Assembly (NCBI RefSeq): GCF_025340265.1
Contig: NZ_CP022707.1
Span: 1,736,501-1,800,500, forward strand
Source of the DNA: Novosphingobium sp. 9
Lineage (GTDB): Bacteria > Pseudomonadota > Alphaproteobacteria > Sphingomonadales > Sphingomonadaceae
Reading direction: 5' to 3'
DNA: 64,000 nucleotides
Shown piece by piece: positions 1 through 64,000 of the stretch (positions within the stretch are counted from its first letter, which is position 1; each line of letters opens with the position of its first letter). The notes under the pieces were generated by a model that was given only the letters and a program-made list of their open reading frames with translations, had not been told where the DNA came from and did not search any database. The translations under genes were made by a program, and so were the position numbers.

Positions 1-870
1 GGGCGTTCGAGGATCGGAGCGGGGTAGATCATGGGCTCGGGCGTGAGGTGCGAGGCGAACAGGCGGCGCACGGCGTCGTGGGCCATCGTGCGCCAGGGGA
101 TATGGACCGAGGTGAGGGCAGGCGAGAGGCGCGCGGCGATCGGCATGTCGTCGAACCCGGCGACGGCGAGCGTGGCGGGCACGGCGATGCGCGCCTCCGT
201 GGCGGCAGCGAGGACGCCTGCGGCCATCATGTCTGACGTGCTCAGGATCGCGCTGGGCAGGGGCTGACCTGAAACAGCAGGCGCGCGGCCTCCTGTCCTG
301 ATGCGAAGCTGTCATCCCCCGGCACGATCAGCGAAGGGCCGCGATCGAGGCCGTGCTCGGCCAGCATGTCGAGATACCCCATTTCGCGCAGGCGTGCAGA
401 GGGTGAGAGATCGGCGCCGCTCACCAGTGCGATGCGGGTATGTCCGCGCGCGATCAGCGCCGCCACCAGCGCGGCCATCGCCGAGCGCTCGTCGCAGCCC
501 ATGGCATGGTCGCCCTCGATCGGGCCGAGCCGCAGCGCCGTAACCCCTGCCTCTGCGCAGAGATCGCCCAGCGCATCGTCGTAGGAGAGCGGCGGGGCGA
601 TCACCACGGCGGCAGGGCGATGGTCGGCGAGAAAGCGCGGCACGGCGCCGTGCCCCAGGCCCGCCAGCACAGGCTGCACCAGCAACGCGACGCCGCTTCC
701 CGCCATGGCTTCGAGCAGTCCGGCCTCGATCAGCCCGGCCACCGGCATATTGGTGCCATCGTGAAGCAGGGCGATCTGAACGCCCGTTCGTTCACTGGTC
801 GGTTCACCAGTACCCCCGCTGGCGCCAGCCTCTACGCTTGAGCCTTCAAGAAAACGCGCGAACTTCATTG
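1..870 (-). pseudogene. LacI-type regulator fragment, frameshifted, runs off left edge
   Basis: This is the effector-binding half of a LacI/PurR-type sugar repressor, read right to left. The periplasmic-binding-protein fold shows as a first strand GVQIALLHDG, then after the break LPSAILSTSDMMAAGVLAAA and VAGFDDMPIA, which are typical LacI C-terminal signatures. The first frame stops at about 242 and the family sequence resumes one frame over; restoring one base in the G/C run at about 255-263 rejoins them. The usual N-terminal helix-turn-helix of about 60 residues is not found in any frame between 840 and 1043, so the DNA-binding domain seems lost. The 3' end lies outside the window. Probably a decayed regulator, although the frameshift alone could be a sequencing error. 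Confidence 0.7.
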
Positions 871-1043
871 TGTATGGGGATGGGACTTCCGGCGGATGCG
901 GCCAAGCCGAGATAGCGCCGTTTCGGAGAGATACCCGGCGGTCTCGCGGAGCAATCGCGCGATTGCGTGCGCGGGGCATCGGGACTAAGGCTCGCGGTTC
1001 TTCGGTCGGCTCTGTCGGCTATGCGGCAGTGACACGGACCTTG

Positions 1044-2257
1044 ATGCAACACGCCCCCTCGCGACGCCACTATGGCATGGACTGGCTGCGGGTCGGTGCG
1101 TTCGCGCTGCTGATCTTCTACCATGTCGGCTTCGGTTTCACGCCCTGGGGATACCAGACGGCGGGGCGCGGCGTGATCTGGTGGGCGGAAATCCCGCTGC
1201 TGGCGCTCAGTCCCTGGCGGCTGTCGCTGCTGTTCGCGATCTCCGGCTATGCCAGCGCGGCGCTGTTCGTGAAGCAGGGCACGTTTGCCACCAGAGGGGG
1301 AGGGGCGATGTCACCGGCGGGTTCCTGAAAAGCCGCCTCAAGCGTCTGGGCATTCCGCTGCTGTTCGGCCTGATCGTGGTGGTGCCGCCGCAGCCGTTTC
1401 TGGGGCTGGTCCATAGCGGTTATACCCACGGCTACGGCTACTTCATGCTCCACGACGCCTTCAGCTTCCGGCGCGTGGGCGGCGAGAACTTGCCTGCCGA
1501 CATGCACTTGTGGTTCGTGATCTACCTGCTGGCCTATACGCTGGCGCTCTGCGCGCTGTCGCTGCTGCCCACGCGCTGGCTGGCAGCGATGCTGCGCGGC
1601 ACCGAGACGCTGCTGGCAGGGCCAGGCTTGCTGCCGCTGGGCACCCTTATCGTCTTTGCGATCCGCATGTTGCCGGGCGACTGGACCGATACGCACCATT
1701 TCCTGAACGACCCCAATGCGCACCTGCACTATGGGCTGATGTTCCTGTTCGGCATTGCGCTGCGCCGTTCCGAACTGCTGCGTCTGGCGATCGCGAAGCA
1801 GTGGCCTGCCGCTCTGGTAGCGGGCCTCGTCGGCTATGCTGCCGTAGCGTTGGATGCGTGCTTCTACCCCGGCAACGTGCCGACCCCGCCGTTCTGGCAG
1901 GTGCCGGTGATCTTCGCCAAGGCGGTGCAGAGTTGGGGCATCATGATCGCGCTGTTCGGGATCGCCGATCGCTTCTGGAACGTGGACGGCAGCTGGCGCG
2001 CGACGCTCGCCGAGGCGGTGTTCCCGTTCTACATCATCCACCAGACGGTGCAGGTGGCGGTGGAATACTGGCTGATGAAGCAGAGCTTTTCGGCTCTGAC
2101 CGAGTTCCTGATCCTGATCGCGGCGACCGTGGTGGGATGCTGGAGCTTCTACCTGATCGGTCGCGAAATCGGCCCGCTGCGTCCGCTGATCGGACTCAAT
2201 CGACACCGCCGGGCAAAACCGGCGATGGTGGAAGTGGCGGCGCCCGTTTTACACTGA
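1044..2257 (+). pseudogene. Acyltransferase 3 family membrane protein, frameshifted
   Basis: Integral membrane acyltransferase of the OafA/OpgC type (acyltransferase 3), which O-acylates surface glycans or similar substrates using an acyl donor from the cytoplasm. The N-terminal frame begins MQHAPSRRHYGMDWLRVGAF, with the family RxDWLRV-type opening and a histidine in YHVGFGF. It stops at 1328. The remaining transmembrane segments continue one frame over from about 1320 (FLKSRLKRLGIPLLFGL) to a stop at 2257. Restoring one base in the G5AG4 tract at 1296-1305 gives one protein of about 404 residues, normal for the family. The start at 1044 is chosen because an earlier start would add a non-family extension; 1074 is an alternative. 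Substrate unknown. Confidence 0.75.
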
Positions 2258-2272
2258 GGCGCCGCGCCTGTT

Positions 2273-2764
2273 TCAGATCCGCTCGGCGAAACCGCCGAAC
2301 CGGCCGCGATGGAACAGCATCGGGTCCTCGTCGCGCACGATCTCCATGCGCAGCACCTCGCCCAGCACGAAGAGGTGATCGCCCGCGTCCGTCACCGAAT
2401 AGAGGCGGCATTCGATGCAGGCGATGGAATCGGCGATGATCGGCAGGTTGTGTTCGGACATCGTGAAGTTCACGCCGAGGAACTTCTCGTCACCCTTGGC
2501 GCTGGCGGCGCGGCAGACGTCCTGCTGGTCGGCGGCGAGGATGTTCACCGCGAAGTGTCCGGCCCGCTCGATCAGCGGCCAGGATGAGGACGATCGCGCA
2601 GGCAGGAAGCCGACCAGCGGCGGATCGAGCGAAACCGAGGTGAAAGTGCCCACCACCATGCCTGCGGGCTTGTCGCCATCGAGCGCGGTGATCAGGCTGA
2701 CGCCGGTGGGATAGCTGCCGAGCACCTTGCGAAAGACGGCCGGGTCGATGGTCGTGGTAGTCAC
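2273..2764 (-). CDS. Flavin reductase family protein (FMN-binding split barrel)
   Basis: A 163-residue flavin reductase-like protein of the FMN-binding split-barrel family, which use NAD(P)H to reduce flavin, often for a two-component monooxygenase. Visible family features are the N-terminal FRKVLGSYPTGVSLIT, the GMVVGTFTSVSLDPPLVGF strand pair that binds FMN, and the C-terminal FHRGRFGGF. The whole protein is one domain of expected length. It lies 42 bp downstream of the LysR gene in the same direction and is probably cotranscribed with it. No partner oxygenase is present in the window, so the biological partner is unknown. Confidence 0.85.
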   Translation of the reverse strand: MTTTTIDPAVFRKVLGSYPTGVSLITALDGDKPAGMVVGTFTSVSLDPPLVGFLPARSSSSWPLIERAGHFAVNILAADQQDVCRAASAKGDEKFLGVNFTMSEHNLPIIADSIACIECRLYSVTDAGDHLFVLGEVLRMEIVRDEDPMLFHRGRFGGFAERI

Positions 2765-2806
2765 ACTGTCTCCGCTGAACTGAACATGCCAAGGTTTGGC
2801 CCGAAG

Positions 2807-3706
2807 TCACTTCGGGCGCAAGGAAACCTCCATGATGTCCACGATTTCATCAAGCCATTCGCGCAGGAGTCTCACTCTGCGGAAACTTCGGGTGTCCTGA
2901 TGGGTGACGAACCACAGGCTGCGGCTGATCGACACGTCGGGCATGACCCGTTCGAGGCGGGTGTCGCGATCGGCCATGAAGCATGGGAGTACGGCGATGC
3001 CTGCCCCTGCGGCCAGCAGGTTCTGCTGCGCGGCGATACTGGTGGAGCGGATCGTCGGCTTGAGGTTAGGATGGATCTCCTCAAGATATCGCAGTTCCGG
3101 GGCATAGATGAGGTCGGGGATGTAGCCGACAAGCTGGTGCTGTTCGAGGTCGGCGGGGACTTTCGGCAGGTCGCGCGTCACCAGATAATCGGTGCTGGCA
3201 TAGAGGCGCAGCGTGTAGTCGGTCAGCTTGTGGGCGACGAGCGGCCCCGCGCGCGGGCGCGAGAGCATGATCGCCACGTCGGCCTCGCGTCGTGACGGGC
3301 TGAGAAAGCCGCTGCTGGCCACAAGGTCGATGGCGAGGCGGGGATGTGCCTCGCGAAAGCGGGGCAGCATGCTGGCGAGGAACCAGGAGCCGAAACCCTC
3401 GGTCACGCTCATGCGCAGGGTGCCGCCGAGGCCTTCCTCGTCCTCGGCGCGTTCGGAAATCTCGTGTGCGGCCAGTGCCATCGCCTCGACCGAAGTGAGC
3501 ATGGCCTCGCCTGCCTCGGTCAGTTCCTGCCCGGTGCGACTCTGCTCAAACAGGGTCTGGCCCACTGCGGCCTCCAGCCGGCGCAGGCGACGACTGACCG
3601 TCGTGGGATCGACACCGAGCCTGCGGCCTGCCGCAGCGAGTTGTCCGGAGCGTGCAACTGCCAGAAAAGCCTGGCAATCGCTCCAGTCCAGATCGGGCAT
3701 GCTCAT
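2807..3706 (-). CDS. LysR family transcriptional regulator
   Basis: A 299-residue LysR-type regulator. Residues 1-65 form the winged helix-turn-helix (AFLAVARSGQLAAAGRRLGV followed by TVSRRLRRLEAAVGQTLF); the rest is the two-lobed effector-binding domain (GTLRMSVTEGFGSW through RLLREWLDEI). It is divergent from mmsA across a 159-bp gap, the classical arrangement in which a LysR protein controls the opposite gene and itself. The gap contains a 16-bp perfect inverted repeat at 3752-3767. Inference: it controls the valine catabolic genes, sensing a pathway intermediate. The control target is not shown by sequence alone. Confidence 0.9.
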   Translation of the reverse strand: MSMPDLDWSDCQAFLAVARSGQLAAAGRRLGVDPTTVSRRLRRLEAAVGQTLFEQSRTGQELTEAGEAMLTSVEAMALAAHEISERAEDEEGLGGTLRMSVTEGFGSWFLASMLPRFREAHPRLAIDLVASSGFLSPSRREADVAIMLSRPRAGPLVAHKLTDYTLRLYASTDYLVTRDLPKVPADLEQHQLVGYIPDLIYAPELRYLEEIHPNLKPTIRSTSIAAQQNLLAAGAGIAVLPCFMADRDTRLERVMPDVSISRSLWFVTHQDTRSFRRVRLLREWLDEIVDIMEVSLRPK

Positions 3707-3751
3707 GATTTTACGTCCTTATTCATCGCCCAGAAAGGTTCCCGACGTGTG

Positions 3752-3767
3752 CCTGCATTTATGCAGG
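3752..3767. promoter_or_regulatory. Inverted repeat, candidate LysR operator
   Basis: CCTGCAT-TT-ATGCAGG is a perfect 7-bp inverted repeat with a 2-bp centre, placed between the divergent LysR and mmsA genes, about 45 bp from the LysR start and 99 bp from the mmsA start. LysR proteins usually bind a dyad with a T-N11-A core in such gaps; this one is close to, but not exactly, that spacing. Function is inferred from position. Confidence 0.5.
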
Positions 3768-3865
3768 TCAGAAAAGCAAAATCACTGCTTCCCTGCAAGA
3801 AGGGTCGGTCCTAAACGGCCTTCAGAACAAAAATACAGAACGAAAACATGGGAGAGGATGCCGTT

Positions 3866-5431
3866 ATGCGCCTCATCGACCATCTCGTCGGAGGCGCCGA
3901 CGAACATCCCCTGAATCACAATAACCCGGTCACGCGAATTCCCGCAGATGCATCGCTTCGGGGCGATTCTTCTGATTGCCGACTGGGCGATGTCTTCGAT
4001 CCCAACAGGGGCGAAGTGCAGGCGCGCGTCGTGCTCGGAGACAGATCCGTGCTCGACCGCGCCATCGCGCATGCCCGCGCGGCGCAACCGGCCTGGGCCG
4101 CGCTCAATCCGCAGCGACGCGCCCGCGTGCTGTTCCGCTTCAAGGAACTGGTCGAGGCGCAGATGGACGAACTCGCCCATCTGCTGTCGAGCGAACACGG
4201 CAAGGTCATTGCCGATGCGCGCGGCGATATCCAGCGCGGGCTGGAAGTCGTCGAATTCGCCTGCGGCATTCCGCACGCGCTGAAGGGCGAATATACGCAA
4301 GGCGCAGGGCCGGGGATCGACGTGTTCTCGATGCGCCAGCCGATCGGCATCGGTGCCGGGATCACCCCGTTCAACTTCCCCGCGATGATCCCGATGTGGA
4401 TGTTCGCAGTGGCGACGGCGGTGGGCAATGCTTTCATTCTCAAGCCGTCCGAGCGCGATCCTTCGGTGCCGGTGCGGCTTGCCGAACTGTTCCTGGAAGC
4501 CGGTGCGCCCGAAGGTGTGCTGCAGGTCGTCCACGGCGATCGCGAGATGGTCGAGGCGATTCTCGATCACCCCGATATCGCGGCTGTCAGCTTCGTCGGC
4601 TCGTCCGACATCGCGCACGAGGTCTATCGGCGCGGTGCGGCGGCGGGCAAGCGGGTACAGGCGATGGGCGGGGCGAAGAACCACGGCATCGTCATGCCCG
4701 ATGCCGATCTCGATCAGGTGGTGAACGACCTTACCGGTGCCGCTTTCGGCTCGGCCGGGGAGCGCTGCATGGCCCTGCCGGTCGTCGTGCCGGTGGGGGA
4801 GGAGACGGCAGAGCGACTTCGCGCCAGGCTGATCCCGGCCATCGAGGCCTTGCGCGTCGGCGTATCGACCGACGCGAATGCACATTACGGCCCGGTCGTT
4901 TCTTCCGAGCACAAGGCGCGGGTCGAGGGCTGGATTGCGAAGTCCGCCGAGGAAGGCGCAGAGATCGTCGTCGATGGCCGTGGACTGGTTTTGCAGGGCC
5001 ACGAAGGCGGCTGGTTCGTCGGCCCGACGCTGATCGACCGGGTGACGCCCGAGATGCGCAGCTATCACGAGGAAATTTTCGGCCCTGTTCTCCAGATCGT
5101 GCGGGCACAGACGTTCGAGGAGGCGGTCGCGCTGCCTTCGCGTCACCAGTACGGCAACGGCGTCGCGATCTTCACGCGCAATGGCCATGCCGCGCGCGAA
5201 TTCGCCTCGCGCGTGGATGTCGGCATGGTGGGCATCAACGTGCCGATCCCGGTGCCGGTCGCCTATCACAGCTTCGGCGGATGGAAGCGTTCGGCTTTCG
5301 GCGATGCCAACCAGCACGGCATGGAAGGCGTGCGCTTCTGGACCCGCGTAAAGACGGTCACACAGCGCTGGCCCGATGGTAGCGGCGGAGCAACGGGGCA
5401 CGATGCCTTCGTGATCCCGACGATGGGGTGA
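3866..5431 (+). CDS. mmsA: Methylmalonate-semialdehyde dehydrogenase (CoA-acylating)
   Basis: Oxidises methylmalonate semialdehyde with NAD and CoA to propionyl-CoA and CO2, the last step of valine degradation. It is a full-length aldehyde dehydrogenase (521 residues from this start) with NAD-binding ITPFNFPAMIPMW at about 167-179, LKPSERDPS near 192 and the catalytic cysteine C301 in GERCMALP. The C-terminal GGWKRSAFGD is typical of the family. Start 3866 is preferred over the in-frame ATG at 3848 because GGAGAGG at 3851-3857 lies at ribosome-binding distance, and the same GGAGAGGA pattern precedes the next operon genes. It is about 20 residues longer than many homologues, at both ends. First gene of the valine operon. 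Confidence 0.93.
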   Translation: MRLIDHLVGGADEHPLNHNNPVTRIPADASLRGDSSDCRLGDVFDPNRGEVQARVVLGDRSVLDRAIAHARAAQPAWAALNPQRRARVLFRFKELVEAQMDELAHLLSSEHGKVIADARGDIQRGLEVVEFACGIPHALKGEYTQGAGPGIDVFSMRQPIGIGAGITPFNFPAMIPMWMFAVATAVGNAFILKPSERDPSVPVRLAELFLEAGAPEGVLQVVHGDREMVEAILDHPDIAAVSFVGSSDIAHEVYRRGAAAGKRVQAMGGAKNHGIVMPDADLDQVVNDLTGAAFGSAGERCMALPVVVPVGEETAERLRARLIPAIEALRVGVSTDANAHYGPVVSSEHKARVEGWIAKSAEEGAEIVVDGRGLVLQGHEGGWFVGPTLIDRVTPEMRSYHEEIFGPVLQIVRAQTFEEAVALPSRHQYGNGVAIFTRNGHAAREFASRVDVGMVGINVPIPVPVAYHSFGGWKRSAFGDANQHGMEGVRFWTRVKTVTQRWPDGSGGATGHDAFVIPTMG

Positions 5432-5526
5432 AATGGGGGCTGAAACGGGGTCAACTTGCGGAACAGCCTTGGCAGCCAGCGCGTTTCGTCGGATGAAAAG
5501 GCCTCTTCCAGCAAAGGGATACCGCC

Positions 5527-6024
5527 ATGCGCCGTTCCACTTTCGCCGCGTTCCTTGTCACCGGAGCCGCCATGCTCGCGCTGGCCGGTTGCTCCAGATC
5601 GAGCAAGGATCAGCCTGAGCCCAGCCCCACTGCCAATGCGCCGGTGGAGGACATCGCCTCCGATATGCCGTCGCCGGAACCTTCATCTACGCAGGCGGCC
5701 GTGCCGCAGGATGCGATCCCGCCCGCGCTGCTGGGCCGCTGGGGATTGGTCAAGGCGGATTGCACTTCGCAGGCAGGCGATGCCAAGGGCCTGCTGACGG
5801 TTAGTTCCACGCGCCTCCAGTTCTACGAATCGGTGGCCGATCTGACTCATGTGACCATCGCGAAGGCCGATGCCTTCACCGGCGATTTCAATTTCAGCGG
5901 GGAAGGGCAAAGCTGGAAGCTCCAGGTTGCCCTGCATACGCCAGACGGCGGCTTGACGATGATCCGCAAGGACACTGGCCCCGATGCCATGCCGCAGGCA
6001 CTGACGTACTCCAAGTGCCCCTGA
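5527..6024 (+). CDS. Small lipoprotein within the valine operon
   Basis: A 165-residue predicted lipoprotein: basic N-terminus, hydrophobic segment and lipobox LAGC with the lipidated cysteine near residue 22. A Pro/Ser/Glu-rich linker (about 28-62) is followed by a compact domain starting at LLGRWGLVKADCTSQ with cysteines near the start and at the very end (YSKCP), which could pair in the periplasm. The domain resembles small lipocalin-like or DUF-type domains but I do not recognise a named family. It sits between mmsA and the acyl-CoA dehydrogenase in the same direction; no link to valine metabolism is evident. Confidence 0.75.
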   Translation: MRRSTFAAFLVTGAAMLALAGCSRSSKDQPEPSPTANAPVEDIASDMPSPEPSSTQAAVPQDAIPPALLGRWGLVKADCTSQAGDAKGLLTVSSTRLQFYESVADLTHVTIAKADAFTGDFNFSGEGQSWKLQVALHTPDGGLTMIRKDTGPDAMPQALTYSKCP

Positions 6025-6075
6025 CATAAAGACATACCGTACCGAAAAAGGCGGGGCCAACCCGCAGGAGAGGAC

Positions 6076-7224
6076 ATGACCGAGAGCCAGTTCGGGCTGA
6101 CCGAAGACCAGATTGCCATACGGGAGACGGCACGCCGCTTCACCGCCGAGCGGATCACCCCTTATGCCGGGAAATGGGACGAGACCTGCCACTATCCGCG
6201 CGATGTCTGGAAGGCGGCGGGCGATCTCGGCTTTGGCGGCATCTATGTGTCGGAAGAAGGCGGTGGCATCGGCCTTGGCCGGATCGAGGCAGCGCTGGTG
6301 ATGGAAGCGATGGCCTATGGCTGCCCTGCGACCTCGGCCTATATCTCGATCCACAACATGGCGGCGTGGATGCTCGACAGGTTCGGCAGCGACGATCTGA
6401 AAGCGCGCTATCTCGCCGATCTGGTGACGATGGACAAGATCGCGTCGTATTGCCTCACCGAGCCCGGTTCCGGCTCGGACGCGGCAGCGCTGCGCACTTC
6501 GGCACGGCGGGAGGGCGATCATTATGTCCTCAACGGCACCAAGCAGTTCATTTCCGGGGCGGGCGTCAACGATCTCTATTTCGTGATGGCGCGAACCGGC
6601 GAGCACAAGTCGCGCGGCATTTCCTGCTTCGTGGTCGAGAAGGATACGCCGGGTGTCAGCTTCGGCGCACCGGAGAAGAAGCTGGGCTGGAATGCCTCGC
6701 CGACGGCGCAGGTAATCTTCGAAAATGCCCGAATTTCGTCCACTAACCTTCTGGGAAACGAGGGTGAAGGTTTTCGCTTTGCGATGGCGGGGCTCGACGG
6801 CGGGCGGCTCAATATCGGCGCCTGCTCGCTTGGTGGGGCGCAGCGTTGCCTTGACGAGGCGGTGGGCTATGTGCGCGATCGCCGCCAGTTCGACCGACCC
6901 CTGGCCGAGTTCCAGAATACCCAGTTCCGGCTGGCCGACATGGCCGCCGAACTCGAAGCGGCGCGGGCGCTGCTCTATCTGGCGGCGGACAAGGTGACGC
7001 ATGGCGCGCCTGATCGCACCCGGTTCGCGGCGATGGCCAAACTGATCGCCACCGATACCGGTTCGGCTGTCGTCGACCGGGCCTTGCAGCTTTTCGGTGG
7101 CTACGGCTATTTGCGCGACTATCCGATCGAACGGTTCTGGCGGGACCTGCGCGTGCATCGCATCTTGGAAGGCACCAACGAAGTGATGCGTCTCATCATC
7201 GGGCGCGACCTGCTTAGTGAATGA
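6076..7224 (+). CDS. Acyl-CoA dehydrogenase, probably isobutyryl-CoA dehydrogenase
   Basis: FAD enzyme that oxidises isobutyryl-CoA to methacrylyl-CoA and passes electrons to electron-transfer flavoprotein. The 382-residue protein shows the N-terminal helical domain, the flavin/substrate signature YCLTEPGSGSDAAALRTSA, the WNASPTAQ region, and the C-terminal LFGGYGYLRDYPIERFWRD. The catalytic base is expected to be E365 in RILEGTNEVMR, the position used by short-chain acyl-CoA dehydrogenases. A strong GGAGAGG ribosome-binding site lies just upstream. Substrate is inferred from the surrounding hydrolase, hydratase, mmsA and mmsB; another short branched acyl-CoA is possible. Confidence 0.9.
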   Translation: MTESQFGLTEDQIAIRETARRFTAERITPYAGKWDETCHYPRDVWKAAGDLGFGGIYVSEEGGGIGLGRIEAALVMEAMAYGCPATSAYISIHNMAAWMLDRFGSDDLKARYLADLVTMDKIASYCLTEPGSGSDAAALRTSARREGDHYVLNGTKQFISGAGVNDLYFVMARTGEHKSRGISCFVVEKDTPGVSFGAPEKKLGWNASPTAQVIFENARISSTNLLGNEGEGFRFAMAGLDGGRLNIGACSLGGAQRCLDEAVGYVRDRRQFDRPLAEFQNTQFRLADMAAELEAARALLYLAADKVTHGAPDRTRFAAMAKLIATDTGSAVVDRALQLFGGYGYLRDYPIERFWRDLRVHRILEGTNEVMRLIIGRDLLSE

Positions 7225-7233
7225 AAGGTTTTC

Positions 7234-8292
7234 ATGCCTTCCCAGATACTTGAAGAGGCCGTTCAGGCCCGTGCCGATGGCATCGCCGGGCACATCTCGC
7301 TCGACCGCCCCAAGGCTATCCACGCGCTGACGCTGGGCATGTGCCGAGCGATGCGCCGTGCGCTCGACGAATGGGAGAGCGATCCGCACATTGCGCTGGT
7401 GATGATTGATCATGCCGGCGGGCGCGGCTTTTGCGCAGGCGGTGATGTCGCCAAGGTGCGGCGCTCGGCGCTCGACGATGGCGGCATGAGCGGTCGGGCG
7501 TTCTTCCATGCCGAGTACCGGCTGAACTATCGGCTGTTTACTTATCCCAAGCCTGTCGTCGCGTTCATGGACGGCATCACCATGGGCGGAGGCGTCGGCC
7601 TGTCGCAGCCCGCACGGTTTCGGGTGGCGACCGAGAACACCCGCTTCGCCATGCCCGAGACCGCGATCGGCCTGTTTCCCGATGTCGGCGGCGGCTGGTA
7701 TCTCTCGCGCCTGCAAGGGCGTCTGGGGCAGTTCCTGGCGCTGACCGGCGCGCGGCTGGATGGCGCTGAGTGCCTATGGGCTGGCCTTGCGACGCACTAC
7801 CTGCCGTCGGAACGGCTGGAGGATGCGAAACAGAGACTGGCGGCGGGACATGAGATCGCCAGTGTTCTCAATGACCTGTCGGTGAAACCTCCGGAACCTC
7901 GAATTGCGGTGCAGGCCGCGGAGATTGCCCGGCACTTCGCCTCGGATTCGCTGGAGGACATTCTCCACTCGCTGGCGGACGATCCGTCCGACTGGGCGCT
8001 GGACCAACTTGCACTGTTGCAGACTCGCAGCCCGACCTCGTGCAAGGTCGCCTTGCGGCAACTCGCGATCGGGGCGGGGCTGGAAACCTTTGCAGACGAG
8101 ATGGTTATGGAATACCGCCTGGCAGCGCGCACGATCCTGCAACCGGATTTCGCCGAGGGCGTGCGCGCGGTGCTGGTCGACAAGGACAATTCCCCGCATT
8201 GGCATCCGGCTGCATCGCAGGACGTGACCGAGGCGATGCTGGACGCTATCTTTGCCGCCCTGCCGGCCGAAGAGGAGTGGACCCCGCAATGA
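7234..8292 (+). CDS. 3-hydroxyisobutyryl-CoA hydrolase
   Basis: Crotonase-superfamily thioesterase that releases 3-hydroxyisobutyrate from its CoA ester, the CoA-removing step peculiar to valine breakdown. The 352-residue length is right for this hydrolase and longer than a hydratase. Key stretches are [11 protein letters not shown] (oxyanion hole), [14 protein letters not shown], and [20 protein letters not shown], in which the Glu and the FPDVGG segment are diagnostic of the hydrolase. The gene starts 9 bp after the dehydrogenase and overlaps the next gene by 4 bp (ATGA), so it is translationally coupled within the operon. Confidence 0.92.
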
Positions 8293-9083
8293 GCAGTGCA
8301 ACCCAGTTCGAAACCCTTCTTGTCGAACAGCGAGGCGCTGTTACGCTCCTCACATTAAATCGACCTAAATCTCTCAATGCCCTGAACTTGCAGGTTCTTT
8401 CGGAATTGAGTCAGGCGCTGGCTGCCTTTCAGGCCGATCCGTCGCAACTCTGTGCCGTCGTCACCGGCAGTGGCGAGAAGGCCTTTGCTGCAGGGGCTGA
8501 CATCAAGGAAATGGCCGACAAGGGCGCGGCGGCGATGTATGCCGAGGACCTGTTCGCCGGGTGGCAGAGCGATGTGGTCGGGCGGACCCGCAAGCCGTGG
8601 ATCGCGGCGGTCAACGGCTTTGCGCTGGGCGGCGGGTGTGAGCTGGCGATGATGGCGGACTTCATCATCGCCGCCGATACTGCGAAGTTCGGCCAGCCCG
8701 AGATCAAGCTCGGCGAAGGCCCCGGCATGGGCGGCTCGCAGCGACTGACCCGCGCCATCGGCAAGGCCAAGGCCATGGAAATGTGTCTGACCGGGCGGAT
8801 GATGGATGCCGCCGAGGCCGAGCGTTCCGGGCTCGTCGCGCGGGTGGTGCCACTTGCGGACCTGCTCGACGAGGCGCTGAAAACCGCCGAAGTGATCGCC
8901 TCGATGCCGCCGCTGGCCGCGATGATGGTCAAGGAAATGGTGGATACCGCTTATGAAACCACGCTGACGCAGGGTCTCGTCGCCGAGCGCCGGATGTTCC
9001 AGGTGCTTGCCGCGAGCGAAGACAAGGCCGAGGGCATGGCGGCGTTCATCGAGAAGCGGGCAGGGGTCTGGAAGGGCCGCTGA
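8289..9083 (+). CDS. Enoyl-CoA hydratase (probable methacrylyl-CoA hydratase)
   Basis: A 264-residue crotonase-family hydratase that would add water to methacrylyl-CoA to give 3-hydroxyisobutyryl-CoA. Both catalytic glutamates of the family are in place, in [11 protein letters not shown] and [15 protein letters not shown], and the oxyanion-hole stretch [11 protein letters not shown] is intact. The start at 8289 is fixed by a 4-bp ATGA overlap with the hydrolase stop; the frame is open further upstream but that region lies inside the preceding gene. Substrate assignment rests on the operon. Confidence 0.9.
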
Positions 9084-9185
9084 GCGGCTCGTGACACGTT
9101 TCGGAGAACCCGGCTGAGACGGATAAAAAAGGGGTAGAGACGCACTGAGGAGCAACTTCGGGCGTCAGTACGAGGAGAGGATGCC

Positions 9186-10060
9186 ATGGAGATCGCCTTC
9201 ATCGGACTTGGCAACATGGGCAGCGGCATGGCGGCCAATATTACCGCCGCCGGACACCGTGTGCGGGCCTTCGACCTTTCTGAACCGGCGCTGGAGCAAG
9301 GCCGGCAGAATGGTTGCACAATCATGCGTTCGGTGGCCGAGGCGGTGGTCGGCGCTGAGGCGGTCGTCTCGATGTTGCCGAACGGTGAGATCGTGCGCGC
9401 GGTCTATGAGGGCGAGGTATTCCCCCATGCTCGCCCCGGCACGCTGTTCGTGGAATGCTCGACCATCGATCTGGCGACAGCGCGGGCGCTGACGGCCGAT
9501 GCCGAGGCAGGGGGCTTCGCGATGGTCGATGCGCCGGCCTCTGGCGGTATCGCCGGGGCGAAGGCGGGCGCGCTCACTTTCATGGTCGGTGGCGGCGAGG
9601 AGAGCTTTGTGCGCGCCGAGGCCGTGCTGGCACCGATGGCCAAGGCCGTGATCCATGCCGGTGCCTCGGGTTGCGGGCAGATCGCCAAGATGGCGAACAA
9701 CATGCTGCTGGCAATCCACATGATCGGCACGTGCGAGGCGCTGGCGCTGGCGAGCAAGGCGGGCCTTGACCCGCAGGTGTTCCAGTCGATCGCCTCGAAG
9801 GCGACGGGCGCCTGCTGGTCGCTCAACGACTATACCCGATGCCCGGCGTCGGCGCGCCGAGCCCGGCAGACAACCATTACGCAGGCGGCTTTGCGTCCGC
9901 GCTGATGCTGAAGGACCTGCGTCTGGCGATGGCGGGAGCCGAAGGCGCGGGTGCGAGCGTGCCGATGGGCGAACACGCGACGCGCATCTACGAGGCCTTC
10001 GTCGCTTCGGGCAAGGGGGCGCTGGACTTTGGCGCGATCTTCACGACGCTGGCGGATTGA
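9186..10060 (+). pseudogene. mmsB: 3-hydroxyisobutyrate dehydrogenase, one frameshift
   Basis: Oxidises 3-hydroxyisobutyrate to methylmalonate semialdehyde, feeding mmsA. The N-terminal part has the NAD fold (FIGLGNMGSGMAANI), the substrate loop DAPASGG and the catalytic lysine K168 in GQIAKMANNMLL. The frame then derails after SLNDYT and ends at 9905, while the family C-terminus (PGVGAPSPADNHYAGGF, then ALMLKDLRLAM) continues one frame over to 10060. One missing C in the run at 9835-9837 restores a normal 291-residue enzyme. Because the rest of the operon is intact, a sequencing error is likelier than loss. The ribosome-binding site GGAGAGG is strong. Confidence 0.88.
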
Positions 10061-10100
10061 AGGGCTTTGCCAGGTCGGTCAATGCAGCTAGGCCCGGCAT

Positions 10101-10727
10101 ATGACGATCTCGCTTGGCACTCTTGCCCTACTTTCGAGTGTTCCTGCTGCTGCTATGGCGGCGCCGCCCGCAGATGATCCGGTCGCGGTTGCTGCCGCGC
10201 GCGTTCTGCCTGGTTATGACATTCTCGCCAGTCGGGAGATGGCGCCGAAAGGCGCTCCGAGTTTCCGTCTGGTCGCCATGGGACGCAAGGGTGAGGACAG
10301 CTATCGCACCCGCGATGAAGCGGCGCCAGCGCGTCCCTTGCTGATCTTCGAGGAGCGCGGCGGGCATGAGGCACGGGCGCTCGTGCTGGTTGCCCGCAAT
10401 GACGATGTTGTCATGAGGGCGGATGAAGGCGGCCAGTGCGACCCTTTCCTCGACAGCGATGCGACGATCTCCGTCGCGGGGCGCTACTTCACGGTCGAGA
10501 ACGGTGTCGCGTGTGGCCAGCACTGGACTGATTTCATCACCTTCCGCCTCGATGTCGGCGCCGAGGGTGGGGCCGGTTTCGTGTTCGATAACGAGCGCAT
10601 CGAATCCTGGTCGATGAACCCCGGTCAGTCACCCGATGCAGAGGCGCTGGTCCGCGACGGCCCACAACGCGTCCTGCGTGACAAGCCGGGGCACGCCCGC
10701 AGCTTTACTGCATGGCGACGGCGTTGA
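10101..10727 (+). CDS. Secreted protein of unknown function
   Basis: A 208-residue protein with a clear signal peptide (MTISLGTLALLSSVPAAAMA, cleavage predicted after AMA). The mature part holds two cysteines in GGQCDPFLDS and NGVACGQHW that could form a periplasmic disulphide, and a WTDFITFRLD stretch of beta character. I do not recognise the family. It starts 40 bp after mmsB in the same direction, so it may be cotranscribed, but its content does not suggest a metabolic role. Confidence 0.7.
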   Translation: MTISLGTLALLSSVPAAAMAAPPADDPVAVAAARVLPGYDILASREMAPKGAPSFRLVAMGRKGEDSYRTRDEAAPARPLLIFEERGGHEARALVLVARNDDVVMRADEGGQCDPFLDSDATISVAGRYFTVENGVACGQHWTDFITFRLDVGAEGGAGFVFDNERIESWSMNPGQSPDAEALVRDGPQRVLRDKPGHARSFTAWRRR

Positions 10728-10804
10728 TGGGGAGGTGAAAGGCGTTCGGGTGTGAAGTGGATCATTGAGTTCGAGATGGTTTACGCCCCGTTGCGGACAT
10801 ATCC

Positions 10805-10919
10805 TCTCTCCTCTTCAGGGGAGAGATACGAAGGCTTGGCAGTTTGCTGTCTAGCCGTAGTTGAGAGGGGTTAGGCCGCGCGCTCCCTCTTCCAGCCCTC
10901 TCCCCTGAAGGGGAGAAGG
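10805..10919. repeat. Pair of inverted REP-like palindromes, type A
   Basis: The element TCTCTCCTCTTCAGGGGAGA starting at 10805 recurs in inverted form at 10898-10919 (CTCTCCCCTGAAGGGGAGAA). Each copy is itself a hairpin of 6 to 8 bp with a TTCA or TGAA loop. This is the layout of paired repetitive extragenic palindromes. Confidence 0.7.
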
Positions 10920-10940
10920 CTATGATCGCTCCCCACCCTT

Positions 10941-11135
10941 CTTCGTCATTCCCGCGAAAGTGGGAGCCCGGTGGTCACCTTGCCGTGGGGCATACCTTCC
11001 GATTGTTTTTGCCATTCTTGCCTTTGCGCGAAATGTGAGGATTGGTAATCCACAGTGAGCGGCGCAAACTTGGAGGGGCTCTCAATTTTGAAGTGCGGCG
11101 CCGACTGGATTCCCGCCTTCGCGGGAATGACGAAG
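10941..11135. repeat. Pair of inverted REP-like palindromes, type B
   Basis: CTTCGTCATTCCCGCGAA at 10941-10958 is matched perfectly by its reverse complement at 11118-11135, an 18-bp inverted repeat enclosing about 160 bp. Each end also carries its own small hairpin (TTCCCGC...GCGGGAA). The core resembles the TCATTCCCGCGAAAGCGGGAAT-like palindromes scattered in many proteobacterial genomes. Confidence 0.75.
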
Positions 11136-11319
11136 ATTTGGGGTGTGCCCATCGCAGTCATCCCACCCCACTTATCAACAGCTATGCACAACCTTTGCGG
11201 CGGGACGTAGCGCCCGGCTGTGGCCGCGACTCGCCGCATTCCGTATGAAAAGGCTTGCAACACGGAATCGGGTGTGATTCACAGTGTTTCGCGGTGATAC
11301 AGACTTGCGATTGAGGACG

Positions 11320-11634
11320 ATGCGACACGAACCCCGGATGGCACGCGAGAGGATGATTCAGGGCATGGCCCTGATGAGCCTGCTTGTCATGCTCGGCTTC
11401 GTCATCGCCGGGCCCAGCGGTCTGATCGCGTGGAACGAGAACGCGCATCTGTTGCAGGCGCGACAGGTAACGCTGGCTGGTCTGCGTGGCCAGCGCGATC
11501 ACCTCCAGAACCGCGTCAATCTGCTCGAACCCGATCACATGGACCCGGATCTGGCAGGGGAACTCGTCCGCCGCGACCTGAACGTCGCGCACCCGGACGA
11601 GATGATCATGATGCTGCCGCATCAGGGCTCCTGA
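11320..11634 (+). CDS. FtsB/DivIC-type septum formation initiator
   Basis: A 104-residue bitopic membrane protein: one transmembrane helix (about residues 16-36) followed by a coiled coil (NAHLLQARQVTLAGLRGQRD then LQNRVNLLEP) and a short C-terminal tail with the LVRRDLNVAHPDEMI motif seen in FtsB-like proteins. FtsB links FtsL and FtsQ in the divisome. The ATG at 11320 follows GAGGA at a good distance; an earlier in-frame ATG at 11284 lacks one. Upstream of pdhA, a common alphaproteobacterial neighbourhood. Confidence 0.85.
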   Translation: MRHEPRMARERMIQGMALMSLLVMLGFVIAGPSGLIAWNENAHLLQARQVTLAGLRGQRDHLQNRVNLLEPDHMDPDLAGELVRRDLNVAHPDEMIMMLPHQGS

Positions 11635-11645
11635 CCTTCCGATAA

Positions 11646-11690
11646 CTTTGCTGCCCAGATCTTTGCTGCCCAGTTCCTTGCTGCACCGCA
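11646..11690. repeat. Imperfect 15-bp tandem repeat, three copies
   Basis: CTTTGCTGCCCAGAT is followed directly by CTTTGCTGCCCAGTT and a decayed third copy CCTTGCTGCACCGCA. It begins just after the FtsB-like stop. No function can be assigned; slippage is a sufficient origin. Confidence 0.6.
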
Positions 11691-11917
11691 CCTGATTCTG
11701 CTGCGCCGCAGCATGATCGGTGAGGGCGTCTTCGTGTGCTGTACCGAATGGTTCAGGCGCATTTCATAAGCGTCTTTTGCATCGCGACGCATCAATCTTG
11801 CGTGGAGCCATAATTTCTCCGGCAAAGCGGCCAATTTTTGGTGTTGCCGCTTCCGCTCTCGCCATACCGCTCCTATACCGCCTCCACCTGACGACACAAA
11901 ACGATGGGGAGCCCCCG

Positions 11918-13003
11918 TTGCCTAAAGCAAAAAACGACGTCCAGCCGGAGGTGGAAGCCGCAGGTGCAACTGCACCGGACGACAACTTCGCCATGAATGC
12001 CCTCCAGGAAGCCTACGATGCTGACCGCCGGTATCAGCCGGAGAAGGAGGAGCTTCTCAACTTCTACGAGCAGATGCTGCTCATCCGCCGTTTCGAGGAA
12101 AAGGCCGGCCAGCTCTATGGTCTGGGTTTCATCGGCGGCTTCTGCCACCTTTACATCGGCCAGGAAGCCGTTGCGGTCGGTCTGCAGTCAGCCCTGACCT
12201 CGGGCGTAGACTCGGTCATCACCGGCTACCGCGACCACGGCCACATGCTGGCCTACGGCATCGATCCCAAGGTCATCATGGCCGAGCTTACCGGCCGTGA
12301 AGCCGGTATCTCGAAGGGCAAGGGCGGCTCGATGCACATGTTCTCCGTCGAACATAAGTTCTACGGCGGCCACGGCATCGTCGGCGCGCAGGTGCCGCTG
12401 GGCGCAGGGCTTGCCTTCGCGCACAAGTACAACGAGGACGGCGGCGTCACGCTCGCCTACTTCGGCGATGGCGCTGCGAACCAGGGCCAGGTCTACGAAG
12501 CGTTCAACATGGCCGCCTTGTGGAACCTGCCGATCATCTTCGTGATCGAGAACAACGGTTATGCCATGGGCACCGCCGTGAAGCGCGGTTCGGCCGAAAC
12601 GCACTTCCACCGTCGCGGCCATGCCTTCCGCATCCCCGGCATGCAGGTTGACGGCATGGACGTGCTGCAGGTCCGCAAGGCCGCCGAAGTGGCGCTGGCG
12701 CACGTGCGCGGCGGCAACGGTCCGGTTCTGATGGAACTCAACACCTATCGCTATCGCGGTCACTCGATGTCGGACCCTGCGAAGTATCGCAGCCGCGAGG
12801 AAGTGCAGGACGTTCGCGACAATCGCGACCCGATCGAGCACGCCAAGGCCGAGCTGATCAAGATGGGCGTTACCGAAGAGAGCCTCAAGGATCTCGACAA
12901 GCGCGTGCGCGCCGTCGTCGCCGAAGCGGCGGACTTCGCCGAGAAGTCGCCCGAGCCGGAACTCTCCGAACTTTATACCGACATCCTGGTGGAGCAGTAC
13001 TGA
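11918..13003 (+). CDS. pdhA: Pyruvate dehydrogenase E1 component, alpha subunit
   Basis: Thiamine-diphosphate-binding alpha subunit of the E1 heterotetramer, which decarboxylates pyruvate and reductively acetylates the lipoyl group of E2. The 361-residue protein shows [18 protein letters not shown], the regulatory-loop sequence [27 protein letters not shown], and the thiamine diphosphate motif from GDGAANQGQ to ENN. The likely start is TTG at 11918 (protein opening [16 protein letters not shown]) because GGGGA lies 7 bp upstream; no in-frame ATG occurs nearby before residue 26, and upstream open frame lacks family similarity. pdhB follows after 1 bp. Confidence 0.93.
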
Positions 13004-13004
13004 G

Positions 13005-14378
13005 ATGGCGATCGAACTGAAAATGCCCGCTCTCTCGCCCACCATGGAAGAGGGCAAGCTGGCCAAGTGGCTGGTCAAGGAAGGCGATACCGTCTCTTCG
13101 GGCGACATCATGGCCGAGATCGAGACCGACAAGGCGACGATGGAATTTGAAGCCGTCGATGAAGGCGTGGTCGGCAAGATCCTCGTGGCCGAAGGCACCG
13201 AGGGCGTGAAGGTCGGCACCGTAATCGCGGTTCTGGCCGCCGAAGGCGAAGACGCGTCGAGCGTTTCGGCAGCGCCTGCTGCCGCGCCCGCTGCGGCTGC
13301 CGAGGAAGCTCCCAAGGCTGCCGCCAGCGGCACCGAGCAGCTTGCCAGTTCGGCCAAGCCCAAGGTCTCGGACCCGGTGATCCCGCACGGCACCAACATG
13401 AAGACCTCGACCGTCCGCGACGCCCTGCGCGACGCCATGGCCGAGGAAATGCGCCGTGACGAGCGCGTCTTCGTGATGGGCGAGGAAGTCGCTGAGTACC
13501 AGGGCGCCTACAAGGTGACGCAGGGCCTCCTTCAGGAGTTCGGCCCCAAGCGCGTCATCGACACCCCGATCACCGAATACGGCTTTGCCGGTATCGGTGC
13601 CGGTGCGGCGATGGGTGGTCTGCGTCCGGTCGTCGAGTTCATGACGTTCAACTTCGCCATGCAGGCGATCGACCATATCATCAACTCGGCTGCCAAGACC
13701 AACTACATGTCCGGTGGACAGATGCGCTGTCCGATCGTGTTCCGTGGTCCCAACGGTGCTGCGGCCCGCGTGGGTGCGCAGCACTCGCAGAACTACGGTC
13801 CGTGGTACGCCTCGGTCCCGGGTCTGGTGGTGATCGCGCCTTACGACGCTTCGGACGCCAAGGGCCTGCTCAAGGCGGCGATCCGGTCGGAAGATCCGGT
13901 CGTGTTCCTCGAGAACGAGCTGGTCTACGGCCGTCACTTCGAGCTGCCCGAGCTTGATGACCACGTCCTGCCGATCGGCAAGGCGCGCATCATGAAGGAA
14001 GGCAAGGACGTGACGATCGTGTCGTACTCGATCGGCGTCGGCCTGGCTCTGGAAGCAGCTGAAAAGCTGGCCGAAGAGGGCATCGATGCCGAAGTCGTCG
14101 ATCTGCGCACGCTGCGCCCGCTCGACAAGGACACGGTGCTCGAAAGCCTCGCCAAGACCAACCGTCTGATCGTGGCCGAAGAAGGCTTCCCGGTCTGCTC
14201 GATCGCCTCGGAAATCGCGACGATCTGCATGGAGGAAGGCTTCGACAACCTCGACGCACCGGTTCTGCGCGTCACCAACGAGGACGTGCCGATGCCGTAT
14301 GCGGCGAACCTCGAAAAGGCGACGCTGATCAACACCGACAGCATCGTCGCTGCCGCCAAGAAGGTCTGCTACCGCTAA
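13005..14378 (+). CDS. pdhB: Pyruvate dehydrogenase E1 beta subunit with N-terminal lipoyl domain
   Basis: Beta subunit of the E1 heterotetramer, 457 residues. Residues 1-80 are a biotinyl/lipoyl domain with the lipoylation site K43 in ETDKATMEF, joined by an Ala/Pro/Glu-rich flexible linker (about 84-120) to the E1-beta body ([57 protein letters not shown]). A lipoyl domain on E1-beta is known in alphaproteobacteria but absent from most bacteria. No E2 (pdhC) gene follows; a terminator is 34 bp downstream, so E2 and E3 must be elsewhere. The lipA gene for the cofactor lies 10 kb away in this window. Confidence 0.94.
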
Positions 14379-14411
14379 GCGGTTCGCAAACCTTCCGGTG
14401 ACACGGATCTG

Positions 14412-14446
14412 AAAGGGCCGGGGATGGCAACTTCCCCGGCCCTTTT
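14412..14446 (+). terminator. Rho-independent terminator after pdhB
   Basis: A GC-rich stem (AGGGCCGGGGA pairing with TTCCCCGGCCCT) with a short loop is followed by TTTT on the + strand, 34 bp past the pdhB stop. It ends the pdhA-pdhB unit. Confidence 0.85.
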
Positions 14447-14592
14447 GCGTGGGCGGTGGCCGGAGTGGGCGTCCAGAGCTGGCGCCCGAAGCCAGCGCGG
14501 CAAGCCTGAGCGCGTGATTTTCGCTGCGCTCCCGCCTTGAAGGCGGTCCTTGCGCTTGCCTCCGCCCGCCCGACGCGACTAGGGCTGGCTGC

Positions 14593-15291
14593 GTGCCTGA
14601 CAACGCTTCCCTGCCCGCCGCTCGCGCCACTCTCGATACGCTGACCGAGGCGCTGCCCGATCTTTCGCGGCTCGCGCTGGTCTATGCGCCGCGCCGGGTG
14701 CGCGAACAGACGGCAGTGCTGCTGGCGCTCGATACGCGCATGGCCGGGCTGCTGCGCCACTCCAAGGAGCCGATGCTGGCACGCATCCGCCTGGCATGGT
14801 GGCGCGAATCGCTTCAGGCCGACCCTGCCGGGTGGCCCGAAGGCGAACCGCTGCTGGCCTCGCTGCGCCAGTGGAACGGTGAGCATCTGGGCCTCACCGC
14901 GCTGGTCGACGGCTGGGAGGAACTGACCGGCGCCGAGCCGCTGGCTGCCGAGGGCATGCAGGCCATGGCCGAGGGGCGCGGCGCGGCCTTCGCGGCGTTT
15001 GCCCGTGCCATCGGTCGCGAGAGGGAGGCGGACAGGGCGCATGACCTCGGTTGCCGCTGGGGCCTGACCGATCTGGCGATGCGTTTGGGCAAGCCGGGGG
15101 AGCGCGATACCGCACGTACTCTCGCCGAAGCGGCCATTGCCACGCGCCGTCCTTATGTGTCGCGCGATCTGCGCCCGCTGCTGGTGCTCGAAGCGCTGTC
15201 CGCGCGGCGTTTCCGCGCCGGTCACGATGACGGCGCCCGCTCGCCTGCCGCGCTGCTTCAGGCGCTGCGCCTCGGCGCCTTCGGGCGCTGA
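14593..15291 (+). CDS. Squalene/phytoene synthase-like protein
   Basis: A 232-residue all-helical protein of the squalene/phytoene synthase superfamily. The N-terminus LSRLALVYAPRRVREQTAVL and the segment MLARIRLAWWRESLQ match the short family members. Only one weak aspartate-rich region is present (TLAEAAIATRR follows; the canonical DXXXD pairs are absent), so prenyl transfer is doubtful; it resembles the NDUFAF6-like assembly factors more than a true carotenoid enzyme. The start is a GTG at 14593. No carotenoid or hopanoid genes are adjacent. Confidence 0.75.
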   Translation: MPDNASLPAARATLDTLTEALPDLSRLALVYAPRRVREQTAVLLALDTRMAGLLRHSKEPMLARIRLAWWRESLQADPAGWPEGEPLLASLRQWNGEHLGLTALVDGWEELTGAEPLAAEGMQAMAEGRGAAFAAFARAIGREREADRAHDLGCRWGLTDLAMRLGKPGERDTARTLAEAAIATRRPYVSRDLRPLLVLEALSARRFRAGHDDGARSPAALLQALRLGAFGR

Positions 15292-15403
15292 GGCTTTGCG
15301 GCGTATGGTGCCGCTTGCCATTATGTAATTTCCCGTAGTTCGAGCCCGATTCTACCCTGCCGCCGGGTATGTGCCGATCGGCATCGGCAGCAGGGGAATG
15401 GCC

Positions 15404-15880
15404 ATGAACCGGGTGATTCTGGGCGCGCTCGGCGCGCTGGCGCTGGTGTCGCTGGGACTGTTCTGGTGGCAGAGCAAGGCAGCGGTCGAGCGTCTGGCGC
15501 CACCCGCCTTGCCCAGTGCGCCGCCGCCCGATCCGATGGACCTGCCCAGTGCCGATGACGATGCGCTGGCCAATATCGAAGGCCCGGACCTGCCGGTCGC
15601 CAGCGAACTCTCTCGCGAGCAGAAGCGCTTTGCCCGCTACGACCGGGATCGCGACGGCCGCGTCTCGCGCGCCGAACTGCTCTCCACCCGCACGGCGGCG
15701 TTCCGCAAGCTGGACAAGGACGGCAACAACCTGCTGACCTTCGAGGAATGGGCCGTCACCACGGTCGACAAGTTCCAGGGTGCCGATAGCAACCATGACC
15801 TGTACCTGACGCCCACGGAATTTCGCAGCACGGCGCCTCCAAAACCCAAGCCCAAACTGCAGTGCGCTTGCGGCAAATAG
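15404..15880 (+). CDS. EF-hand protein with N-terminal membrane anchor
   Basis: A 158-residue protein with an uncleaved or cleavable hydrophobic N-terminus (about residues 3-22), a proline-rich linker (31-48) and three calcium-binding EF-hand loops: DRDRDGRVSRAE (80-91), DKDGNNLLTFEE (104-115) and DSNHDLYLTPTE (128-139). All three have acidic residues at positions 1, 3 or 5 and a terminal Glu. It probably binds Ca2+ in the periplasm. The start at 15404 is chosen because AGGGGA precedes it at about 6 bp; ATGs at 15371 and 15398 are alternatives. The C-terminus has a lone CAC motif. Confidence 0.82.
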   Translation: MNRVILGALGALALVSLGLFWWQSKAAVERLAPPALPSAPPPDPMDLPSADDDALANIEGPDLPVASELSREQKRFARYDRDRDGRVSRAELLSTRTAAFRKLDKDGNNLLTFEEWAVTTVDKFQGADSNHDLYLTPTEFRSTAPPKPKPKLQCACGK

Positions 15881-15983
15881 GTGCAAAAATGCGATCTGTG
15901 ATCACGGTTTAACACTTCATCCACTTCTTGCTCCGAGACTGTCCAACGCACTCCACCGCCAGAACGAACCGGAACCCGGCAGA

Positions 15984-17549
15984 ATGGAACGCCGCAGGAT
16001 TGTTTTCATCGCAGCGCTGCTGGCTGTGCTGGCGGCAATCCTGCCTCTGGTGGGCATCGCGGTCTATTCGCGGCATCGGGCCATGGACGGTGAGCGCATG
16101 CACTTGCGCGAATACGCGGGGTGGACGCTCGATCGCACCACGCGCAATCTCGATATGGCCAAGGCCGCGCTGACCTCGATCGAACGCGAGCATTGGTCGG
16201 GCTGCACGACGGCCCAGATCGACCGGATGCGGCAGGTGTCCATCAATACCGCCTCCGTGGAAGAGATCGGTTATTTCGAGAACGGTCGCCTCGCCTGCAC
16301 GGTGTGGGGCAAGGTCGACAAGACCATCCTCGTCGAGCCGCCGCAGGTGCAACTGGGCGATGGCTATGCCTTCGATCTTGGCATTAAGCCGCGCGTCACG
16401 GGTGGCAAGCCGATGAACGTGCTGCGCTTTGGCCGGTACAATGCGCTGATGAATCCGGCGATGCTGGTCGATGTCCTGACCGATACGAAGATGACGCTGG
16501 GCGTGGTCGCACCCGATGGGCACCTGCTGGCGCTGTCGGGGCCGATCTCGTCCGGTCTGCTGGACCGGCTGGAGCACAAGGCCGGTTTCGGGCGCGACGG
16601 GGATCAGCTCTATGCCTCGGTCGAACGGGGAGGTCTGCGGGCTTTCGCCGTCACCAGCTATGCCGTGGTGGAGAATCGGACCAGTGGCGAGATGTGGACA
16701 CTGGTGCCGCTCGGCGTCGCGGTGTCGATCGTGCTGGTCGGCCTGATCCTGTGGGCATCACGCCTGCGCCTTTCGCCGCAGACCGAACTGGCGATCGCGA
16801 TACGCAAGCGTGAATTCACGGTCTGCTATCAGCCGATGATCGATCTGCACTCCGGCGTCTGTGTCGGCGGCGAGGCTCTGGTGCGCTGGCGCCGTCTCGA
16901 CGGCTCGCTGACTTCGCCGGATTATTTCATCGCGCTGGCGGAGGAGACCGGATTGATCGATCCGCTGACCGATCTGGTGATCGGGCAGGTGGTCGCCGAT
17001 CTCGGAGACCTGCTGCGTACCGATCGCGGCGCTCACGTTGCCATCAACATTTCGGCGGCGGATATGCAGAGCGGGCGCTTCCTGCCGGTGCTTTCGCGCG
17101 CGCTTGGGGCTGCCGGAATTGCCCCGTCGCAAGTGTGGCTGGAGGCGACCGAGCGCGGCTTCATGAACGCTGAGGCCGCGCGCGCGACGATCGAGCGGGC
17201 GCGCGCGGCGGGTCACAAGGTGGCAATCGACGATTTCGGCACCGGCTTTTCCAGCCTGTCGTTGCTGGAGACCCTGCCGCTCGATGCGCTCAAGATCGAC
17301 AAGTCGTTCATCGATGCGATCGGCACCGAAGCCGCGACCAGCGTGGTGGTGCCGCATGTGATCGAAATGGCGCGCGAACTGGCGTTCGATGTGGTTGCCG
17401 AAGGCGTCGAGACCCGGATTCAGGAAGACTATCTGCGCGCGGCGGGCGTCACCTATGTTCAGGGTTGGCGATATGCCAAGGCCCTGAATGTGTATGATTT
17501 CAAGGCATTCTTCGAAACCATGAACGGCCGCAGAAAGGCCGCCCCCTGA
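15984..17549 (+). CDS. CSS-motif/EAL cyclic-di-GMP phosphodiesterase
   Basis: A 521-residue membrane enzyme predicted to hydrolyse cyclic di-GMP. Two transmembrane helices (about 6-27 and 239-257) bracket a periplasmic CSS-type sensor with conserved cysteines C74 and C105; known family members respond to redox/DSB state through these. The cytoplasmic EAL domain is complete: EAL at 297-299 in GGEALVRW, EATERG, IDDFGTGFSSL, LKIDKSFI and VAEGVET, so all metal ligands and the catalytic region seem intact. No GGDEF domain is attached. It is monocistronic, ending at a bidirectional terminator. Confidence 0.92.
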   Translation: MERRRIVFIAALLAVLAAILPLVGIAVYSRHRAMDGERMHLREYAGWTLDRTTRNLDMAKAALTSIEREHWSGCTTAQIDRMRQVSINTASVEEIGYFENGRLACTVWGKVDKTILVEPPQVQLGDGYAFDLGIKPRVTGGKPMNVLRFGRYNALMNPAMLVDVLTDTKMTLGVVAPDGHLLALSGPISSGLLDRLEHKAGFGRDGDQLYASVERGGLRAFAVTSYAVVENRTSGEMWTLVPLGVAVSIVLVGLILWASRLRLSPQTELAIAIRKREFTVCYQPMIDLHSGVCVGGEALVRWRRLDGSLTSPDYFIALAEETGLIDPLTDLVIGQVVADLGDLLRTDRGAHVAINISAADMQSGRFLPVLSRALGAAGIAPSQVWLEATERGFMNAEAARATIERARAAGHKVAIDDFGTGFSSLSLLETLPLDALKIDKSFIDAIGTEAATSVVVPHVIEMARELAFDVVAEGVETRIQEDYLRAAGVTYVQGWRYAKALNVYDFKAFFETMNGRRKAAP

Positions 17550-17561
17550 ACGCGGTCGCCT

Positions 17562-17593
17562 GAAGTTCGCAGGGATCAGGCCGTGCGAACTTC
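17562..17593. terminator. Bidirectional hairpin between EAL gene and trmFO
   Basis: GAAGTTCGC and GCGAACTTC form a perfect 9-bp stem between two convergent stop codons. No strong T run follows on either side, so efficiency is uncertain. Confidence 0.6.
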
Positions 17594-17604
17594 GGGCATC
17601 TTCC

Positions 17605-18996
17605 TCAGGCCGTCCCGACCAGCCCCGACAGCCAGCCACCGATCTCGCGCTTGGCGCGCTCGGTATAGGCTTCCTTGCGAGCCTTCTTCTTCACGTCGTG
17701 CAGCGGCGGGAACAGGCCGAAGTTGACGTTCATCGGCTGATAGGTCTCGGCATCGGCATCGCCGGTGATGTGCGAGAGCAGGGCGCCCAGCGCGGTTTCG
17801 CGCGGCGGCGCCTGCCACGTTTGCTCCGCCAGTTCGCTTGCCGTCATCAGCCCCGCCAGCAGGCCGACCGAGGCGCTTTCGACATAGCCTTCGCAGCCGG
17901 TGATCTGGCCTGCAAAGCGGATGTGCGGCGCGCTCTTGAGGCGAAGCTGGCGGTCGAGCAGTTCGGGCGAATTGAGGAAGGTGTTGCGGTGCAGGCCGCC
18001 CAGCCGTGCAAACTCGGCATTCTCAAGGCCGGGGATCGTGCGGAACAGCTTCACCTGCTCGGCATGCTTCAGCTTGGTCTGGAAGCCGACCATGTTCCAC
18101 AAGGTGCCCAGCGCATTGTCCTGCCGCAGCTGGATCACCGCATAGGGCCAGCGGCCGTTGGGATGCTCGGGCGTCGCCCAGTGCGGGTTGTCGAGGCCGA
18201 CCGGCTTCATCGGCCCGAAGCGCAGGGTCTCGACGCCGCGCTCGGCCATGACCTCGATCGGCATGCAGCCGTCGAAATAGGGCGTGTTGGCTTCCCACTC
18301 CTTGAACGAGGTCTTCTCGCCCGCGATCAGCGCGGCGTGAAAGGCCAGGTACTGCTCCTTGTCGAGCGGGCAGTTGATGTAGTCCTTTGCCTCGCCGGTC
18401 AGTTTCGAGGGCTTGTCCCAACGCGAGGCCATCCAGCACACGTCCATGTCGATCGAGTCGCGATAGACGATGGGGGCGATGGCATCGAAGAACGCCAGGC
18501 TGTCGGCCCCGGTCGCGCTGCCGATGCTGGAGGCAAGGCTGGCGGCGGTCAGCGGTCCGGTGGCGACGATGGTGATCCCGGCGTCGGGCAGCGTGTCGAC
18601 ACGCTCGCGCACCAGATCGACATTGGGCAGCGCGGTCAGGCGCGCCTCGACGGCGGCGGAGAACACCTCGCGATCAACGGCGAGCGCGGAGCCTGCGGGC
18701 ACTTGCGCTTCGGCGGCAGCGCTCATGATGATCGAATCGCAGCGGCGCATCTCATGGTGCAGCAGGCCGACCGCGTTCTTTTCGTCATCGTCCGAGCGGA
18801 ACGAGTTCGAGCACACCAGTTCGGCAAGTCCATCGCCCTGATGGGCGGGGCTGCGCTCGCCGCCCTTGTCGGCAGGGGCGCCGCGCATCTCGGACAGGCG
18901 CACGCGGAAACCGCGCTTGCCAAGCTGCCAGGCCGCTTCGCTTCCGGCGAGGCCGCCGCCGATGATGTGGACGTCGTAAGAGGTGTTCTGGGTCAT
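17605..18996 (-). CDS. trmFO: Folate-dependent tRNA (uracil-54) C5-methyltransferase
   Basis: Flavoenzyme that makes ribothymidine at position 54 of tRNA, taking the methyl carbon from methylenetetrahydrofolate and electrons from FADH2/NAD(P)H. The 463-residue protein opens with the FAD-binding [16 protein letters not shown], continues with [11 protein letters not shown] (conserved cysteine) and CPLDKEQY, and has the GidA-like C-terminal segment [20 protein letters not shown]. Length is standard. It is convergent with the EAL gene and upstream of it on the same strand lies DUF952-gyrA. Confidence 0.95.
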
Positions 18997-19064
18997 GGAG
19001 CGCGCGCCTACCCGTTTTGGCGCGCGCAGGGAAGGGCGGGACAGGGGTAGAGTGCCTTATGGTA

Positions 19065-19085
19065 GGGCTAGACCCCGTCTAGCCC
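19065..19085. terminator. Hairpin downstream of the gyrA-DUF952 unit
   Basis: GGGCTAGA-CCCCG-TCTAGCCC is a perfect 8-bp stem between the trmFO start and the DUF952 stop. It is followed by only weak T content, so termination is inferred mainly from position. Confidence 0.5.
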
Positions 19086-19128
19086 CCCTCTATCCCCCTT
19101 TTAGGGTCTGTTTCAGTCCGCCCCTGTC

Positions 19129-19476
19129 TCAGGCCGGCAGAACGACGTTTCCGGCCTCATCCAGCGTCGCTGGTCCATGTGCGAAGACCGCAGAAAACGG
19201 CAGGTTTCCATAGATATGCGGGAACAGGGCCCCGCCGCGCGAGACTTCCCATTTCACCGGATCGGGCACTTTGGCAAGATCGACGGCAGCGATCACCAGA
19301 TCGCTCTGCCCGGCGAAGTGCTTGTCCAGAGTGCCCTGAACCTGCGCTTCGGCGGAGAGGTGGATATAGCCGTCGGCCAGATCCACCGGAGCACCCGCGA
19401 AAGTCCCCGCCGCAGAGAGTTCGGCGAACTGCTCTGCGGTCAGGATCTTGTAGGCGACAGCGGGGTGCTCGCTCAC
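19129..19476 (-). CDS. DUF952 family protein
   Basis: A 115-residue single-domain DUF952 protein with the family stretches YKILTAEQFAEL, DLADGYIHLSA and WEVSRGGALFPHIYG. The biochemical function of DUF952 is unknown; the fold has been linked to ADP-ribosyltransferase-like or glutathione transferase-like proteins without firm activity. The start overlaps the gyrA stop by 4 bp (ATGA), so it is translated together with gyrA. Confidence 0.85.
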   Translation of the reverse strand: MSEHPAVAYKILTAEQFAELSAAGTFAGAPVDLADGYIHLSAEAQVQGTLDKHFAGQSDLVIAAVDLAKVPDPVKWEVSRGGALFPHIYGNLPFSAVFAHGPATLDEAGNVVLPA

Positions 19477-22220
19477 TCGCCGGCGCCTGCTTCAGGGGCT
19501 TCCGGCGAAATTTCAGGCGCGATTTCAGCACCTTCGATCTCTTCCGGCTCCTGCTCCTCGTCAAGGCGCACGGCGCTGACGACATGCTCGCCCTTCGAGA
19601 CGTTGAACAGGCGCACGCCCGCCGAACCGCGCCCGATCACCCGCAGAGAGTGCAGCGGCAGACGGATCAGCTTGGCCTGATCGGTGACGAGCATCAGCTG
19701 CTCGGCCTGGAACGCCGGGAAGCTGGCGACAACCGGGCCGTTACGCTCGATATTGTCGATATTGGTGATACCCTGACCACCGCGCCCGGTCCGTCGGTAT
19801 TCGTAGGCGGAAGACATCTTGCCGTAGCCATTGGCGCAGACGGTCAGGATGAACTGCTCGCGCTCGGCCAGTTCGGCCATGCGCTCTGCCGAAAGCGTTG
19901 GTTCGCCGTCCTTTTCACCCTTCCACGCGGCAAAGCGCAGGTAGGCATCGCGCTCGTCCTGATCCTTCACGCCGACGCGGTGGAGGATCGACAGCGAGAT
20001 GACCTCGTCGCCATCCTTCAGCGTCATGCCGCGAACCCCGGTCGAGGTGCGGCTGGCGAATTCGCGCACGTCGTCGCCGGCAAAGCGGATCGCACGACCC
20101 TGACGGGTGGCGAGCAGTACATCGTCGGTCGCTTCGAGCAGGGCAACGCCGATCAGGCGATCCTCCGACTCGTCCTCGAAGCGCATCGCGAACTTGCCGT
20201 TGGTCGGAATGTTCGCGAAGGAATCCATGGCGTTACGGCGTACATTGCCCTTGGCCGTGGCGAACACGACCGAGAGCTTGCCCCATTCTGCCTCGTCTTC
20301 CGGCAGGGCTAGGACGGTCTGGATCGTCTCGTCCTTGTCAAGCGCGGGCAGCAGGTTGACGATCGGGCGGCCACGCGTGGTCGGGCCGCCTTCTGGCAGC
20401 TTGTAGACCTTGAGGCGATAGACCTTCCCGGCAGTCGAGAAGAACAGCACCGGGTTGTGCGTGGAGGTGACGAACATCGTCGTCACGGCATCCTCGTCCT
20501 TGGTCGCCATGCCCGAGCGGCCCTTGCCGCCGCGTGCCTGCGCCCGGAAGGTCGAGAGCGGGGTGCGCTTGATGTACCCGTCCATGGTGACGGTGACGAC
20601 CATGTCCTCGCGCTCGATCAGATCTTCGTCGTCGATCCCGTCGAAAGCGGCGGTGAACTCGGAACGGCGCGGGTTGGCGTAGAGATCGCGAACGGCCTGC
20701 AACTCTTCGCGCATGACCGCGTAGAGCTTCACGCGGTCGGCCAGGATCGAGAGGTATTCCTCGATCGCGATCGCCAGTTCCTTGAGCTCGTCGCCGATCT
20801 CGTCACGGCCGAGCGCCGTCAGGCGGTGCAGGCGCAGGTCGAGAATCGCCTTCACCTGCACTTCGGACAGGCGATAGGAACCGCCCGATTCCTCGGCATT
20901 CGGCTCGATCGCCTCGACCAGACGGATGTAGGGCGCGATGTCGCCGATCGGCCATTCCTTGGCCAGCAGCTTGCCGCGTGCCTCTGCCGGGTTCGGCGAG
21001 CCGCGGATGATCCGCACCACTTCGTCGAGGTTCGAAACCGCGACAACGAGGCCAAGCAGGATATGGGCCCGGTCGCGCGCCTTGTTCAGTTCGAACTTGG
21101 TGCGGCGAGTGATGACCTGTTCGCGGAACTGGATGAAGGTCTGCAGGATGTCGCGCAGCGACAGCACTTCGGGACGACCGCCCCGGATTGCCAGCATGTT
21201 CGCGGCGAAGTTCGACTGCGCGGGCGTGTTGCGCCACAGCTGGTTGAGCACGACCTCGGGCGAGGCGTCGCGCTTGAGGTCGATGACCACGCGCACGCCT
21301 TCGCGGTTCGATTCGTCGCGGATATCCGAGATACCCTCGATCCGCTTGTCCTTGGCGGCCTCGGCGATCTTCTCGACGAGGTTGGACTTCCCGACCTGAT
21401 AGGGAATCGAGGTGAGCACGATCGAGCGGCGGTCGCCCCGGCCTTCCTCGATCTTGTGACGGCAGCGCATGATGATCGAGCCGCGACCGGTGATCGCGGC
21501 ATTGCGCGATCCACCCTGACCCAGGATCAGCGGTGCGGTCGGGAAATCGGGGCCGGGGATGATCTGGAGAAGCTCTTCCGAGGTGATCCCCGGATTTTCC
21601 ATCATCGCAAAGCAGCCGTCGATCACTTCGCCAAGGTTGTGCGGCGGAATGTTGGTCGCCATGCCGACCGCGATGCCGCCCGCGCCGTTGACCAGCAGGT
21701 TCGGAAAGCGCGCGGGCAGAACCGTCGGCTCGCGGCGCGAACCGTCGTAGTTGTCGGCGAAATCGACAGTATCCTTGTCGAGATCTTCGAGCAGCGAGTT
21801 GGCGACCCTGCCAAGACGCGCTTCGGTATAGCGCATCGAGGCTGGCGGATCGGGGTCCATCGACCCGAAGTTGCCCTGACCGTCGATCAGAGGCAGTCGC
21901 ATCGACCACGGCTGCGTCAGGCGCGCGAGGGCGTCATAGATCGCGGCGTCACCATGCGGGTGATAGTTGCCCATCACGTCGCCGACGATCTTGGCCGACT
22001 TGCGGAACGGACGTCCGGCGACGAAGCCGCCTTCCTGGCTCGCGAAAAGGATGCGGCGATGGACGGGCTTCAGGCCGTCGCGCACATCGGGAAGCGCGCG
22101 GCTGACGATCACGCTCATCGCGTAATCGAGGTAGCTCGTCTTCATCTCGTCGACGATGTCGACGCGGGGGTACTCGCCCTCGGGGCCGGTGCTTTCGAGA
22201 ATGTCGGTGTCGTCGCTCAC
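19473..22220 (-). CDS. gyrA: DNA gyrase subunit A
   Basis: Breakage-reunion subunit of DNA gyrase, which introduces negative supercoils with GyrB. The 915-residue protein has the winged-helix/tower core starting at [20 protein letters not shown], the active-site tyrosine in [13 protein letters not shown], and a C-terminal six-blade beta-pinwheel containing the GyrA-box-like [10 protein letters not shown]. An acidic tail ([16 protein letters not shown]) follows. In the quinolone-resistance region the sequence is [12 protein letters not shown], so the position equivalent to E. coli Ser83 is alanine and Asp87 is kept. The gene starts at the ATG at 22220. Confidence 0.97.
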
Positions 22221-22553
22221 GCGGGCTCGTCGTTTCGTTGCTAAGCAGGGAAGGGCGGATGTTCTGCACTAGGACAGCTTGCGTGCGAATGCCACCGTAA
22301 CCGCATGCGAGGCGGCTTTGGCGGTCAGCTTTTCCACACCTTGCGCGCCATTTTCGACGAATCGCCAATGCTGAGCGTCGAGTGGGTGGGGCACTCTGCG
22401 ACAAACTGCATTCAATCGGCGTTAAGTCGCATGAAACTATTCCGGCAAGCTGGTTGCCAAGGCCGTATTTCGAAGCCATCACCAGCGGCAAACCCCCGTC
22501 GAGCATGCCCAAGGGGCGCGCTCGGTCCATTCTGAAAGAGGAGTTGGCCTGTA
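22221..22553. other. Divergent intergenic region gyrA / TPR gene
   Basis: 333 bp between divergent starts, so it must hold promoters for both. AAAGAGGAGT at about 22538 is the ribosome-binding site of the TPR gene. I see no repeat, RNA or convincing operator; open frames here are short and lack coding character. Confidence 0.6.
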
Positions 22554-23903
22554 ATGGCTCGCAAGTTCCTGCTGTCCCGCCTTGCTCTCGCGGTCGCCCT
22601 GTCGGGCGGCATGACCGCTGCCATGCTGCCCTCGGCAGCGATGGCGGCCAAGAAGAAGGACGAACCTGCCAAGTCGGCTTTCTCGCCCGAATATGCAAAG
22701 GCCGCCCAGGAGATCGACAAGACGATTACCGATGGCAAGACCAATGCCACGGTTCAGGCTGACGTAGCGGCGGTGAAGGCCGCAACTGACGATGCGGCCA
22801 AGACGGCGGCACGGGCCAAGGTTGATGCCGATATGGGCGGTATCACTGCCAAGCTGCAAGCTGCCGGCGCCGTGGCCAGCACGCCGACCGACAAACTCAA
22901 GCAGGGCGATATGGAGCGCATGCTGGGCGTTTATCTGGACGATCCCAAGGTCCAGAATCAGGGCCTCGTCCATATGCTGGACAGCGGTGCGCTCGACGCA
23001 GCCAACGTCCCGCAGGTCCAGTATCTTACCGGCGTTACCGCCTATCAGTCGGCCGATTATGCGAATGCGGCCAAGTACCTGAAGATGGCGAGCGATTCGG
23101 GTTACAAGGACGACCAGAATCTGATCCCTGCGCTGCTTGCCGACAGCTACAAGCGTTCGGGTAATGCTGGCGCTGCACTCGGCATGGCGACACAGTCGAT
23201 TGATCAGGCCATCGCTGCTGGCCAGAAGCCTGACCAGAATGCGGTGCGGACGGCGCTGCAATCCGCCTACGATGCCAAGCAGCTGGACCAGTCGGTGAAG
23301 TATGCCGGGATGCTCGCGCAGTATTACCCCAGCCCGGACACCTGGAACGTATCGCTGGCGGTCGTGCGTCAATTGGCCCGCCTGCCCAACGATCAGAACG
23401 TTGACCTGATGCGCCTGATGTTCGCGACCGGCGCTCTCAAGAACGGCAATGACTACCTCGAATATCTCGCCGACGTCGATCCGCGTGCCTATCCGGGTGA
23501 AGCGATCAAGATCATCGATGCGGGCGTTGCGGCGGGCAAGCTGACCGCTTCCACGGTGGCACAGGACAAGAGCGTCGCGGCTGCTGCTGTCGGTGCCGAC
23601 AAGGCTTCGCTGCCATCGCAGGAGCGCGACGCGATGAAGCCGGGTGCCAAGCTGGCGACCGTCGTGGCCGCTGGCGACGCTTTCCTGAGCTACGATCAGC
23701 CGGCGCAGGCCGAGGCTGCATATACCAAGGCTCTGGGCATGCCCGGTGTCGACGCTGCCAAGGTCGCGCTCCGCCTCGGCATGGCGCAGGTCCAGCAGGG
23801 CAAGTATGCCGACGCCAAGACCAGCTTCGAGAAGGTGACGGGGCCGCGGGCCTCGGTTGCCAAGATGTGGGAAGCTTATGCTGCGAGCAAGGCGGGCGCC
23901 TGA
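22554..23903 (+). CDS. Periplasmic TPR-repeat protein
   Basis: A 449-residue exported protein: signal peptide to about residue 31 (RLALAVALSGGMTAAMLPSA), a lysine/alanine-rich helical segment (about 33-110), then helical repeats of TPR/Sel1 character (YLTGVTAYQSADYANAAKYL, AYTKALGMPGVDAAKVALRL, and GMAQVQQGKYADAKTSFEKV). TPR proteins serve as assembly platforms; the partner is unknown. Monocistronic, with its own strong terminator and a clear ribosome-binding site. Homologues seem common in sphingomonads, but I cannot name a function. Confidence 0.82.
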   Translation: MARKFLLSRLALAVALSGGMTAAMLPSAAMAAKKKDEPAKSAFSPEYAKAAQEIDKTITDGKTNATVQADVAAVKAATDDAAKTAARAKVDADMGGITAKLQAAGAVASTPTDKLKQGDMERMLGVYLDDPKVQNQGLVHMLDSGALDAANVPQVQYLTGVTAYQSADYANAAKYLKMASDSGYKDDQNLIPALLADSYKRSGNAGAALGMATQSIDQAIAAGQKPDQNAVRTALQSAYDAKQLDQSVKYAGMLAQYYPSPDTWNVSLAVVRQLARLPNDQNVDLMRLMFATGALKNGNDYLEYLADVDPRAYPGEAIKIIDAGVAAGKLTASTVAQDKSVAAAAVGADKASLPSQERDAMKPGAKLATVVAAGDAFLSYDQPAQAEAAYTKALGMPGVDAAKVALRLGMAQVQQGKYADAKTSFEKVTGPRASVAKMWEAYAASKAGA

Positions 23904-23933
23904 TCGCAAGGCAGGTCTATCTCGCTGAATTGT

Positions 23934-23967
23934 AAAGGGCGCCGGTCATGAGACCGGCGCCCTTTTT
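23934..23967 (+). terminator. Rho-independent terminator after TPR gene
   Basis: GGGCGCCGGTC and GACCGGCGCCC form a perfect 11-bp stem with an ATGA loop, followed by TTTTT on the + strand and preceded by AAA, so it may also serve the convergent carbonic anhydrase gene. Confidence 0.92.
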
Positions 23968-24027
23968 CATGCTCGTGGCGGCCTTGCTTGCTCGTGTCCG
24001 CGCCAATCAGTGGCAAGCGGATAGCAA

Positions 24028-24696
24028 TCAGGCGACGGCGTGGAATTCGCGGGTTTCATTGTCCATCAGGTGCAGGACGCCATCGGAGATCGCGAAGAAG
24101 GCGCCGCGAATGCGCAGCTCGCCGCTGGCAGTCTTGCGCTGGACACAGGGGAAGGTCATCAGGTTGTCTAGGCTGACGCGCACGGCAGCCTGCTCCATCT
24201 CGCGCTCGGCAGGGCGACCGGTGGTGCCGTGCTTGGCCGCGACCGGTTCGCGCGCTTCGTCCAGCATGGCGATCCAGTTGGCGACGAAGCCGCCTTCACC
24301 CGGCTGGGTGCCGTGCAGTTCCTGCGTCAGTGCAGCCTTGCAGCCGCCGCACATGCCATGGCCCATGACGACCACTTCCTTGACCTTGAGCACCTGCACC
24401 GCGAATTCGAGTGCGGCCGACACACCGTGCAGTCCGGGCGTGGTCTCGAACGGCGGGACCAGCGCGGCAACGTTTCGCACGACGAAGATTTCGCCCGGAT
24501 CGACGTCAAAGATCTGCGACGGATCGACTCGGCTGTCGGAGCAGGCGATAATCATCACCTCGGGCTGCTGCCCCTCGCTCAACTGCGCCCAGCGTTCGCG
24601 GTTCTGCGACCAGCCGGTGCTGCGGAAGCGGCGATAGCCGGCGATCAGCGTGTCGAGCACGCGGTTCTCTTCGGGGTTTGCGTTCTCAGCGGTCAT
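24028..24696 (-). CDS. Beta-class carbonic anhydrase
   Basis: Zinc enzyme interconverting CO2 and bicarbonate. The 222-residue protein has all three protein zinc ligands of the beta class, C52 (in ACSDSRVDP), H113 and C116 (in GHGMCGGC), and the D54/R56 dyad that controls whether the fourth ligand is aspartate or water. Residues 60-100 (QIFDVDPGEIFVVRNVAALV) match the family core. It stands alone, divergent from lipA and convergent with the TPR gene. Supplies bicarbonate for carboxylases or pH balance; no transporter is fused or adjacent. Confidence 0.94.
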   Translation of the reverse strand: MTAENANPEENRVLDTLIAGYRRFRSTGWSQNRERWAQLSEGQQPEVMIIACSDSRVDPSQIFDVDPGEIFVVRNVAALVPPFETTPGLHGVSAALEFAVQVLKVKEVVVMGHGMCGGCKAALTQELHGTQPGEGGFVANWIAMLDEAREPVAAKHGTTGRPAEREMEQAAVRVSLDNLMTFPCVQRKTASGELRIRGAFFAISDGVLHLMDNETREFHAVA

Positions 24697-24780
24697 GGTA
24701 GGGCTCCTTCACAATCTGCTCTCGCCTTAGTCCGGATATTCCTACTGGCAAGGGCGCGTGCATGAGACTATCTGGAGCCC

Positions 24781-25752
24781 ATGAACGACCTCTCCAGCAC
24801 GCCGCCTTCCGAAAATTCGCCGCAGCGCCAGCGCAAGCCGGACTGGATTCGCGTCAAGGCGCCGACCAGCAAGGGCTATGGCGAAACGCGCAAGCTGATG
24901 CGCGACCTCAGCCTGAATACGGTGTGCGAGGAGGCAGCCTGCCCGAATATCGGTGAGTGCTGGACCAAGAAGCACGCGACCGTGATGATTCTGGGTGACA
25001 CCTGCACTCGCGCCTGCGCGTTCTGCAATGTGAAGACCGGTATGCCGGGGCGAGTCGATCCTGCCGAGCCTGAACACGTTGCAGAACTGGCGCTCAAGAC
25101 CGGCCTGGAGCATATCGTCATTACCTCGGTCGATCGCGATGACTTGCCGGACGGTGGCGCGCACCAGTTCGTGAAGGTCATTCAGGCGCTGCGAGCCGCA
25201 ACGCCGCAGACCACGATTGAAATTCTGACGCCGGATTTCCGCGGCAAGATGCGCCCCGCCATCGAGGCGATCGTGGCCGCCCGCCCTGACGTCTACAACC
25301 ATAACCTCGAAACGGTTCCGCGCCTCTATCCGACGATCCGCCCCGGTGCGCGCTACTACGCATCGCTGCGGTTGCTGGAAGAGGTGAAGGCACACGATCC
25401 CTCGATCTTCACCAAGTCCGGCGTGATGCTTGGCCTCGGCGAAGAGCGTCTGGAAGTTCATCAGGTAATGGACGACATGCGCAGCGCCGACATCGACTTC
25501 CTGACCATGGGGCAATACCTGCGCCCGACCCCCAAGCATGCCGAGGTGAAGGAGTTCGTCACGCCCAAGGCATTCGATGCCTATGGCGCCATCGCCCGCG
25601 CCAAGGGCTTCCTGCAGGTCGCCTCTTCGCCGTTGACCCGTTCAAGCTATCACGCGGGCAAGGATTTCGCCGAGATGCGTGCTGCGCGTGAAGCGAAGCT
25701 GGCAAAGGCAGCAGCGGTCAAGTCGGGTGCGAAGGCGGCTGAGACGCGCTGA
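24781..25752 (+). CDS. lipA: Lipoyl synthase
   Basis: Radical SAM enzyme that inserts two sulphurs into octanoyl-protein to make the lipoyl cofactor. The 323-residue protein has the radical SAM cluster motif at C75, C79, C82 (CTRACAFC) and the sacrificial auxiliary cluster at C49, C54, C60 ([12 protein letters not shown]), plus [13 protein letters not shown] and the C-terminal serine region [10 protein letters not shown]. It would serve the lipoyl domains of the pyruvate dehydrogenase encoded upstream. The stop overlaps the next gene start by one base (TGATG), so the two are coupled. Confidence 0.97.
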
Positions 25753-26198
25753 TGCCCGGTATCCATGAGACGTATCGACTGCCTTATAGTGCCGAGCAGA
25801 TGTTCGACCTCGTCGCGGACGTGGGGCGCTATCAGGAATTTCTCCCCTGGGTCGTCGCAACCCGCGTAAAATCGGACAGCGAGACCGAAATGGTCGCCGA
25901 TATGCTGGTGGGCTTCAAGGCGCTGCGGGAGAAGTTCACGTCCAGAGTCGAGAAGGTCCGGGCGCAGGAACTCAAGGTTCATTACGTCGACGGCCCTATG
26001 CGTGATCTGGAAAATGTCTGGCGTTTTCACGCCGTTGACGAGAACGCGTGCGACGTTGAGTTCGATGTGCGCTTCACGTTCCGCAATGCCTTGTTCGAAA
26101 AGCTGGCGGGTCAGTATTTCGACAAGGCTTTCCGCAAGATGGTAGCGGCCTTCGAAGAGCGCGCGGTCGAACTCTACGGTGCGCCGCAGAACGGCTGA
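25752..26198 (+). CDS. Coq10/RatA-type START-domain protein
   Basis: A 148-residue polyketide-cyclase/START-fold protein of the Coq10 family. The diagnostic opening YSAEQMFDLVADVGRYQEFLPW is present, followed by the ligand-pocket strands and a long C-terminal helix (YFDKAFRKMVAAFEERA). In alphaproteobacteria and mitochondria such proteins bind ubiquinone and support respiratory electron transfer; a RatA-like ribosome-associated role is proposed in enterobacteria. Pairing with lipA by an overlapping TGATG is a frequent alphaproteobacterial arrangement. Confidence 0.88.
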   Translation: MPGIHETYRLPYSAEQMFDLVADVGRYQEFLPWVVATRVKSDSETEMVADMLVGFKALREKFTSRVEKVRAQELKVHYVDGPMRDLENVWRFHAVDENACDVEFDVRFTFRNALFEKLAGQYFDKAFRKMVAAFEERAVELYGAPQNG

Positions 26199-26209
26199 CC
26201 TTTATCGCG

Positions 26210-26229
26210 GGGGCGCTGTAAAGCGCCCC
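26210..26229. terminator. Hairpin between convergent coq10-like and pncC-like genes
   Basis: GGGGCGCT-GTAA-AGCGCCCC is a perfect 8-bp stem between two convergent stops. T runs are weak, so it may act as a bidirectional but modest terminator. Confidence 0.6.
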
Positions 26230-26242
26230 TTCGCCGTACTCC

Positions 26243-26767
26243 TCAGTCGACAGTGATGCCGTCGTTTTCCGGCAGCAGGAGTTTCAGCGCGACTATCGCG
26301 GCCTGAAGGCGGATTTCGCTGCGATTCTTGCCGTTCATCAGCCGCTGTTCGGCGTTGATTTCCTCTTCCACCCGGTGCGCGCGAGAAAAGACCACGGTGC
26401 CGACGGGCTTGGCGTCCGAGCCGCCGTCGGGGCCGGCAATGCCGCTGATTGCGACAGCGACATCGGCGTCGCTGCGCTCGATTGCGCCTTGCGCCATCGC
26501 CCAGGCCACTGCGGGCGATACAGCGCCGACGGCATCGAGCAGATCCGGTGAAACGCCCAAAAGATCGGTCTTCGCTTCATTGGAGTAGGTCACGAACCCG
26601 CGATCGAGAACGGCGGACGATCCGGCGATCTCGGTAAGTGCCGCGCAGACAAGGCCGCCTGTGCAGCTTTCGGCGAGTGCGACGCGGCGTCCGGCCGCCT
26701 TGTTCTCGTCGATCACGCGCTGGGCGAGTTCAATCAGTTCGGAGGGAAGGAGAGTTGCCTGGGCCAT
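26243..26767 (-). CDS. pncC: CinA C-terminal domain protein (nicotinamide-nucleotide amidase)
   Basis: A 174-residue stand-alone CinA C-terminal domain, which deamidates nicotinamide mononucleotide to nicotinate mononucleotide in pyridine-nucleotide salvage. Visible signatures are RVALAESCTGGLV, the YSNEAKTDLLGV segment and ISGIAGPDGGSDAKPVGTV. It lacks the N-terminal molybdopterin-binding-like domain of full-length CinA, as in E. coli PncC. Transcribed alone, convergent with the coq10-like gene. The symbol is given by domain; activity is inferred. Confidence 0.87.
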   Translation of the reverse strand: MAQATLLPSELIELAQRVIDENKAAGRRVALAESCTGGLVCAALTEIAGSSAVLDRGFVTYSNEAKTDLLGVSPDLLDAVGAVSPAVAWAMAQGAIERSDADVAVAISGIAGPDGGSDAKPVGTVVFSRAHRVEEEINAEQRLMNGKNRSEIRLQAAIVALKLLLPENDGITVD

Positions 26768-26797
26768 GGGGATACCTGATGGTTGTCCTTGGAAGGT

Positions 26798-26817
26798 CTA
26801 AAGGGGCCTTTAGCCCC
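26798..26817. terminator. Nested palindrome between two minus-strand genes
   Basis: CTAAAGG-GG-CCTTTAG is a perfect inverted repeat overlapping the hairpin GGGGC-CTTTA-GCCCC. It lies just after the stop of the secreted protein (26872) on the minus strand and before pncC, so it may stop transcription of the ispDF unit. Confidence 0.45.
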
Positions 26818-26871
26818 GGCAGAGAGTCAGTCCGCCGAAGGAGGCGGAAGTGGTCTGGCGATTTCGGGCGG

Positions 26872-27381
26872 TCATGTCGATAAATACGGCAAGCAGTCGG
26901 GCGGTGCTTTCGGGGGTAGCGGTGCCATCAAGCCTATCACGGTGTCGATGCGGCTGCACTGGTCAAGCGGAATGGCCTGCGCAACGAAGCCCTGAACGGT
27001 CACGCCCACAAGCTGTTGCTGTGTCGCTTCAGGTAAAGCCGCGAACAGGCCGGTGCCTTGATCGAGATGCCCGGATTTTGCGAATTTCAGAAAAGCTGCG
27101 CGTGCGGCGGGCCATACGGCAGCGCGCTGGCGGCTGTACCTTTGCGCCAGCGCGTTGCCGCCAGTCGGCAGAAAAGCGCCGGGCGGCAGTGCCTGCTGGC
27201 AACGTGCCGCAGTCCCGCTGATGACGTCGGGCAGGGCATATGTCATCAGCGAGGATGCTTCACTGCGTGTCAGGCAGGCGCTATCCGCCGCCTGTGCAGC
27301 ATTGTTGGATGCCAGCGCACCTAGAGCAAGCGCGGCTGCAGCCCATTTCGAGGTGGCGAGGCTCATTGCAGTTGGCCTCAT
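26872..27381 (-). CDS. Secreted protein of unknown function coupled to ispDF
   Basis: A 169-residue protein with a signal peptide (MRPTAMSLATSKWAAAALAL, then GALASNNAAQA). The mature part contains cysteines in SACLTRSEA, ARCQQALPP, DQCSRIDTV and PDCLPYL, four in all, suggesting two disulphides in the periplasm, and is mainly helical. I do not recognise a named family. The start at 27381 is set by a 4-bp ATGA overlap with the ispDF stop, so it is coupled to isoprenoid synthesis genes only by translation. Confidence 0.75.
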   Translation of the reverse strand: MRPTAMSLATSKWAAAALALGALASNNAAQAADSACLTRSEASSLMTYALPDVISGTAARCQQALPPGAFLPTGGNALAQRYSRQRAAVWPAARAAFLKFAKSGHLDQGTGLFAALPEATQQQLVGVTVQGFVAQAIPLDQCSRIDTVIGLMAPLPPKAPPDCLPYLST

Positions 27382-28574
27382 GAGCGTACCATGCACACGG
27401 CCGCCTGTGCGGCGATGCCTTCACTGCGCCCGGTAAAGCCCAGCTTTTCGGTCGTGGTGGCCTTCACGCTGATCAGAACCGGATCGACGTTCAGGATAGC
27501 TGCCAGTCGCTGGCGCATCGCTTCGCGGTGGGGGCCGATCTTGGGCGCTTCGCAAATGATGGTGAGATCTGCATTGCCGAGGCGATACCCGGCTTCGCCA
27601 GCAAGCTTTGCAGCATGGGCCAGGAACTGGTCAGAGGCAGCGCCGCGCCACTGCGGATCGGATGGCGGGAAGTGCTGACCAATATCGCCAGCCCCTACCG
27701 CGCCGAGCATCGCATCTACCAGCGCGTGAATGGCTACGTCGGCATCACTATGGCCTGAAAGGCCGTGAGTATGTTCGATCCGAATGCCTGCAAGCCACAG
27801 TTCCTCCCCTTCGACAAGGGCGTGCACGTCGTAGCCTGTCCCGACACGCATCAAGGGGGCTTCAGTCGCGAAATCGGCTGCATAAGTCAGCTTGTGCAGG
27901 GCTTCGTCTCCTTCGATCAGCGCTATGGTGAGGCCATTAGCCTGCGCGACTTGTGCATCATCGCTCGCGGTCAGTGGACCATCCCATTCGCGATGCGCCG
28001 ACAGGATTTCAGCGAAACGAAAGGCTTGCGGTGTCTGTACGCGACGTAAATCTTCGCGGCGGGCTGGAGCGCCCATCACCGGCATGTCAGCGTCGATTTC
28101 GATATGGGTGAGGCTGTCCGGCACAGGCAGTACGGGAATTGCGCCTGGCTGACTGGCAAGAGCTTCGAGCAGACGTTCCAGCACTGGCATTGGCAGAGCA
28201 GGTCGGGCAGCATCATGGATCAGCACCTGGGAAGGGGCGTGCGAGGCCAGCGCTTCCAGTCCGCGTCGCACGGAATCCTGTCGGCTGTCGCCGCCATTGG
28301 TGAAGTGAACGCCTTCGAGCCCGGCAAGCGCGGATGTGGCGACGTGCTCTGTCCCCTCTGGGATGACCACCAGAACCGGCGTAATGCCGGCGCGAACGAG
28401 CGTTTCGACCGAATGGCGTATCACCGGTTTGCCGCGCCAGAGGGCGAACTGTTTAGGAAGCGGCTGACCGGCGCGCAGGCCCTGGCCTGCGGCTACGACG
28501 ATAGCGCCAACCCCGCCAACCTTTTCGGGTGGTTGGACTGCATCCTGGGCAGATGTGGCAGGTGTAGGCGACAT
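27378..28574 (-). CDS. ispDF: Bifunctional IspD/IspF isoprenoid enzyme
   Basis: Two non-consecutive steps of the methylerythritol phosphate pathway in one 398-residue protein. Residues about 22-235 are IspD, the CTP:methylerythritol-4-phosphate cytidylyltransferase (VVAAGQGLRAGQPLPKQF, then HDAARPALP). Residues about 240-398 are IspF, the cyclodiphosphate synthase (RVGTGYDVHALVEG, GLSGHSDADVAIHALVDA, and TTTEKLGFTGRSEGIAA). The D and H zinc ligands in GYDVH are present. Fusion of D and F is typical of alphaproteobacteria. It is divergent from dusB with only 43 bp between. Confidence 0.96.
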   Translation of the reverse strand: MSPTPATSAQDAVQPPEKVGGVGAIVVAAGQGLRAGQPLPKQFALWRGKPVIRHSVETLVRAGITPVLVVIPEGTEHVATSALAGLEGVHFTNGGDSRQDSVRRGLEALASHAPSQVLIHDAARPALPMPVLERLLEALASQPGAIPVLPVPDSLTHIEIDADMPVMGAPARREDLRRVQTPQAFRFAEILSAHREWDGPLTASDDAQVAQANGLTIALIEGDEALHKLTYAADFATEAPLMRVGTGYDVHALVEGEELWLAGIRIEHTHGLSGHSDADVAIHALVDAMLGAVGAGDIGQHFPPSDPQWRGAASDQFLAHAAKLAGEAGYRLGNADLTIICEAPKIGPHREAMRQRLAAILNVDPVLISVKATTTEKLGFTGRSEGIAAQAAVCMVRS

Positions 28575-28617
28575 CGTCGTCGCCGGTAGTCTCTTGCCGT
28601 GAGAAGGGCAATGGATT

Positions 28618-29700
28618 ATGCGCTGCCTGTTTTTTAGGCACGCTGGTTACAAAATGTCCAATTATCCGATTTCGCCCGAATTGAAGCCGATCATGGTCGG
28701 TCCGGTCCAGATCGACTGCCCGGTCGTGCTGGCGCCGATGACGGGCGTTTCGGACTTGCCGTTTCGTCGGATGGTGCGCGCGTTCGGTTCTGGCTTGAAT
28801 GTCACCGAGATGATCGCGAGCCCAGCGGCGATTCGCGAAACGCGTGTGTCGTTGCAAAAGGCGATGTGGGACAAGGTCGAAGACCCGGTCTCGATGCAGT
28901 TGGTCGGCTGCGATCCCGAGCAGATGGCCGAGGCAGCGAAACTGGTCGAGGATCGCGGAGCGGCGATTATCGACATCAACATGGGGTGCCCGGTTCGTAA
29001 GGTCGTCAACGGCGATGCCGGTTCCGCGCTGATGCGTCAGGTTCCGCTCGCGACCAGACTGATCGAGGCAACCGTGAAGGCGGTAAAGGTGCCGGTGACG
29101 GTCAAGATGCGTATGGGGTGGTGCCATGACAGCCTGAACGCACCGGAACTCGCTCGTATTGCCGAGGATCTGGGCGCCAAGATGATTACCGTCCATGGGC
29201 GCACTCGTAACCAGATGTATAAAGGAAGCGCCGATTGGGCTTTCGTGCGCCGCGTGAAAGATGCGGTCTCGATCCCCGTGGTTGTCAATGGTGACATCTG
29301 CACGATCGCGGACGCAGCGCAGGCGCTGGAGCAGTCCGGGGCAGACGGCCTCATGATTGGGCGTGGTGCCTACGGTCGTCCGTGGTTTCTTGCTCAGGTC
29401 ATGCAGTGGTGGCGTGGTCAGTCGGTTGACGCAGATCCGACTGTGGCAGAACAGTACGAGATCATTCGCCGTCACTATCAGGACATGCTCGACCACTATG
29501 GTGAAGACACCGGCGTCAAGATGGCGCGCAAGCATCTGGGTTGGTACATCAAGGGTGTTCGAGGCTCGGCGGAATTCCGGAACAAAGTGAACTTCATTCA
29601 GGACGCGGATGCCGTTCTGCGTGAGCTTGAAGCATTCTACGCTCCATATTGTGGGGGCAATGAGGTGGGTGAGCTGCCGGATGACTTGCGGGCTGCATGA
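28618..29700 (+). CDS. dusB: tRNA-dihydrouridine synthase (DusB/NifR3 type)
   Basis: FMN enzyme reducing specific uridines of tRNA to dihydrouridine with NADPH. Signatures are [20 protein letters not shown], the catalytic cysteine in [23 protein letters not shown] and [13 protein letters not shown]. The start at 28618 has GAGAAGGG at ribosome-binding distance; the ATG at 28654 ([10 protein letters not shown]) gives the usual family length and cannot be excluded. Its stop overlaps ntrB by 4 bp, and dusB (nifR3) directly before ntrBC is a long-known alphaproteobacterial arrangement. Confidence 0.93.
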
Positions 29701-30842
29701 CGCCGCTGGTCCGTACGCCCTCGTTGCCTGAAGCGAGCCGGATGCTCGCCAGTCTGCCGCAGGCAGTGGTCCTGCTGGAGCCGGGCTTGCGGATCGCGTC
29801 GGTCAATCCGGCGGCCGAGCAATTCTTTGGTCAGTCGCAGCGCCGCCTTTCCGGGCAATCGCTGGATGCGGTGATGGAACTGACGGATCCGCGCCTTGCA
29901 GAGCGCTTGCTTGATTATGAAACGCCTCTGAGTGCGCGCGAGATCGCCGTCAATCTCAGGGGGCGGGGGCAGCGCCGGATAGACATAAATCTTGCGCCAT
30001 TGGCGGACACGCCGGGCTGGCAGGTGCTGGCGCTGCACGACAACAGTCCGGCTGAAGCTCTTGGAGAGGATTCGGGAACTGCGGACAACGCCGTGTTGCG
30101 CGGTCCGGAAATTATTGCGCACGAGATCAAGAACCCTCTCGCAGGCATTCGCGGCGCGGCGCAACTGTTGGCCCGCAAGCTTGATGATCGCGACCGGGCG
30201 CTCACCGATCTGATCACCGGGGAGGTCGATCGAATTGCGACGTTGATCGAGCAGATGCAGAAATTAAGCCGACGCACGGTTGCGCCGGTGGAATCCTGCA
30301 ATTTGCATATTTCCGCACGGCGTGCCGTCGATGTGATCGAAGCCGCCTGTGCCGGACGTGGTGAACCGCTAAAAATCGTTGAGGAATTCGACCCCTCCTT
30401 GCCATCGGTTCTCGGCAGCCCGGATGGCTTGGTGCAGGTCATCATCAACCTTCTGTCGAATGCGGTTGAAGCCTGCCGTGATGTATCGGGGGCTCGCGTA
30501 GCCATCAGATCCCGTTTCGCAAGCGGTTTGCAGCTTCACACGACCGATGCGGGAGTTCCGCTGCGCCTGCCGATTGAATTGCGGGTGACGGATAATGGTC
30601 CCGGCGTAGACGGATCCATGCGCGAACATATTTTCGAGCCGTTCGTAACGACGAAGAAGAGCGGGCAGGGATTGGGGCTTCCGCTTGTACGTAAGCTGAT
30701 AAGAGACATGAATGGGCGTATCAGTCATGAGCGCGACGAAGATCGTGGTCTTACCCATTTCCGGGTCCATTTGCCGCTGGCACTGGATTTTTCAGGCGAG
30801 CACGTGAATCACGGAGTGTCCGGAAAGAAAGATCGATCATGA
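29697..30842 (+). CDS. ntrB: Nitrogen regulation sensor kinase NtrB
   Basis: Cytoplasmic histidine kinase/phosphatase that controls NtrC according to PII signalling, hence nitrogen status. The 381-residue protein has an N-terminal PAS domain (about 15-115), the phosphorylation site H142 in [10 protein letters not shown], then the HATPase with N-box [11 protein letters not shown]1 box DNGPGVD and GQGLGLPLV. No transmembrane segments are seen. ATGA overlaps join it to dusB and ntrC. The phosphoacceptor context matches NtrB rather than NtrY. Confidence 0.95.
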
Positions 30843-32254
30843 GTATTCTGCTCGTCGAGGACGACATGTCCATCGCCATGGTCATAACTGCGGCCCTTGA
30901 GGCCGAAGGATTGACGGTCACGCATTGCGCGACCCTTGCCGAGCGCGATCGCTTGCTGGTGTCGGATTGCTTCTCGGCGTTGGTGACAGATGTCATGCTG
31001 CCTGACGGTGACGGCATCGAGAGTTTGGCTCGTGTGCGAGAAGTGGCGTCTTCTCTTCCTGTTATCGTGCTTTCGGCGCAGAATACTCTTGATACGGCTG
31101 TTCGCGCCACTGACACGGGGGCTTTTGAGTATTTTCCCAAGCCGTTTGATATCGACGAACTCGCAAGAACGGTGCGGCAAGCTGCGGAAACATCCGTCGG
31201 CAGCATGCTGGGTGAGGACGAGCCGCTGGCCGAGGGGGTGCCGCTGGTAGGCCGCAGCCCGGCGATGCAGACCGTGTTCCGCATGATAACGCGCGTTCTG
31301 CGTAATGATCTGACGGTGCTGATCCTTGGTGAATCAGGTACGGGCAAGGAACTCGTCGCCGAAGCTATCCATCAGCTAGGTCATCGCCGGGAGGGGCCTT
31401 TTGTCGCCGTCAACACTGCGGCGATCCCTGCGGATCTGATCGAGAGCGAACTGTTCGGGCACGAAAAAGGGGCTTTCACCGGGGCGGTTTCGCGTCATGT
31501 CGGGAAGTTCGAACAGGCGGCCGGCGGCACGCTTTTTCTCGATGAGATTGGCGATATGCCGATGCAGGCACAGACACGGCTGCTCAGAGCATTGCAGTCC
31601 GGTTCGATTCGCCGGGTCGGCGGACGCGAGGAGGTGATTCTCGACGTGCGCATCATCGCTGCGACGAACAAGGATCTGGAACCCGAAATTGCGGCTGGCC
31701 GTTTCAGGGAGGACCTCTATTATCGTCTGAATGTCGTGCCGATCGTGACGCCGCCGTTACGTGAGCGACGGGATGACATCGATGTATTGGCGCGCCATTT
31801 CCTGCAATTGGCAGCTGGAGAAGGGTTGCCGCGCAGGCAGTTGACGACGCAGGCAATAGAACTGCTGCGCCAGCAGCCCTGGCGGGGTAACGTCCGTGAG
31901 TTGAAGAACTTCATCTATCGTCTTGCGCTGTTGGCGCGCGAAGACCTGGTGGACGTTGATGGGCTTGCGCCGTTATTGACGCAAGAGGCAGCGCAATCCG
32001 CGAACGGGGACCCTGGCGCACTTGGCATTGATGATGCTGTGTATCTGTGGTTGACTCAGGAGCAGCCGACAGCAGGGACAATTTATGTCCGTGCCATGGC
32101 AGCCTTCGAACGGCCCTTATTCGCACAAGTGTTACGTGAGACCGGCGGCAACCAACTGCGTGCGGCAAGCGCACTCGGTATAAATCGCAATACATTGCGC
32201 AAGCGCCTCGGCGAGTTGGCTCTGGATCCGGAGGAGTTTGTCCGTCGTCCCTGA
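30839..32254 (+). CDS. ntrC: Nitrogen regulator NtrC, sigma-54 activator
   Basis: Response regulator and enhancer-binding protein activating sigma-54 promoters under nitrogen limitation. The 471-residue protein has a receiver domain with phosphoacceptor D51 (VTDVMLPDGDG), an AAA+ domain with Walker A GESGTGKE, the sigma-54 contact loop GAFTGA, Walker B GGTLFLDEIGDMP and arginine fingers in RFREDLYYRLNV, and a C-terminal Fis-type helix-turn-helix (RAASALGINRNTLRKRL). All parts are intact. It overlaps ntrB by 4 bp. Confidence 0.97.
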   Translation: MSILLVEDDMSIAMVITAALEAEGLTVTHCATLAERDRLLVSDCFSALVTDVMLPDGDGIESLARVREVASSLPVIVLSAQNTLDTAVRATDTGAFEYFPKPFDIDELARTVRQAAETSVGSMLGEDEPLAEGVPLVGRSPAMQTVFRMITRVLRNDLTVLILGESGTGKELVAEAIHQLGHRREGPFVAVNTAAIPADLIESELFGHEKGAFTGAVSRHVGKFEQAAGGTLFLDEIGDMPMQAQTRLLRALQSGSIRRVGGREEVILDVRIIAATNKDLEPEIAAGRFREDLYYRLNVVPIVTPPLRERRDDIDVLARHFLQLAAGEGLPRRQLTTQAIELLRQQPWRGNVRELKNFIYRLALLAREDLVDVDGLAPLLTQEAAQSANGDPGALGIDDAVYLWLTQEQPTAGTIYVRAMAAFERPLFAQVLRETGGNQLRAASALGINRNTLRKRLGELALDPEEFVRRP

Positions 32255-32302
32255 TGCGCGGGCTACGGATTTTCTCTTGCCGTTAAGCAACAGCAGTGTT
32301 GT

Positions 32303-34543
32303 ATGATGGCAACGATGGATGAGCTTACCGTTCATAAACGCGCCTGGCCGCGCTGGTGGCGACGAATGCAAGTCGTAGCCCGACGCGCAAACCTGTTCGC
32401 CGTGATTGCCGTGATCGCAATTGTCGCCTTCCTGGTGATGACAGCGACCACTTGGTACGCGCTCACGTCCAATGCCGATAACGGCAAGTTGCTGCCGTCC
32501 GATCTTACGGCGAGCCTGCTGGTCGGGACGCTCGTTCCGGCGTTGACGATTCTGGTGCTGTTCGGGCGCCGCATGGCGCTTCGCCGTGCGCAGGAGAGTA
32601 TCGGCGGCACCGGTTTGATGCACGTTCGGCTGGTCTTCTTGTTTTCGTTGATATCTGCCATCCCGACGCTGCTTGTGGTAGTGTTCGCGTCATGGCTGTT
32701 CCAGTCCGGCGTGGAATTCTGGTTCTCTGACAGTTCACGCGGCCTTTTGGAGAATGCCAACAAACTGGCCTTGGGATATTACGACCAGGCACGGCGCGAT
32801 GTTGGGTATCAAACGGTTGCGATGGCGCAGGATACGCGCATCATGCTGAACGAGAACGCGGTTGCCAGTCCCACTTTTCAGGCGTTTCTGGCTGATGCGG
32901 TGCTGCGCCGTAATCTGTCGATGGCTGCCATTGTTCAGGTTGATGCCGATGGCAAACAGCGAACCCCGATCATCGTCGATCCTGACAGGAAAGGGCAGGA
33001 GCAGCGGATCACCAAGGATGAGCTTGCCCAGCTTGACAGGGGCGAGCCTATGGCGACGGCATCTAACGCAAACCGGATCGTTGCGGTTGCCCCGATCGAG
33101 CGTGAGCGTGGCATCTATCTATATACAGCCCGCGCATCTGATCTTCTGGCGCTCAGTCAGGGGCAGCGCGCAGAGAACATCGTGCAGGCTTACGAGGTTC
33201 TGACTAATCGCGCCCGAGTGCTCCAGTTGCGGTTCAATGTCGCGCTGTTCATTGCCTCGCTGGTTTTGGTTGGGCTTTCAATATGGTTTGCGCTGCGATT
33301 TGCTGACCGGCAGGTCAAACCACTCTACGAACTGGTCGATGCTGCACGACGGGTCGGTGCAGGTAACTATGCCTTGCGGCTTGAAGGGCGCACGGGGGCA
33401 GACGAGATCGGGCTGCTTAATCGGGCATTCAATCGCATGACCGCGCAGATCGACAAGCAGACGCAGGATCTCCTGAGCGCGAACCGTGAGCTGCACGAGC
33501 GTAGCGTGTTTATCGAAGCGGTGCTCGAATCGGTGACATCGGGCATTGTCTCGCTCGATGCGGCAGGGGAAGTCCTGCTGATGAACTCGATGGCGCAGAA
33601 GTTGCTGAGTCAACCGGGGGCTGAGGTTGAATTCGTGGGGCGGCACCTTGCTGAAGTGGCTCCGCAGATCGCCGCTGTTGTGGAACAGGGGAACGCCGGG
33701 GGACTGGTTCAATACAGTCGAGGCGGGGATCTGCTTACGCTGGCAGTGAAGACCAGTCGCGATGTGACCGGCCATGTCATCACCTTTGAAGATATCACGC
33801 GACAATTGCTGGATCAGCGCACGGCCGCCTGGTCGGATGTCGCGAGACGCATCGCGCATGAAATCAAGAATCCGCTAACGCCTATACAGTTGGCGACAGA
33901 GCGTTTGAGCCGCCGTTATCGTAAGCAGATCACCGATAATCCGGAATTGTTCGAGGACCTGACCCGAACGATCATTCGTCAGGTCGGCGATTTGCGGAAA
34001 ATGGTCGATGAGTTCTCCTCTTTCGCGCGATTGCCGAAGCCCGTTTTTCGCGCTGAAGACCCGGTCGCCCTAACCCGGCAGGCCTTGTTTCTCCAGGAAA
34101 TTGCGCGCCCCGATATCGAGTTCGAGTTCGCCAGCGATTCAGAACTTGGCTCGATCGATTGTGATCGGCATCAATTCGGGCAGGCCATGACCAATGTTCT
34201 CAAGAATGCGGTTGAGGCTATCGAGGCAAAGGCAGCGCAGATCGGTGAGGGATATCGCGGCCTGATTGCAGTTGCCGTCGATGGTCTTCCAGGCTCTGCC
34301 CGTGTCCGTATTCGTGACAACGGCATTGGCCTTTCGCAGGATCGCGAACGGATCATCGAGCCATATGTCACTACGCGGGAAAAGGGCACCGGCCTTGGTC
34401 TCGCTATCGTCAACAAGATTATCGAGGAGCACGGTGGGGAGATGACCTTCCTGCCTGCGGTGGGCGGAGGCACTGAAGTGGTGATGCGCTTCGCGACCGA
34501 TCCGCTTCTCGCCACTCGCAAGCCGGAGGCCATCGACGTATGA
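32303..34543 (+). CDS. ntrY: Transmembrane nitrogen sensor kinase NtrY
   Basis: Membrane-bound histidine kinase, partner of NtrX in alphaproteobacteria, connecting nitrogen, redox and envelope signals. The 746-residue protein has several N-terminal transmembrane helices (about 35-58, 73-90, 105-128 and about 308-330) enclosing an extracytoplasmic region, a HAMP domain (LRFADRQVKPLYELVDAARR), a PAS domain (about 400-495), the H-box [20 protein letters not shown] and an HATPase (NVLKNAVEAI, DNGIGL, GTGLGLAIV). The start at 32303 lacks a clear ribosome-binding site; ATG at 32315 is an alternative. Confidence 0.95.
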   Translation: MMATMDELTVHKRAWPRWWRRMQVVARRANLFAVIAVIAIVAFLVMTATTWYALTSNADNGKLLPSDLTASLLVGTLVPALTILVLFGRRMALRRAQESIGGTGLMHVRLVFLFSLISAIPTLLVVVFASWLFQSGVEFWFSDSSRGLLENANKLALGYYDQARRDVGYQTVAMAQDTRIMLNENAVASPTFQAFLADAVLRRNLSMAAIVQVDADGKQRTPIIVDPDRKGQEQRITKDELAQLDRGEPMATASNANRIVAVAPIERERGIYLYTARASDLLALSQGQRAENIVQAYEVLTNRARVLQLRFNVALFIASLVLVGLSIWFALRFADRQVKPLYELVDAARRVGAGNYALRLEGRTGADEIGLLNRAFNRMTAQIDKQTQDLLSANRELHERSVFIEAVLESVTSGIVSLDAAGEVLLMNSMAQKLLSQPGAEVEFVGRHLAEVAPQIAAVVEQGNAGGLVQYSRGGDLLTLAVKTSRDVTGHVITFEDITRQLLDQRTAAWSDVARRIAHEIKNPLTPIQLATERLSRRYRKQITDNPELFEDLTRTIIRQVGDLRKMVDEFSSFARLPKPVFRAEDPVALTRQALFLQEIARPDIEFEFASDSELGSIDCDRHQFGQAMTNVLKNAVEAIEAKAAQIGEGYRGLIAVAVDGLPGSARVRIRDNGIGLSQDRERIIEPYVTTREKGTGLGLAIVNKIIEEHGGEMTFLPAVGGGTEVVMRFATDPLLATRKPEAIDV

Positions 34544-34591
34544 TCTCCCTCGCTCATGCCTTTCCCCCCAAGCACATCGAGAAATTCCCCC

Positions 34592-36001
34592 ATGGCTCTT
34601 GATATCCTGATCGTCGACGACGAGCGCGACATCCGCGAGCTGGTCGCTGGCGTCCTGAGTGACGAAGGTTACGAATGCCGTACCGCAGGCGACAGCGTCG
34701 CGGCATTGGCGGCCGTTGATGCACGCCGTCCGTCACTGGTTCTGCTCGACGTATGGCTTCACGGCAGTCCAATGGACGGGCTCGAAATCCTTGATGCGAT
34801 CAAGGCGCGGGAGCCTGAGTTGCCGGTCATCATTTTCTCTGGGCATGGCAACATCGACACCGCAGTCGCTGCGATCAGCCGTGGTGCGATGGATTTCATC
34901 GAAAAACCGTTCGAGGCTGAGCGCCTTTTGCACCTTGTCGGGCGTGCGACCGAGACTGAGCGCCTAAGGCGCGAGAACCAGCAACTGCGGCAGGATTATT
35001 CCGGCAACGAGGAATTTACCGGCTCCAGCAGTGCGATCAATCAGGTGCGAGCCACGCTGAAGCGGGTAGCGAACACCGGAAGCCGGCTGCTGATCACCGG
35101 ACCTGCCGGCTCGGGCAAGGAAGTGGCTGCACGCATTCTCCATGCGTGGTCGCCGCGAGCTAACAATGCCTTTGTGAGCGTCAATTCCGCGCGGATTACG
35201 CCTGAGCGTTTCGAGCAGGAGTTGTTTGGGGAGGAGGCTGATGGCGCGCTTATTCGGCCTGGTCTTCTTGAAATGGCCGATGGTGGAACACTTTATTTCG
35301 ATGAAGTGGCCGATATGCCGCTCTCTACTCAGGCGCGAATCCTGAGGGTGCTGACGGATCAGGCGTTTGTGCGCGTGGGTGGAACGCGGCAGATACGCGT
35401 CGATGTTCGGGTGGTCTCCTCAACCTCACGCGATCTGGAGAAGGAGATAGCCGAGCGGCGGTTCCGCGAAGATCTATTCTATCGTCTGAACGTCGTGCCA
35501 ATCGCTATCCCCGCCTTGCGTGAGCGGCGCGAAGATGTTCCGGCACTCATCGATCACTTCTTCGCGCGCTATGCCAGCGAGCAGGGCGTCATCCCGCCGC
35601 TTGTAAGCGCTGAGGCGATGACGGCGCTTCAGGCGTATGAGTGGCCCGGCAACGTTCGGCAGTTGCGCAATGTCGTTGAGCGGACAGTTATTATGGCGCC
35701 GCGGGAAAAGCTGGAGGAAATCTCCGCTGACATGTTGCCGCCGGAGATTTTCAGTACTCGCAGTCAGGGCGATTCAGGTATGTCAGTCATGATGAGCGCT
35801 CCCTTGCGCGAGGCTCGAGAAAGCTTCGAGCGCGAGTATCTTAAGGTGCAGATCCGCCGATTTTCGGGGAATATCTCGCGTACAGCGTCTTTTATCGGCA
35901 TGGAGCGTTCAGCCTTGCATCGAAAGCTCAAGCTGTTGGGTATGTCCGAAAGGCGGGAGGGCGAACTGGAAGGCGATGAAGAAGGCCCGGTCGAGACGTA
36001 A
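34592..36001 (+). CDS. ntrX: Response regulator NtrX
   Basis: Partner response regulator of NtrY, 469 residues. It has a receiver domain with phosphoacceptor D53 (VLLDVWLHGSPMDG), an AAA+ region (Walker A-like TGPAGSGKE, Walker B GGTLYFDEVADMP, FREDLFYRLNV) and a C-terminal Fis-type helix-turn-helix (TASFIGMERSALHRKLKLL). The sigma-54 contact loop GAFTGA is absent: the region reads FGEEADGALIRPGLLE. NtrX proteins of alphaproteobacteria often lack the loop and act on sigma-70 promoters. Start at 34592 (MALDILIVDD) because upstream residues are not family-like. Confidence 0.95.
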   Translation: MALDILIVDDERDIRELVAGVLSDEGYECRTAGDSVAALAAVDARRPSLVLLDVWLHGSPMDGLEILDAIKAREPELPVIIFSGHGNIDTAVAAISRGAMDFIEKPFEAERLLHLVGRATETERLRRENQQLRQDYSGNEEFTGSSSAINQVRATLKRVANTGSRLLITGPAGSGKEVAARILHAWSPRANNAFVSVNSARITPERFEQELFGEEADGALIRPGLLEMADGGTLYFDEVADMPLSTQARILRVLTDQAFVRVGGTRQIRVDVRVVSSTSRDLEKEIAERRFREDLFYRLNVVPIAIPALRERREDVPALIDHFFARYASEQGVIPPLVSAEAMTALQAYEWPGNVRQLRNVVERTVIMAPREKLEEISADMLPPEIFSTRSQGDSGMSVMMSAPLREARESFEREYLKVQIRRFSGNISRTASFIGMERSALHRKLKLLGMSERREGELEGDEEGPVET

Positions 36002-36135
36002 CCGCCTGGGACAATTTTACCCGTTTACTGCATTGCAGCAAGGAGGTAGCTTTTCGCCTCCAACGGTCCAAGTGGGTAGCACGGGCCAGATTGCGGACCG
36101 CATAGGCGGCTGCCAAAAAGAAGGAGAATGACGAG

Positions 36136-36720
36136 ATGGCTGGTCGTACGCTGACAGCACGTCCGAAATCCGAGCCTGCAGCGCAGGAAGCGACTGCCGC
36201 CGCGCCGGCTGCAGCAACCCCGGTAAGCGCCGGATCGTCTGCTGGCAAAGGGCAAAATCTTCAGGACCAGTTCCTGAACCTGCTGCGTAAGAACAAGACA
36301 CCTGTCACGATGTTCCTTGTCAAGGGTGTGAAGCTCCAGGGTATCGTGACCTGGTTCGACAATTTCTCGATCCTGCTTCGCCGTGACGGACAGTCGCAGC
36401 TGGTTTACAAGCATGCGATCTCGACGATCATGCCTTCGACTCCGGTCGATGTGAACCAGTTCGGTGGTCCGGAAAGCGCCAAGAAAACGCGCGTGCTTCA
36501 GGATGTGTTCCTGTCCAGCATTCGCAGTGCGAGCGTGCAGGTGACCATGTTTCTCATCAACGGCGTCATGCTTCAGGGGCGCGTTGCCGCGTATGACCTG
36601 TTCTGCATGCTGCTGGAGCGCGAGGGCTACGTTCAGCTGGCTTACAAGCATGCTGTATCGACCATCCAGCCGGTTACACCGGTCGATCTGCAGGCGCACG
36701 AAGAAGCGCAGGACGACTGA
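36136..36720 (+). CDS. hfq: Tandem-domain RNA chaperone Hfq
   Basis: Hfq with two complete Sm-like domains in one 194-residue chain, twice the usual size. After an Ala/Pro-rich leader (1-38), domain 1 spans about 39-101 and domain 2 about 118-179. Both keep the proximal-face QD pair (Q43-D44, Q122-D123), the aromatic F78/F156 and the YKH triplet (91-93, 170-172) that bind U-rich sRNA ends. They differ elsewhere: the distal-face Lys of GVKLQG in domain 1 is Met in domain 2 (GVMLQG), and the basic rim RKNK of domain 1 is RSAS in domain 2. Three chains could form a pseudo-hexamer. Located between ntrX and hflX as usual. Confidence 0.95.
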
Positions 36721-36750
36721 ACTGGCATTTCAGAAAAAAGCTGACCGGCA

Positions 36751-38088
36751 TTGACAGATGAATTGAAGGGCGAGGTCACGCGTGGCGCGCGTGTCCTCGT
36801 GGCCTATCCGCAAATGCGCGGGCCGCGTGGCCCTGTGAGCGATCTCGACACCGAAGCGCGCCTAGAAGAAGCGCGTGGCCTTGCGCTGGCGATCGGCCTG
36901 GAAGTCGTCGAAGCGATGGCAATCCCGATCCGAGAACCGCGTGCGGGCACGCTCTTTGGCGAAGGGCAGATTCAGAATATTTCTGCAGCCTGCCAATTGA
37001 ATGAGGCTGAGCTGATTATCGTTGATGGTGCGTTGTCGGCCATTCAGCAGCGCAATCTTGAGGAGAAGCTCAAGCGCAAGGTCATCGATCGTACCGGGCT
37101 TATTCTGGAGATTTTCGGTGAGCGCGCGGCGACGGCGGAAGGCCGCCTCCAGGTAGAACTCGCGCATCTCGATTATCAGGCGGGGCGTCTTGTGCGCAGT
37201 TGGACGCACCTTGAACGCCAGCGCGGTGGTTTCGGGTTCCTTGGTGGTCCAGGTGAAACCCAGATCGAGGCGGATCGCCGCATGATCCGTGATCGCATGG
37301 CGAAGATCCGCCGCGAGCTGGAGCAAGTGCGCCGTACGCGGGGGCTGCACAGGGATCGTCGTGAGAAGGCTCCCTGGCCGATTGTCGCGCTTGTCGGTTA
37401 TACCAATGCGGGTAAGTCCACGCTATTCAATCATCTGACCGGCGCAGAGGTGATGGCGCAGGATCTGCTCTTTGCGACGCTCGACCCGACAATGCGGGCG
37501 GTGCGCCTGCCAGCGGTAGAAAAGGCGATCCTGTCGGATACGGTAGGGTTCATTTCCGATCTTCCGACGCAGCTGGTTGCCGCCTTCCGTGCAACGCTGG
37601 AGGAAGTGACCGCGGCTGACGTCATTCTGCATGTGCGCGATATCGCCAATCCCGATACTGACGCACAGAAACGGCAGGTGCTCGATGTGCTGGCTGATCT
37701 TGGTGTGTTACCTGACGAGGATAGTAACATTGACGGGGCGATCCCGATTATCGAGGTCTGGAACAAGTGGGATTTGCTGAGCCCCGAACGCGTAGCTGAA
37801 CTGGAAGATGCGGTTGAGCATCGCCCCGATGAAACCATCGTTCCGCTATCGGCGCTGACTGGAGAGGGCTGTGACAGGCTGCTCGATGTGGTTGGTCACA
37901 GGCTTACAGTGGATGCGAAAGTCTATACATTCCTGATTTCGGCAGGTGACGGACAGCGCCTTGCTTATTTGCATGCGCGCGGGCAAGTCCTAAGCGAGAC
38001 CGATGGAGGCGAAGGGCCTGAAGGCCCCATGCTCCGTATCGAAGTGCGTCTGACAGAGCGCGAGTTAGGCCGTTACCGTTCGCTCTGA
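36751..38088 (+). CDS. hflX: GTPase HflX
   Basis: Ribosome-binding GTPase that splits stalled or heat-stressed ribosomes. The 445-residue protein has the N-terminal HflX domain (ALSAIQQRNLEEKLKRKVID, then RTGLILEIFGERA), the signature RGGFGFLGGPGETQIEADRR, and the G domain with G1 GYTNAGKST, G3 DTVGFISDLP and G4 NKWD. The start appears to be TTG at 36751; no ATG or GTG gives a complete N-terminus. The hfq-hflX order is conserved. Its 3' end overlaps the convergent mazG by 24 bp. Confidence 0.95.
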   Translation: MTDELKGEVTRGARVLVAYPQMRGPRGPVSDLDTEARLEEARGLALAIGLEVVEAMAIPIREPRAGTLFGEGQIQNISAACQLNEAELIIVDGALSAIQQRNLEEKLKRKVIDRTGLILEIFGERAATAEGRLQVELAHLDYQAGRLVRSWTHLERQRGGFGFLGGPGETQIEADRRMIRDRMAKIRRELEQVRRTRGLHRDRREKAPWPIVALVGYTNAGKSTLFNHLTGAEVMAQDLLFATLDPTMRAVRLPAVEKAILSDTVGFISDLPTQLVAAFRATLEEVTAADVILHVRDIANPDTDAQKRQVLDVLADLGVLPDEDSNIDGAIPIIEVWNKWDLLSPERVAELEDAVEHRPDETIVPLSALTGEGCDRLLDVVGHRLTVDAKVYTFLISAGDGQRLAYLHARGQVLSETDGGEGPEGPMLRIEVRLTERELGRYRSL

Positions 38089-38871
38089 TCGTTTGACGGC
38101 CTGCCAATACTGCTCTTGTTCGTCCAGAGTGAGTATGGCGAAGTCATGGCCGTCCTCGCTGGCGAACTGTTCCATCGAGCGAAAGCGCCGCTCAAACTTG
38201 GCATTGGCCGCACGCAAGGCGTCTTCCGGGGCAATACCGTTGAGGCGCACGAGATTGACGGCTGCAAACAGCAGGTCTCCAGCCTCTTCCAGCTTTTCTT
38301 CAGGAGAGGCCTCGGCCAGTTCGGCGACTTCTTCAGCAACTTTGGCCGCCGCGCTGTGGGGTTCGGGCCAGTCGAAGCCCACGCGTGCCGCACGCTTCTG
38401 CAGCTTTTCTGCACGCATCAGGGCAGGGAGGGTCACGGCAACGCCATCAATCGCGCTGGTTTCTCCCTTTGCTTCCCTTTCGGATGCTTTGATCTCTTCC
38501 CAGCGCCGATGTATGCCTTCAACATCGAGCTGGTCGTTCACGTCACCGAAAATATGTGGGTGGCGGCGTTCCATCTTGTGTGAAATCGCGGCGGCAACGT
38601 CAGCGAAAGCGAATGCGCCGCGTTCTTCCGCCATGCGTGCATGGAAGACGACCTGAAACAAGAGGTCTCCCAGTTCGTCACGCAGTGAAATGAGGTCGTC
38701 ATGAGCGATGGCTTCGGCGACTTCGTAAGCTTCTTCTATTGTGTAAGGTGCAATCGTCGCGAATGTCTGTTCGCGGTCCCACTCGCATCCGGTCTCGGGA
38801 TGGCGCAGGCGGACCATGATGGCCAGTAGACGAGCGAGTTCCTGATCCGGTGTACGGTTCGTCGCGGCCAT
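38065..38871 (-). CDS. mazG: Nucleoside triphosphate pyrophosphohydrolase MazG
   Basis: Housekeeping enzyme hydrolysing (d)NTPs to monophosphates and pyrophosphate. From the ATG at 38871 (MAATNRTPDQELARLL) the protein has 268 residues and two MazG domains: the first with RHPETGCEWDREQTFATIAP and EEAYEVAEAI-LRDELGDLLFQ, the second with KVAEEVAELAE and EEAGDLLFAAVNL. The ExxE and ExxD metal-binding motifs are present in both. The frame is open upstream to 38934, but that part is not family-like. Convergent overlap with hflX. Confidence 0.94.
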   Translation of the reverse strand: MAATNRTPDQELARLLAIMVRLRHPETGCEWDREQTFATIAPYTIEEAYEVAEAIAHDDLISLRDELGDLLFQVVFHARMAEERGAFAFADVAAAISHKMERRHPHIFGDVNDQLDVEGIHRRWEEIKASEREAKGETSAIDGVAVTLPALMRAEKLQKRAARVGFDWPEPHSAAAKVAEEVAELAEASPEEKLEEAGDLLFAAVNLVRLNGIAPEDALRAANAKFERRFRSMEQFASEDGHDFAILTLDEQEQYWQAVKRSERTVTA

Positions 38872-39013
38872 CGGGAAACTCCGGTTGAGATGTGAACAGG
38901 AAACCAGGCTACCCGTCCAGATGCCTATGAGCAACGTGTGCGATACTGTTGCGCACAGGAAGCGGTTGACGGCGCGTGGCGATGCTCTAGATCAAGTGGA
39001 ATTATGGGTCATC

Positions 39014-39030
39014 GTCCCGCAAAGTGGGAT
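39014..39030. promoter_or_regulatory. Candidate IclR operator upstream of iclR-type gene
   Basis: GTCCCGCAAAGTGGGAT, a 17-bp imperfect palindrome 26 bp before the regulator start, would allow autoregulation. It shares the pattern RTYCCRCAnRATGGRA with five other sites of the pectin locus. Confidence 0.6.
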
Positions 39031-39055
39031 GGTATAAGATAATGGCACCACGCAT

Positions 39056-39832
39056 ATGGCTACCGCTACCGAAGACAAGCCCGAAATCGAAGTGAAGGGC
39101 ACGCAGACGCTGATGCGTGCGCTTGATATTCTCGATGAAGTGATTGATGGTCCGATCCGCGCCGTTGATCTGGCACGTAAGCTGGGAATGAGCAAGACGA
39201 CGGCGCATCGCCTCGTTCATGCTCTGAAATCCCGCGGCTATCTTTCGGTGACGCGCGAGGGTTTCGGGCTGGGGCCGAAACTGCTTGAACTTGGCGTGAT
39301 GGCAACCGAACAGATTGACTATGTACAGGTTGCGCGCCCGTTCATGGAGCGCTTGTCCGAGGAGACGGGATTCTGCGTTTTCGTGGGCAAGCGCGAAGGC
39401 GACTGGTCTCGACATCTCGATCGCGTGACCGGCCGTCAGCGCCTTCGTGTTGCCACCGCGCCGGGGGATCGCCGTCCGATTGCCGAGACGGGGCTCGGCA
39501 AGGCGCTGCTGTTTGACGAGGATGAAGCGACTTGGGAAGCGCTCTACCGTCAGGCGAACGATGGCAAAATCTCATCCGCACGGCTGAAGGCGTGGATGGA
39601 GACTATGCGAAGGCACCACGCCCGTGGGTATGTCTTTCACGATAGCGAACTGGGCGACGGCGTGCGATCGATCGCAGTACCAGTGCGCGATGCTAAGAAG
39701 GAGGTCGCGATCGCGATTTCCATTGCCAGTGCCGCGCATTATCTTACCGACGATATCGCTGATGCGCTGATTGCCAAGGTGGTGAAGACGGCGGCCGAAA
39801 TCAGCGAGGCGGTGGGGTTCCGGGTTCGCTGA
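39056..39832 (+). CDS. IclR family regulator of the pectin locus
   Basis: A 258-residue IclR-type regulator, probably functionally like KdgR, which senses a keto-deoxy-gluconate intermediate. The winged helix-turn-helix spans about 15-75 (TLMRALDILDEVIDGPIRAV then MSKTTAHRLVHALKSRGYLS); the rest is the effector domain (ETGFCVFVGKREGDWSRHLD, then VRSIAVPVRD). It is convergent with kdgK and adjoins kduD/kduI, and a copy of the locus-wide palindrome lies just upstream. Ligand and repressor/activator mode are inferred. Confidence 0.9.
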   Translation: MATATEDKPEIEVKGTQTLMRALDILDEVIDGPIRAVDLARKLGMSKTTAHRLVHALKSRGYLSVTREGFGLGPKLLELGVMATEQIDYVQVARPFMERLSEETGFCVFVGKREGDWSRHLDRVTGRQRLRVATAPGDRRPIAETGLGKALLFDEDEATWEALYRQANDGKISSARLKAWMETMRRHHARGYVFHDSELGDGVRSIAVPVRDAKKEVAIAISIASAAHYLTDDIADALIAKVVKTAAEISEAVGFRVR

Positions 39833-39836
39833 TCGT

Positions 39837-39851
39837 GGCGCTACTAGCGCC
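39837..39851. terminator. Short hairpin between convergent iclR-type gene and kdgK
   Basis: GGCGCT-ACT-AGCGCC overlaps the kdgK stop and follows the regulator stop by 4 bp. The stem is short (6 bp) and lacks a T run, so its role is tentative. Confidence 0.4.
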
Positions 39852-40857
39852 GGACGTCGAGACTGCCTTCCATAAAGGCCATGAGATCCTTGATTCCGAA
39901 CAGGCTCGCGTCTCCGGGGAGGCTGTGCTTGAGCGCAGCTACCGCAAGGCCGCTGCGAGCGATGTTTTCGAGATCGTCCGGGGCGGCTGAAAGCAGGCCG
40001 TGAAGCACACCCGTCGCGAAAGCGTCGCCGCCGCCAATCCTGTCGATGATTCCCGTTATCGACAGTTCCTCGGTCTGGACATGCTGTGTCGGCGTATCGA
40101 GACGCGCCGCCAGTCGGTGGTGGTCCGCATCAATGAGGTGTCGCGCCGTGGAGGCGATCATCGAGAGGTTCGGGAAAGTCTTGAAAGCGGCAAGAGCGGC
40201 GTCGCGGCGACGCTCGGGGCCGTCGCCGGAGAAAGTCTGGCCCAGCAGCAGCGAGATATCGCGATGGTTGCCGAACAACACGTCGGCCTGGCTGACCAGT
40301 TCGGTCAGCGTTGTGCGCGGGTCGCTGTCCCAGGCTTCCCATAGCCGAGCACGGTAATTGCCGTCGAAGATCACTTTCATGCCTTTGGCGTGCGCGGCCT
40401 TGGCTGCGGTGATTGCTGCCTGAGCAGGGCCAGCGCCCAGCGCTGGCGTGATGCCTGACAGGTGTAACCAGTCCATGCCATCCAGCAGGGCATCCCAATC
40501 CCAGCTTTCCGGGGCGGCGCATGCAAAGACGCTGTTTGCCCGGTCATAGACAATTTCGGATGACCGCAGGCTTGCACCGGGCGTCAGGAAGTAGAGGCCC
40601 ATACGCCCCGGCTCTCGCCGAAGGCCTTCACAGTTCACGCCGGCACCGCGCAAGGCTGCGAGCGCGGTATCGCCGAGGCCGTCATCCGGAATCAGGCCGA
40701 TCATACTGGTGGAATGCCCCAGACTGGCAAGGCCGATCGCGACATTGGCCTCTGCCCCACCGACATGCAGGTCAAGGCTGGTCGCGGTACGCAGCAACGT
40801 CCGTCCCGGAGGCGAAAGGCGGCAGAGAAGCTCACCAAAGCAGGCGATGCGAGTCAT
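39844..40857 (-). CDS. kdgK: 2-dehydro-3-deoxygluconokinase
   Basis: Phosphorylates 2-keto-3-deoxygluconate to KDPG, the last step before the Entner-Doudoroff aldolase. The 337-residue PfkB-family kinase has the N-terminal GELLCRLSPPG, the di-glycine substrate signature HVGGAEANVAIGLASLG, DGNYRARLWE and the anion-hole/catalytic GGGDAFATGVLHGLL with its catalytic Asp. It is the last gene of the minus-strand series kduI-kduD-kdgK, 37 bp after kduD. No KDPG aldolase gene is in the window. Confidence 0.92.
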   Translation of the reverse strand: MTRIACFGELLCRLSPPGRTLLRTATSLDLHVGGAEANVAIGLASLGHSTSMIGLIPDDGLGDTALAALRGAGVNCEGLRREPGRMGLYFLTPGASLRSSEIVYDRANSVFACAAPESWDWDALLDGMDWLHLSGITPALGAGPAQAAITAAKAAHAKGMKVIFDGNYRARLWEAWDSDPRTTLTELVSQADVLFGNHRDISLLLGQTFSGDGPERRRDAALAAFKTFPNLSMIASTARHLIDADHHRLAARLDTPTQHVQTEELSITGIIDRIGGGDAFATGVLHGLLSAAPDDLENIARSGLAVAALKHSLPGDASLFGIKDLMAFMEGSLDVRR

Positions 40858-40894
40858 CGTAACGGTATCCGGTCAGACAATGTGGACAGACCTC

Positions 40895-41650
40895 TTAGCG
40901 CGCAAGCCATCCGCCGTCGACTGCCAGCACTTGTCCTGTGACATAGTCGGAGGCCTGAGAGGCGAGAAATACCGCCGCGCCGGCAATGTCTTCTGGGCGT
41001 CCCCAGCGGCCTGTGGGAATGCGCTCCAGAATCTGGCGACTGCGTGTTTCGTCAGCTTGTAGCGCGGCAGTGTTGTTGGTGGCGATGTAGCCCGGCGCAA
41101 TGGCATTGACCTGCACGCCGCGCGGCGCCAGTTCGTTTGCCATTGCCTTGGTCACGCCGCCGACACCGGACTTGGCGGCAGCATAGCTTGGTACGCGGAT
41201 GCCGCCCTGGAAGGTCAGCAGCGAAGCGATGTTGATGATCTTCCCCGCACCCCGCTCGGCCATGCCCCTGGCAGCGGCCTGACTGAGGAAGAACAGCGTC
41301 TTGAGATTGGTGTCGATGACCGCGTCCCAGTCCTCTTCGGAGAACTGGAGCAGGTCGTCGCGGCGGATGATCCCGGCGTTGTTGACGAGAATGTCGATGC
41401 GCCCCAGCTCTGCGACGGTCTCATCGACGACGCGCTGGACTGGAGCGATTGTGGAGAGATCGGCCCTGATGTTAACGGCCTTGCGTCCGGTCGCGGCAAT
41501 TTTCTCCAGCGTTTCGGAAGGTTCCGAGCGCCCCGCGACGGCAACGTCGGCACCGGCCTCGGCAAAGGCGACCGCGATCGCCTGTCCGATACCCGTATTG
41601 GCGCCGGTGACGAGCGCCGTCTTGCCGGTCAGATCGAAGGATATGGCCAT
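40895..41650 (-). CDS. kduD: 2-dehydro-3-deoxy-D-gluconate 5-dehydrogenase
   Basis: Short-chain dehydrogenase reducing 3-deoxy-D-glycero-2,5-hexodiulosonate to 2-keto-3-deoxygluconate. The 251-residue protein shows the dinucleotide motif TGANTGIGQAIA, NNAGIIRRDDLLQFSEEDW, the serine in ASLLTFQGGIRVPSY and the catalytic YAAAKSG. The RRDD and FQGG/VPSYAA stretches are characteristic of KduD among SDRs. Start at 41650 (MAISFDLTGK); the frame is open farther up, inside kduI. It follows kduI after 23 bp. Confidence 0.92.
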   Translation of the reverse strand: MAISFDLTGKTALVTGANTGIGQAIAVAFAEAGADVAVAGRSEPSETLEKIAATGRKAVNIRADLSTIAPVQRVVDETVAELGRIDILVNNAGIIRRDDLLQFSEEDWDAVIDTNLKTLFFLSQAAARGMAERGAGKIINIASLLTFQGGIRVPSYAAAKSGVGGVTKAMANELAPRGVQVNAIAPGYIATNNTAALQADETRSRQILERIPTGRWGRPEDIAGAAVFLASQASDYVTGQVLAVDGGWLAR

Positions 41651-41673
41651 GTCCTGTCCTCTTGCCCGAATGC

Positions 41674-42507
41674 TTACTTGAGCTGGCAGATGTCGAGGAC
41701 GTTCATGTCCGTATAATCGAGGTTCTCGCCACCCATCGCCCAGATGAAGGCGTAGGACTTGGTGCCCGAACCCATGTGGACGGACCACGGCGGCGAGATC
41801 ACGGCTTCCTCGTTCTCGATGACGATGTGGCGCATCGCTTCGGGCTCGCCCATGTAGTGGAACACGCGGTCGCCGCCCTGCAGATCGAAGTAGAGGTAGA
41901 TCTCGCTGCGACGGTCGTGGAGATGCGGGGGCATCGTGTTCCACACGCTACCGGTCTCCAGAACGGTCAGCCCAAGCAGAAGCTGCGCGCTTTCGCACAC
42001 GCCGGGGATGACCAACTGATAGATCGTGCGATGGTTGGAGTTGGCCAGATCGCCGCGCTCCAGCGGGTTCGCCTCGGCCAGCGTGATCTTCTTGATCGGG
42101 CACACCTTGTGGGCCGGAAGCGAGGCAATGTAATAGCGCGCTTCGGCGCCTTCGAAGATGACCTCGTTCGTGCCCATCGGCACGTAGAGGCACTCCTTGT
42201 TGCCCATTTCGTATCGCGTACCGTCAACGACAATCGCGCCGGGGCCGCCGATGTTGACGATGCCAGCCTCGCGCCGTTCGAGGAAGGGGTGGCCCTTGGC
42301 CGAGGCGGGCTCGCTCTGTTCCGGCAGCTTGATCGAGCCGCCAGCCGGAACCGCGCCGCCGATCACGAAACGCTCGTTATGAGAGTAGTTCAGGCAGACT
42401 TTGCCGGGCTCGAACATGCTGCCAACCAGATAGCGATCGCGCAGGTCCTCATTGTCGACGCACTGCATCATGTCGGGGTGCGTGGCGTGATAGGTCTTCT
42501 CAAACAT
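41674..42507 (-). CDS. kduI: 5-dehydro-4-deoxy-D-glucuronate isomerase
   Basis: Zinc-dependent cupin-fold isomerase converting 5-keto-4-deoxyuronate from unsaturated galacturonate into 3-deoxy-2,5-hexodiulosonate. The 277-residue length is standard. Zinc ligands equivalent to those of E. coli KduI are in place: H195, H197, E202 ([15 protein letters not shown]) and H244 (PPWSVHMG). Further family signatures are [15 protein letters not shown] and YIASLPAHK. It starts the kduI-kduD-kdgK series, with a candidate IclR site 67-83 bp upstream, at the end of the transporter gene. Confidence 0.96.
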
Positions 42508-42570
42508 GGGACTCTCCGAAAATTCGTGTTCTTGTCGCCGGTTATAGCGCGCTCATGGGGAGTGAAAGGC

Positions 42571-44154
42571 TTAATCCCGCGATATGGAATTAAGGTTCAC
42601 ATTGCGATGCGGGTGAAGCTCGGATGCCGGATCATCGCTGAGCGGATTGCGACCCCAGAGTTGATCGTATCGCCAGCCGGACAGGTCTTCGACCACGCGT
42701 CCCGCTTCCGGGCTCGATGGCGCTCGGTGTCCGGCGCGCAGATGCTCGATTTCAGCCATGAGGATGGCGTGCGTCTTGGGCGAAAGGCGAAAGCGTGTGG
42801 ATACCAGAATGCCGAAAATCAGCATGGCGACGGTGCCGAAGCCCAGCAGCGCAGCAATCGTGACGACGGCATCGTCGGATTGAACCTGCGCCCCTGAAAC
42901 AAATCCGCCCGCTTCCATGACGATGCCGACGCCGGCGACGGCAGCAGCCTGGGTTGCCTTGCGCACAAAAGTCATGACGCCTGCAAAAGCACCCTCACGG
43001 CGACGTCCGGTCACGATCTCGTCGACATCGGCCATGTAATTGTACGTGGCCCATGGGATGTAGTTGAGCGCCCCGCGACCAAGGCCCGCAAGCACGATGG
43101 GTGCCCAGATGATCGGGCCGCTCGCAGAAATGCCCATGGCCCAGAGGAATACCAGCATCAGCGCGCCCGCCGCGAACGACGCCGCCGCGATCTGGTAGGC
43201 CATGGAGGGGGATGCCCGCAGCGCCATGTTGATCGCCACGATTACCGCAACGAACTGGACGATGTACATCGTGCCCAGAAGGCCCGAGGCCACAGCGGTC
43301 GATCCTGCCAGCGCGAAGATCACGAAGAAGGTGAAGGCGGCGTTGAAGATATCCTGGCTGATATAGCCGCCGAGATACATGCCCAGATGCAGCCGGAACG
43401 CCCGGATGCGCATCGTCGAGAACAGATTGCGATACAGGGCCTTGATCGCGTCGAGGGGACTGGCAGCCTGTGACTTGTGTGCCTGGGCCGGATCAGCGGC
43501 GGCAGGGATATGCCGCTCCCAACTGACCGCCCACAGACAGGCGGCGGTCGCCATGAACAGCACGGCGAAGATGCAGCCCATGTAAAAGAACGTCGCGGCG
43601 CTGTCGCGGCCCAGCGCGGTGATGAGCCAGAGCGGAAGAAAGCCGGCAAGGATCGCGGCGGCCTGGCCGAACAGGATACGCGATCCGGCGAACTTGGCTT
43701 TCGTGCGGTAATCGCTCGACATTTCTGCCGCGAGTGTCTCGAACGGGATGATCTCCATTGCGTAGACCAGTTCGAACAGCACGTAGCTGACCAGATAGTA
43801 CCAGAAATGCATGCCCGGCAGCCACATCAGGGCAAAGCTGGGCAACAGGGGAATGGCAGCGAGGATGAAGAACCGGCGGCGTCCAAATCGACGCCCGAGT
43901 GCGGTCGCGCCGAAGTGATCGGAGATATAGCCGATCATCGGCGACGCGAAAGCATCGAGCACGCGGGCGACGGCGAAAATCAATCCGGCTTCAGCAGCGG
44001 AAAGTCCGCAGAACTGGGTGTAGAAGATCAGGACCCAGCCGGAAATCACTGCCATCGAGCCCGCGCCCAGCACGTCGTTCGAGCCGTAGCCGAGATACGT
44101 TGTCAGGCGCACCTGTCGCGTGGGTCTGCCGTCTTGTTCGGGCATCGCGGGCAT
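42571..44154 (-). CDS. GPH-family sugar:cation symporter
   Basis: A 527-residue inner-membrane transporter of the glycoside-pentoside-hexuronide:cation symporter family (major facilitator superfamily), with about 12 hydrophobic segments. Family marks are YLGYGSNDVLGAGSM at the N-terminus, VLDAFASPMIGYISDHF in loop 2-3, GRRRFFIL, and IIPFETLAAEMSSDY-RTKAKF. A 70-residue C-terminal cytoplasmic tail follows. Position between GH105 and kduI suggests uptake of an oligo-galacturonate or unsaturated rhamnogalacturonan disaccharide; the true substrate is inferred from context. Confidence 0.88.
   Translation of the reverse strand: MPAMPEQDGRPTRQVRLTTYLGYGSNDVLGAGSMAVISGWVLIFYTQFCGLSAAEAGLIFAVARVLDAFASPMIGYISDHFGATALGRRFGRRRFFILAAIPLLPSFALMWLPGMHFWYYLVSYVLFELVYAMEIIPFETLAAEMSSDYRTKAKFAGSRILFGQAAAILAGFLPLWLITALGRDSAATFFYMGCIFAVLFMATAACLWAVSWERHIPAAADPAQAHKSQAASPLDAIKALYRNLFSTMRIRAFRLHLGMYLGGYISQDIFNAAFTFFVIFALAGSTAVASGLLGTMYIVQFVAVIVAINMALRASPSMAYQIAAASFAAGALMLVFLWAMGISASGPIIWAPIVLAGLGRGALNYIPWATYNYMADVDEIVTGRRREGAFAGVMTFVRKATQAAAVAGVGIVMEAGGFVSGAQVQSDDAVVTIAALLGFGTVAMLIFGILVSTRFRLSPKTHAILMAEIEHLRAGHRAPSSPEAGRVVEDLSGWRYDQLWGRNPLSDDPASELHPHRNVNLNSISRD
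42574..42590. promoter_or_regulatory. Candidate IclR operator upstream of kduI
   Basis: ATCCCGCGATATGGAAT matches the shared 17-bp palindrome. It overlaps the last codons of the transporter gene, 67-83 bp before the kduI start, so it could control an internal promoter for kduI-kduD-kdgK. Overlap with coding sequence makes chance similarity possible. Confidence 0.45.
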
Positions 44155-44266
44155 CCTCTACCATGGTTTGCCGGTTGTCCGGCTCTGGCGGCGCGGTCTC
44201 TTGGGGGACCGCTGTCGCCTTTTCTTGTCGGAGTTAATGTGCCGCACCGGAGCGCGACGTTTCAAG

Positions 44267-45451
44267 TCAAATATAGCTGCGCAGGAATTCGCCGAGCGCG
44301 CAGATCGCCAGACTCTGGCCATAGGGCATCGAGGTGAGGGCTATGTCCTTGTAGAACTGCATCGTGTCACCCATCGCGGTGCCGAAGCTCACCTGCTGAA
44401 GTTCGCCGGTCTCGTCGATATTGGCGAGCACGCCCTTTACCGCCGCGATGCCCACGGCCTCGTAATGGCGGGGCAGATAGCCCTTGCGCACGGCCTTCAG
44501 GATTCCATACGCGAACCCGGCGGTGGCCGAAGCTTCCAGATAGCTCGTCGGATCGACGATGAGCGTGTGCCACAGGCCGGTCTCTGCATCCTGCGTCTCT
44601 GCCAGCGTCTTTACCTGCGCGGTGAGTGTGTCGATCAGGAAGGTGCGGAAGGCATCCCCTTCGGGCAGGTTCAGGATCTCGATGATCTCGGGAATGGCGA
44701 TCGTCACCCAGCAGTTTCCGCGCGCCCAAAGCGCTTCGGCGAAGTTGTGGCGATCGGTGAAGTCCCAGCCGTGGAACCACAGCCCGGTCTTACGATCGAA
44801 CAGGTATTTGATGTGAACGAGGAACTGGCGCTTGGCTTCCTCGACATACTGCGGGCGGTTCAGCAACAGGCCGATCTTGGCGAGCGGCAGCACCGACATC
44901 ATCAGGGTGTCGTCCCACATCTCGCCCGGATTTTCGTCATTATAGACGATGTGCTGGAAGCCGCCTTCCTCGGTCTTGGGCAATCCATCGGGCGCCATCA
45001 GCCATTCGGCCCATGTATCCAGATAAGGGATGTAGCGCGGGTCCGGCTCGTACTCGTAGAGATAGGCGAGTGTGATGAACGGGGCCATCGTGTTGATGTT
45101 CTTGGTCGGCGTGCCTTCGGCGAAGCGATCCTCGAACCATTGCTTGATGATGCTCAATGCCTTGTCATCGCCGGTCTGCTCGAAATAGCGCCACATGCCG
45201 AAGAGGCCGACGCCGTGGGTCCATTCCCATCCGGCCCAGCCCTTGGTGTCGATCACGCGACCGTCTTCGAGGTGCAGGAGGAATTCGCCGGTCTCGTCCT
45301 TGATGTTGACGAGGTTGTCCATCAGCAGGTCGATGGAGCGGACGATGTCCTCGCGCGGAATGTCGTGCGTAAGGGCGGCCAAGTGGGGTCTCCTGAAAGT
45401 CCCGGCGGCATGCGTCTCGCGCGGGAGGGAAATGGGATTGAGAATGTTCAT
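44267..45451 (-). CDS. GH105-type unsaturated rhamnogalacturonyl hydrolase
   Basis: A 394-residue (alpha/alpha)6-barrel enzyme of the GH88/GH105 group that hydrates the double bond of unsaturated galacturonate at the non-reducing end, releasing 5-keto-4-deoxyuronate and rhamnose or a rhamnosyl oligomer. Visible marks are WEWTHGVGLFGMWRYFEQ, the catalytic aspartate region GEMWDDTLMMSVLPLA, WFHGWD, and ARGNCWVTIAIPEI. No signal peptide is present, so it is cytoplasmic. The start overlaps the true GH35 stop by ATGA. A longer continuous open frame that fuses it to the GH35 gene is an artefact of two frameshifts in GH35. Confidence 0.92.
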   Translation of the reverse strand: MNILNPISLPRETHAAGTFRRPHLAALTHDIPREDIVRSIDLLMDNLVNIKDETGEFLLHLEDGRVIDTKGWAGWEWTHGVGLFGMWRYFEQTGDDKALSIIKQWFEDRFAEGTPTKNINTMAPFITLAYLYEYEPDPRYIPYLDTWAEWLMAPDGLPKTEEGGFQHIVYNDENPGEMWDDTLMMSVLPLAKIGLLLNRPQYVEEAKRQFLVHIKYLFDRKTGLWFHGWDFTDRHNFAEALWARGNCWVTIAIPEIIEILNLPEGDAFRTFLIDTLTAQVKTLAETQDAETGLWHTLIVDPTSYLEASATAGFAYGILKAVRKGYLPRHYEAVGIAAVKGVLANIDETGELQQVSFGTAMGDTMQFYKDIALTSMPYGQSLAICALGEFLRSYI

Positions 45452-48400
45452 TTGAGCTGTTCCGGTGTCCGGGGAGCATCGACCATGTGGACCGGCAACC
45501 CGCCGCGCGAATTGCGCAGCGTGACGAGGCGAACTGCCTCCAGTGCGTCGCCAGAGGCACCATCGGATGTCACAGCCAGAGCCAGCGTGTTGGTGCCGTG
45601 GTGGTTGAGGATACCTTCCGGCACCGGGAATGTTCGTTGGGGCCGACATGGGCGATGAATTGCCCCATGTTCCAGCCGTTGACGAACACCAGCACGCGGT
45701 AGCGGCCGGGAGAGCGGGGCGTCTCGCTGTCGCCGATTGATACGCCGATCGTGGCGTCCTGCCCTTGGGAACTGCAAGATCGAAGCGGGTGCGATACCAG
45801 GTGGTGCCGGGCTTTACCGTGGCCGCAGGAAGGCTGGCGCTTTGCCACTTCGTGTCGTCGAAGTCAGGCAGATGCCAGCCGATGCGTTCGCCATAGAGGC
45901 CACCGTTGTTGGCAGGGCCACGCGTAGGATCGGGAAGATCCTCGCCGCCGCGGGCACCTTGAATCTTCCATGTGATAGGAACCGCGAAGCTGCGCCCGCC
46001 GGGGCTGGCGAGCGAGGCCGAGATCAGCCCGCGCGCTTCCTTGTGGAAGTCATCGGAATCGAGATCCCAGTTGTGTCCGTCGCTGCGTGTCATGACCGAG
46101 ATGACGTGCGTTCCGGGCGTGCGGGCACTGTCCGGCAGTGTAAATGTCTTCATGCCGGTCGTGATCGGGCGGGGCAGGCCGCCGGGCGTTTCCGACTCTC
46201 CGATGAACTGGCCGTCGATCCACACCTGCAGGAGACCGGCGCCGCCCAGCCCGTAGGCCAGTGTCAGGTCGCGAGCCGCGTCGGCGCCTTCGTAGCGGCC
46301 GCGATACCACACGTCGCCATCGTGGAAGCCATAGGCGTCCATGGCCATGTCCGGCTGGCCATCGGGGCGTGCGGTAGTGCTGGCGCCGCGTTTGCTGCCG
46401 ACCGGTTGCCATGAACTGTCGTCGAAACCGGGCGCGGCTTCGGGTGAACCTTGAGCCATGCGCCAACGGTCGAGGCTGGGTAGCGTGATCGGAGCGGGGC
46501 CGAGCAAAGGCCGGTTCGACGCGAGGCTGCCCGATGCAGTTGGTTTCACCGGAACGGCTTCGCCATCCCAGCGGACTGAACGTATGGTGCCGGGAGCCCA
46601 GACTTCCAAAGGCGTGCTGTCACTGGTGTCGCCGGTCAAAGCGAGAACCGGCCCCTTGATCGCTGCGCTGCGCACGACTTCAGGTCCACGAACCAATAGC
46701 GCACCGGCACTGGTCGCAATGCGCGTGTAAAGTTGCGCTTCCGCCTCATCGGTGAGCAGCAGCGTGAGGGCAGGGCGTCCGCCGCCGGACATGCGCACTA
46801 CGGTCCGGCCCTGATGCGTGTAAGTGAGTTTCAGGTCGCCCGTGGCTGCGTTGAAGGTGCTCTGTGCCTTGCCTTCGACTATGTCGACCTTGGGCGGCGA
46901 TGCATAGCGCAGCACGGTCTCGCCGGGTTCCCCTTTGCGACCATAAAGGAGCAGAAGGTCAGCACTTCCGGTTTTGGAGGCTGATTGCAGTTCCGAGGTC
47001 GAATAGACCAGGCGCTGTCCGCCGAGATTGACGCCCGCGATCAGCCATTTGGCATCGAAGCCATTGAGTTGCAGCGGAAGAGTGTAGTGTCCGTCCGGAA
47101 GATCGGCGGTGACAGTGAAGCGGTCGTTGCCGTCGCCGTTCGATGGCTTGTGCGTGACCATCAGGAACCGCGCGTCGGTTTCCGTGCTCCTGTTGTGGTA
47201 GACCTGAACCGACGGCGAGGAAATCTCGACTGGTCCTGCCGGGACCATGCCTGCAAGGTCCGGCACCGAGGCGATAAACTCGCCCAGCTGCTTCATCTCC
47301 AGCGCCTTGGGCCGGATGTTGCGCGGCTCGGAAATGGCGGCGCCGTAGTCGTAGCTGGTGAACACCACGGGAGCAGGCAACCAGCCCCAGCTGGTGCCGC
47401 CGTAGGTCATATAAAAGCTCTGGATGTCGATGCCGTTGGCAAGGTTGGTGCCGTAGAACACCCGCTGGTAGCGATTGCCGCGCTGGATCGCGTTGCATTC
47501 GTAGTTGCCGTTCGAGCCCCAGTAATCGAACCAGCCGCCGCCGAATTCCGCCAGAAAGCCAGGCGTTCTGGGAGATGCGGAGGCGCCGCCCTTTGCTCCG
47601 CCGGGACCGTAGAAGCCCCAGTCGGGAGCAGCGGACCCGCGCGTCGGCTTGCCGGCCACGGTGCAGGTGCCGCCGGGGTAGCCGTCGAAGGCATAGAGGT
47701 TGTTCGGTCCCTCTACGGTTTTCTCGACGCCGGAACTTTTCGGGACCCAGTAGCCGTTGCGGCCCTGGTCGTTGTGGAAGATCGGCACGGTGATGCCGTC
47801 CGCACGAGCCTTGGCGTAGAGGTGGTCCATGTAGCGACGCTGCGCAGGTGTGGTCAGAGCCAGTTCGTTCTCGATCTGGTGGAGGATCACTGTCCCCACG
47901 TGACCATGCCCGTCGCCATTGATCTGGTGCCGGGCGATGATCGCATTGACGTGATCCAGCCACTCGTCGGCGGCGGCCATGTATTCAGGATCGTCGGTGC
48001 GGGCGCGGGCCTTCTGGTTGACCAGCCAGCCGGGAAAGCCACCGCGCGAAAGCTCGGCGTTCACGTAAGGCCCGGCGCGGGTGATGACGTAGAGGCCTTC
48101 CTCCTGCGCCATGTCGAGCAGCCGGTCGAGATCGCGGATACCGCTGAAATCGTACACGCCCTGCTTGGACGAGTGATAGCCCCAATCGAAATAAAGCGCG
48201 ACGGTGTTGAAGCCGCTCGCCTTCATCTTCTGCAGCACATCGCGCCACAAGTCGGGGCTGGGCAGGCGGAAGGGATGGAACTCGCCCGACCAGATGACCT
48301 GCCGCTTGCCGTCGATCATCAGCGAGCGGGCATCGTAGGACACGCGCCCGAATTTCTGCACGGGCGCCGAAAGATCGGGCAACGCGCGCGCCTCTTGCGC

Positions 48401-48481
48401 CATCGCGACCGGGGCACTGACAACCGGCGCGATCAAGGCGCTGGACAGCATCAAGAGGGAGGAGAAGGCGCGCGGCATCAT
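45448..48481 (-). pseudogene. GH35 beta-galactosidase, two frameshifts near the C-terminus
   Basis: Exported beta-galactosidase of family 35, probably trimming galactan side chains of rhamnogalacturonan. A signal peptide (to about AMAQ, residue 29) precedes the TIM barrel; the acid/base E206 is in LHQIENELAL and the nucleophile E312 in FLAEFGGGWFDYWG. Galactose-binding jelly-roll domains occupy the C-terminal half. After DLAVPKG the frame breaks at about 45758-45766; the family sequence continues one frame over (DATIGVSIGDSETP, VNGWNMGQFIAHVGPNE), breaks again at about 45627-45631, and ends as NHHGTNTLALAV to the stop at 45448. Restoring two bases gives about 1011 residues. Sequencing error is the likely cause. 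Confidence 0.88.
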
Positions 48482-48485
48482 GGGG

Positions 48486-48800
48486 TCAATCCATGTGGAA
48501 CATGAGCGGCAGGGCGCGTTCTTGTGGCCGGTTGTCGGGCTCGACCTCCATCAGCGGCGCCATGTATTCCCACCAGCGCTGCATCACAGGATGATCGGGC
48601 AAGGTCTCGCGACTGTTGTTCTCTTCGAGGCGGAGGACGGCAAACAGTGCGAGCGTCTCTTCGTCGAGGAAGATCGAGTAATTGCGGATGCCGGCCTGAT
48701 GCAGCAGTTCGGCAAGCTCGGGCCAGATTTCATCGTGGCGACGGCGGTACTCATCGAGGTTGCCGGGCTTCAGCCGCATTCTGAAAGCGTGGAGCTGCAC
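48486..48800 (-). CDS. rhaM: L-rhamnose mutarotase
   Basis: Interconverts alpha and beta anomers of L-rhamnose, speeding its entry into metabolism. The 104-residue dimeric ferredoxin-like protein matches the family length exactly from a GTG start at 48800 (VQLHAFRMRLKPGN). Active-site stretches EYRRRHDEIWPEL, RNYSIFLDEETLALFA and RWWEYM are all present. It is the first gene of the minus-strand series, 5 bp before GH35, and a candidate IclR site lies 52-68 bp upstream. No other rhamnose genes (isomerase, kinase or dehydrogenase) are in the window. Confidence 0.93.
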   Translation of the reverse strand: MQLHAFRMRLKPGNLDEYRRRHDEIWPELAELLHQAGIRNYSIFLDEETLALFAVLRLEENNSRETLPDHPVMQRWWEYMAPLMEVEPDNRPQERALPLMFHMD

Positions 48801-48851
48801 GATCCCTGTCCTCTTCCCTGATCGATTTATGGTTTCATTATTTGGTTGTAT

Positions 48852-48868
48852 GTTCCGCATGATGGTAA
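48852..48868. promoter_or_regulatory. Candidate IclR operator upstream of rhaM
   Basis: GTTCCGCATGATGGTAA matches the shared 17-bp pattern, between the acetylesterase stop and the rhaM start. It could control the long series rhaM-GH35-GH105-transporter-kduI-kduD-kdgK. Confidence 0.55.
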
Positions 48869-48898
48869 TCATCATTTGGGCATGCGTCAATCGCCGGG

Positions 48899-50176
48899 TC
48901 AGTTGCCTTTCGGCTTTTCCGTGGCGTGGCCGAGGCTTTCGAGCGTTTTCAGCGTTTCGGGTGGCGGAGGATGGGCCGGATCGAACGGCGGCGCGGTGAT
49001 GTGCGCGGCGAGGGCGGGAATCGACTCGCGGATACGTTCGGCGACGGCACTGGCCAGCAGCAGCGCGCCGTAGTTGTCGTTGTGGGTCCTGTCCGCACCA
49101 TCCATGGCAAAGGCGCGGGGCGAAACGTCGGGTCCCAGGGCCTCATAGATCGCGCGGCTGTCGGCGTTTAGGTCGATCAGCGGCACATGCTCCTGCGCCG
49201 CCACCTGCCGGACCGCTTCGGCATAAGTGCCGAGCGTATCGGTGATGTGCCCGGCGGCATCGAAGTTGCGGCGCTCCGGCGATGTCACCAGCACCGGATT
49301 TGCACCGCGCGCGCGGGCTTCGGCGATGTAGGCGCGCAGATAGGCGGGGTAGGTCGTCTTGGGATCGAGATAGGTCAGCGGCCAGTTCTGCTTCTGGTCA
49401 TTGTGACCGAACTGGATGAACAGCCAGTCGCCCGGCTGGATGCGCGACAGCACTTTGGCCAGTCGCAACTGGGCGAGCAGCGACTTCATCGTGCCGCCGG
49501 ACTTGGCGTGGTTCGACACCGCCACGCCATCGTCGAACAGCGCGGGGAGAGCCTGGCCCCAACTGGCATAGGGCTCGGCGTACTGGTCCGCGACCGTCGA
49601 ATCGCCAACGAGGTAGATCACCGGCGTGCGCGCGGGCTCGATGCGAATCGAGTACACGGCGGGCGCGCCGAGAAATTCGAGGCTGAGCCGGTCGTCCCAG
49701 TCACGGCTGGCGATGTCGTCGGCATCCAGCAGGACGTGATCGGCAAGGCTCGGCGCGCCGTGCGGATCGGTGGGGAGATCGGGGCGCCGCACATCGACGA
49801 GGAAACTGCGCGTCACGCTCTGCCCGGCACGGGTGGCTACGTCGCGCAGCATCAGGCGGCGGCTTTCCGCCTTGACGGTGGTGTGCGCCGCGCGCCGGGA
49901 ATCGCCGAGCGTCACCGTGACGCGATAGAGCCCCTCGGGCACGGCGACGGACCAGACGAAGCCTTGCGCGGAATCGATCGCCTCGATCCCGCTTCCGCCC
50001 GGCGTGTAGGCTGCCAGCCGCGCCGGATCGCCGATCGGATAGGTCCGTGCCGCAGGCGCCGCGACCGATGCAGCAGCGGCCTTTGCTTGCGCCATGGGAA
50101 CTCCAGTCAGGGCGATGCCGACAAGACCGGCGAACAGGGGGACGAGGAGCGCCGCGCGCATCGGCAGGAAGGGCAT
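48899..50176 (-). CDS. Rhamnogalacturonan acetylesterase (CE12, SGNH hydrolase)
   Basis: Removes acetyl groups from galacturonate of rhamnogalacturonan, opening it to lyases. The 425-residue protein has a signal peptide (to about AQAKA), an N-terminal beta-sandwich (about 42-180) and an SGNH domain with nucleophile S193 in VGDSTVADQ, oxyanion residues in AKSGGTMKS and N259 in FGHNDQK, and the D362/H365 pair in DRTHNDNYG. The start at 50176 follows GGAGAGA; the frame is open upstream but lacks a signal peptide there. It is followed downstream by rhaM and preceded by a 707-bp gap with its own operator-like palindrome. Confidence 0.9.
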   Translation of the reverse strand: MPFLPMRAALLVPLFAGLVGIALTGVPMAQAKAAAASVAAPAARTYPIGDPARLAAYTPGGSGIEAIDSAQGFVWSVAVPEGLYRVTVTLGDSRRAAHTTVKAESRRLMLRDVATRAGQSVTRSFLVDVRRPDLPTDPHGAPSLADHVLLDADDIASRDWDDRLSLEFLGAPAVYSIRIEPARTPVIYLVGDSTVADQYAEPYASWGQALPALFDDGVAVSNHAKSGGTMKSLLAQLRLAKVLSRIQPGDWLFIQFGHNDQKQNWPLTYLDPKTTYPAYLRAYIAEARARGANPVLVTSPERRNFDAAGHITDTLGTYAEAVRQVAAQEHVPLIDLNADSRAIYEALGPDVSPRAFAMDGADRTHNDNYGALLLASAVAERIRESIPALAAHITAPPFDPAHPPPPETLKTLESLGHATEKPKGN

Positions 50177-50306
50177 GTCCGCAGGTCTCTCCGCATTCGG
50201 GGCATCGTCGGGCTGGTTGTCGTCGGGCCGAGCATCGTCGAGCTGAGGCAGGGCAACGGACGGGTTGACAGCGGAACCGGGATGCGATCTTATTATGTGC
50301 AACAGG

Positions 50307-50323
50307 GTTCCACAAAATGGAAC
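50307..50323. promoter_or_regulatory. Candidate IclR operator upstream of acetylesterase gene
   Basis: GTTCCACAAAATGGAAC is a perfect 6-bp inverted repeat around CAAAA and the most symmetric member of the six-site set. It lies 131 bp before the acetylesterase start. The arms TTCCA/TGGAA resemble known IclR-family half-sites. Confidence 0.65.
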
Positions 50324-50612
50324 TTGAAGCAAGTCCGATTCCTGTTCTTGGCGGGCAGAGAATCGGAAGAATGCAGCATCGGGAGAGGGTGTCCGGTTCG
50401 TGTGTGGGCCGGGCATCTGGCGGGGTGGTAATCCCGGACCAGACCTCGCCACGTTCCCGATCCTGCAAGGGGCTCCGGTGCGACCTTCCCAAGTCGGAGC
50501 CCCGGCCGGATGCTGGACCTCTTTGGCGCTTCGGGGCGCGAAAGGGTCCGGCATCTACGGCTTCCCGCCCCTTCCGCGCTGCGCGCTTCATCTTCGTAAG
50601 ATGACACTCTGG

Positions 50613-50736
50613 TTGACACAGTTGACACGGTTCAGGGATGAAATGTCACCTTGCCCCTGACTGGCGGATTTCCGCGCCCAAAGCGTCACCTTGCGGGGCA
50701 CGGAGCAGCACTGCCAAAGTGACATGTGTCACCTTG
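50613..50736. repeat. Cluster of GTTGACAC and TGTCACCTTG direct repeats
   Basis: GTTGACAC occurs twice back to back (50612-50629). (T)GTCACCTTG follows at 50644, 50684 and 50727, spaced 40 and 43 bp, about four helical turns. The third copy is half of the inverted repeat GTGACA-TG-TGTCAC at 50719-50732. Could be protein-binding boxes; no known regulator is assigned. Confidence 0.55.
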
Positions 50737-50883
50737 ACGCAAGCAGATCGATTACCGTTTCGAGAGCACGGCAGGGGGCGGCGAAGATAGGGGCGCATTC
50801 CCGAAGGATACCCCGAACGTTACCCTGTAGGAAAACGCGGGGGGCGCCGGACCTTCCCGCCCGATGTTCAGGCCCCCCAGTGC

Positions 50884-51864
50884 TCAAGTCAAAGCCAGCA
50901 GCCTTGCCCCTTCGGCAGCATTCACCCGCACGACCGAGCCATGGCGCGCGCCCGGCGGCATCTGCAGCAGGGGCGAGGCATCGCGCCAGTGGACCATATC
51001 GCGGGTGACGGCCGCGCCCCAGCGCCCGTCGCGATAGACGTCGTACCAGCACAGCAGTTCGTCGCCCACGCGAAGCGTCATCGGCCCTTCCACCCAGCTG
51101 TCGGTAAACGGTTCGCCCAGTTTGCCGAACGGGCCGAGCGGGCCTTTGGCAAGTGCGGCACGCAGCCACTTGCGGGGCGGCTTGACCGTCTCGTCTTTGA
51201 CCACCAGCCACAGCGAGCCGTCCGGTGCATGGGCAAAGGTGCCGTCGATCACGCTGAAGCCGGGATCGTAGAGCACCTGCGCGGGCGTGAACGTCTGGAA
51301 ATCGCGCGTGGTGGTGGACCACAGGCGGTGGTTGTAGCCGCCTTCCGATGTGCCCGCCGTTTCGAGGAAACGCCCTTCGACCGTGCTCGACCAGAACAGC
51401 ACCCAGCGCCGGTTCGCGGCATCGTAAATCGCCTCGGGCGCCCAGCAGTTGCGGGTGCCCTCGATGCCCGCCATCACCGGCAGCGCCTGCTGGTCGGTCC
51501 AGGTCACGAGATCGCGGCTGACCGCATGGCCGATGGTCTGGCCGTCCCATGCCGTGGTCCACACGCAGTGCCAGAGCGGCTCGGTTTCCGTCCCGCGAAA
51601 CAGGAACGGATCGCGCAGCAGTTTTTTCTCGCCCACTTGCGGGACCAGCACCGGGCGTCCTTCGAGCAGCGAGCGGAAAGTGTAACCATCCTCGCTGATC
51701 GCCAGCTTCATGCCGTCGGCCTCTCCCTTGCCGGTACTGAAATAGGCGAAGACGATCGGGCCGCTGCGAGACGACTGTGCTGCGAATGCGTGCGTGCCGG
51801 TGAGTGAAAGGCCGATCCCGAGACCCAGCCCCGCGCAAGCCGTGCGACGGTCAAGCCGGATCAT
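50884..51864 (-). CDS. GH43-like five-bladed propeller glycosidase
   Basis: A 326-residue exported protein with a twin-arginine-like signal (LDRRTACAGLGLGIGLSLTG). The five-bladed propeller of GH43 enzymes, which remove arabinose, xylose or galactose from side chains, is suggested by LLRDPFLFRG, NCWAPEAIYDAANRRWVLFW and SWVEGPMTL. The RDP aspartate and the WAPE and EGPM glutamates fit the transition-state and acid roles, but the usual N-terminal catalytic Asp motif is not obvious (YFSTGKGEADGMKL stands there), so activity may be altered. Start overlaps the upstream stop by ATGA; last gene of the PL26 operon. Confidence 0.8.
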   Translation of the reverse strand: MIRLDRRTACAGLGLGIGLSLTGTHAFAAQSSRSGPIVFAYFSTGKGEADGMKLAISEDGYTFRSLLEGRPVLVPQVGEKKLLRDPFLFRGTETEPLWHCVWTTAWDGQTIGHAVSRDLVTWTDQQALPVMAGIEGTRNCWAPEAIYDAANRRWVLFWSSTVEGRFLETAGTSEGGYNHRLWSTTTRDFQTFTPAQVLYDPGFSVIDGTFAHAPDGSLWLVVKDETVKPPRKWLRAALAKGPLGPFGKLGEPFTDSWVEGPMTLRVGDELLCWYDVYRDGRWGAAVTRDMVHWRDASPLLQMPPGARHGSVVRVNAAEGARLLALT

Positions 51865-53482
51865 CGATGGCCCGCCGGGGGTATGAGATCGACATGGGCC
51901 GGGGCATTGCGATCGACACTGAGCACGCCATCACTCTCCTTCAGTTCCGCGATCTGCAGGGCCGTGTGCCGTCCGTAATCGGGCTGTGTCTTCGTCCGGT
52001 TCTCGCCGCTCTGATGGACGAAATAGACGATCCACGCGCGTTCGCCAGAGACAATCACGTCCGGGTGCTGTCCCTTGGCGCGGTCGGTGGGCGCAGTTCC
52101 GGCATCGGCGAGGATATAGCCGGGCTGGGTGCTCCAGTGCTCGCCGTCGGTGGAGGACATGACAAGCAAGCCTTTCCACGCATCGGAGACCAGCCACCAG
52201 CGGTTCTTCCAGAAGAACGCCTTGGGGCCTTCGCCGGGCGTTTGCGTCAGGCGATCCTTCACGGTCCAGTGAACCAGATCGGGGCTGTCGGCAGTGCGGA
52301 TCGCCTTGCCCATGCGCTCGTCGTTGAAGAACAGGCGATAGCCGCCGCCGGGCAGGGCAACGACGCTGGGATCGATCACCCGGTCGGCGCCAAGGTCCAG
52401 CCGCTCGCCACAGGTCCAGTGCGCCAGATCGCGGCTGGTCAGGTGGACGATGAAGCGCGGTGCTTTCCAGTCGCGGAACACGCCGGGCACCACCGTTACC
52501 CACATGTGATAGAGGCCGCCGAAGCGCTCCACATCGGGCGCCCACAGCGTCTCACCGGTGCAGCTTGCAGGGATGGCGGCGGTCCCGCCATAGCGCCAGT
52601 GGACACCATCCTTGGAGCGCGCGGTGCCGATGGCGGTACCATGAACCCAGCGCACGTCGTCCTTGTCGTCCATCGGCAGGTCGGCGCGGCGGTTTGTGTA
52701 AAACATCACCCACTCGCGCTTGGCCGCGTCGTAGATCGTCGAGGGATCGGCGGCGCCATCGTGGACCGGATCGCGGAACAGCGGCTTGGACGCCACATCG
52801 TCCGTCCGCAGCGGGGCGATGCGGAAGTTGCGGATCTTGAGGTGGCTCTTGGTGGTGCGCAGCGCGAACCAGCCCGCGCGATAGGGATCGGCATCGTCGA
52901 GCGCGAACAGCGGCTTGCCGTCGTATTCGACAGTGATGTGCCCACCCTCGGCCGTCAGTCGCACATGGGTCCAGCGGTTGGGCTGGAGCCGCGAGGCGGG
53001 ATCGGCGCGGTCGTTGCCGGGCAGCAGCGGGCGGTCGCCCGGCTTGCCGACATAGCGGCGCAGGCGCGTGGTGGTGTTGCGGTTGCCGCCGATGCCGACG
53101 TAGTAGGTCTTGAGCGTATCGTAATCCGCAAAGGCGCCGCTGCGTCGACGGGTGAGGGGGAGCCGTTCGGCACCGCGGGATCGCTCGCCATCCAGAACGC
53201 GTTGACGTCGCTGACGGCATCGTTCGGACCGCCTGCGGAAACCGCCATCACGTCGTAATCGATGGCGACCGGCCCGCTCAGCTTGCGCTTCCACCACACC
53301 GAGATGCCTTGCGGGGTGTCGATATCCATCACGCCGCCGGACACCGTGACATGGCCTTTCGCGCCCGCCTCGGATTCGACGCTCCACCCGGCAAGCCCGT
53401 GGCGGAAATCGTCTGTTGACGCAGGAGATGCCGCGCCGGTCAGGACGAAGGCGGCGAGCAGCGCGGCAGCGGCCTGTTTCAT
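51861..53482 (-). pseudogene. DUF6250-like plus GH43-like enzyme, one frameshift
   Basis: A secreted two-domain protein of about 540 residues after restoring one base. The N-terminus (MKQAAAALLAAFVLTGAASP) is a signal peptide; residues about 22-190 are a concanavalin-like jelly roll of DUF6250 type (FRHGLAGWSVESEAGAKGHV, FADYDTLKTYYVGIGGNRNT, TTRLRRYVG). The C-terminal half is a GH43-like five-bladed propeller (DGAADPSTIYDAAKREWVMF, ETLWAPDVERFGGLYHMW, VIDPSVVALPG, GEGPKAFF, HPDVIV). The break lies in the G5 run at 53156-53160; a missing base there rejoins both frames. The start overlaps the PL26 stop by ATGA, and the next GH43 start overlaps its stop by ATGA. Confidence 0.82.
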
Positions 53483-56258
53483 GTCAGCAGGTCTCCGATC
53501 AGCGTCAGGTTCACGCCTGCCGCGATGCCCCATTGTGCGGCATCGTTGGTGGAGACTTCCGAGATCTCGTCGATGGGCTTAAGCACAGCGGCGCCATCGA
53601 CCTTGTGGCTGCCGCGCGACTGGTCTCGGCCCGCACGGTCGCCCGCGCCGAAGAACTCGCTCCAGGCGCGCTTCGCCAGCGCCGGATCGTTGCGCTGCAC
53701 GGCGGCATAGGCGGTGAAGCGCGAGTGCGCCTGATTGAGCGCGCGGCCCTTGCCGGCAGAGCCGGTGGCGGCGCGGAACTCGGCCTCGGGCGCGTTATAG
53801 AGCGCGCAATAGTCGAGCCAGGCCTTACGGTATTCGGGCTCGTCGACCAGTTCGAGCAGTTCCGCCGTCGTCTCGAACACGCCGAACACGCCGTTGAGAT
53901 GGCTCATGCTGACCTCGGTGCCGGGGCCGAGGAAGCGCCCGGTGGCAAGGTCATAGTTGGCGCCGCCTGCGAACCAGCCCTTGGGCAGGCCCGCGATCGA
54001 GCGCATGCCGGTGGTGATCCGGTCACGCCAGCGCTTGTCGCCGGTGCGCTCCCACTCGGCCAGCCAGGCCGCGATCAGCGAGCCCCAACTGGTGCCGAAC
54101 TGGAGGAACACCTGTCCCTTGGGCAAGGGCTCGGTATTGACGACCGCGCCGGTGCCGCCGGGCGGGTTGTTGTCGCCCTCGCGGTGCATCACCTTGCGGC
54201 CGATATCGACATGCTGGAGCGTGTAGTCGCCATCGAGGCACTCGCGCATCAGGTCGCCGCAGCGCTCGTCGGTGGTGAGAAAGTAGTAGAACCGGCGATA
54301 GGCCGCGTTCGAGATGCGCGGTTGCTTGGAGCTGTCGCCCCAGTGCTGCACGCCGTGGCGGGTGCCGAGGCCCTTGAAGCGGCCCATGTGGTATACGTCG
54401 ACCTCGCCGGTGTGGCGCGTCATCGCCTCGGCCATGCGGAACACGTCGGCCCGGCCCGAGCGCAGGAAGGCGAACCACAGCCACAGGTCGCTCGACAGCT
54501 CGCTGTTGTCCCATGCGAAGCCGCCGATATCGTAGCGCCAGACGTGGCGGTCGTTATCGTAGGTGTGCATGATATCGCCGTAGTTCCAGAAGCCGTACCA
54601 GCGCCGCTGGTCGATCTGGCCGAGGTAGAAATCGACCTCGCGCTTCGCCCGCGTCTCGATCTGGGCGTGGCGACCGGCGCCATCCGTGATCGGGCTCCAC
54701 GGCCCGAAGATCCGCGCCGAATGGACGCGTGCGACATTGGCGATCAGGCGCGGCGGCTTGGCGAGGGTGTCGGCCATCTGCGCCAGCCGTTCGCGCGGGG
54801 CGTTGCGGGCAGTGCCCAGAGGCGGAACTCCATGGTGCGCGCGATGCCCATCGCATCGCCCCAGCCGGGCTCGTAGTCCTCGTACGTCACATCGAGGCCG
54901 AGGTTCTGCTTCTCGTAGGTCTCCATGCCCATGACGTCGTGATAGAAGCGCAGGTCCATCGCCGGGGCATCGGGCGCGTGATACCACACCGCAAAGCGCG
55001 CGGTGTCGCTGGCGGCATCGGTAATGTCGAGGCCGACCGGGCAGCGCTGCCAGAAGTCGTGCATTCCGAACGCCACGCCGCCCGACGCGCCACCGATATA
55101 GCCAAGCCCCGGCGCCCGTCCGGCGCTGTCGACGTCGATCCAGCCGCAGCCCGGTTTGGTGCGCTTGATGATCGAGAACCCGTCGGCATTGGGCTGGCGC
55201 AGGCGGAAGTCGCCCCAGGTCGGAATATATTGTAGCTTCTCGCGCACCGTCGCCGCCATCTGGTCGAGCGGCGGCACCTTCTCGCCCGCGACCTGCGCCG
55301 TGCGGAAGGCCTTGCCGGGATCGCGGCGCAGTCCGGTGAGCGGCATGACAGCCTCGCCCAGCAGGCCGCCATCTTCGCCCGCGATCCGCACATGGCGGTC
55401 ATAGGGCGCATCGTGCATCGGCACCGCGCCTTCGAGGCCGAGGCCGCGGATGAAGCGCTTGGCGGGATCGCCGTCGAACACCATCGAATGGACGATGCGC
55501 ACCGAAGCCGAGCCTGCGTGGAAATAGAGCCGCGCGGTGAACGGCAGCCATTCGCCTTCGCTGCCCGCGTGCTTGCCGCTGACCCGGACGACCGCGCGCA
55601 AGGGGCCGCTCTGTTCGACCTCTGCCTTGTCGATGGCGCTCGTCCAGCGTGAAACCACCGGTGCGCCGTTTCCTTCATCGTCGGCCCGATCCTGCGCCGA
55701 GGCGACCAGCCGCACCGTCTGGAGCACCTCGCGCCCGCCCGCGCTGGCTGAACGGATCAGCGCTTCGCCCGAGCGGCCGATGGTCCACACGGTATCGCCA
55801 ACCGTCACGATCACGGCATCGCTGCTCTCGCGCACGGAGAGGCCGGCGGCAAGCTTGCCCTTGCCGGGAACGACAGTCAGGCCTTTCGAAAGGCCGCCGT
55901 TTGCGGCGATGGCATGGCCGGTCCACTTGATCGAGCCATCGGGCCAATAGGCGAGCGGCCAGGTCTGCACCGCTTCGGCAGTGCCGCCAGCGCCTTGCAG
56001 GACATAGCCGCTCTTGGATAGCCGCGTGCCGCGCGGCCAGGGCTGGCCCCAGCTCATGCCCTCATGCGCAGGCGGTGGCGTGCCGTCGATCCATACCGTG
56101 TCGTCACCGGGGGCGATCTGCGAGCCGAGCGGTTCGGTCGTGGGAAGAGGGGCAGGAGCCGGGATCGCTGCGCCTGCACCCTCGGCAAACAGCGCCATGC
56201 TGCCGGCTACAGCCGAAGATGCCAGAATCTGGCGGCGGCTCAGAACGAGCTTGTCCAT
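53479..56258 (-). pseudogene. PL26/YetA-like exo-rhamnogalacturonan lyase, one frameshift
   Basis: Probable exo-acting rhamnogalacturonan lyase of the PcRGLX/YetA group (PL26), releasing unsaturated disaccharides for GH105. A twin-arginine signal is visible (LSRRQILASSAVAGS). The first domains run in one frame to about residue 480 (MGMETYEKQNLGLDVTYEDY, EPGWGDAMGIARTMEFRLW); the C-terminal (alpha/alpha) domain continues one frame over (ERLAQMADTLAKPP, WYGFWNYGDIMHTYDNDRHV, NNPPGGTGAV, QFGTSWGSLIAAWL). A single missing base in the G/C-rich stretch at about 54797-54810 restores about 926 residues, normal for the family. Start 56258 is preferred over 56297 because GGGAGAGA lies 5 bp before it. 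First gene of a three-gene operon. Confidence 0.85.
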
Positions 56259-56299
56259 TGTCTCTCCCATGAAGTGCGGCGCCAGGGATTCGGTCATGT

Positions 56300-56316
56300 G
56301 GTGCCTTATGTGGGAC
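56300..56316. promoter_or_regulatory. Candidate IclR operator upstream of PL26 operon
   Basis: On the minus strand GTCCCACATAAGGCACC matches the left half of the shared 17-bp pattern well and the right half poorly. It lies 42-58 bp before the PL26 start. Confidence 0.45.
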
Positions 56317-56481
56317 GATATTTCATCATGTGGATTGCATCGTCAACGGGCTGCATGCAGGTATTTGCAGTCGCAACGATTGCAGGCGGAATGCGCGGCA
56401 AGCTGCGACACGGATAAATCTCAATCAATGCTATAGAATATAAGGCGTTGGATAGTTTTAGTTTGGATGCGGCGCCCCGGC

Positions 56482-56511
56482 CGTGACGGAAGGAGAAGCC
56501 CTTCCGCCACG
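56482..56511. terminator. Hairpin after the PL11 lyase gene
   Basis: CGTGACGGAAGG pairs with CCTTCCGCCACG (one mismatch) around AGAAGC, 19 bp downstream of the PL11 stop on the minus strand. T content after the stem is low, so it is a probable rather than certain terminator. Confidence 0.6.
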
Positions 56512-56529
56512 GTGTGCGGGCTTTGCGCG

Positions 56530-58461
56530 TTACCGCGAACCGTCCTTGCGCGCGCCGAGGTAGAAGCCGGGGTGCGGCGGCTGGTTGTAGGCGGTGTTCT
56601 GCCACGCGATCGAGAGCCGGTAGGTCGGGTCCTGCATCAGCGTGACCATGCGGTGCGTGGTGGGATAGGGCGTGGAATAGATCCGCAACTCGCGATTGTC
56701 GGCGCTGCGCCAGACCACTTCCTCGCGCCAGTCGCCCAGAATGTCGGCGGAAAGGGCGGGTGTCGCCTTGGTCGAGTTGTTGGAGGCAAGGCCGGTGGGT
56801 GAGAGCAGCGGCACCGATACGCCGTCCTGCCAGTCCCACTTGTAGATGGTCGTGCCGTCGAGCAGTTCGCGCAGCAGGTCGCCGTCCCACCAGATCGCGA
56901 AGTTGGTCTGCTTGGGATGCGGGCCGATGGGCTTGCCCGCCGTGTCGAACAGGTCGGGTGAGTTGGAACCCCAGAACTCGGCACCCCAGTGTCGCGGGTC
57001 GATATCGGCGGCGAGGCCGCGCCCGGTGTCGGTCTCGGCGGGTTTCGACCACAGCACTTCGCCGGTGCGCGCGTCGAGCAGGCCCGATCCGATGTGGCCG
57101 TTGCTGCGCACTTCCTCGAAGACGCCGAATTTTTCGAGGCCGGGGCGGGCGGGGTCGAGGTCGCTCACATGCATGGCATCGCCGTGGAACAGCGGGTCGG
57201 TCCACAGGCCCTTGCCGTTGTCGTCGATGGCCATCGATCCGTAGATCACCTCGTCGCGTCCGTCGTTGTCGACATCGGCCACGGCGAGCTGGTGGTTGCC
57301 GCGATTGCCATAGTCCTGATTGCCAGGTGTCGCACTGTCGAACAGCCAGCGCTCGGTCAGCTTGCCGCCGCGCCAGTCCCATGCCGCCAGCGCCGTGCGG
57401 GCATAGTACCCACGCCCGAACACCATGCTGGGCAGATGGCCGTCGAGATAGGCGACGCCCGCCAGGAACCGGTCCGAGCGGTTGGCGTATCCATCCCCCC
57501 AACTGGCGGCGAGTTGCTCGGGCGTGGGATTGCCGCCGGGATAGCGCGGCGGATCGTAAGGGGCGGTGGCCAGCGCCTTGCCGGTCAGCCCCTCGAACAC
57601 GGTGAGATATTCGGGGCCGCGCACGATCCGTCCCTTCATCTGGGCAACCATGGTGCCATCCGCCAGCACCTTGGCGCCGGTGCGGTCGCGCTGGGCAACC
57701 TCGCCATCATGGCTGCGCCAGTCGGCCTTGGCATCGCCGATCGCCTTGCCGGTGCCGTCTATTGTGCCGTCCGCCGTCTTCATCGCCACTTCGGCGCGCC
57801 CGTCGCCGTCGAAATCGTAGACGAGGAACTGGGTATAGTGGGCGCCTGCGCGGATGTTGGGACCAAGGTCGATCCGCCAGAGCCGCGTTCCGTCGAGGCG
57901 GTAGGCATCGAGGAAGACATCGCCGGTATAGCCGCTCTGGCTGTTGTCGTGGCTATTGGTCGGGTCCCACTTCAGGATGATCTCATAGCGTCCGTCGCCG
58001 TCGAGATCGCCCACGCTGGCATCGTTGGCGGTGTAGGAATAGGCTTGTCCATCGGGCGTGGTGCCGGACGGCGGCGGGGTGAGCGGGATCGAAAGATAGC
58101 CGTTAGGGAACGCGATGGCCGGGGTAGGCTTGGTGCGCTCTCCCAGCCTCTGTACCGCGTAGCTGTCTTTTCCCTGACCTTGCGGATCATGCCAGGCGCT
58201 GGCTTCCAGCGGCGTGGTGGTGTGGACGAGCTTGCCGTTCCGAAAGATCTGGAAGCGGGCATTCTCGGGGTCCTGCTTCAGGAGGCGCCAGTCCACCAGC
58301 ATGCCGCCGCCCTGCGCGGGAACGGCTACCGCGCCCCGGTCGAGATGCTCCGGTCCCACCCGTTGGGACTTGGTCTGCGCATATGCCGTTACGGGAATGG
58401 CTGTCAGCGCGGTCGAAACGAGCAGCGAAACTGCCGGAAATGAGCGGATTCTTGCGTTCAT
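56530..58461 (-). CDS. Rhamnogalacturonan lyase (PL11)
   Basis: Cleaves the rhamnose-galacturonate backbone of rhamnogalacturonan I by beta-elimination. The 643-residue protein has a signal peptide (to about TAYA, residue 28), an N-terminal fibronectin-like segment (about 35-130) and the eight-bladed propeller of PL11 with several DxDGDGR-type calcium-binding loops (GDLDGDGRYEI, DFDGDGRAEVAMKTADG, ADVDNDGRDEVIYGSM), plus HYTQFLVYD, NRGNHQLAV and LGDWREEVVWR. Length and order match bacterial YesW/YesX enzymes. A GGGAGAGA ribosome-binding site precedes the ATG. Divergent from the TonB receptor with a shared candidate operator. Confidence 0.95.
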   Translation of the reverse strand: MNARIRSFPAVSLLVSTALTAIPVTAYAQTKSQRVGPEHLDRGAVAVPAQGGGMLVDWRLLKQDPENARFQIFRNGKLVHTTTPLEASAWHDPQGQGKDSYAVQRLGERTKPTPAIAFPNGYLSIPLTPPPSGTTPDGQAYSYTANDASVGDLDGDGRYEIILKWDPTNSHDNSQSGYTGDVFLDAYRLDGTRLWRIDLGPNIRAGAHYTQFLVYDFDGDGRAEVAMKTADGTIDGTGKAIGDAKADWRSHDGEVAQRDRTGAKVLADGTMVAQMKGRIVRGPEYLTVFEGLTGKALATAPYDPPRYPGGNPTPEQLAASWGDGYANRSDRFLAGVAYLDGHLPSMVFGRGYYARTALAAWDWRGGKLTERWLFDSATPGNQDYGNRGNHQLAVADVDNDGRDEVIYGSMAIDDNGKGLWTDPLFHGDAMHVSDLDPARPGLEKFGVFEEVRSNGHIGSGLLDARTGEVLWSKPAETDTGRGLAADIDPRHWGAEFWGSNSPDLFDTAGKPIGPHPKQTNFAIWWDGDLLRELLDGTTIYKWDWQDGVSVPLLSPTGLASNNSTKATPALSADILGDWREEVVWRSADNRELRIYSTPYPTTHRMVTLMQDPTYRLSIAWQNTAYNQPPHPGFYLGARKDGSR

Positions 58462-58512
58462 GGCTTTGCTCTCTCCCTACTAATTCTATTTTGGTCCAAA
58501 ATATAAAATTGC

Positions 58513-58529
58513 ATCCCACATAAAGGGAG
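58513..58529. promoter_or_regulatory. Candidate IclR operator in PL11/TonB receptor divergent region
   Basis: ATCCCACATAAAGGGAG matches the shared 17-bp pattern. It lies in the 153-bp divergent gap, 52 bp from the PL11 start and 86 bp from the receptor start, so one site could control both. Confidence 0.55.
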
Positions 58530-58614
58530 AATAAGTCTGGGTCCAGAAACTGATTCGAGCAACGGACCAAAAGCGTCCGATGGCGGTTCGAACAGAAAAA
58601 GAGGGGGAGAGGAT

Positions 58615-61600
58615 ATGCTCAAGCATGTCACTGAAAGTGCGTCCAAAATCCGCACGAAATCCAAGTCGCGTTCCATGGCGGTGGGCGCTTCCGGATTGGC
58701 GATCACGATCGCGATGACGGTATCCTCACCGCTCTATGCTCAGACAAGTTCCGGATCAGAGAGTAATCCACCACAGGAAATCGGGGGGCGCGACAAGAGA
58801 CCGGCCGAGGAACTTGATCGCCGGACAGCAGAGCAGATCATCGGGACGGCGAGCGACATCGTCGTCGTCGGCACCCGTGCCTCGTTGCAGTCGGCTATCA
58901 ATCGCAAGAAGAATGCAAATACCGTCGTCGATTCGATTGTCGCCGATGATATCGCCAGCTTTCCCGACAAGAATATCGGCGATTCACTTGCGCGCATTAC
59001 TGGCGTTCAGCTCAGCCGCGACTTTGGCGAGGGAACGCAGGTTTCGATCCGTGGCGTCGAGCCTGACCTCAACCGTGTCGAGATCAACGGCGTCAGCCAG
59101 GTCAGCGCCACTGGCGAACGCGCGGGCGATTTTCGCGAATTCGCGACCGAACTGGTCAAGTCGATCGACGTCTACAAGGGCTATTCGGTAAACCTGACCG
59201 AAGGCGGTATCGGCGGTACGGTCAGCATCGAGACGCGCAAGCCGCTGGATCTCAAGGGGCCGCTGGCAACCGGCGTGATTTCCGGGCAGCACCTCGACAC
59301 GACCGAGAACTGGAAGCCGCGCGTCACCTTCGTGGCCGGCACGCCCAAGCTGTTCATCGATGGCCTCGGTGCCATGGTCAACATGACCTACAGCGACGTC
59401 AGCACGCGTCAGGACTACATCTCGAACACCAATTGGTCGCGTCTGGCAGACTTCGATCATTCCGATCAGAAGACGGTCGCCGATCCCAAGTACGCAAATT
59501 ACAATACTTATGCGAGCTGCGCCGGTGTTGGTGGCGCGACTACGGCGGCGGCGACAGCCAATCGTCTGGCTTGCGAAACCCAGTTCTTCGACTGGGCACC
59601 CACGGTCCCGCGCTATCGTAACCTGGTGCGGGAAGACAAGCGCCTCTCCAGCGATTTCGTGCTGCAATATCAGGCCGCCCCGAATTTCAAGGCCTATGTC
59701 GAGGCGCAGATCAACACGCGCACGCAGAACCTGCAGGACACCAACTATTCGGTGGATCTGACGCGGTTCCAGCGGTTCAATCTTGATCCGCAACTTGCAG
59801 CGGGTGCCAATGGCGGAACGTCTCGTCCGCAGGTTCAGCTGGGAACTTCGACGGTCAACGAAAATCACGTCGTGACGAGCCTCACAACGGCCCTCAATGC
59901 AGTGAATATCGGTACGGCCGCAGCGCCCAACTATAACGGCGCGGCAAATATCGTCGGCGTGCAGCGTCGCGATTTCAGTTATGACCAGAACTCGAAATAC
60001 TATTCGGGCGGCTTTACCTGGGAACTGAGCCGATTGAAGTTCGACGGCATGGCATCGTATGCCAAGGCGCACACGGACAGCGAAACCAATCTGATCGCGG
60101 TCGGAACGAGCGTTGCCGGGATCGGCATTGATCGTAATAACGCGCTGGGAATTCCGGTTTTCAACTTCCCTTCGAATTTCGATCCGGCAGACCCGAATGT
60201 GTACGGGGATCTGACGCGAACGGGGGCGAATGGCCAGGTCCTGCCGATCTATGGGCCGACCCTGCAATATCGCCCGGCCGAGTACAACAACACCGAAATG
60301 CAGTTCAAGCTCGATGGCGACTGGGAAATCGACCACCCCATCGTCAACAAGATCGAGTTCGGTATCCAGGGACGTGAGCAGAAGTTTCTGAACTATGCCG
60401 GTGGCGGTTCGCGTCTGATCGACCCCACCACGCTGACTTATCAGTCGACTGCGAACGTTTCCTATACGACCGTTATTCAGGATACGCCGGCAGCGCAAAA
60501 CGGTAACACGTTCTATCTGACACCGGCCCAATACCAGAGCCTGATTACGCAGCTTGGCGGCGTGACCGGAGGCGCTCCGCTGTACTCCGGCTTGCAGAAT
60601 GCGCCTTCCGGTATTCCGGGGCGGCTAGCCTATCTGAATTTCGACCCCGATGTGCTCTCGCAGTATTATGATCTGTCCGGCTTCGATCATGATCTGGTCA
60701 AGGAGGCCAACGGCCTGCCGCAGATTCCGCAGGCCAAGATCACCGAAAAGATTTATGCGGGCTATATCATGGCCGACATCGACATGCCGGTGTTCGGAAT
60801 GCGCCTGACGGGCAACGCCGGTATCCGCTGGACCCATACCGAGGATACTGGGCTGGGCACGAACATCAGCCGTGTCACGCGCCTCAATGCCAGCGGCGGC
60901 ACGGAAACGGTCGTGCTGGCAGCGCAGGAAGCCTCGATCAAGAATTCGTACACGGACTGGCTGCCGGCCTTCAACGCCAATCTCGCGATCACGCCGACGC
61001 TGTCGTTGCGGGCCAACTATGCCAAGAACCTGGCACGGCCCCGGCCGACCGATCTGGTGCCCAATATCAACTGCCTTGACGACACGACGATTGCGGCGGC
61101 TGATGACGTCTGCACCGCAGGTAACCCGGACCTGAAGCCCTATCGTGCGGACCAGTGGGAACTGAACCTTGCCTGGTATCCCAACCCGGACACGATGATC
61201 AGCCTGGGATATTACAAGAAGTACGAAAGTACCTTTGTCATTCCGAACGTGCTGCGCAGCGGGGTGGATTTGTTCCACGACGGCATCACCTATACCGTTC
61301 GCCAGCCGATCAACGGCTATGGATCGCTGCTCGACGGTGTCGAAGTCAGCGCGCAGACGGTCTTCTCGTTCCTGCCTAAGCCGTTCGATGGCTTCGGTAT
61401 TACCGGCAACATGACGTATGCCCGCGCGATCCGCACCAACCTGACCAACAGTGCGACGAACGAACCGCTGAAGGAATATCCGGGTCTTTCGACGTACACG
61501 TACAATGCGAGCATTTTCTACGACAAGGGCATCCTCAACGCCCGTCTGAACTACAACTATCGCTCGAAGTGGCTGGTGACGGTGCTCGATGCCAACAACG

Positions 61601-61803
61601 GCAACAATCCGATCTACCGCAAGGGCGAGGGCTATCTTGACGGCAAGATCACGCTGCGCTTCCCCGAGCAGCATTTCAGCGTGTTCTTCGAGATGCAGAA
61701 CATCCTCAAGGAATATTCCAAGACCTATATCAACAAGGACATGCCGGTAGAACTCTACTATCCCGGCCAGCGCATGTTTATCGGCGTTCAGGCCAAGCTC
61801 TGA
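58615..61803 (+). CDS. TonB-dependent receptor, probable pectin oligosaccharide importer
   Basis: A 1062-residue outer-membrane active transporter. After a long signal peptide (to about YAQ, residue 43) and an acidic linker comes a TonB-box-like DIVVVGTRASLQSAI, the plug (VADDIASFPDKNIGDSLARI, VQLSRDFGEGTQVSIRGVEP, GGIGGTVSIETRKPL) and a 22-strand barrel ending in MFIGVQAKL with a C-terminal hydrophobic residue. The PDKNIGDSLARI plug sequence is typical of sphingomonad and Caulobacter-type carbohydrate receptors. A strong GGGGGAGAGG site precedes the ATG. Substrate is inferred from the divergent PL11 lyase and the rest of the locus. Confidence 0.93.
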   Translation: MLKHVTESASKIRTKSKSRSMAVGASGLAITIAMTVSSPLYAQTSSGSESNPPQEIGGRDKRPAEELDRRTAEQIIGTASDIVVVGTRASLQSAINRKKNANTVVDSIVADDIASFPDKNIGDSLARITGVQLSRDFGEGTQVSIRGVEPDLNRVEINGVSQVSATGERAGDFREFATELVKSIDVYKGYSVNLTEGGIGGTVSIETRKPLDLKGPLATGVISGQHLDTTENWKPRVTFVAGTPKLFIDGLGAMVNMTYSDVSTRQDYISNTNWSRLADFDHSDQKTVADPKYANYNTYASCAGVGGATTAAATANRLACETQFFDWAPTVPRYRNLVREDKRLSSDFVLQYQAAPNFKAYVEAQINTRTQNLQDTNYSVDLTRFQRFNLDPQLAAGANGGTSRPQVQLGTSTVNENHVVTSLTTALNAVNIGTAAAPNYNGAANIVGVQRRDFSYDQNSKYYSGGFTWELSRLKFDGMASYAKAHTDSETNLIAVGTSVAGIGIDRNNALGIPVFNFPSNFDPADPNVYGDLTRTGANGQVLPIYGPTLQYRPAEYNNTEMQFKLDGDWEIDHPIVNKIEFGIQGREQKFLNYAGGGSRLIDPTTLTYQSTANVSYTTVIQDTPAAQNGNTFYLTPAQYQSLITQLGGVTGGAPLYSGLQNAPSGIPGRLAYLNFDPDVLSQYYDLSGFDHDLVKEANGLPQIPQAKITEKIYAGYIMADIDMPVFGMRLTGNAGIRWTHTEDTGLGTNISRVTRLNASGGTETVVLAAQEASIKNSYTDWLPAFNANLAITPTLSLRANYAKNLARPRPTDLVPNINCLDDTTIAAADDVCTAGNPDLKPYRADQWELNLAWYPNPDTMISLGYYKKYESTFVIPNVLRSGVDLFHDGITYTVRQPINGYGSLLDGVEVSAQTVFSFLPKPFDGFGITGNMTYARAIRTNLTNSATNEPLKEYPGLSTYTYNASIFYDKGILNARLNYNYRSKWLVTVLDANNGNNPIYRKGEGYLDGKITLRFPEQHFSVFFEMQNILKEYSKTYINKDMPVELYYPGQRMFIGVQAKL

Positions 61804-61810
61804 GCCTATG

Positions 61811-61845
61811 CCCGGCGCGGTTCCGTCTTGCGGAATCGCGCCGGG
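61811..61845 (+). terminator. Rho-independent terminator after TonB receptor gene
   Basis: CCCGGCGCG-G-TTCCG pairs with CGGAA-T-CGCGCCGGG around TCTTG, 8 bp after the receptor stop, followed by ATTTCC. A very stable stem with a weak T tract. Confidence 0.75.
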
Positions 61846-61907
61846 ATTTCCTGCTTTCTCGCGATCGGTACTTGACGGACGCGGCCAGAATTGCCCATCG
61901 CCCGCGC

Positions 61908-63374
61908 ATGACCGAAGAAAGCCAGACCGCACCGCGCACCCTTGCGCTGTTCAACAGCCTGACCCGCCAGATCGAGCCGTTCCGGCCGGTCCATGCCGGG
62001 GAAGCGCGGGTCTACAGCTGTGGTCCGACGGTCTACAACTATCCCCACATTGGCAACATGCGCGCCTATGTCTTTGCGGACATTCTCGGGCGCACGCTCA
62101 GCCACAAGGGCTACAGGCTAACCCACGTCATCAACATCACCGATGTCGGCCATCTGACCGACGATGCCGATGCCGGTGAGGACAAGATGGAGAAGATGGC
62201 CAAGGCACAGAGCCAGTCCATCTGGGATATCGCCGCGCATTACACGCAGGCCTACTGGGCCGACATTGCCGCGCTCAATATCCGTCAGCCGGCCAAATGG
62301 TCGATCGCGACCGACTATGTGCCGCAGATGATCGCCTTTGCGGAAAAGATCGCGCCTGCGCACTGCTACGAACTGGAGAGCGGCCTCTATTTCGACGTCG
62401 CCAGCGTCGCGGATTACGGGCGACTGGCCCGTGCCGTCACCGACGAGGGGGAAGGGCGGATCGAGGCGGTCGAGGGCAAGCGCAATGCGGCCGACTTCGC
62501 GATCTGGCGCAAGACCCCGGCGGGCGAGACGCGTCAGATGGAATGGGATTCGCCGTGGGGCAAGGGCGCGCCCGGCTGGCATCTCGAATGCTCGGTGATG
62601 AGCGGCGACCTGTTGGGATTCCCGTTCGACATCCACACCGGCGGTATCGACCACCGCGAGATCCATCACCCCAACGAGATCGCCCAGAATCAGGCATTCT
62701 GCTGCGCGGGAAGCCTCGACAGCGCCGCAAATTCCGGCGCGAACATGTGGCTGCACAACAATTTTCTCGTTGAGCGTTCGGGCAAGATGAGCAAGTCTTC
62801 GGGCGAGTTCCTGCGTCTGCAACTGCTGATCGACCGCGGCTATCATCCGCTGGCCTATCGTCTGATGTGCCTGCAGGCGCATTATCGTAGCGAACTGGAG
62901 TTTTCGTGGGAAGGGCTGGGCGCGGCGCTGACGCGGCTCAAGCGCATGATCCTGGCGGCAGAGCGATTGAAGGATGTGGCTCCAGGCGATGCCCGTCATC
63001 CCAAGCTGACGCCGATGCTCAATGCCTTCGAGGCCGCGATCGGGGACGATCTCAACACGGCGGTCGCTCTGACGGCGCTGGAAGACGTCCTGTTCGCCAA
63101 GAAGGTCGATCTTTCGGCCAAGCGTGCGGCTGTCGCAGTGATGGATGATGTTCTGGGGCTGGGGCTGCTCTCGGTGGAGCGCCGTGATCTGCGATTGCGT
63201 CCTCGCCATGCAACGGTTGCCGAGGCTGAGATCGAGGGTGTCCTCGAACAGCGTAGACTGGCTCGTGCGGAAAAGGATTTTGCAGCTTCCGATGCCCTGC
63301 GTGAGCAATTGGTCGCAGCAGGTGTCGAGGTGATGGATGGCGACCCACTCGGCTGGGAGTGGGTGCCTGAATGA
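61908..63374 (+). CDS. cysS: Cysteinyl-tRNA synthetase
   Basis: Charges tRNA-Cys. The 488-residue class I synthetase has the first zinc ligand C38 in VYSCGPTVYNYPHIGN with the HIGH-type motif HIGN (47-50), further zinc-binding WHLECSVMSGD and GGIDHREIHHPNE, and the KMSKS loop in RSGKMSKSSGEFLRLQ. The C-terminal anticodon-binding domain (ADLRLRPRHATV-like region, RRLARAEKDFAASDALREQL) is complete. The ATG at 61908 is chosen; a TTG at 61872 would add 12 non-family residues. It follows the receptor terminator and ends in its own hairpin. Confidence 0.96.
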   Translation: MTEESQTAPRTLALFNSLTRQIEPFRPVHAGEARVYSCGPTVYNYPHIGNMRAYVFADILGRTLSHKGYRLTHVINITDVGHLTDDADAGEDKMEKMAKAQSQSIWDIAAHYTQAYWADIAALNIRQPAKWSIATDYVPQMIAFAEKIAPAHCYELESGLYFDVASVADYGRLARAVTDEGEGRIEAVEGKRNAADFAIWRKTPAGETRQMEWDSPWGKGAPGWHLECSVMSGDLLGFPFDIHTGGIDHREIHHPNEIAQNQAFCCAGSLDSAANSGANMWLHNNFLVERSGKMSKSSGEFLRLQLLIDRGYHPLAYRLMCLQAHYRSELEFSWEGLGAALTRLKRMILAAERLKDVAPGDARHPKLTPMLNAFEAAIGDDLNTAVALTALEDVLFAKKVDLSAKRAAVAVMDDVLGLGLLSVERRDLRLRPRHATVAEAEIEGVLEQRRLARAEKDFAASDALREQLVAAGVEVMDGDPLGWEWVPE

Positions 63375-63380
63375 TCTGGC

Positions 63381-63406
63381 GGGAAAGCGCAGCGTAGCGC
63401 TTTCCC
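63381..63406. terminator. Bidirectional terminator between cysS and convergent gene
   Basis: GGGAAAGCGC and GCGCTTTCCC form a perfect 10-bp stem around AGCGTA, immediately before the stop of the convergent gene. TT follows on the + strand and AA-rich sequence precedes; likely serves both directions. Confidence 0.8.
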
Positions 63407-63793
63407 TTATCTTTCCTGGATGAGCAGAAATTCCATTTCCACTGTCATTCGCGGCTCCGGCACTGTGTCATGATGGACTGCGGTGACGGTCGCGTCAGCA
63501 ACGATCTGTCCGGAGATGGAAAATTCGTGATCTTCAAGCTGCTCGATAAAATCCTCGCCAGCCAGAATCGCCGCAATCTGTTCAAATCTCAGGACGATGA
63601 GATGTCTGGCCCCGCAAAAGAGGCTGGATGTCCAGGCGCGTTCTGCATGGCTGACAAATTGGGCCTGATCGCCGGAAAGGTTGAGAACCTGCGATACCAG
63701 GCGCAGCCATGGGCCGCGCTCTATCGCACGGGGTGATTGCACGGGTGAAAGCGGTGCGGGAGGTGACAGGACAGGGGCGCATTCAGATCGCAT
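63407..63793 (-). CDS. Hypothetical protein, second gene of a small overlapping pair
   Basis: A 128-residue protein with no family I recognise. After a proline-rich N-terminus (residues 1-25) there is a compact alpha/beta part (ARHLIVLRFEQIAAILAGED, FIEQLEDHEFSISGQIVADA, VTAVHHDTV, MTVEMEFLLIQE) whose alternating pattern suggests a beta-rich domain. No signal peptide or membrane segment. Its start overlaps the stop of the upstream small gene by 11 bp, implying translational coupling. Confidence 0.65.
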   Translation of the reverse strand: MRSECAPVLSPPAPLSPVQSPRAIERGPWLRLVSQVLNLSGDQAQFVSHAERAWTSSLFCGARHLIVLRFEQIAAILAGEDFIEQLEDHEFSISGQIVADATVTAVHHDTVPEPRMTVEMEFLLIQER

Positions 63794-63971
63794 CGGTCTG
63801 CTCCGGGTAGCTGGTCATGAAGGATTGGACTCGCAGGCACATGGCCTCGCGCGGCACGCGCCCATTGCGCAGATCGCCGACGAGCCTCGGGTCGTTGGCC
63901 GCAAGGCGTCCGAACTTCGTCCAGGGCATGTCGGTGCGGCGCAGGAAGCGTTCGATGTCTCGCAAAAGCAT
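63783..63971 (-). CDS. Small helix-turn-helix-like protein
   Basis: A 62-residue protein whose centre (MPWTKFGRLAANDPRLVGDL then RNGRVPREA) resembles short Xre-like helix-turn-helix proteins found in alphaproteobacteria, although the domain is minimal. It has a ribosome-binding site (AAAGGA) 8 bp before the ATG. It overlaps the following gene by 11 bp. A regulatory role is possible, for the neighbour or itself, but is not demonstrated; no toxin-like partner features are evident. Confidence 0.65.
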   Translation of the reverse strand: MLLRDIERFLRRTDMPWTKFGRLAANDPRLVGDLRNGRVPREAMCLRVQSFMTSYPEQTDAI

Positions 63972-64000
63972 GGCGATCCTTTGCTGGCGGGCGTTGCTTT

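Follow-up and report, generated by a model that had tools for sequence, protein, structure and literature searches.

A two-domain Hfq of sphingomonads and the conserved differences between its two domains

The window, a 64,000-nucleotide stretch of the Novosphingobium sp. 9 genome, encodes an Hfq protein in which two Sm-like domains, D1 and D2, follow one another in a single chain (Table 1). The Pfam model PF17209 (Hfq) matches two stretches of the protein with 185.9 bits against a cut-off of 27, and the NCBIfam two-domain model NF010691 (PRK14091) covers residues 24–194 with 296.4 bits, above its curated equivalog cut-off of 270, bearing out the description in a first-pass annotation of two complete Hfq domains in one chain. 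At E ≤ 0.001 the two-domain ORF is the single Hfq match detected in the source genome. As an added check outside the NF010691 model itself, the company of ntrX and hflX was followed: both lie beside the gene in the window, and at 93 of 96 two-domain loci the two were recovered together within one fetched piece. Across positions 29697–38934, a PAS/HisKA kinase, a sigma-54 response regulator (ntrB/ntrC-like) and ntrY (Pfam NtrY_N) precede ntrX, and hflX is followed by a MazG-family gene. At 39056–42507, an IclR regulator, a pfkB sugar kinase, a short-chain dehydrogenase and a KduI-family isomerase stand next to one another, an arrangement that resembles a uronate catabolism cluster.

Table 1. 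Features of the two-domain hfq gene and its immediate neighbours, in window positions
Feature	Position	Strand	Evidence
hfq, two-domain form, 194 aa (coordinates include the stop codon)	36136..36720	+	ORF with ATG start
N-terminal extension, residues 1-41; TLTAR motif followed by low-complexity sequence	36136..36258	+	sequence
Hfq domain 1 (D1), residues 42-104	36259..36447	+	Pfam PF17209 stretch 42-104 and alignments
Linker D1-D2, residues 105-120	36448..36495	+	between HMM hits
Hfq domain 2 (D2), residues 121-183	36496..36684	+	Pfam PF17209 and alignments
Acidic C-terminal tail, residues 184-194 (...HEEAQDD)	36685..36717	+	sequence
ntrX, upstream neighbour of hfq	34556..36001	+	NCBIfam NF051870, 742 bits
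hflX, downstream neighbour of hfq	36751..38088	+	NCBIfam TIGR03156, 441 bits

In the accessible text of a 2010 paper (PMC2877685), Zymomonas mobilis ZMO0347 was described as differing from most bacterial Hfq proteins in its two Sm-like domains, with six other species within Sphingomonadales likewise counted as exceptions, and structural work was called for on whether three chains are enough for a hexamer. Because this paper states both, the two-domain form and the three-chain idea were already known, and the earlier belief that such proteins had been noted in sphingomonads was right, an NCBIfam model for them also being in existence. ZMO0347 and the proteins of NF010691 (PRK14091) have the same architecture as the window protein. 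The same portion of the 2010 paper holds nothing on residue differences between the domains, on a single origin or on single-domain relatives in the same family (PMC2877685). A passage of another paper mentions two hfq-like copies in Novosphingobium aromaticivorans, citing its reference 43 (PMC3474761). Among open-licence papers, none was found that addresses residue differences between the two Hfq domains. That reference is probably Sun et al. 2002.

Within the family, 395 of 397 genomes have an Hfq match. By E-value, in a table counted by hand, 345 genomes are two-domain, 43 are single-domain, six carry a divergent form belonging to genus g88, and one has a gene cut by a contig end; these counts rule out an assembly artefact as the source of the fusion. 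The survey of Sphingomonadales proposed in the first-pass annotation finds the fusion in most sampled genomes of the family, with 14 of the 91 genera lacking it by score. The six divergent g88 genomes parse as two-domain, and domain parsing of 138 loci, the window's own included, gave 96 two-domain loci (84 outside g88 and 12 within it) and 42 single-domain loci, 12 of them from other families and 30 from the family itself. One of these 30, L040, is a two-domain gene truncated where its contig ends, and its D1 has Lys28. At least 11 of the 50 named loci with hfq that were listed are two-domain, including those of Sphingomonas melonis, Croceibacterium soli and Sphingopyxis bauzanensis, and single-domain Hfq was seen in L149 and L158, two of the 13 sphingomonad records among 80 loci listed; this named set overlaps the main locus set, L158 looking like the same record as L065.

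Among the matches listed, no two-domain Hfq was found in other families of the same order (61 genomes, 60 with a match), in other families of the same class (112 genomes, 97 with a match) or in a phylum draw outside the family (97 genomes, 64 with a match), the three draws overlapping one another, so that the search for an independent two-domain Hfq elsewhere yielded no candidate in them. Outside the family, the alignments listed extend past about query residue 117, which lies before the start of D2, only by running across stop codons (e.g. G475, G518 and G603).

Five proteins of 241–248 aa (P0044, P0063, P0121, P0122 and P0123) appear to have three Hfq domains, with D1/D2 hybrids. All five come from contigs of 791–1621 bp, and since the longest exact DNA words common to the two domains measure 37 bp in one genome and 22 bp in g64, the nearest genus, they are probably assembly chimeras, and possibly real recombinants. 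When a third Hfq domain was sought in the 397 family genomes (388 with a match) with one of these proteins as query, none of the matches listed passed residue 173 of 245; three genomes (G434, G459 and G462) have two matches each. In a genome of the window's genus, the hfq of L039 (G001:C66) is masked by N over most of domain 2, for which reason it looks like a broken match.

The history of the fusion was read from a tree of the neighbouring genes. In the NtrX and HflX tree (91 rows and 872 columns, 14 rows having fewer than half of the columns filled), a branch with an SH-aLRT of 99 sets the 56 two-domain rows apart from the rest, and below the two-domain clade 22 single-domain rows of the family are arranged as a grade. 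A FastTree run with more rows gave the same branching order, and within its two-domain group just one row, that of the cut gene L040, was labelled single-domain. In this run the two-domain node has a printed support of 0.229, a label possibly shifted by re-rooting, and for this reason the single origin was rested on the SH-aLRT tree. In a 65-column tree of the domains themselves, whose outgroup is not clean and most of whose forks are without resolution, D2 is split off by a single branch with support 100 and D1 is not (two changes).

Residue positions here follow E. coli numbering, and counts cover the 84 two-domain loci outside g88, one with its D2 masked. Position 24 is Val in 12 of 12 Hfq proteins from other families, and Met in 29 of 30 in-family single-domain proteins, 77 of 84 D1 and 82 of 83 D2, which suggests that D1 and D2 both descend from the family's own Hfq. 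The fusion, the sole detected Hfq of the organism, is a duplication in tandem inside the coding sequence of hfq, and the sampled sequences indicate that it arose once, within one family, with no loss or outside case. On present sampling there is one two-domain clade, and repeated gains and losses are not needed. The fusion and the D1/D2 residue pattern make their first appearance on the same branch of the family tree, and as Lys28 and Met31 both arise there, their coupling is a single event, beyond statistical test.

The first-pass annotation had remarked that D2 has lost the basic rim and a distal-face lysine, and both differences are real and conserved family-wide, with qualifications. In the window protein the rim of D1 reads R51-K52-N53-K54 and that of D2 R130-S131-A132-S133. 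Charge at rim positions 16, 17 and 19 is +3.00 in single-domain proteins and in D1 (84/84), against a mean of +0.45 in D2 (83 loci). The loss is incomplete in the family: Arg16 is kept in 64 of 83 D2 and the full +3 in eight of 83, and positions 17 and 19 are diverse, with no single replacement. A canonical six-fold Hfq with identical subunits, of the E. coli and Caulobacter type, would have a basic rim and Lys31 in every Sm domain; D1 carries both, and D2 of the window carries R-S-A-S and Met31, which places the protein outside that type.

On the distal face, the change from K66 in D1 to M145 in D2 (position 31) is accompanied by one that had been overlooked, a lysine gained at position 28 of D1 (K63), where single-domain Hfq has Asn. 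D1 has Lys28 and Lys31 in 84 of 84 loci, and D2 has the ancestral Asn28 (N142 in the window) and Met31 in 83 of 83 readable loci; among single-domain proteins, Lys31 is present in 42 of 42 and Asn28 in all but L040 (41 of 42). The named set agrees, with Asn28 and Lys31 in 39 of 39 single-domain loci and the fusion pattern in 11 of 11 two-domain loci among those listed. As D1 gains Lys28 while D2 has Met31, the distal lysines are redistributed, not simply lost, and the charge at positions 28 and 31 per six domains is 6 both before and after the fusion. Judged by its residues, D1 is a normal alphaproteobacterial Hfq domain save for Lys28.

The proximal face is largely shared. Both domains of the window protein have F42 and, in agreement with the earlier reading, the Sm2 motif YKH and Q8/D9 (Q43-D44 and Y91-K92-H93 in D1; Q122-D123 and Y170-K171-H172 in D2), and D2 outside g88 keeps Q8 in 83/83, Asp or Glu at position 9 in 83/83, F42 in 82/83 and Y, K and H in 84/84. 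Asn41 is not kept: Leu155 replaces it in the window, another point passed over before, and the D2 proximal pocket is for that reason not fully intact. Also missed was Glu161, which in D2 replaces the first Arg of the RRDG loop, as Glu does in 60 of 83 D2. Further D2 residues are Leu41 (80/83), Cys43 (79/83), Ala38 (76/83), Ala37 (75/83) and Gln63 (84/84; Q178 in the window), position 38 of D2 in the named set being Ala in five of 11 and Gly in six among the loci listed. At five diagnostic positions in the 84 loci, one partly masked, no gene conversion between D1 and D2 was seen.

Within the window's genus (19 loci), and with pairs of saturated dS dropped, D1 has a median dN/dS of 0.064 (167 of 171 pairs) and D2 one of 0.065 (160 of 171), and on these ratios both domains are under purifying selection. 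Taken with the residue counts, this indicates that the two copies have held the same differing RNA-contacting surfaces since their single origin. Genus g88, with small genomes, departs from this picture in part. In six of its 12 loci (L046, L050, L053, L055, L072 and L074) both Hfq domains are strongly diverged, with, for example, H57Q in D1 of two and Q33 lost in D2, D1 Lys28 and D2 Asn28 remaining. Over the genus, D1 Lys28 and D2 Asn28 are present in 12 of 12 loci, D2 position 31 is Met in eight of 12, and D2 Q33 is lost in seven of 12.

These data bear on an alternative in which a three-chain ring does form and its asymmetry reflects relaxed constraint after duplication, D2 being free to lose charge with no function gained. 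The diversity of D2 at rim positions 17 and 19, where no one replacement prevails, is what such a history would leave; the graded loss of the rim, with eight of 83 keeping +3, fits it as well as it fits a positive role; and in g88 both domains drift further, to the loss of Q33 in seven D2. It also gains from E. coli, where, in the text consulted of PMC12262471, K31A changed only 4.8% of genes, though it reduced sRNA chimeras almost 4-fold; by analogy with this mild effect on expression, the change from Lys31 to Met may have had little effect. Against it, Asn28 and Met31 (83/83) and Gln63 (84/84) are fixed in D2, with Leu41, Cys43, Ala38 and Ala37 common, the dN/dS of D2 equals that of D1, as expected of a domain constrained anew and not of a free one, and D1 gained Lys28 in every locus. 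Relaxed constraint is judged an unlikely account of the asymmetry.

Outside the domains, the N-terminal motif M-x(1-6)-TL[STAR]xR is found in 50 of 58 loci in that half of the two-domain clade to which the window belongs, and is absent from all 38 other two-domain loci. Linkers of the 84 non-g88 two-domain loci have 9–16 residues in 83 cases (11 or 12 in 58), the remaining one, of 46 residues, probably being L039, whose D2 is masked. Of the 96 two-domain loci, 93 have a negative net charge beyond the D2 hit and the other three have 0 or +1, and the linker that stands in place of a D1 tail has a net charge of -3 to +2, some being mildly acidic; the window chain has only one acidic tip, that after D2. 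The acidic tip of Caulobacter Hfq packs against rim residues R18/K19, the tip of an adjacent monomer being shown on the rim in the available part of PMC6561178, and the tails of E. coli Hfq were modelled, in the portion seen of PMC5606850, as having the length to reach neighbouring rims, without contact to K31. By analogy, in a D1-D2 ring each D2 tip would reach the rim of a neighbouring D1, the chief basic rim that remains.

AlphaFold2 modelling of one chain gave a pTM of 0.82 and, as fold comparison agrees, D2 as a complete Hfq fold; two of the five models were poor (mean pLDDT 52.6 and 43.1), and among the chains listed in structure searches each matches one half of the model only. Six chains might instead build two homotypic rings, one hexamer of D1 linked to another of D2. 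The model shows a flexible linker (pLDDT block means of 75 and 65), as this arrangement would need, yet at mostly 11–12 residues (58/84) it would be short for crossing from ring to ring, and the pTM suggests a definite packing of D1 on D2 within one chain, which makes two rings very unlikely. Nor is it probable that D1 alone builds an RNA-binding hexamer with D2 appended outside it, an idea that draws on the canonical RNA-contact residues being kept by D1 alone: outside g88, D2 keeps Y55-K56-H57, Q52, F25, G29, V30, L32, Q33 and T61 in all readable loci, and it is under purifying selection and modelled as a complete Hfq fold. The reading favoured here, and regarded as probable, is that three chains form a single ring of six domains, D1 alternating with D2, with three D1 rims and three D2 tails, the pattern being held by purifying selection; it is consistent with the one-chain AlphaFold2 model.

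In such an alternating ring the U-binding proximal pore, whose residues are for the most part shared by both domains, would remain largely six-fold and would hold U-rich 3' ends. The basic, RNA-annealing rim would be concentrated on the three D1 domains, and distal A-rich contacts would be made through lysine pairs (28 and 31) on D1 and none on D2, six lysines per ring. Each chain's single acidic tail would guard a neighbouring D1 rim, as the Caulobacter geometry suggests, so that three tips would serve three rims. In the part consulted of a molecular dynamics paper (PMC8121710), residues 28 and 31 contact RNA by backbone, and the lysine side chains may therefore act by general charge. In the accessible part of PMC6563040, SuhB in Sphingopyxis granuli supports sRNA work by sphingomonad Hfq. 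A stronger version can be put forward as tentative, with the balance tilted somewhat against it: an obligate pseudo-six-fold machine in which the fusion fixes the register, alternate subunits carry the rim annealing sites and the paired distal lysines, every acidic tail has one active rim as its partner, and the lysine given up at D2 position 31 reappears at D1 position 28 in a charge-conserving swap.

Relations to known systems are of several kinds. The closest solved structure, by sequence and fold comparison, is the Hfq of Caulobacter crescentus (PDB 6gwk, PMC6561178), which is alike in fold, rim and short acidic tail, but has a single domain in each chain, with all six rims identical and six tails, and Asn28 with Lys31. 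Eukaryotic Sm/Lsm heteroheptamers are named in the accessible text of the 2010 paper (PMC2877685). Unrelated to two-domain Hfq in fold and function are the BMC-T shell proteins. In these tandem-domain proteins a duplicated ring domain leads to trimers that act as a pseudo-hexamer with two kinds of subunit. Eukaryotic Sm/Lsm rings, like two-domain Hfq, have non-identical Sm domains with specialised positions, but are made of seven separate chains, in contrast to one duplicated Hfq chain.

The fusion is real, well conserved and already described; what is new, as far as the literature searched shows, is its single, nested origin, the fixed redistribution of lysines, and the one-sided rim with its matching single tail. 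In the six-fold protein a mutation hits all six subunits, which makes it hard to establish how many active rims and distal sites an Hfq ring requires, and a natural fusion allows a change in every second ring subunit. The fixed lysine swap and the matching of tail to rim give specific, testable predictions, for which single-domain relatives in the same family offer a clean comparison. If the pseudo-six-fold machine were true, rim and distal RNA binding in these bacteria would be three-fold and the U-tail pore six-fold.
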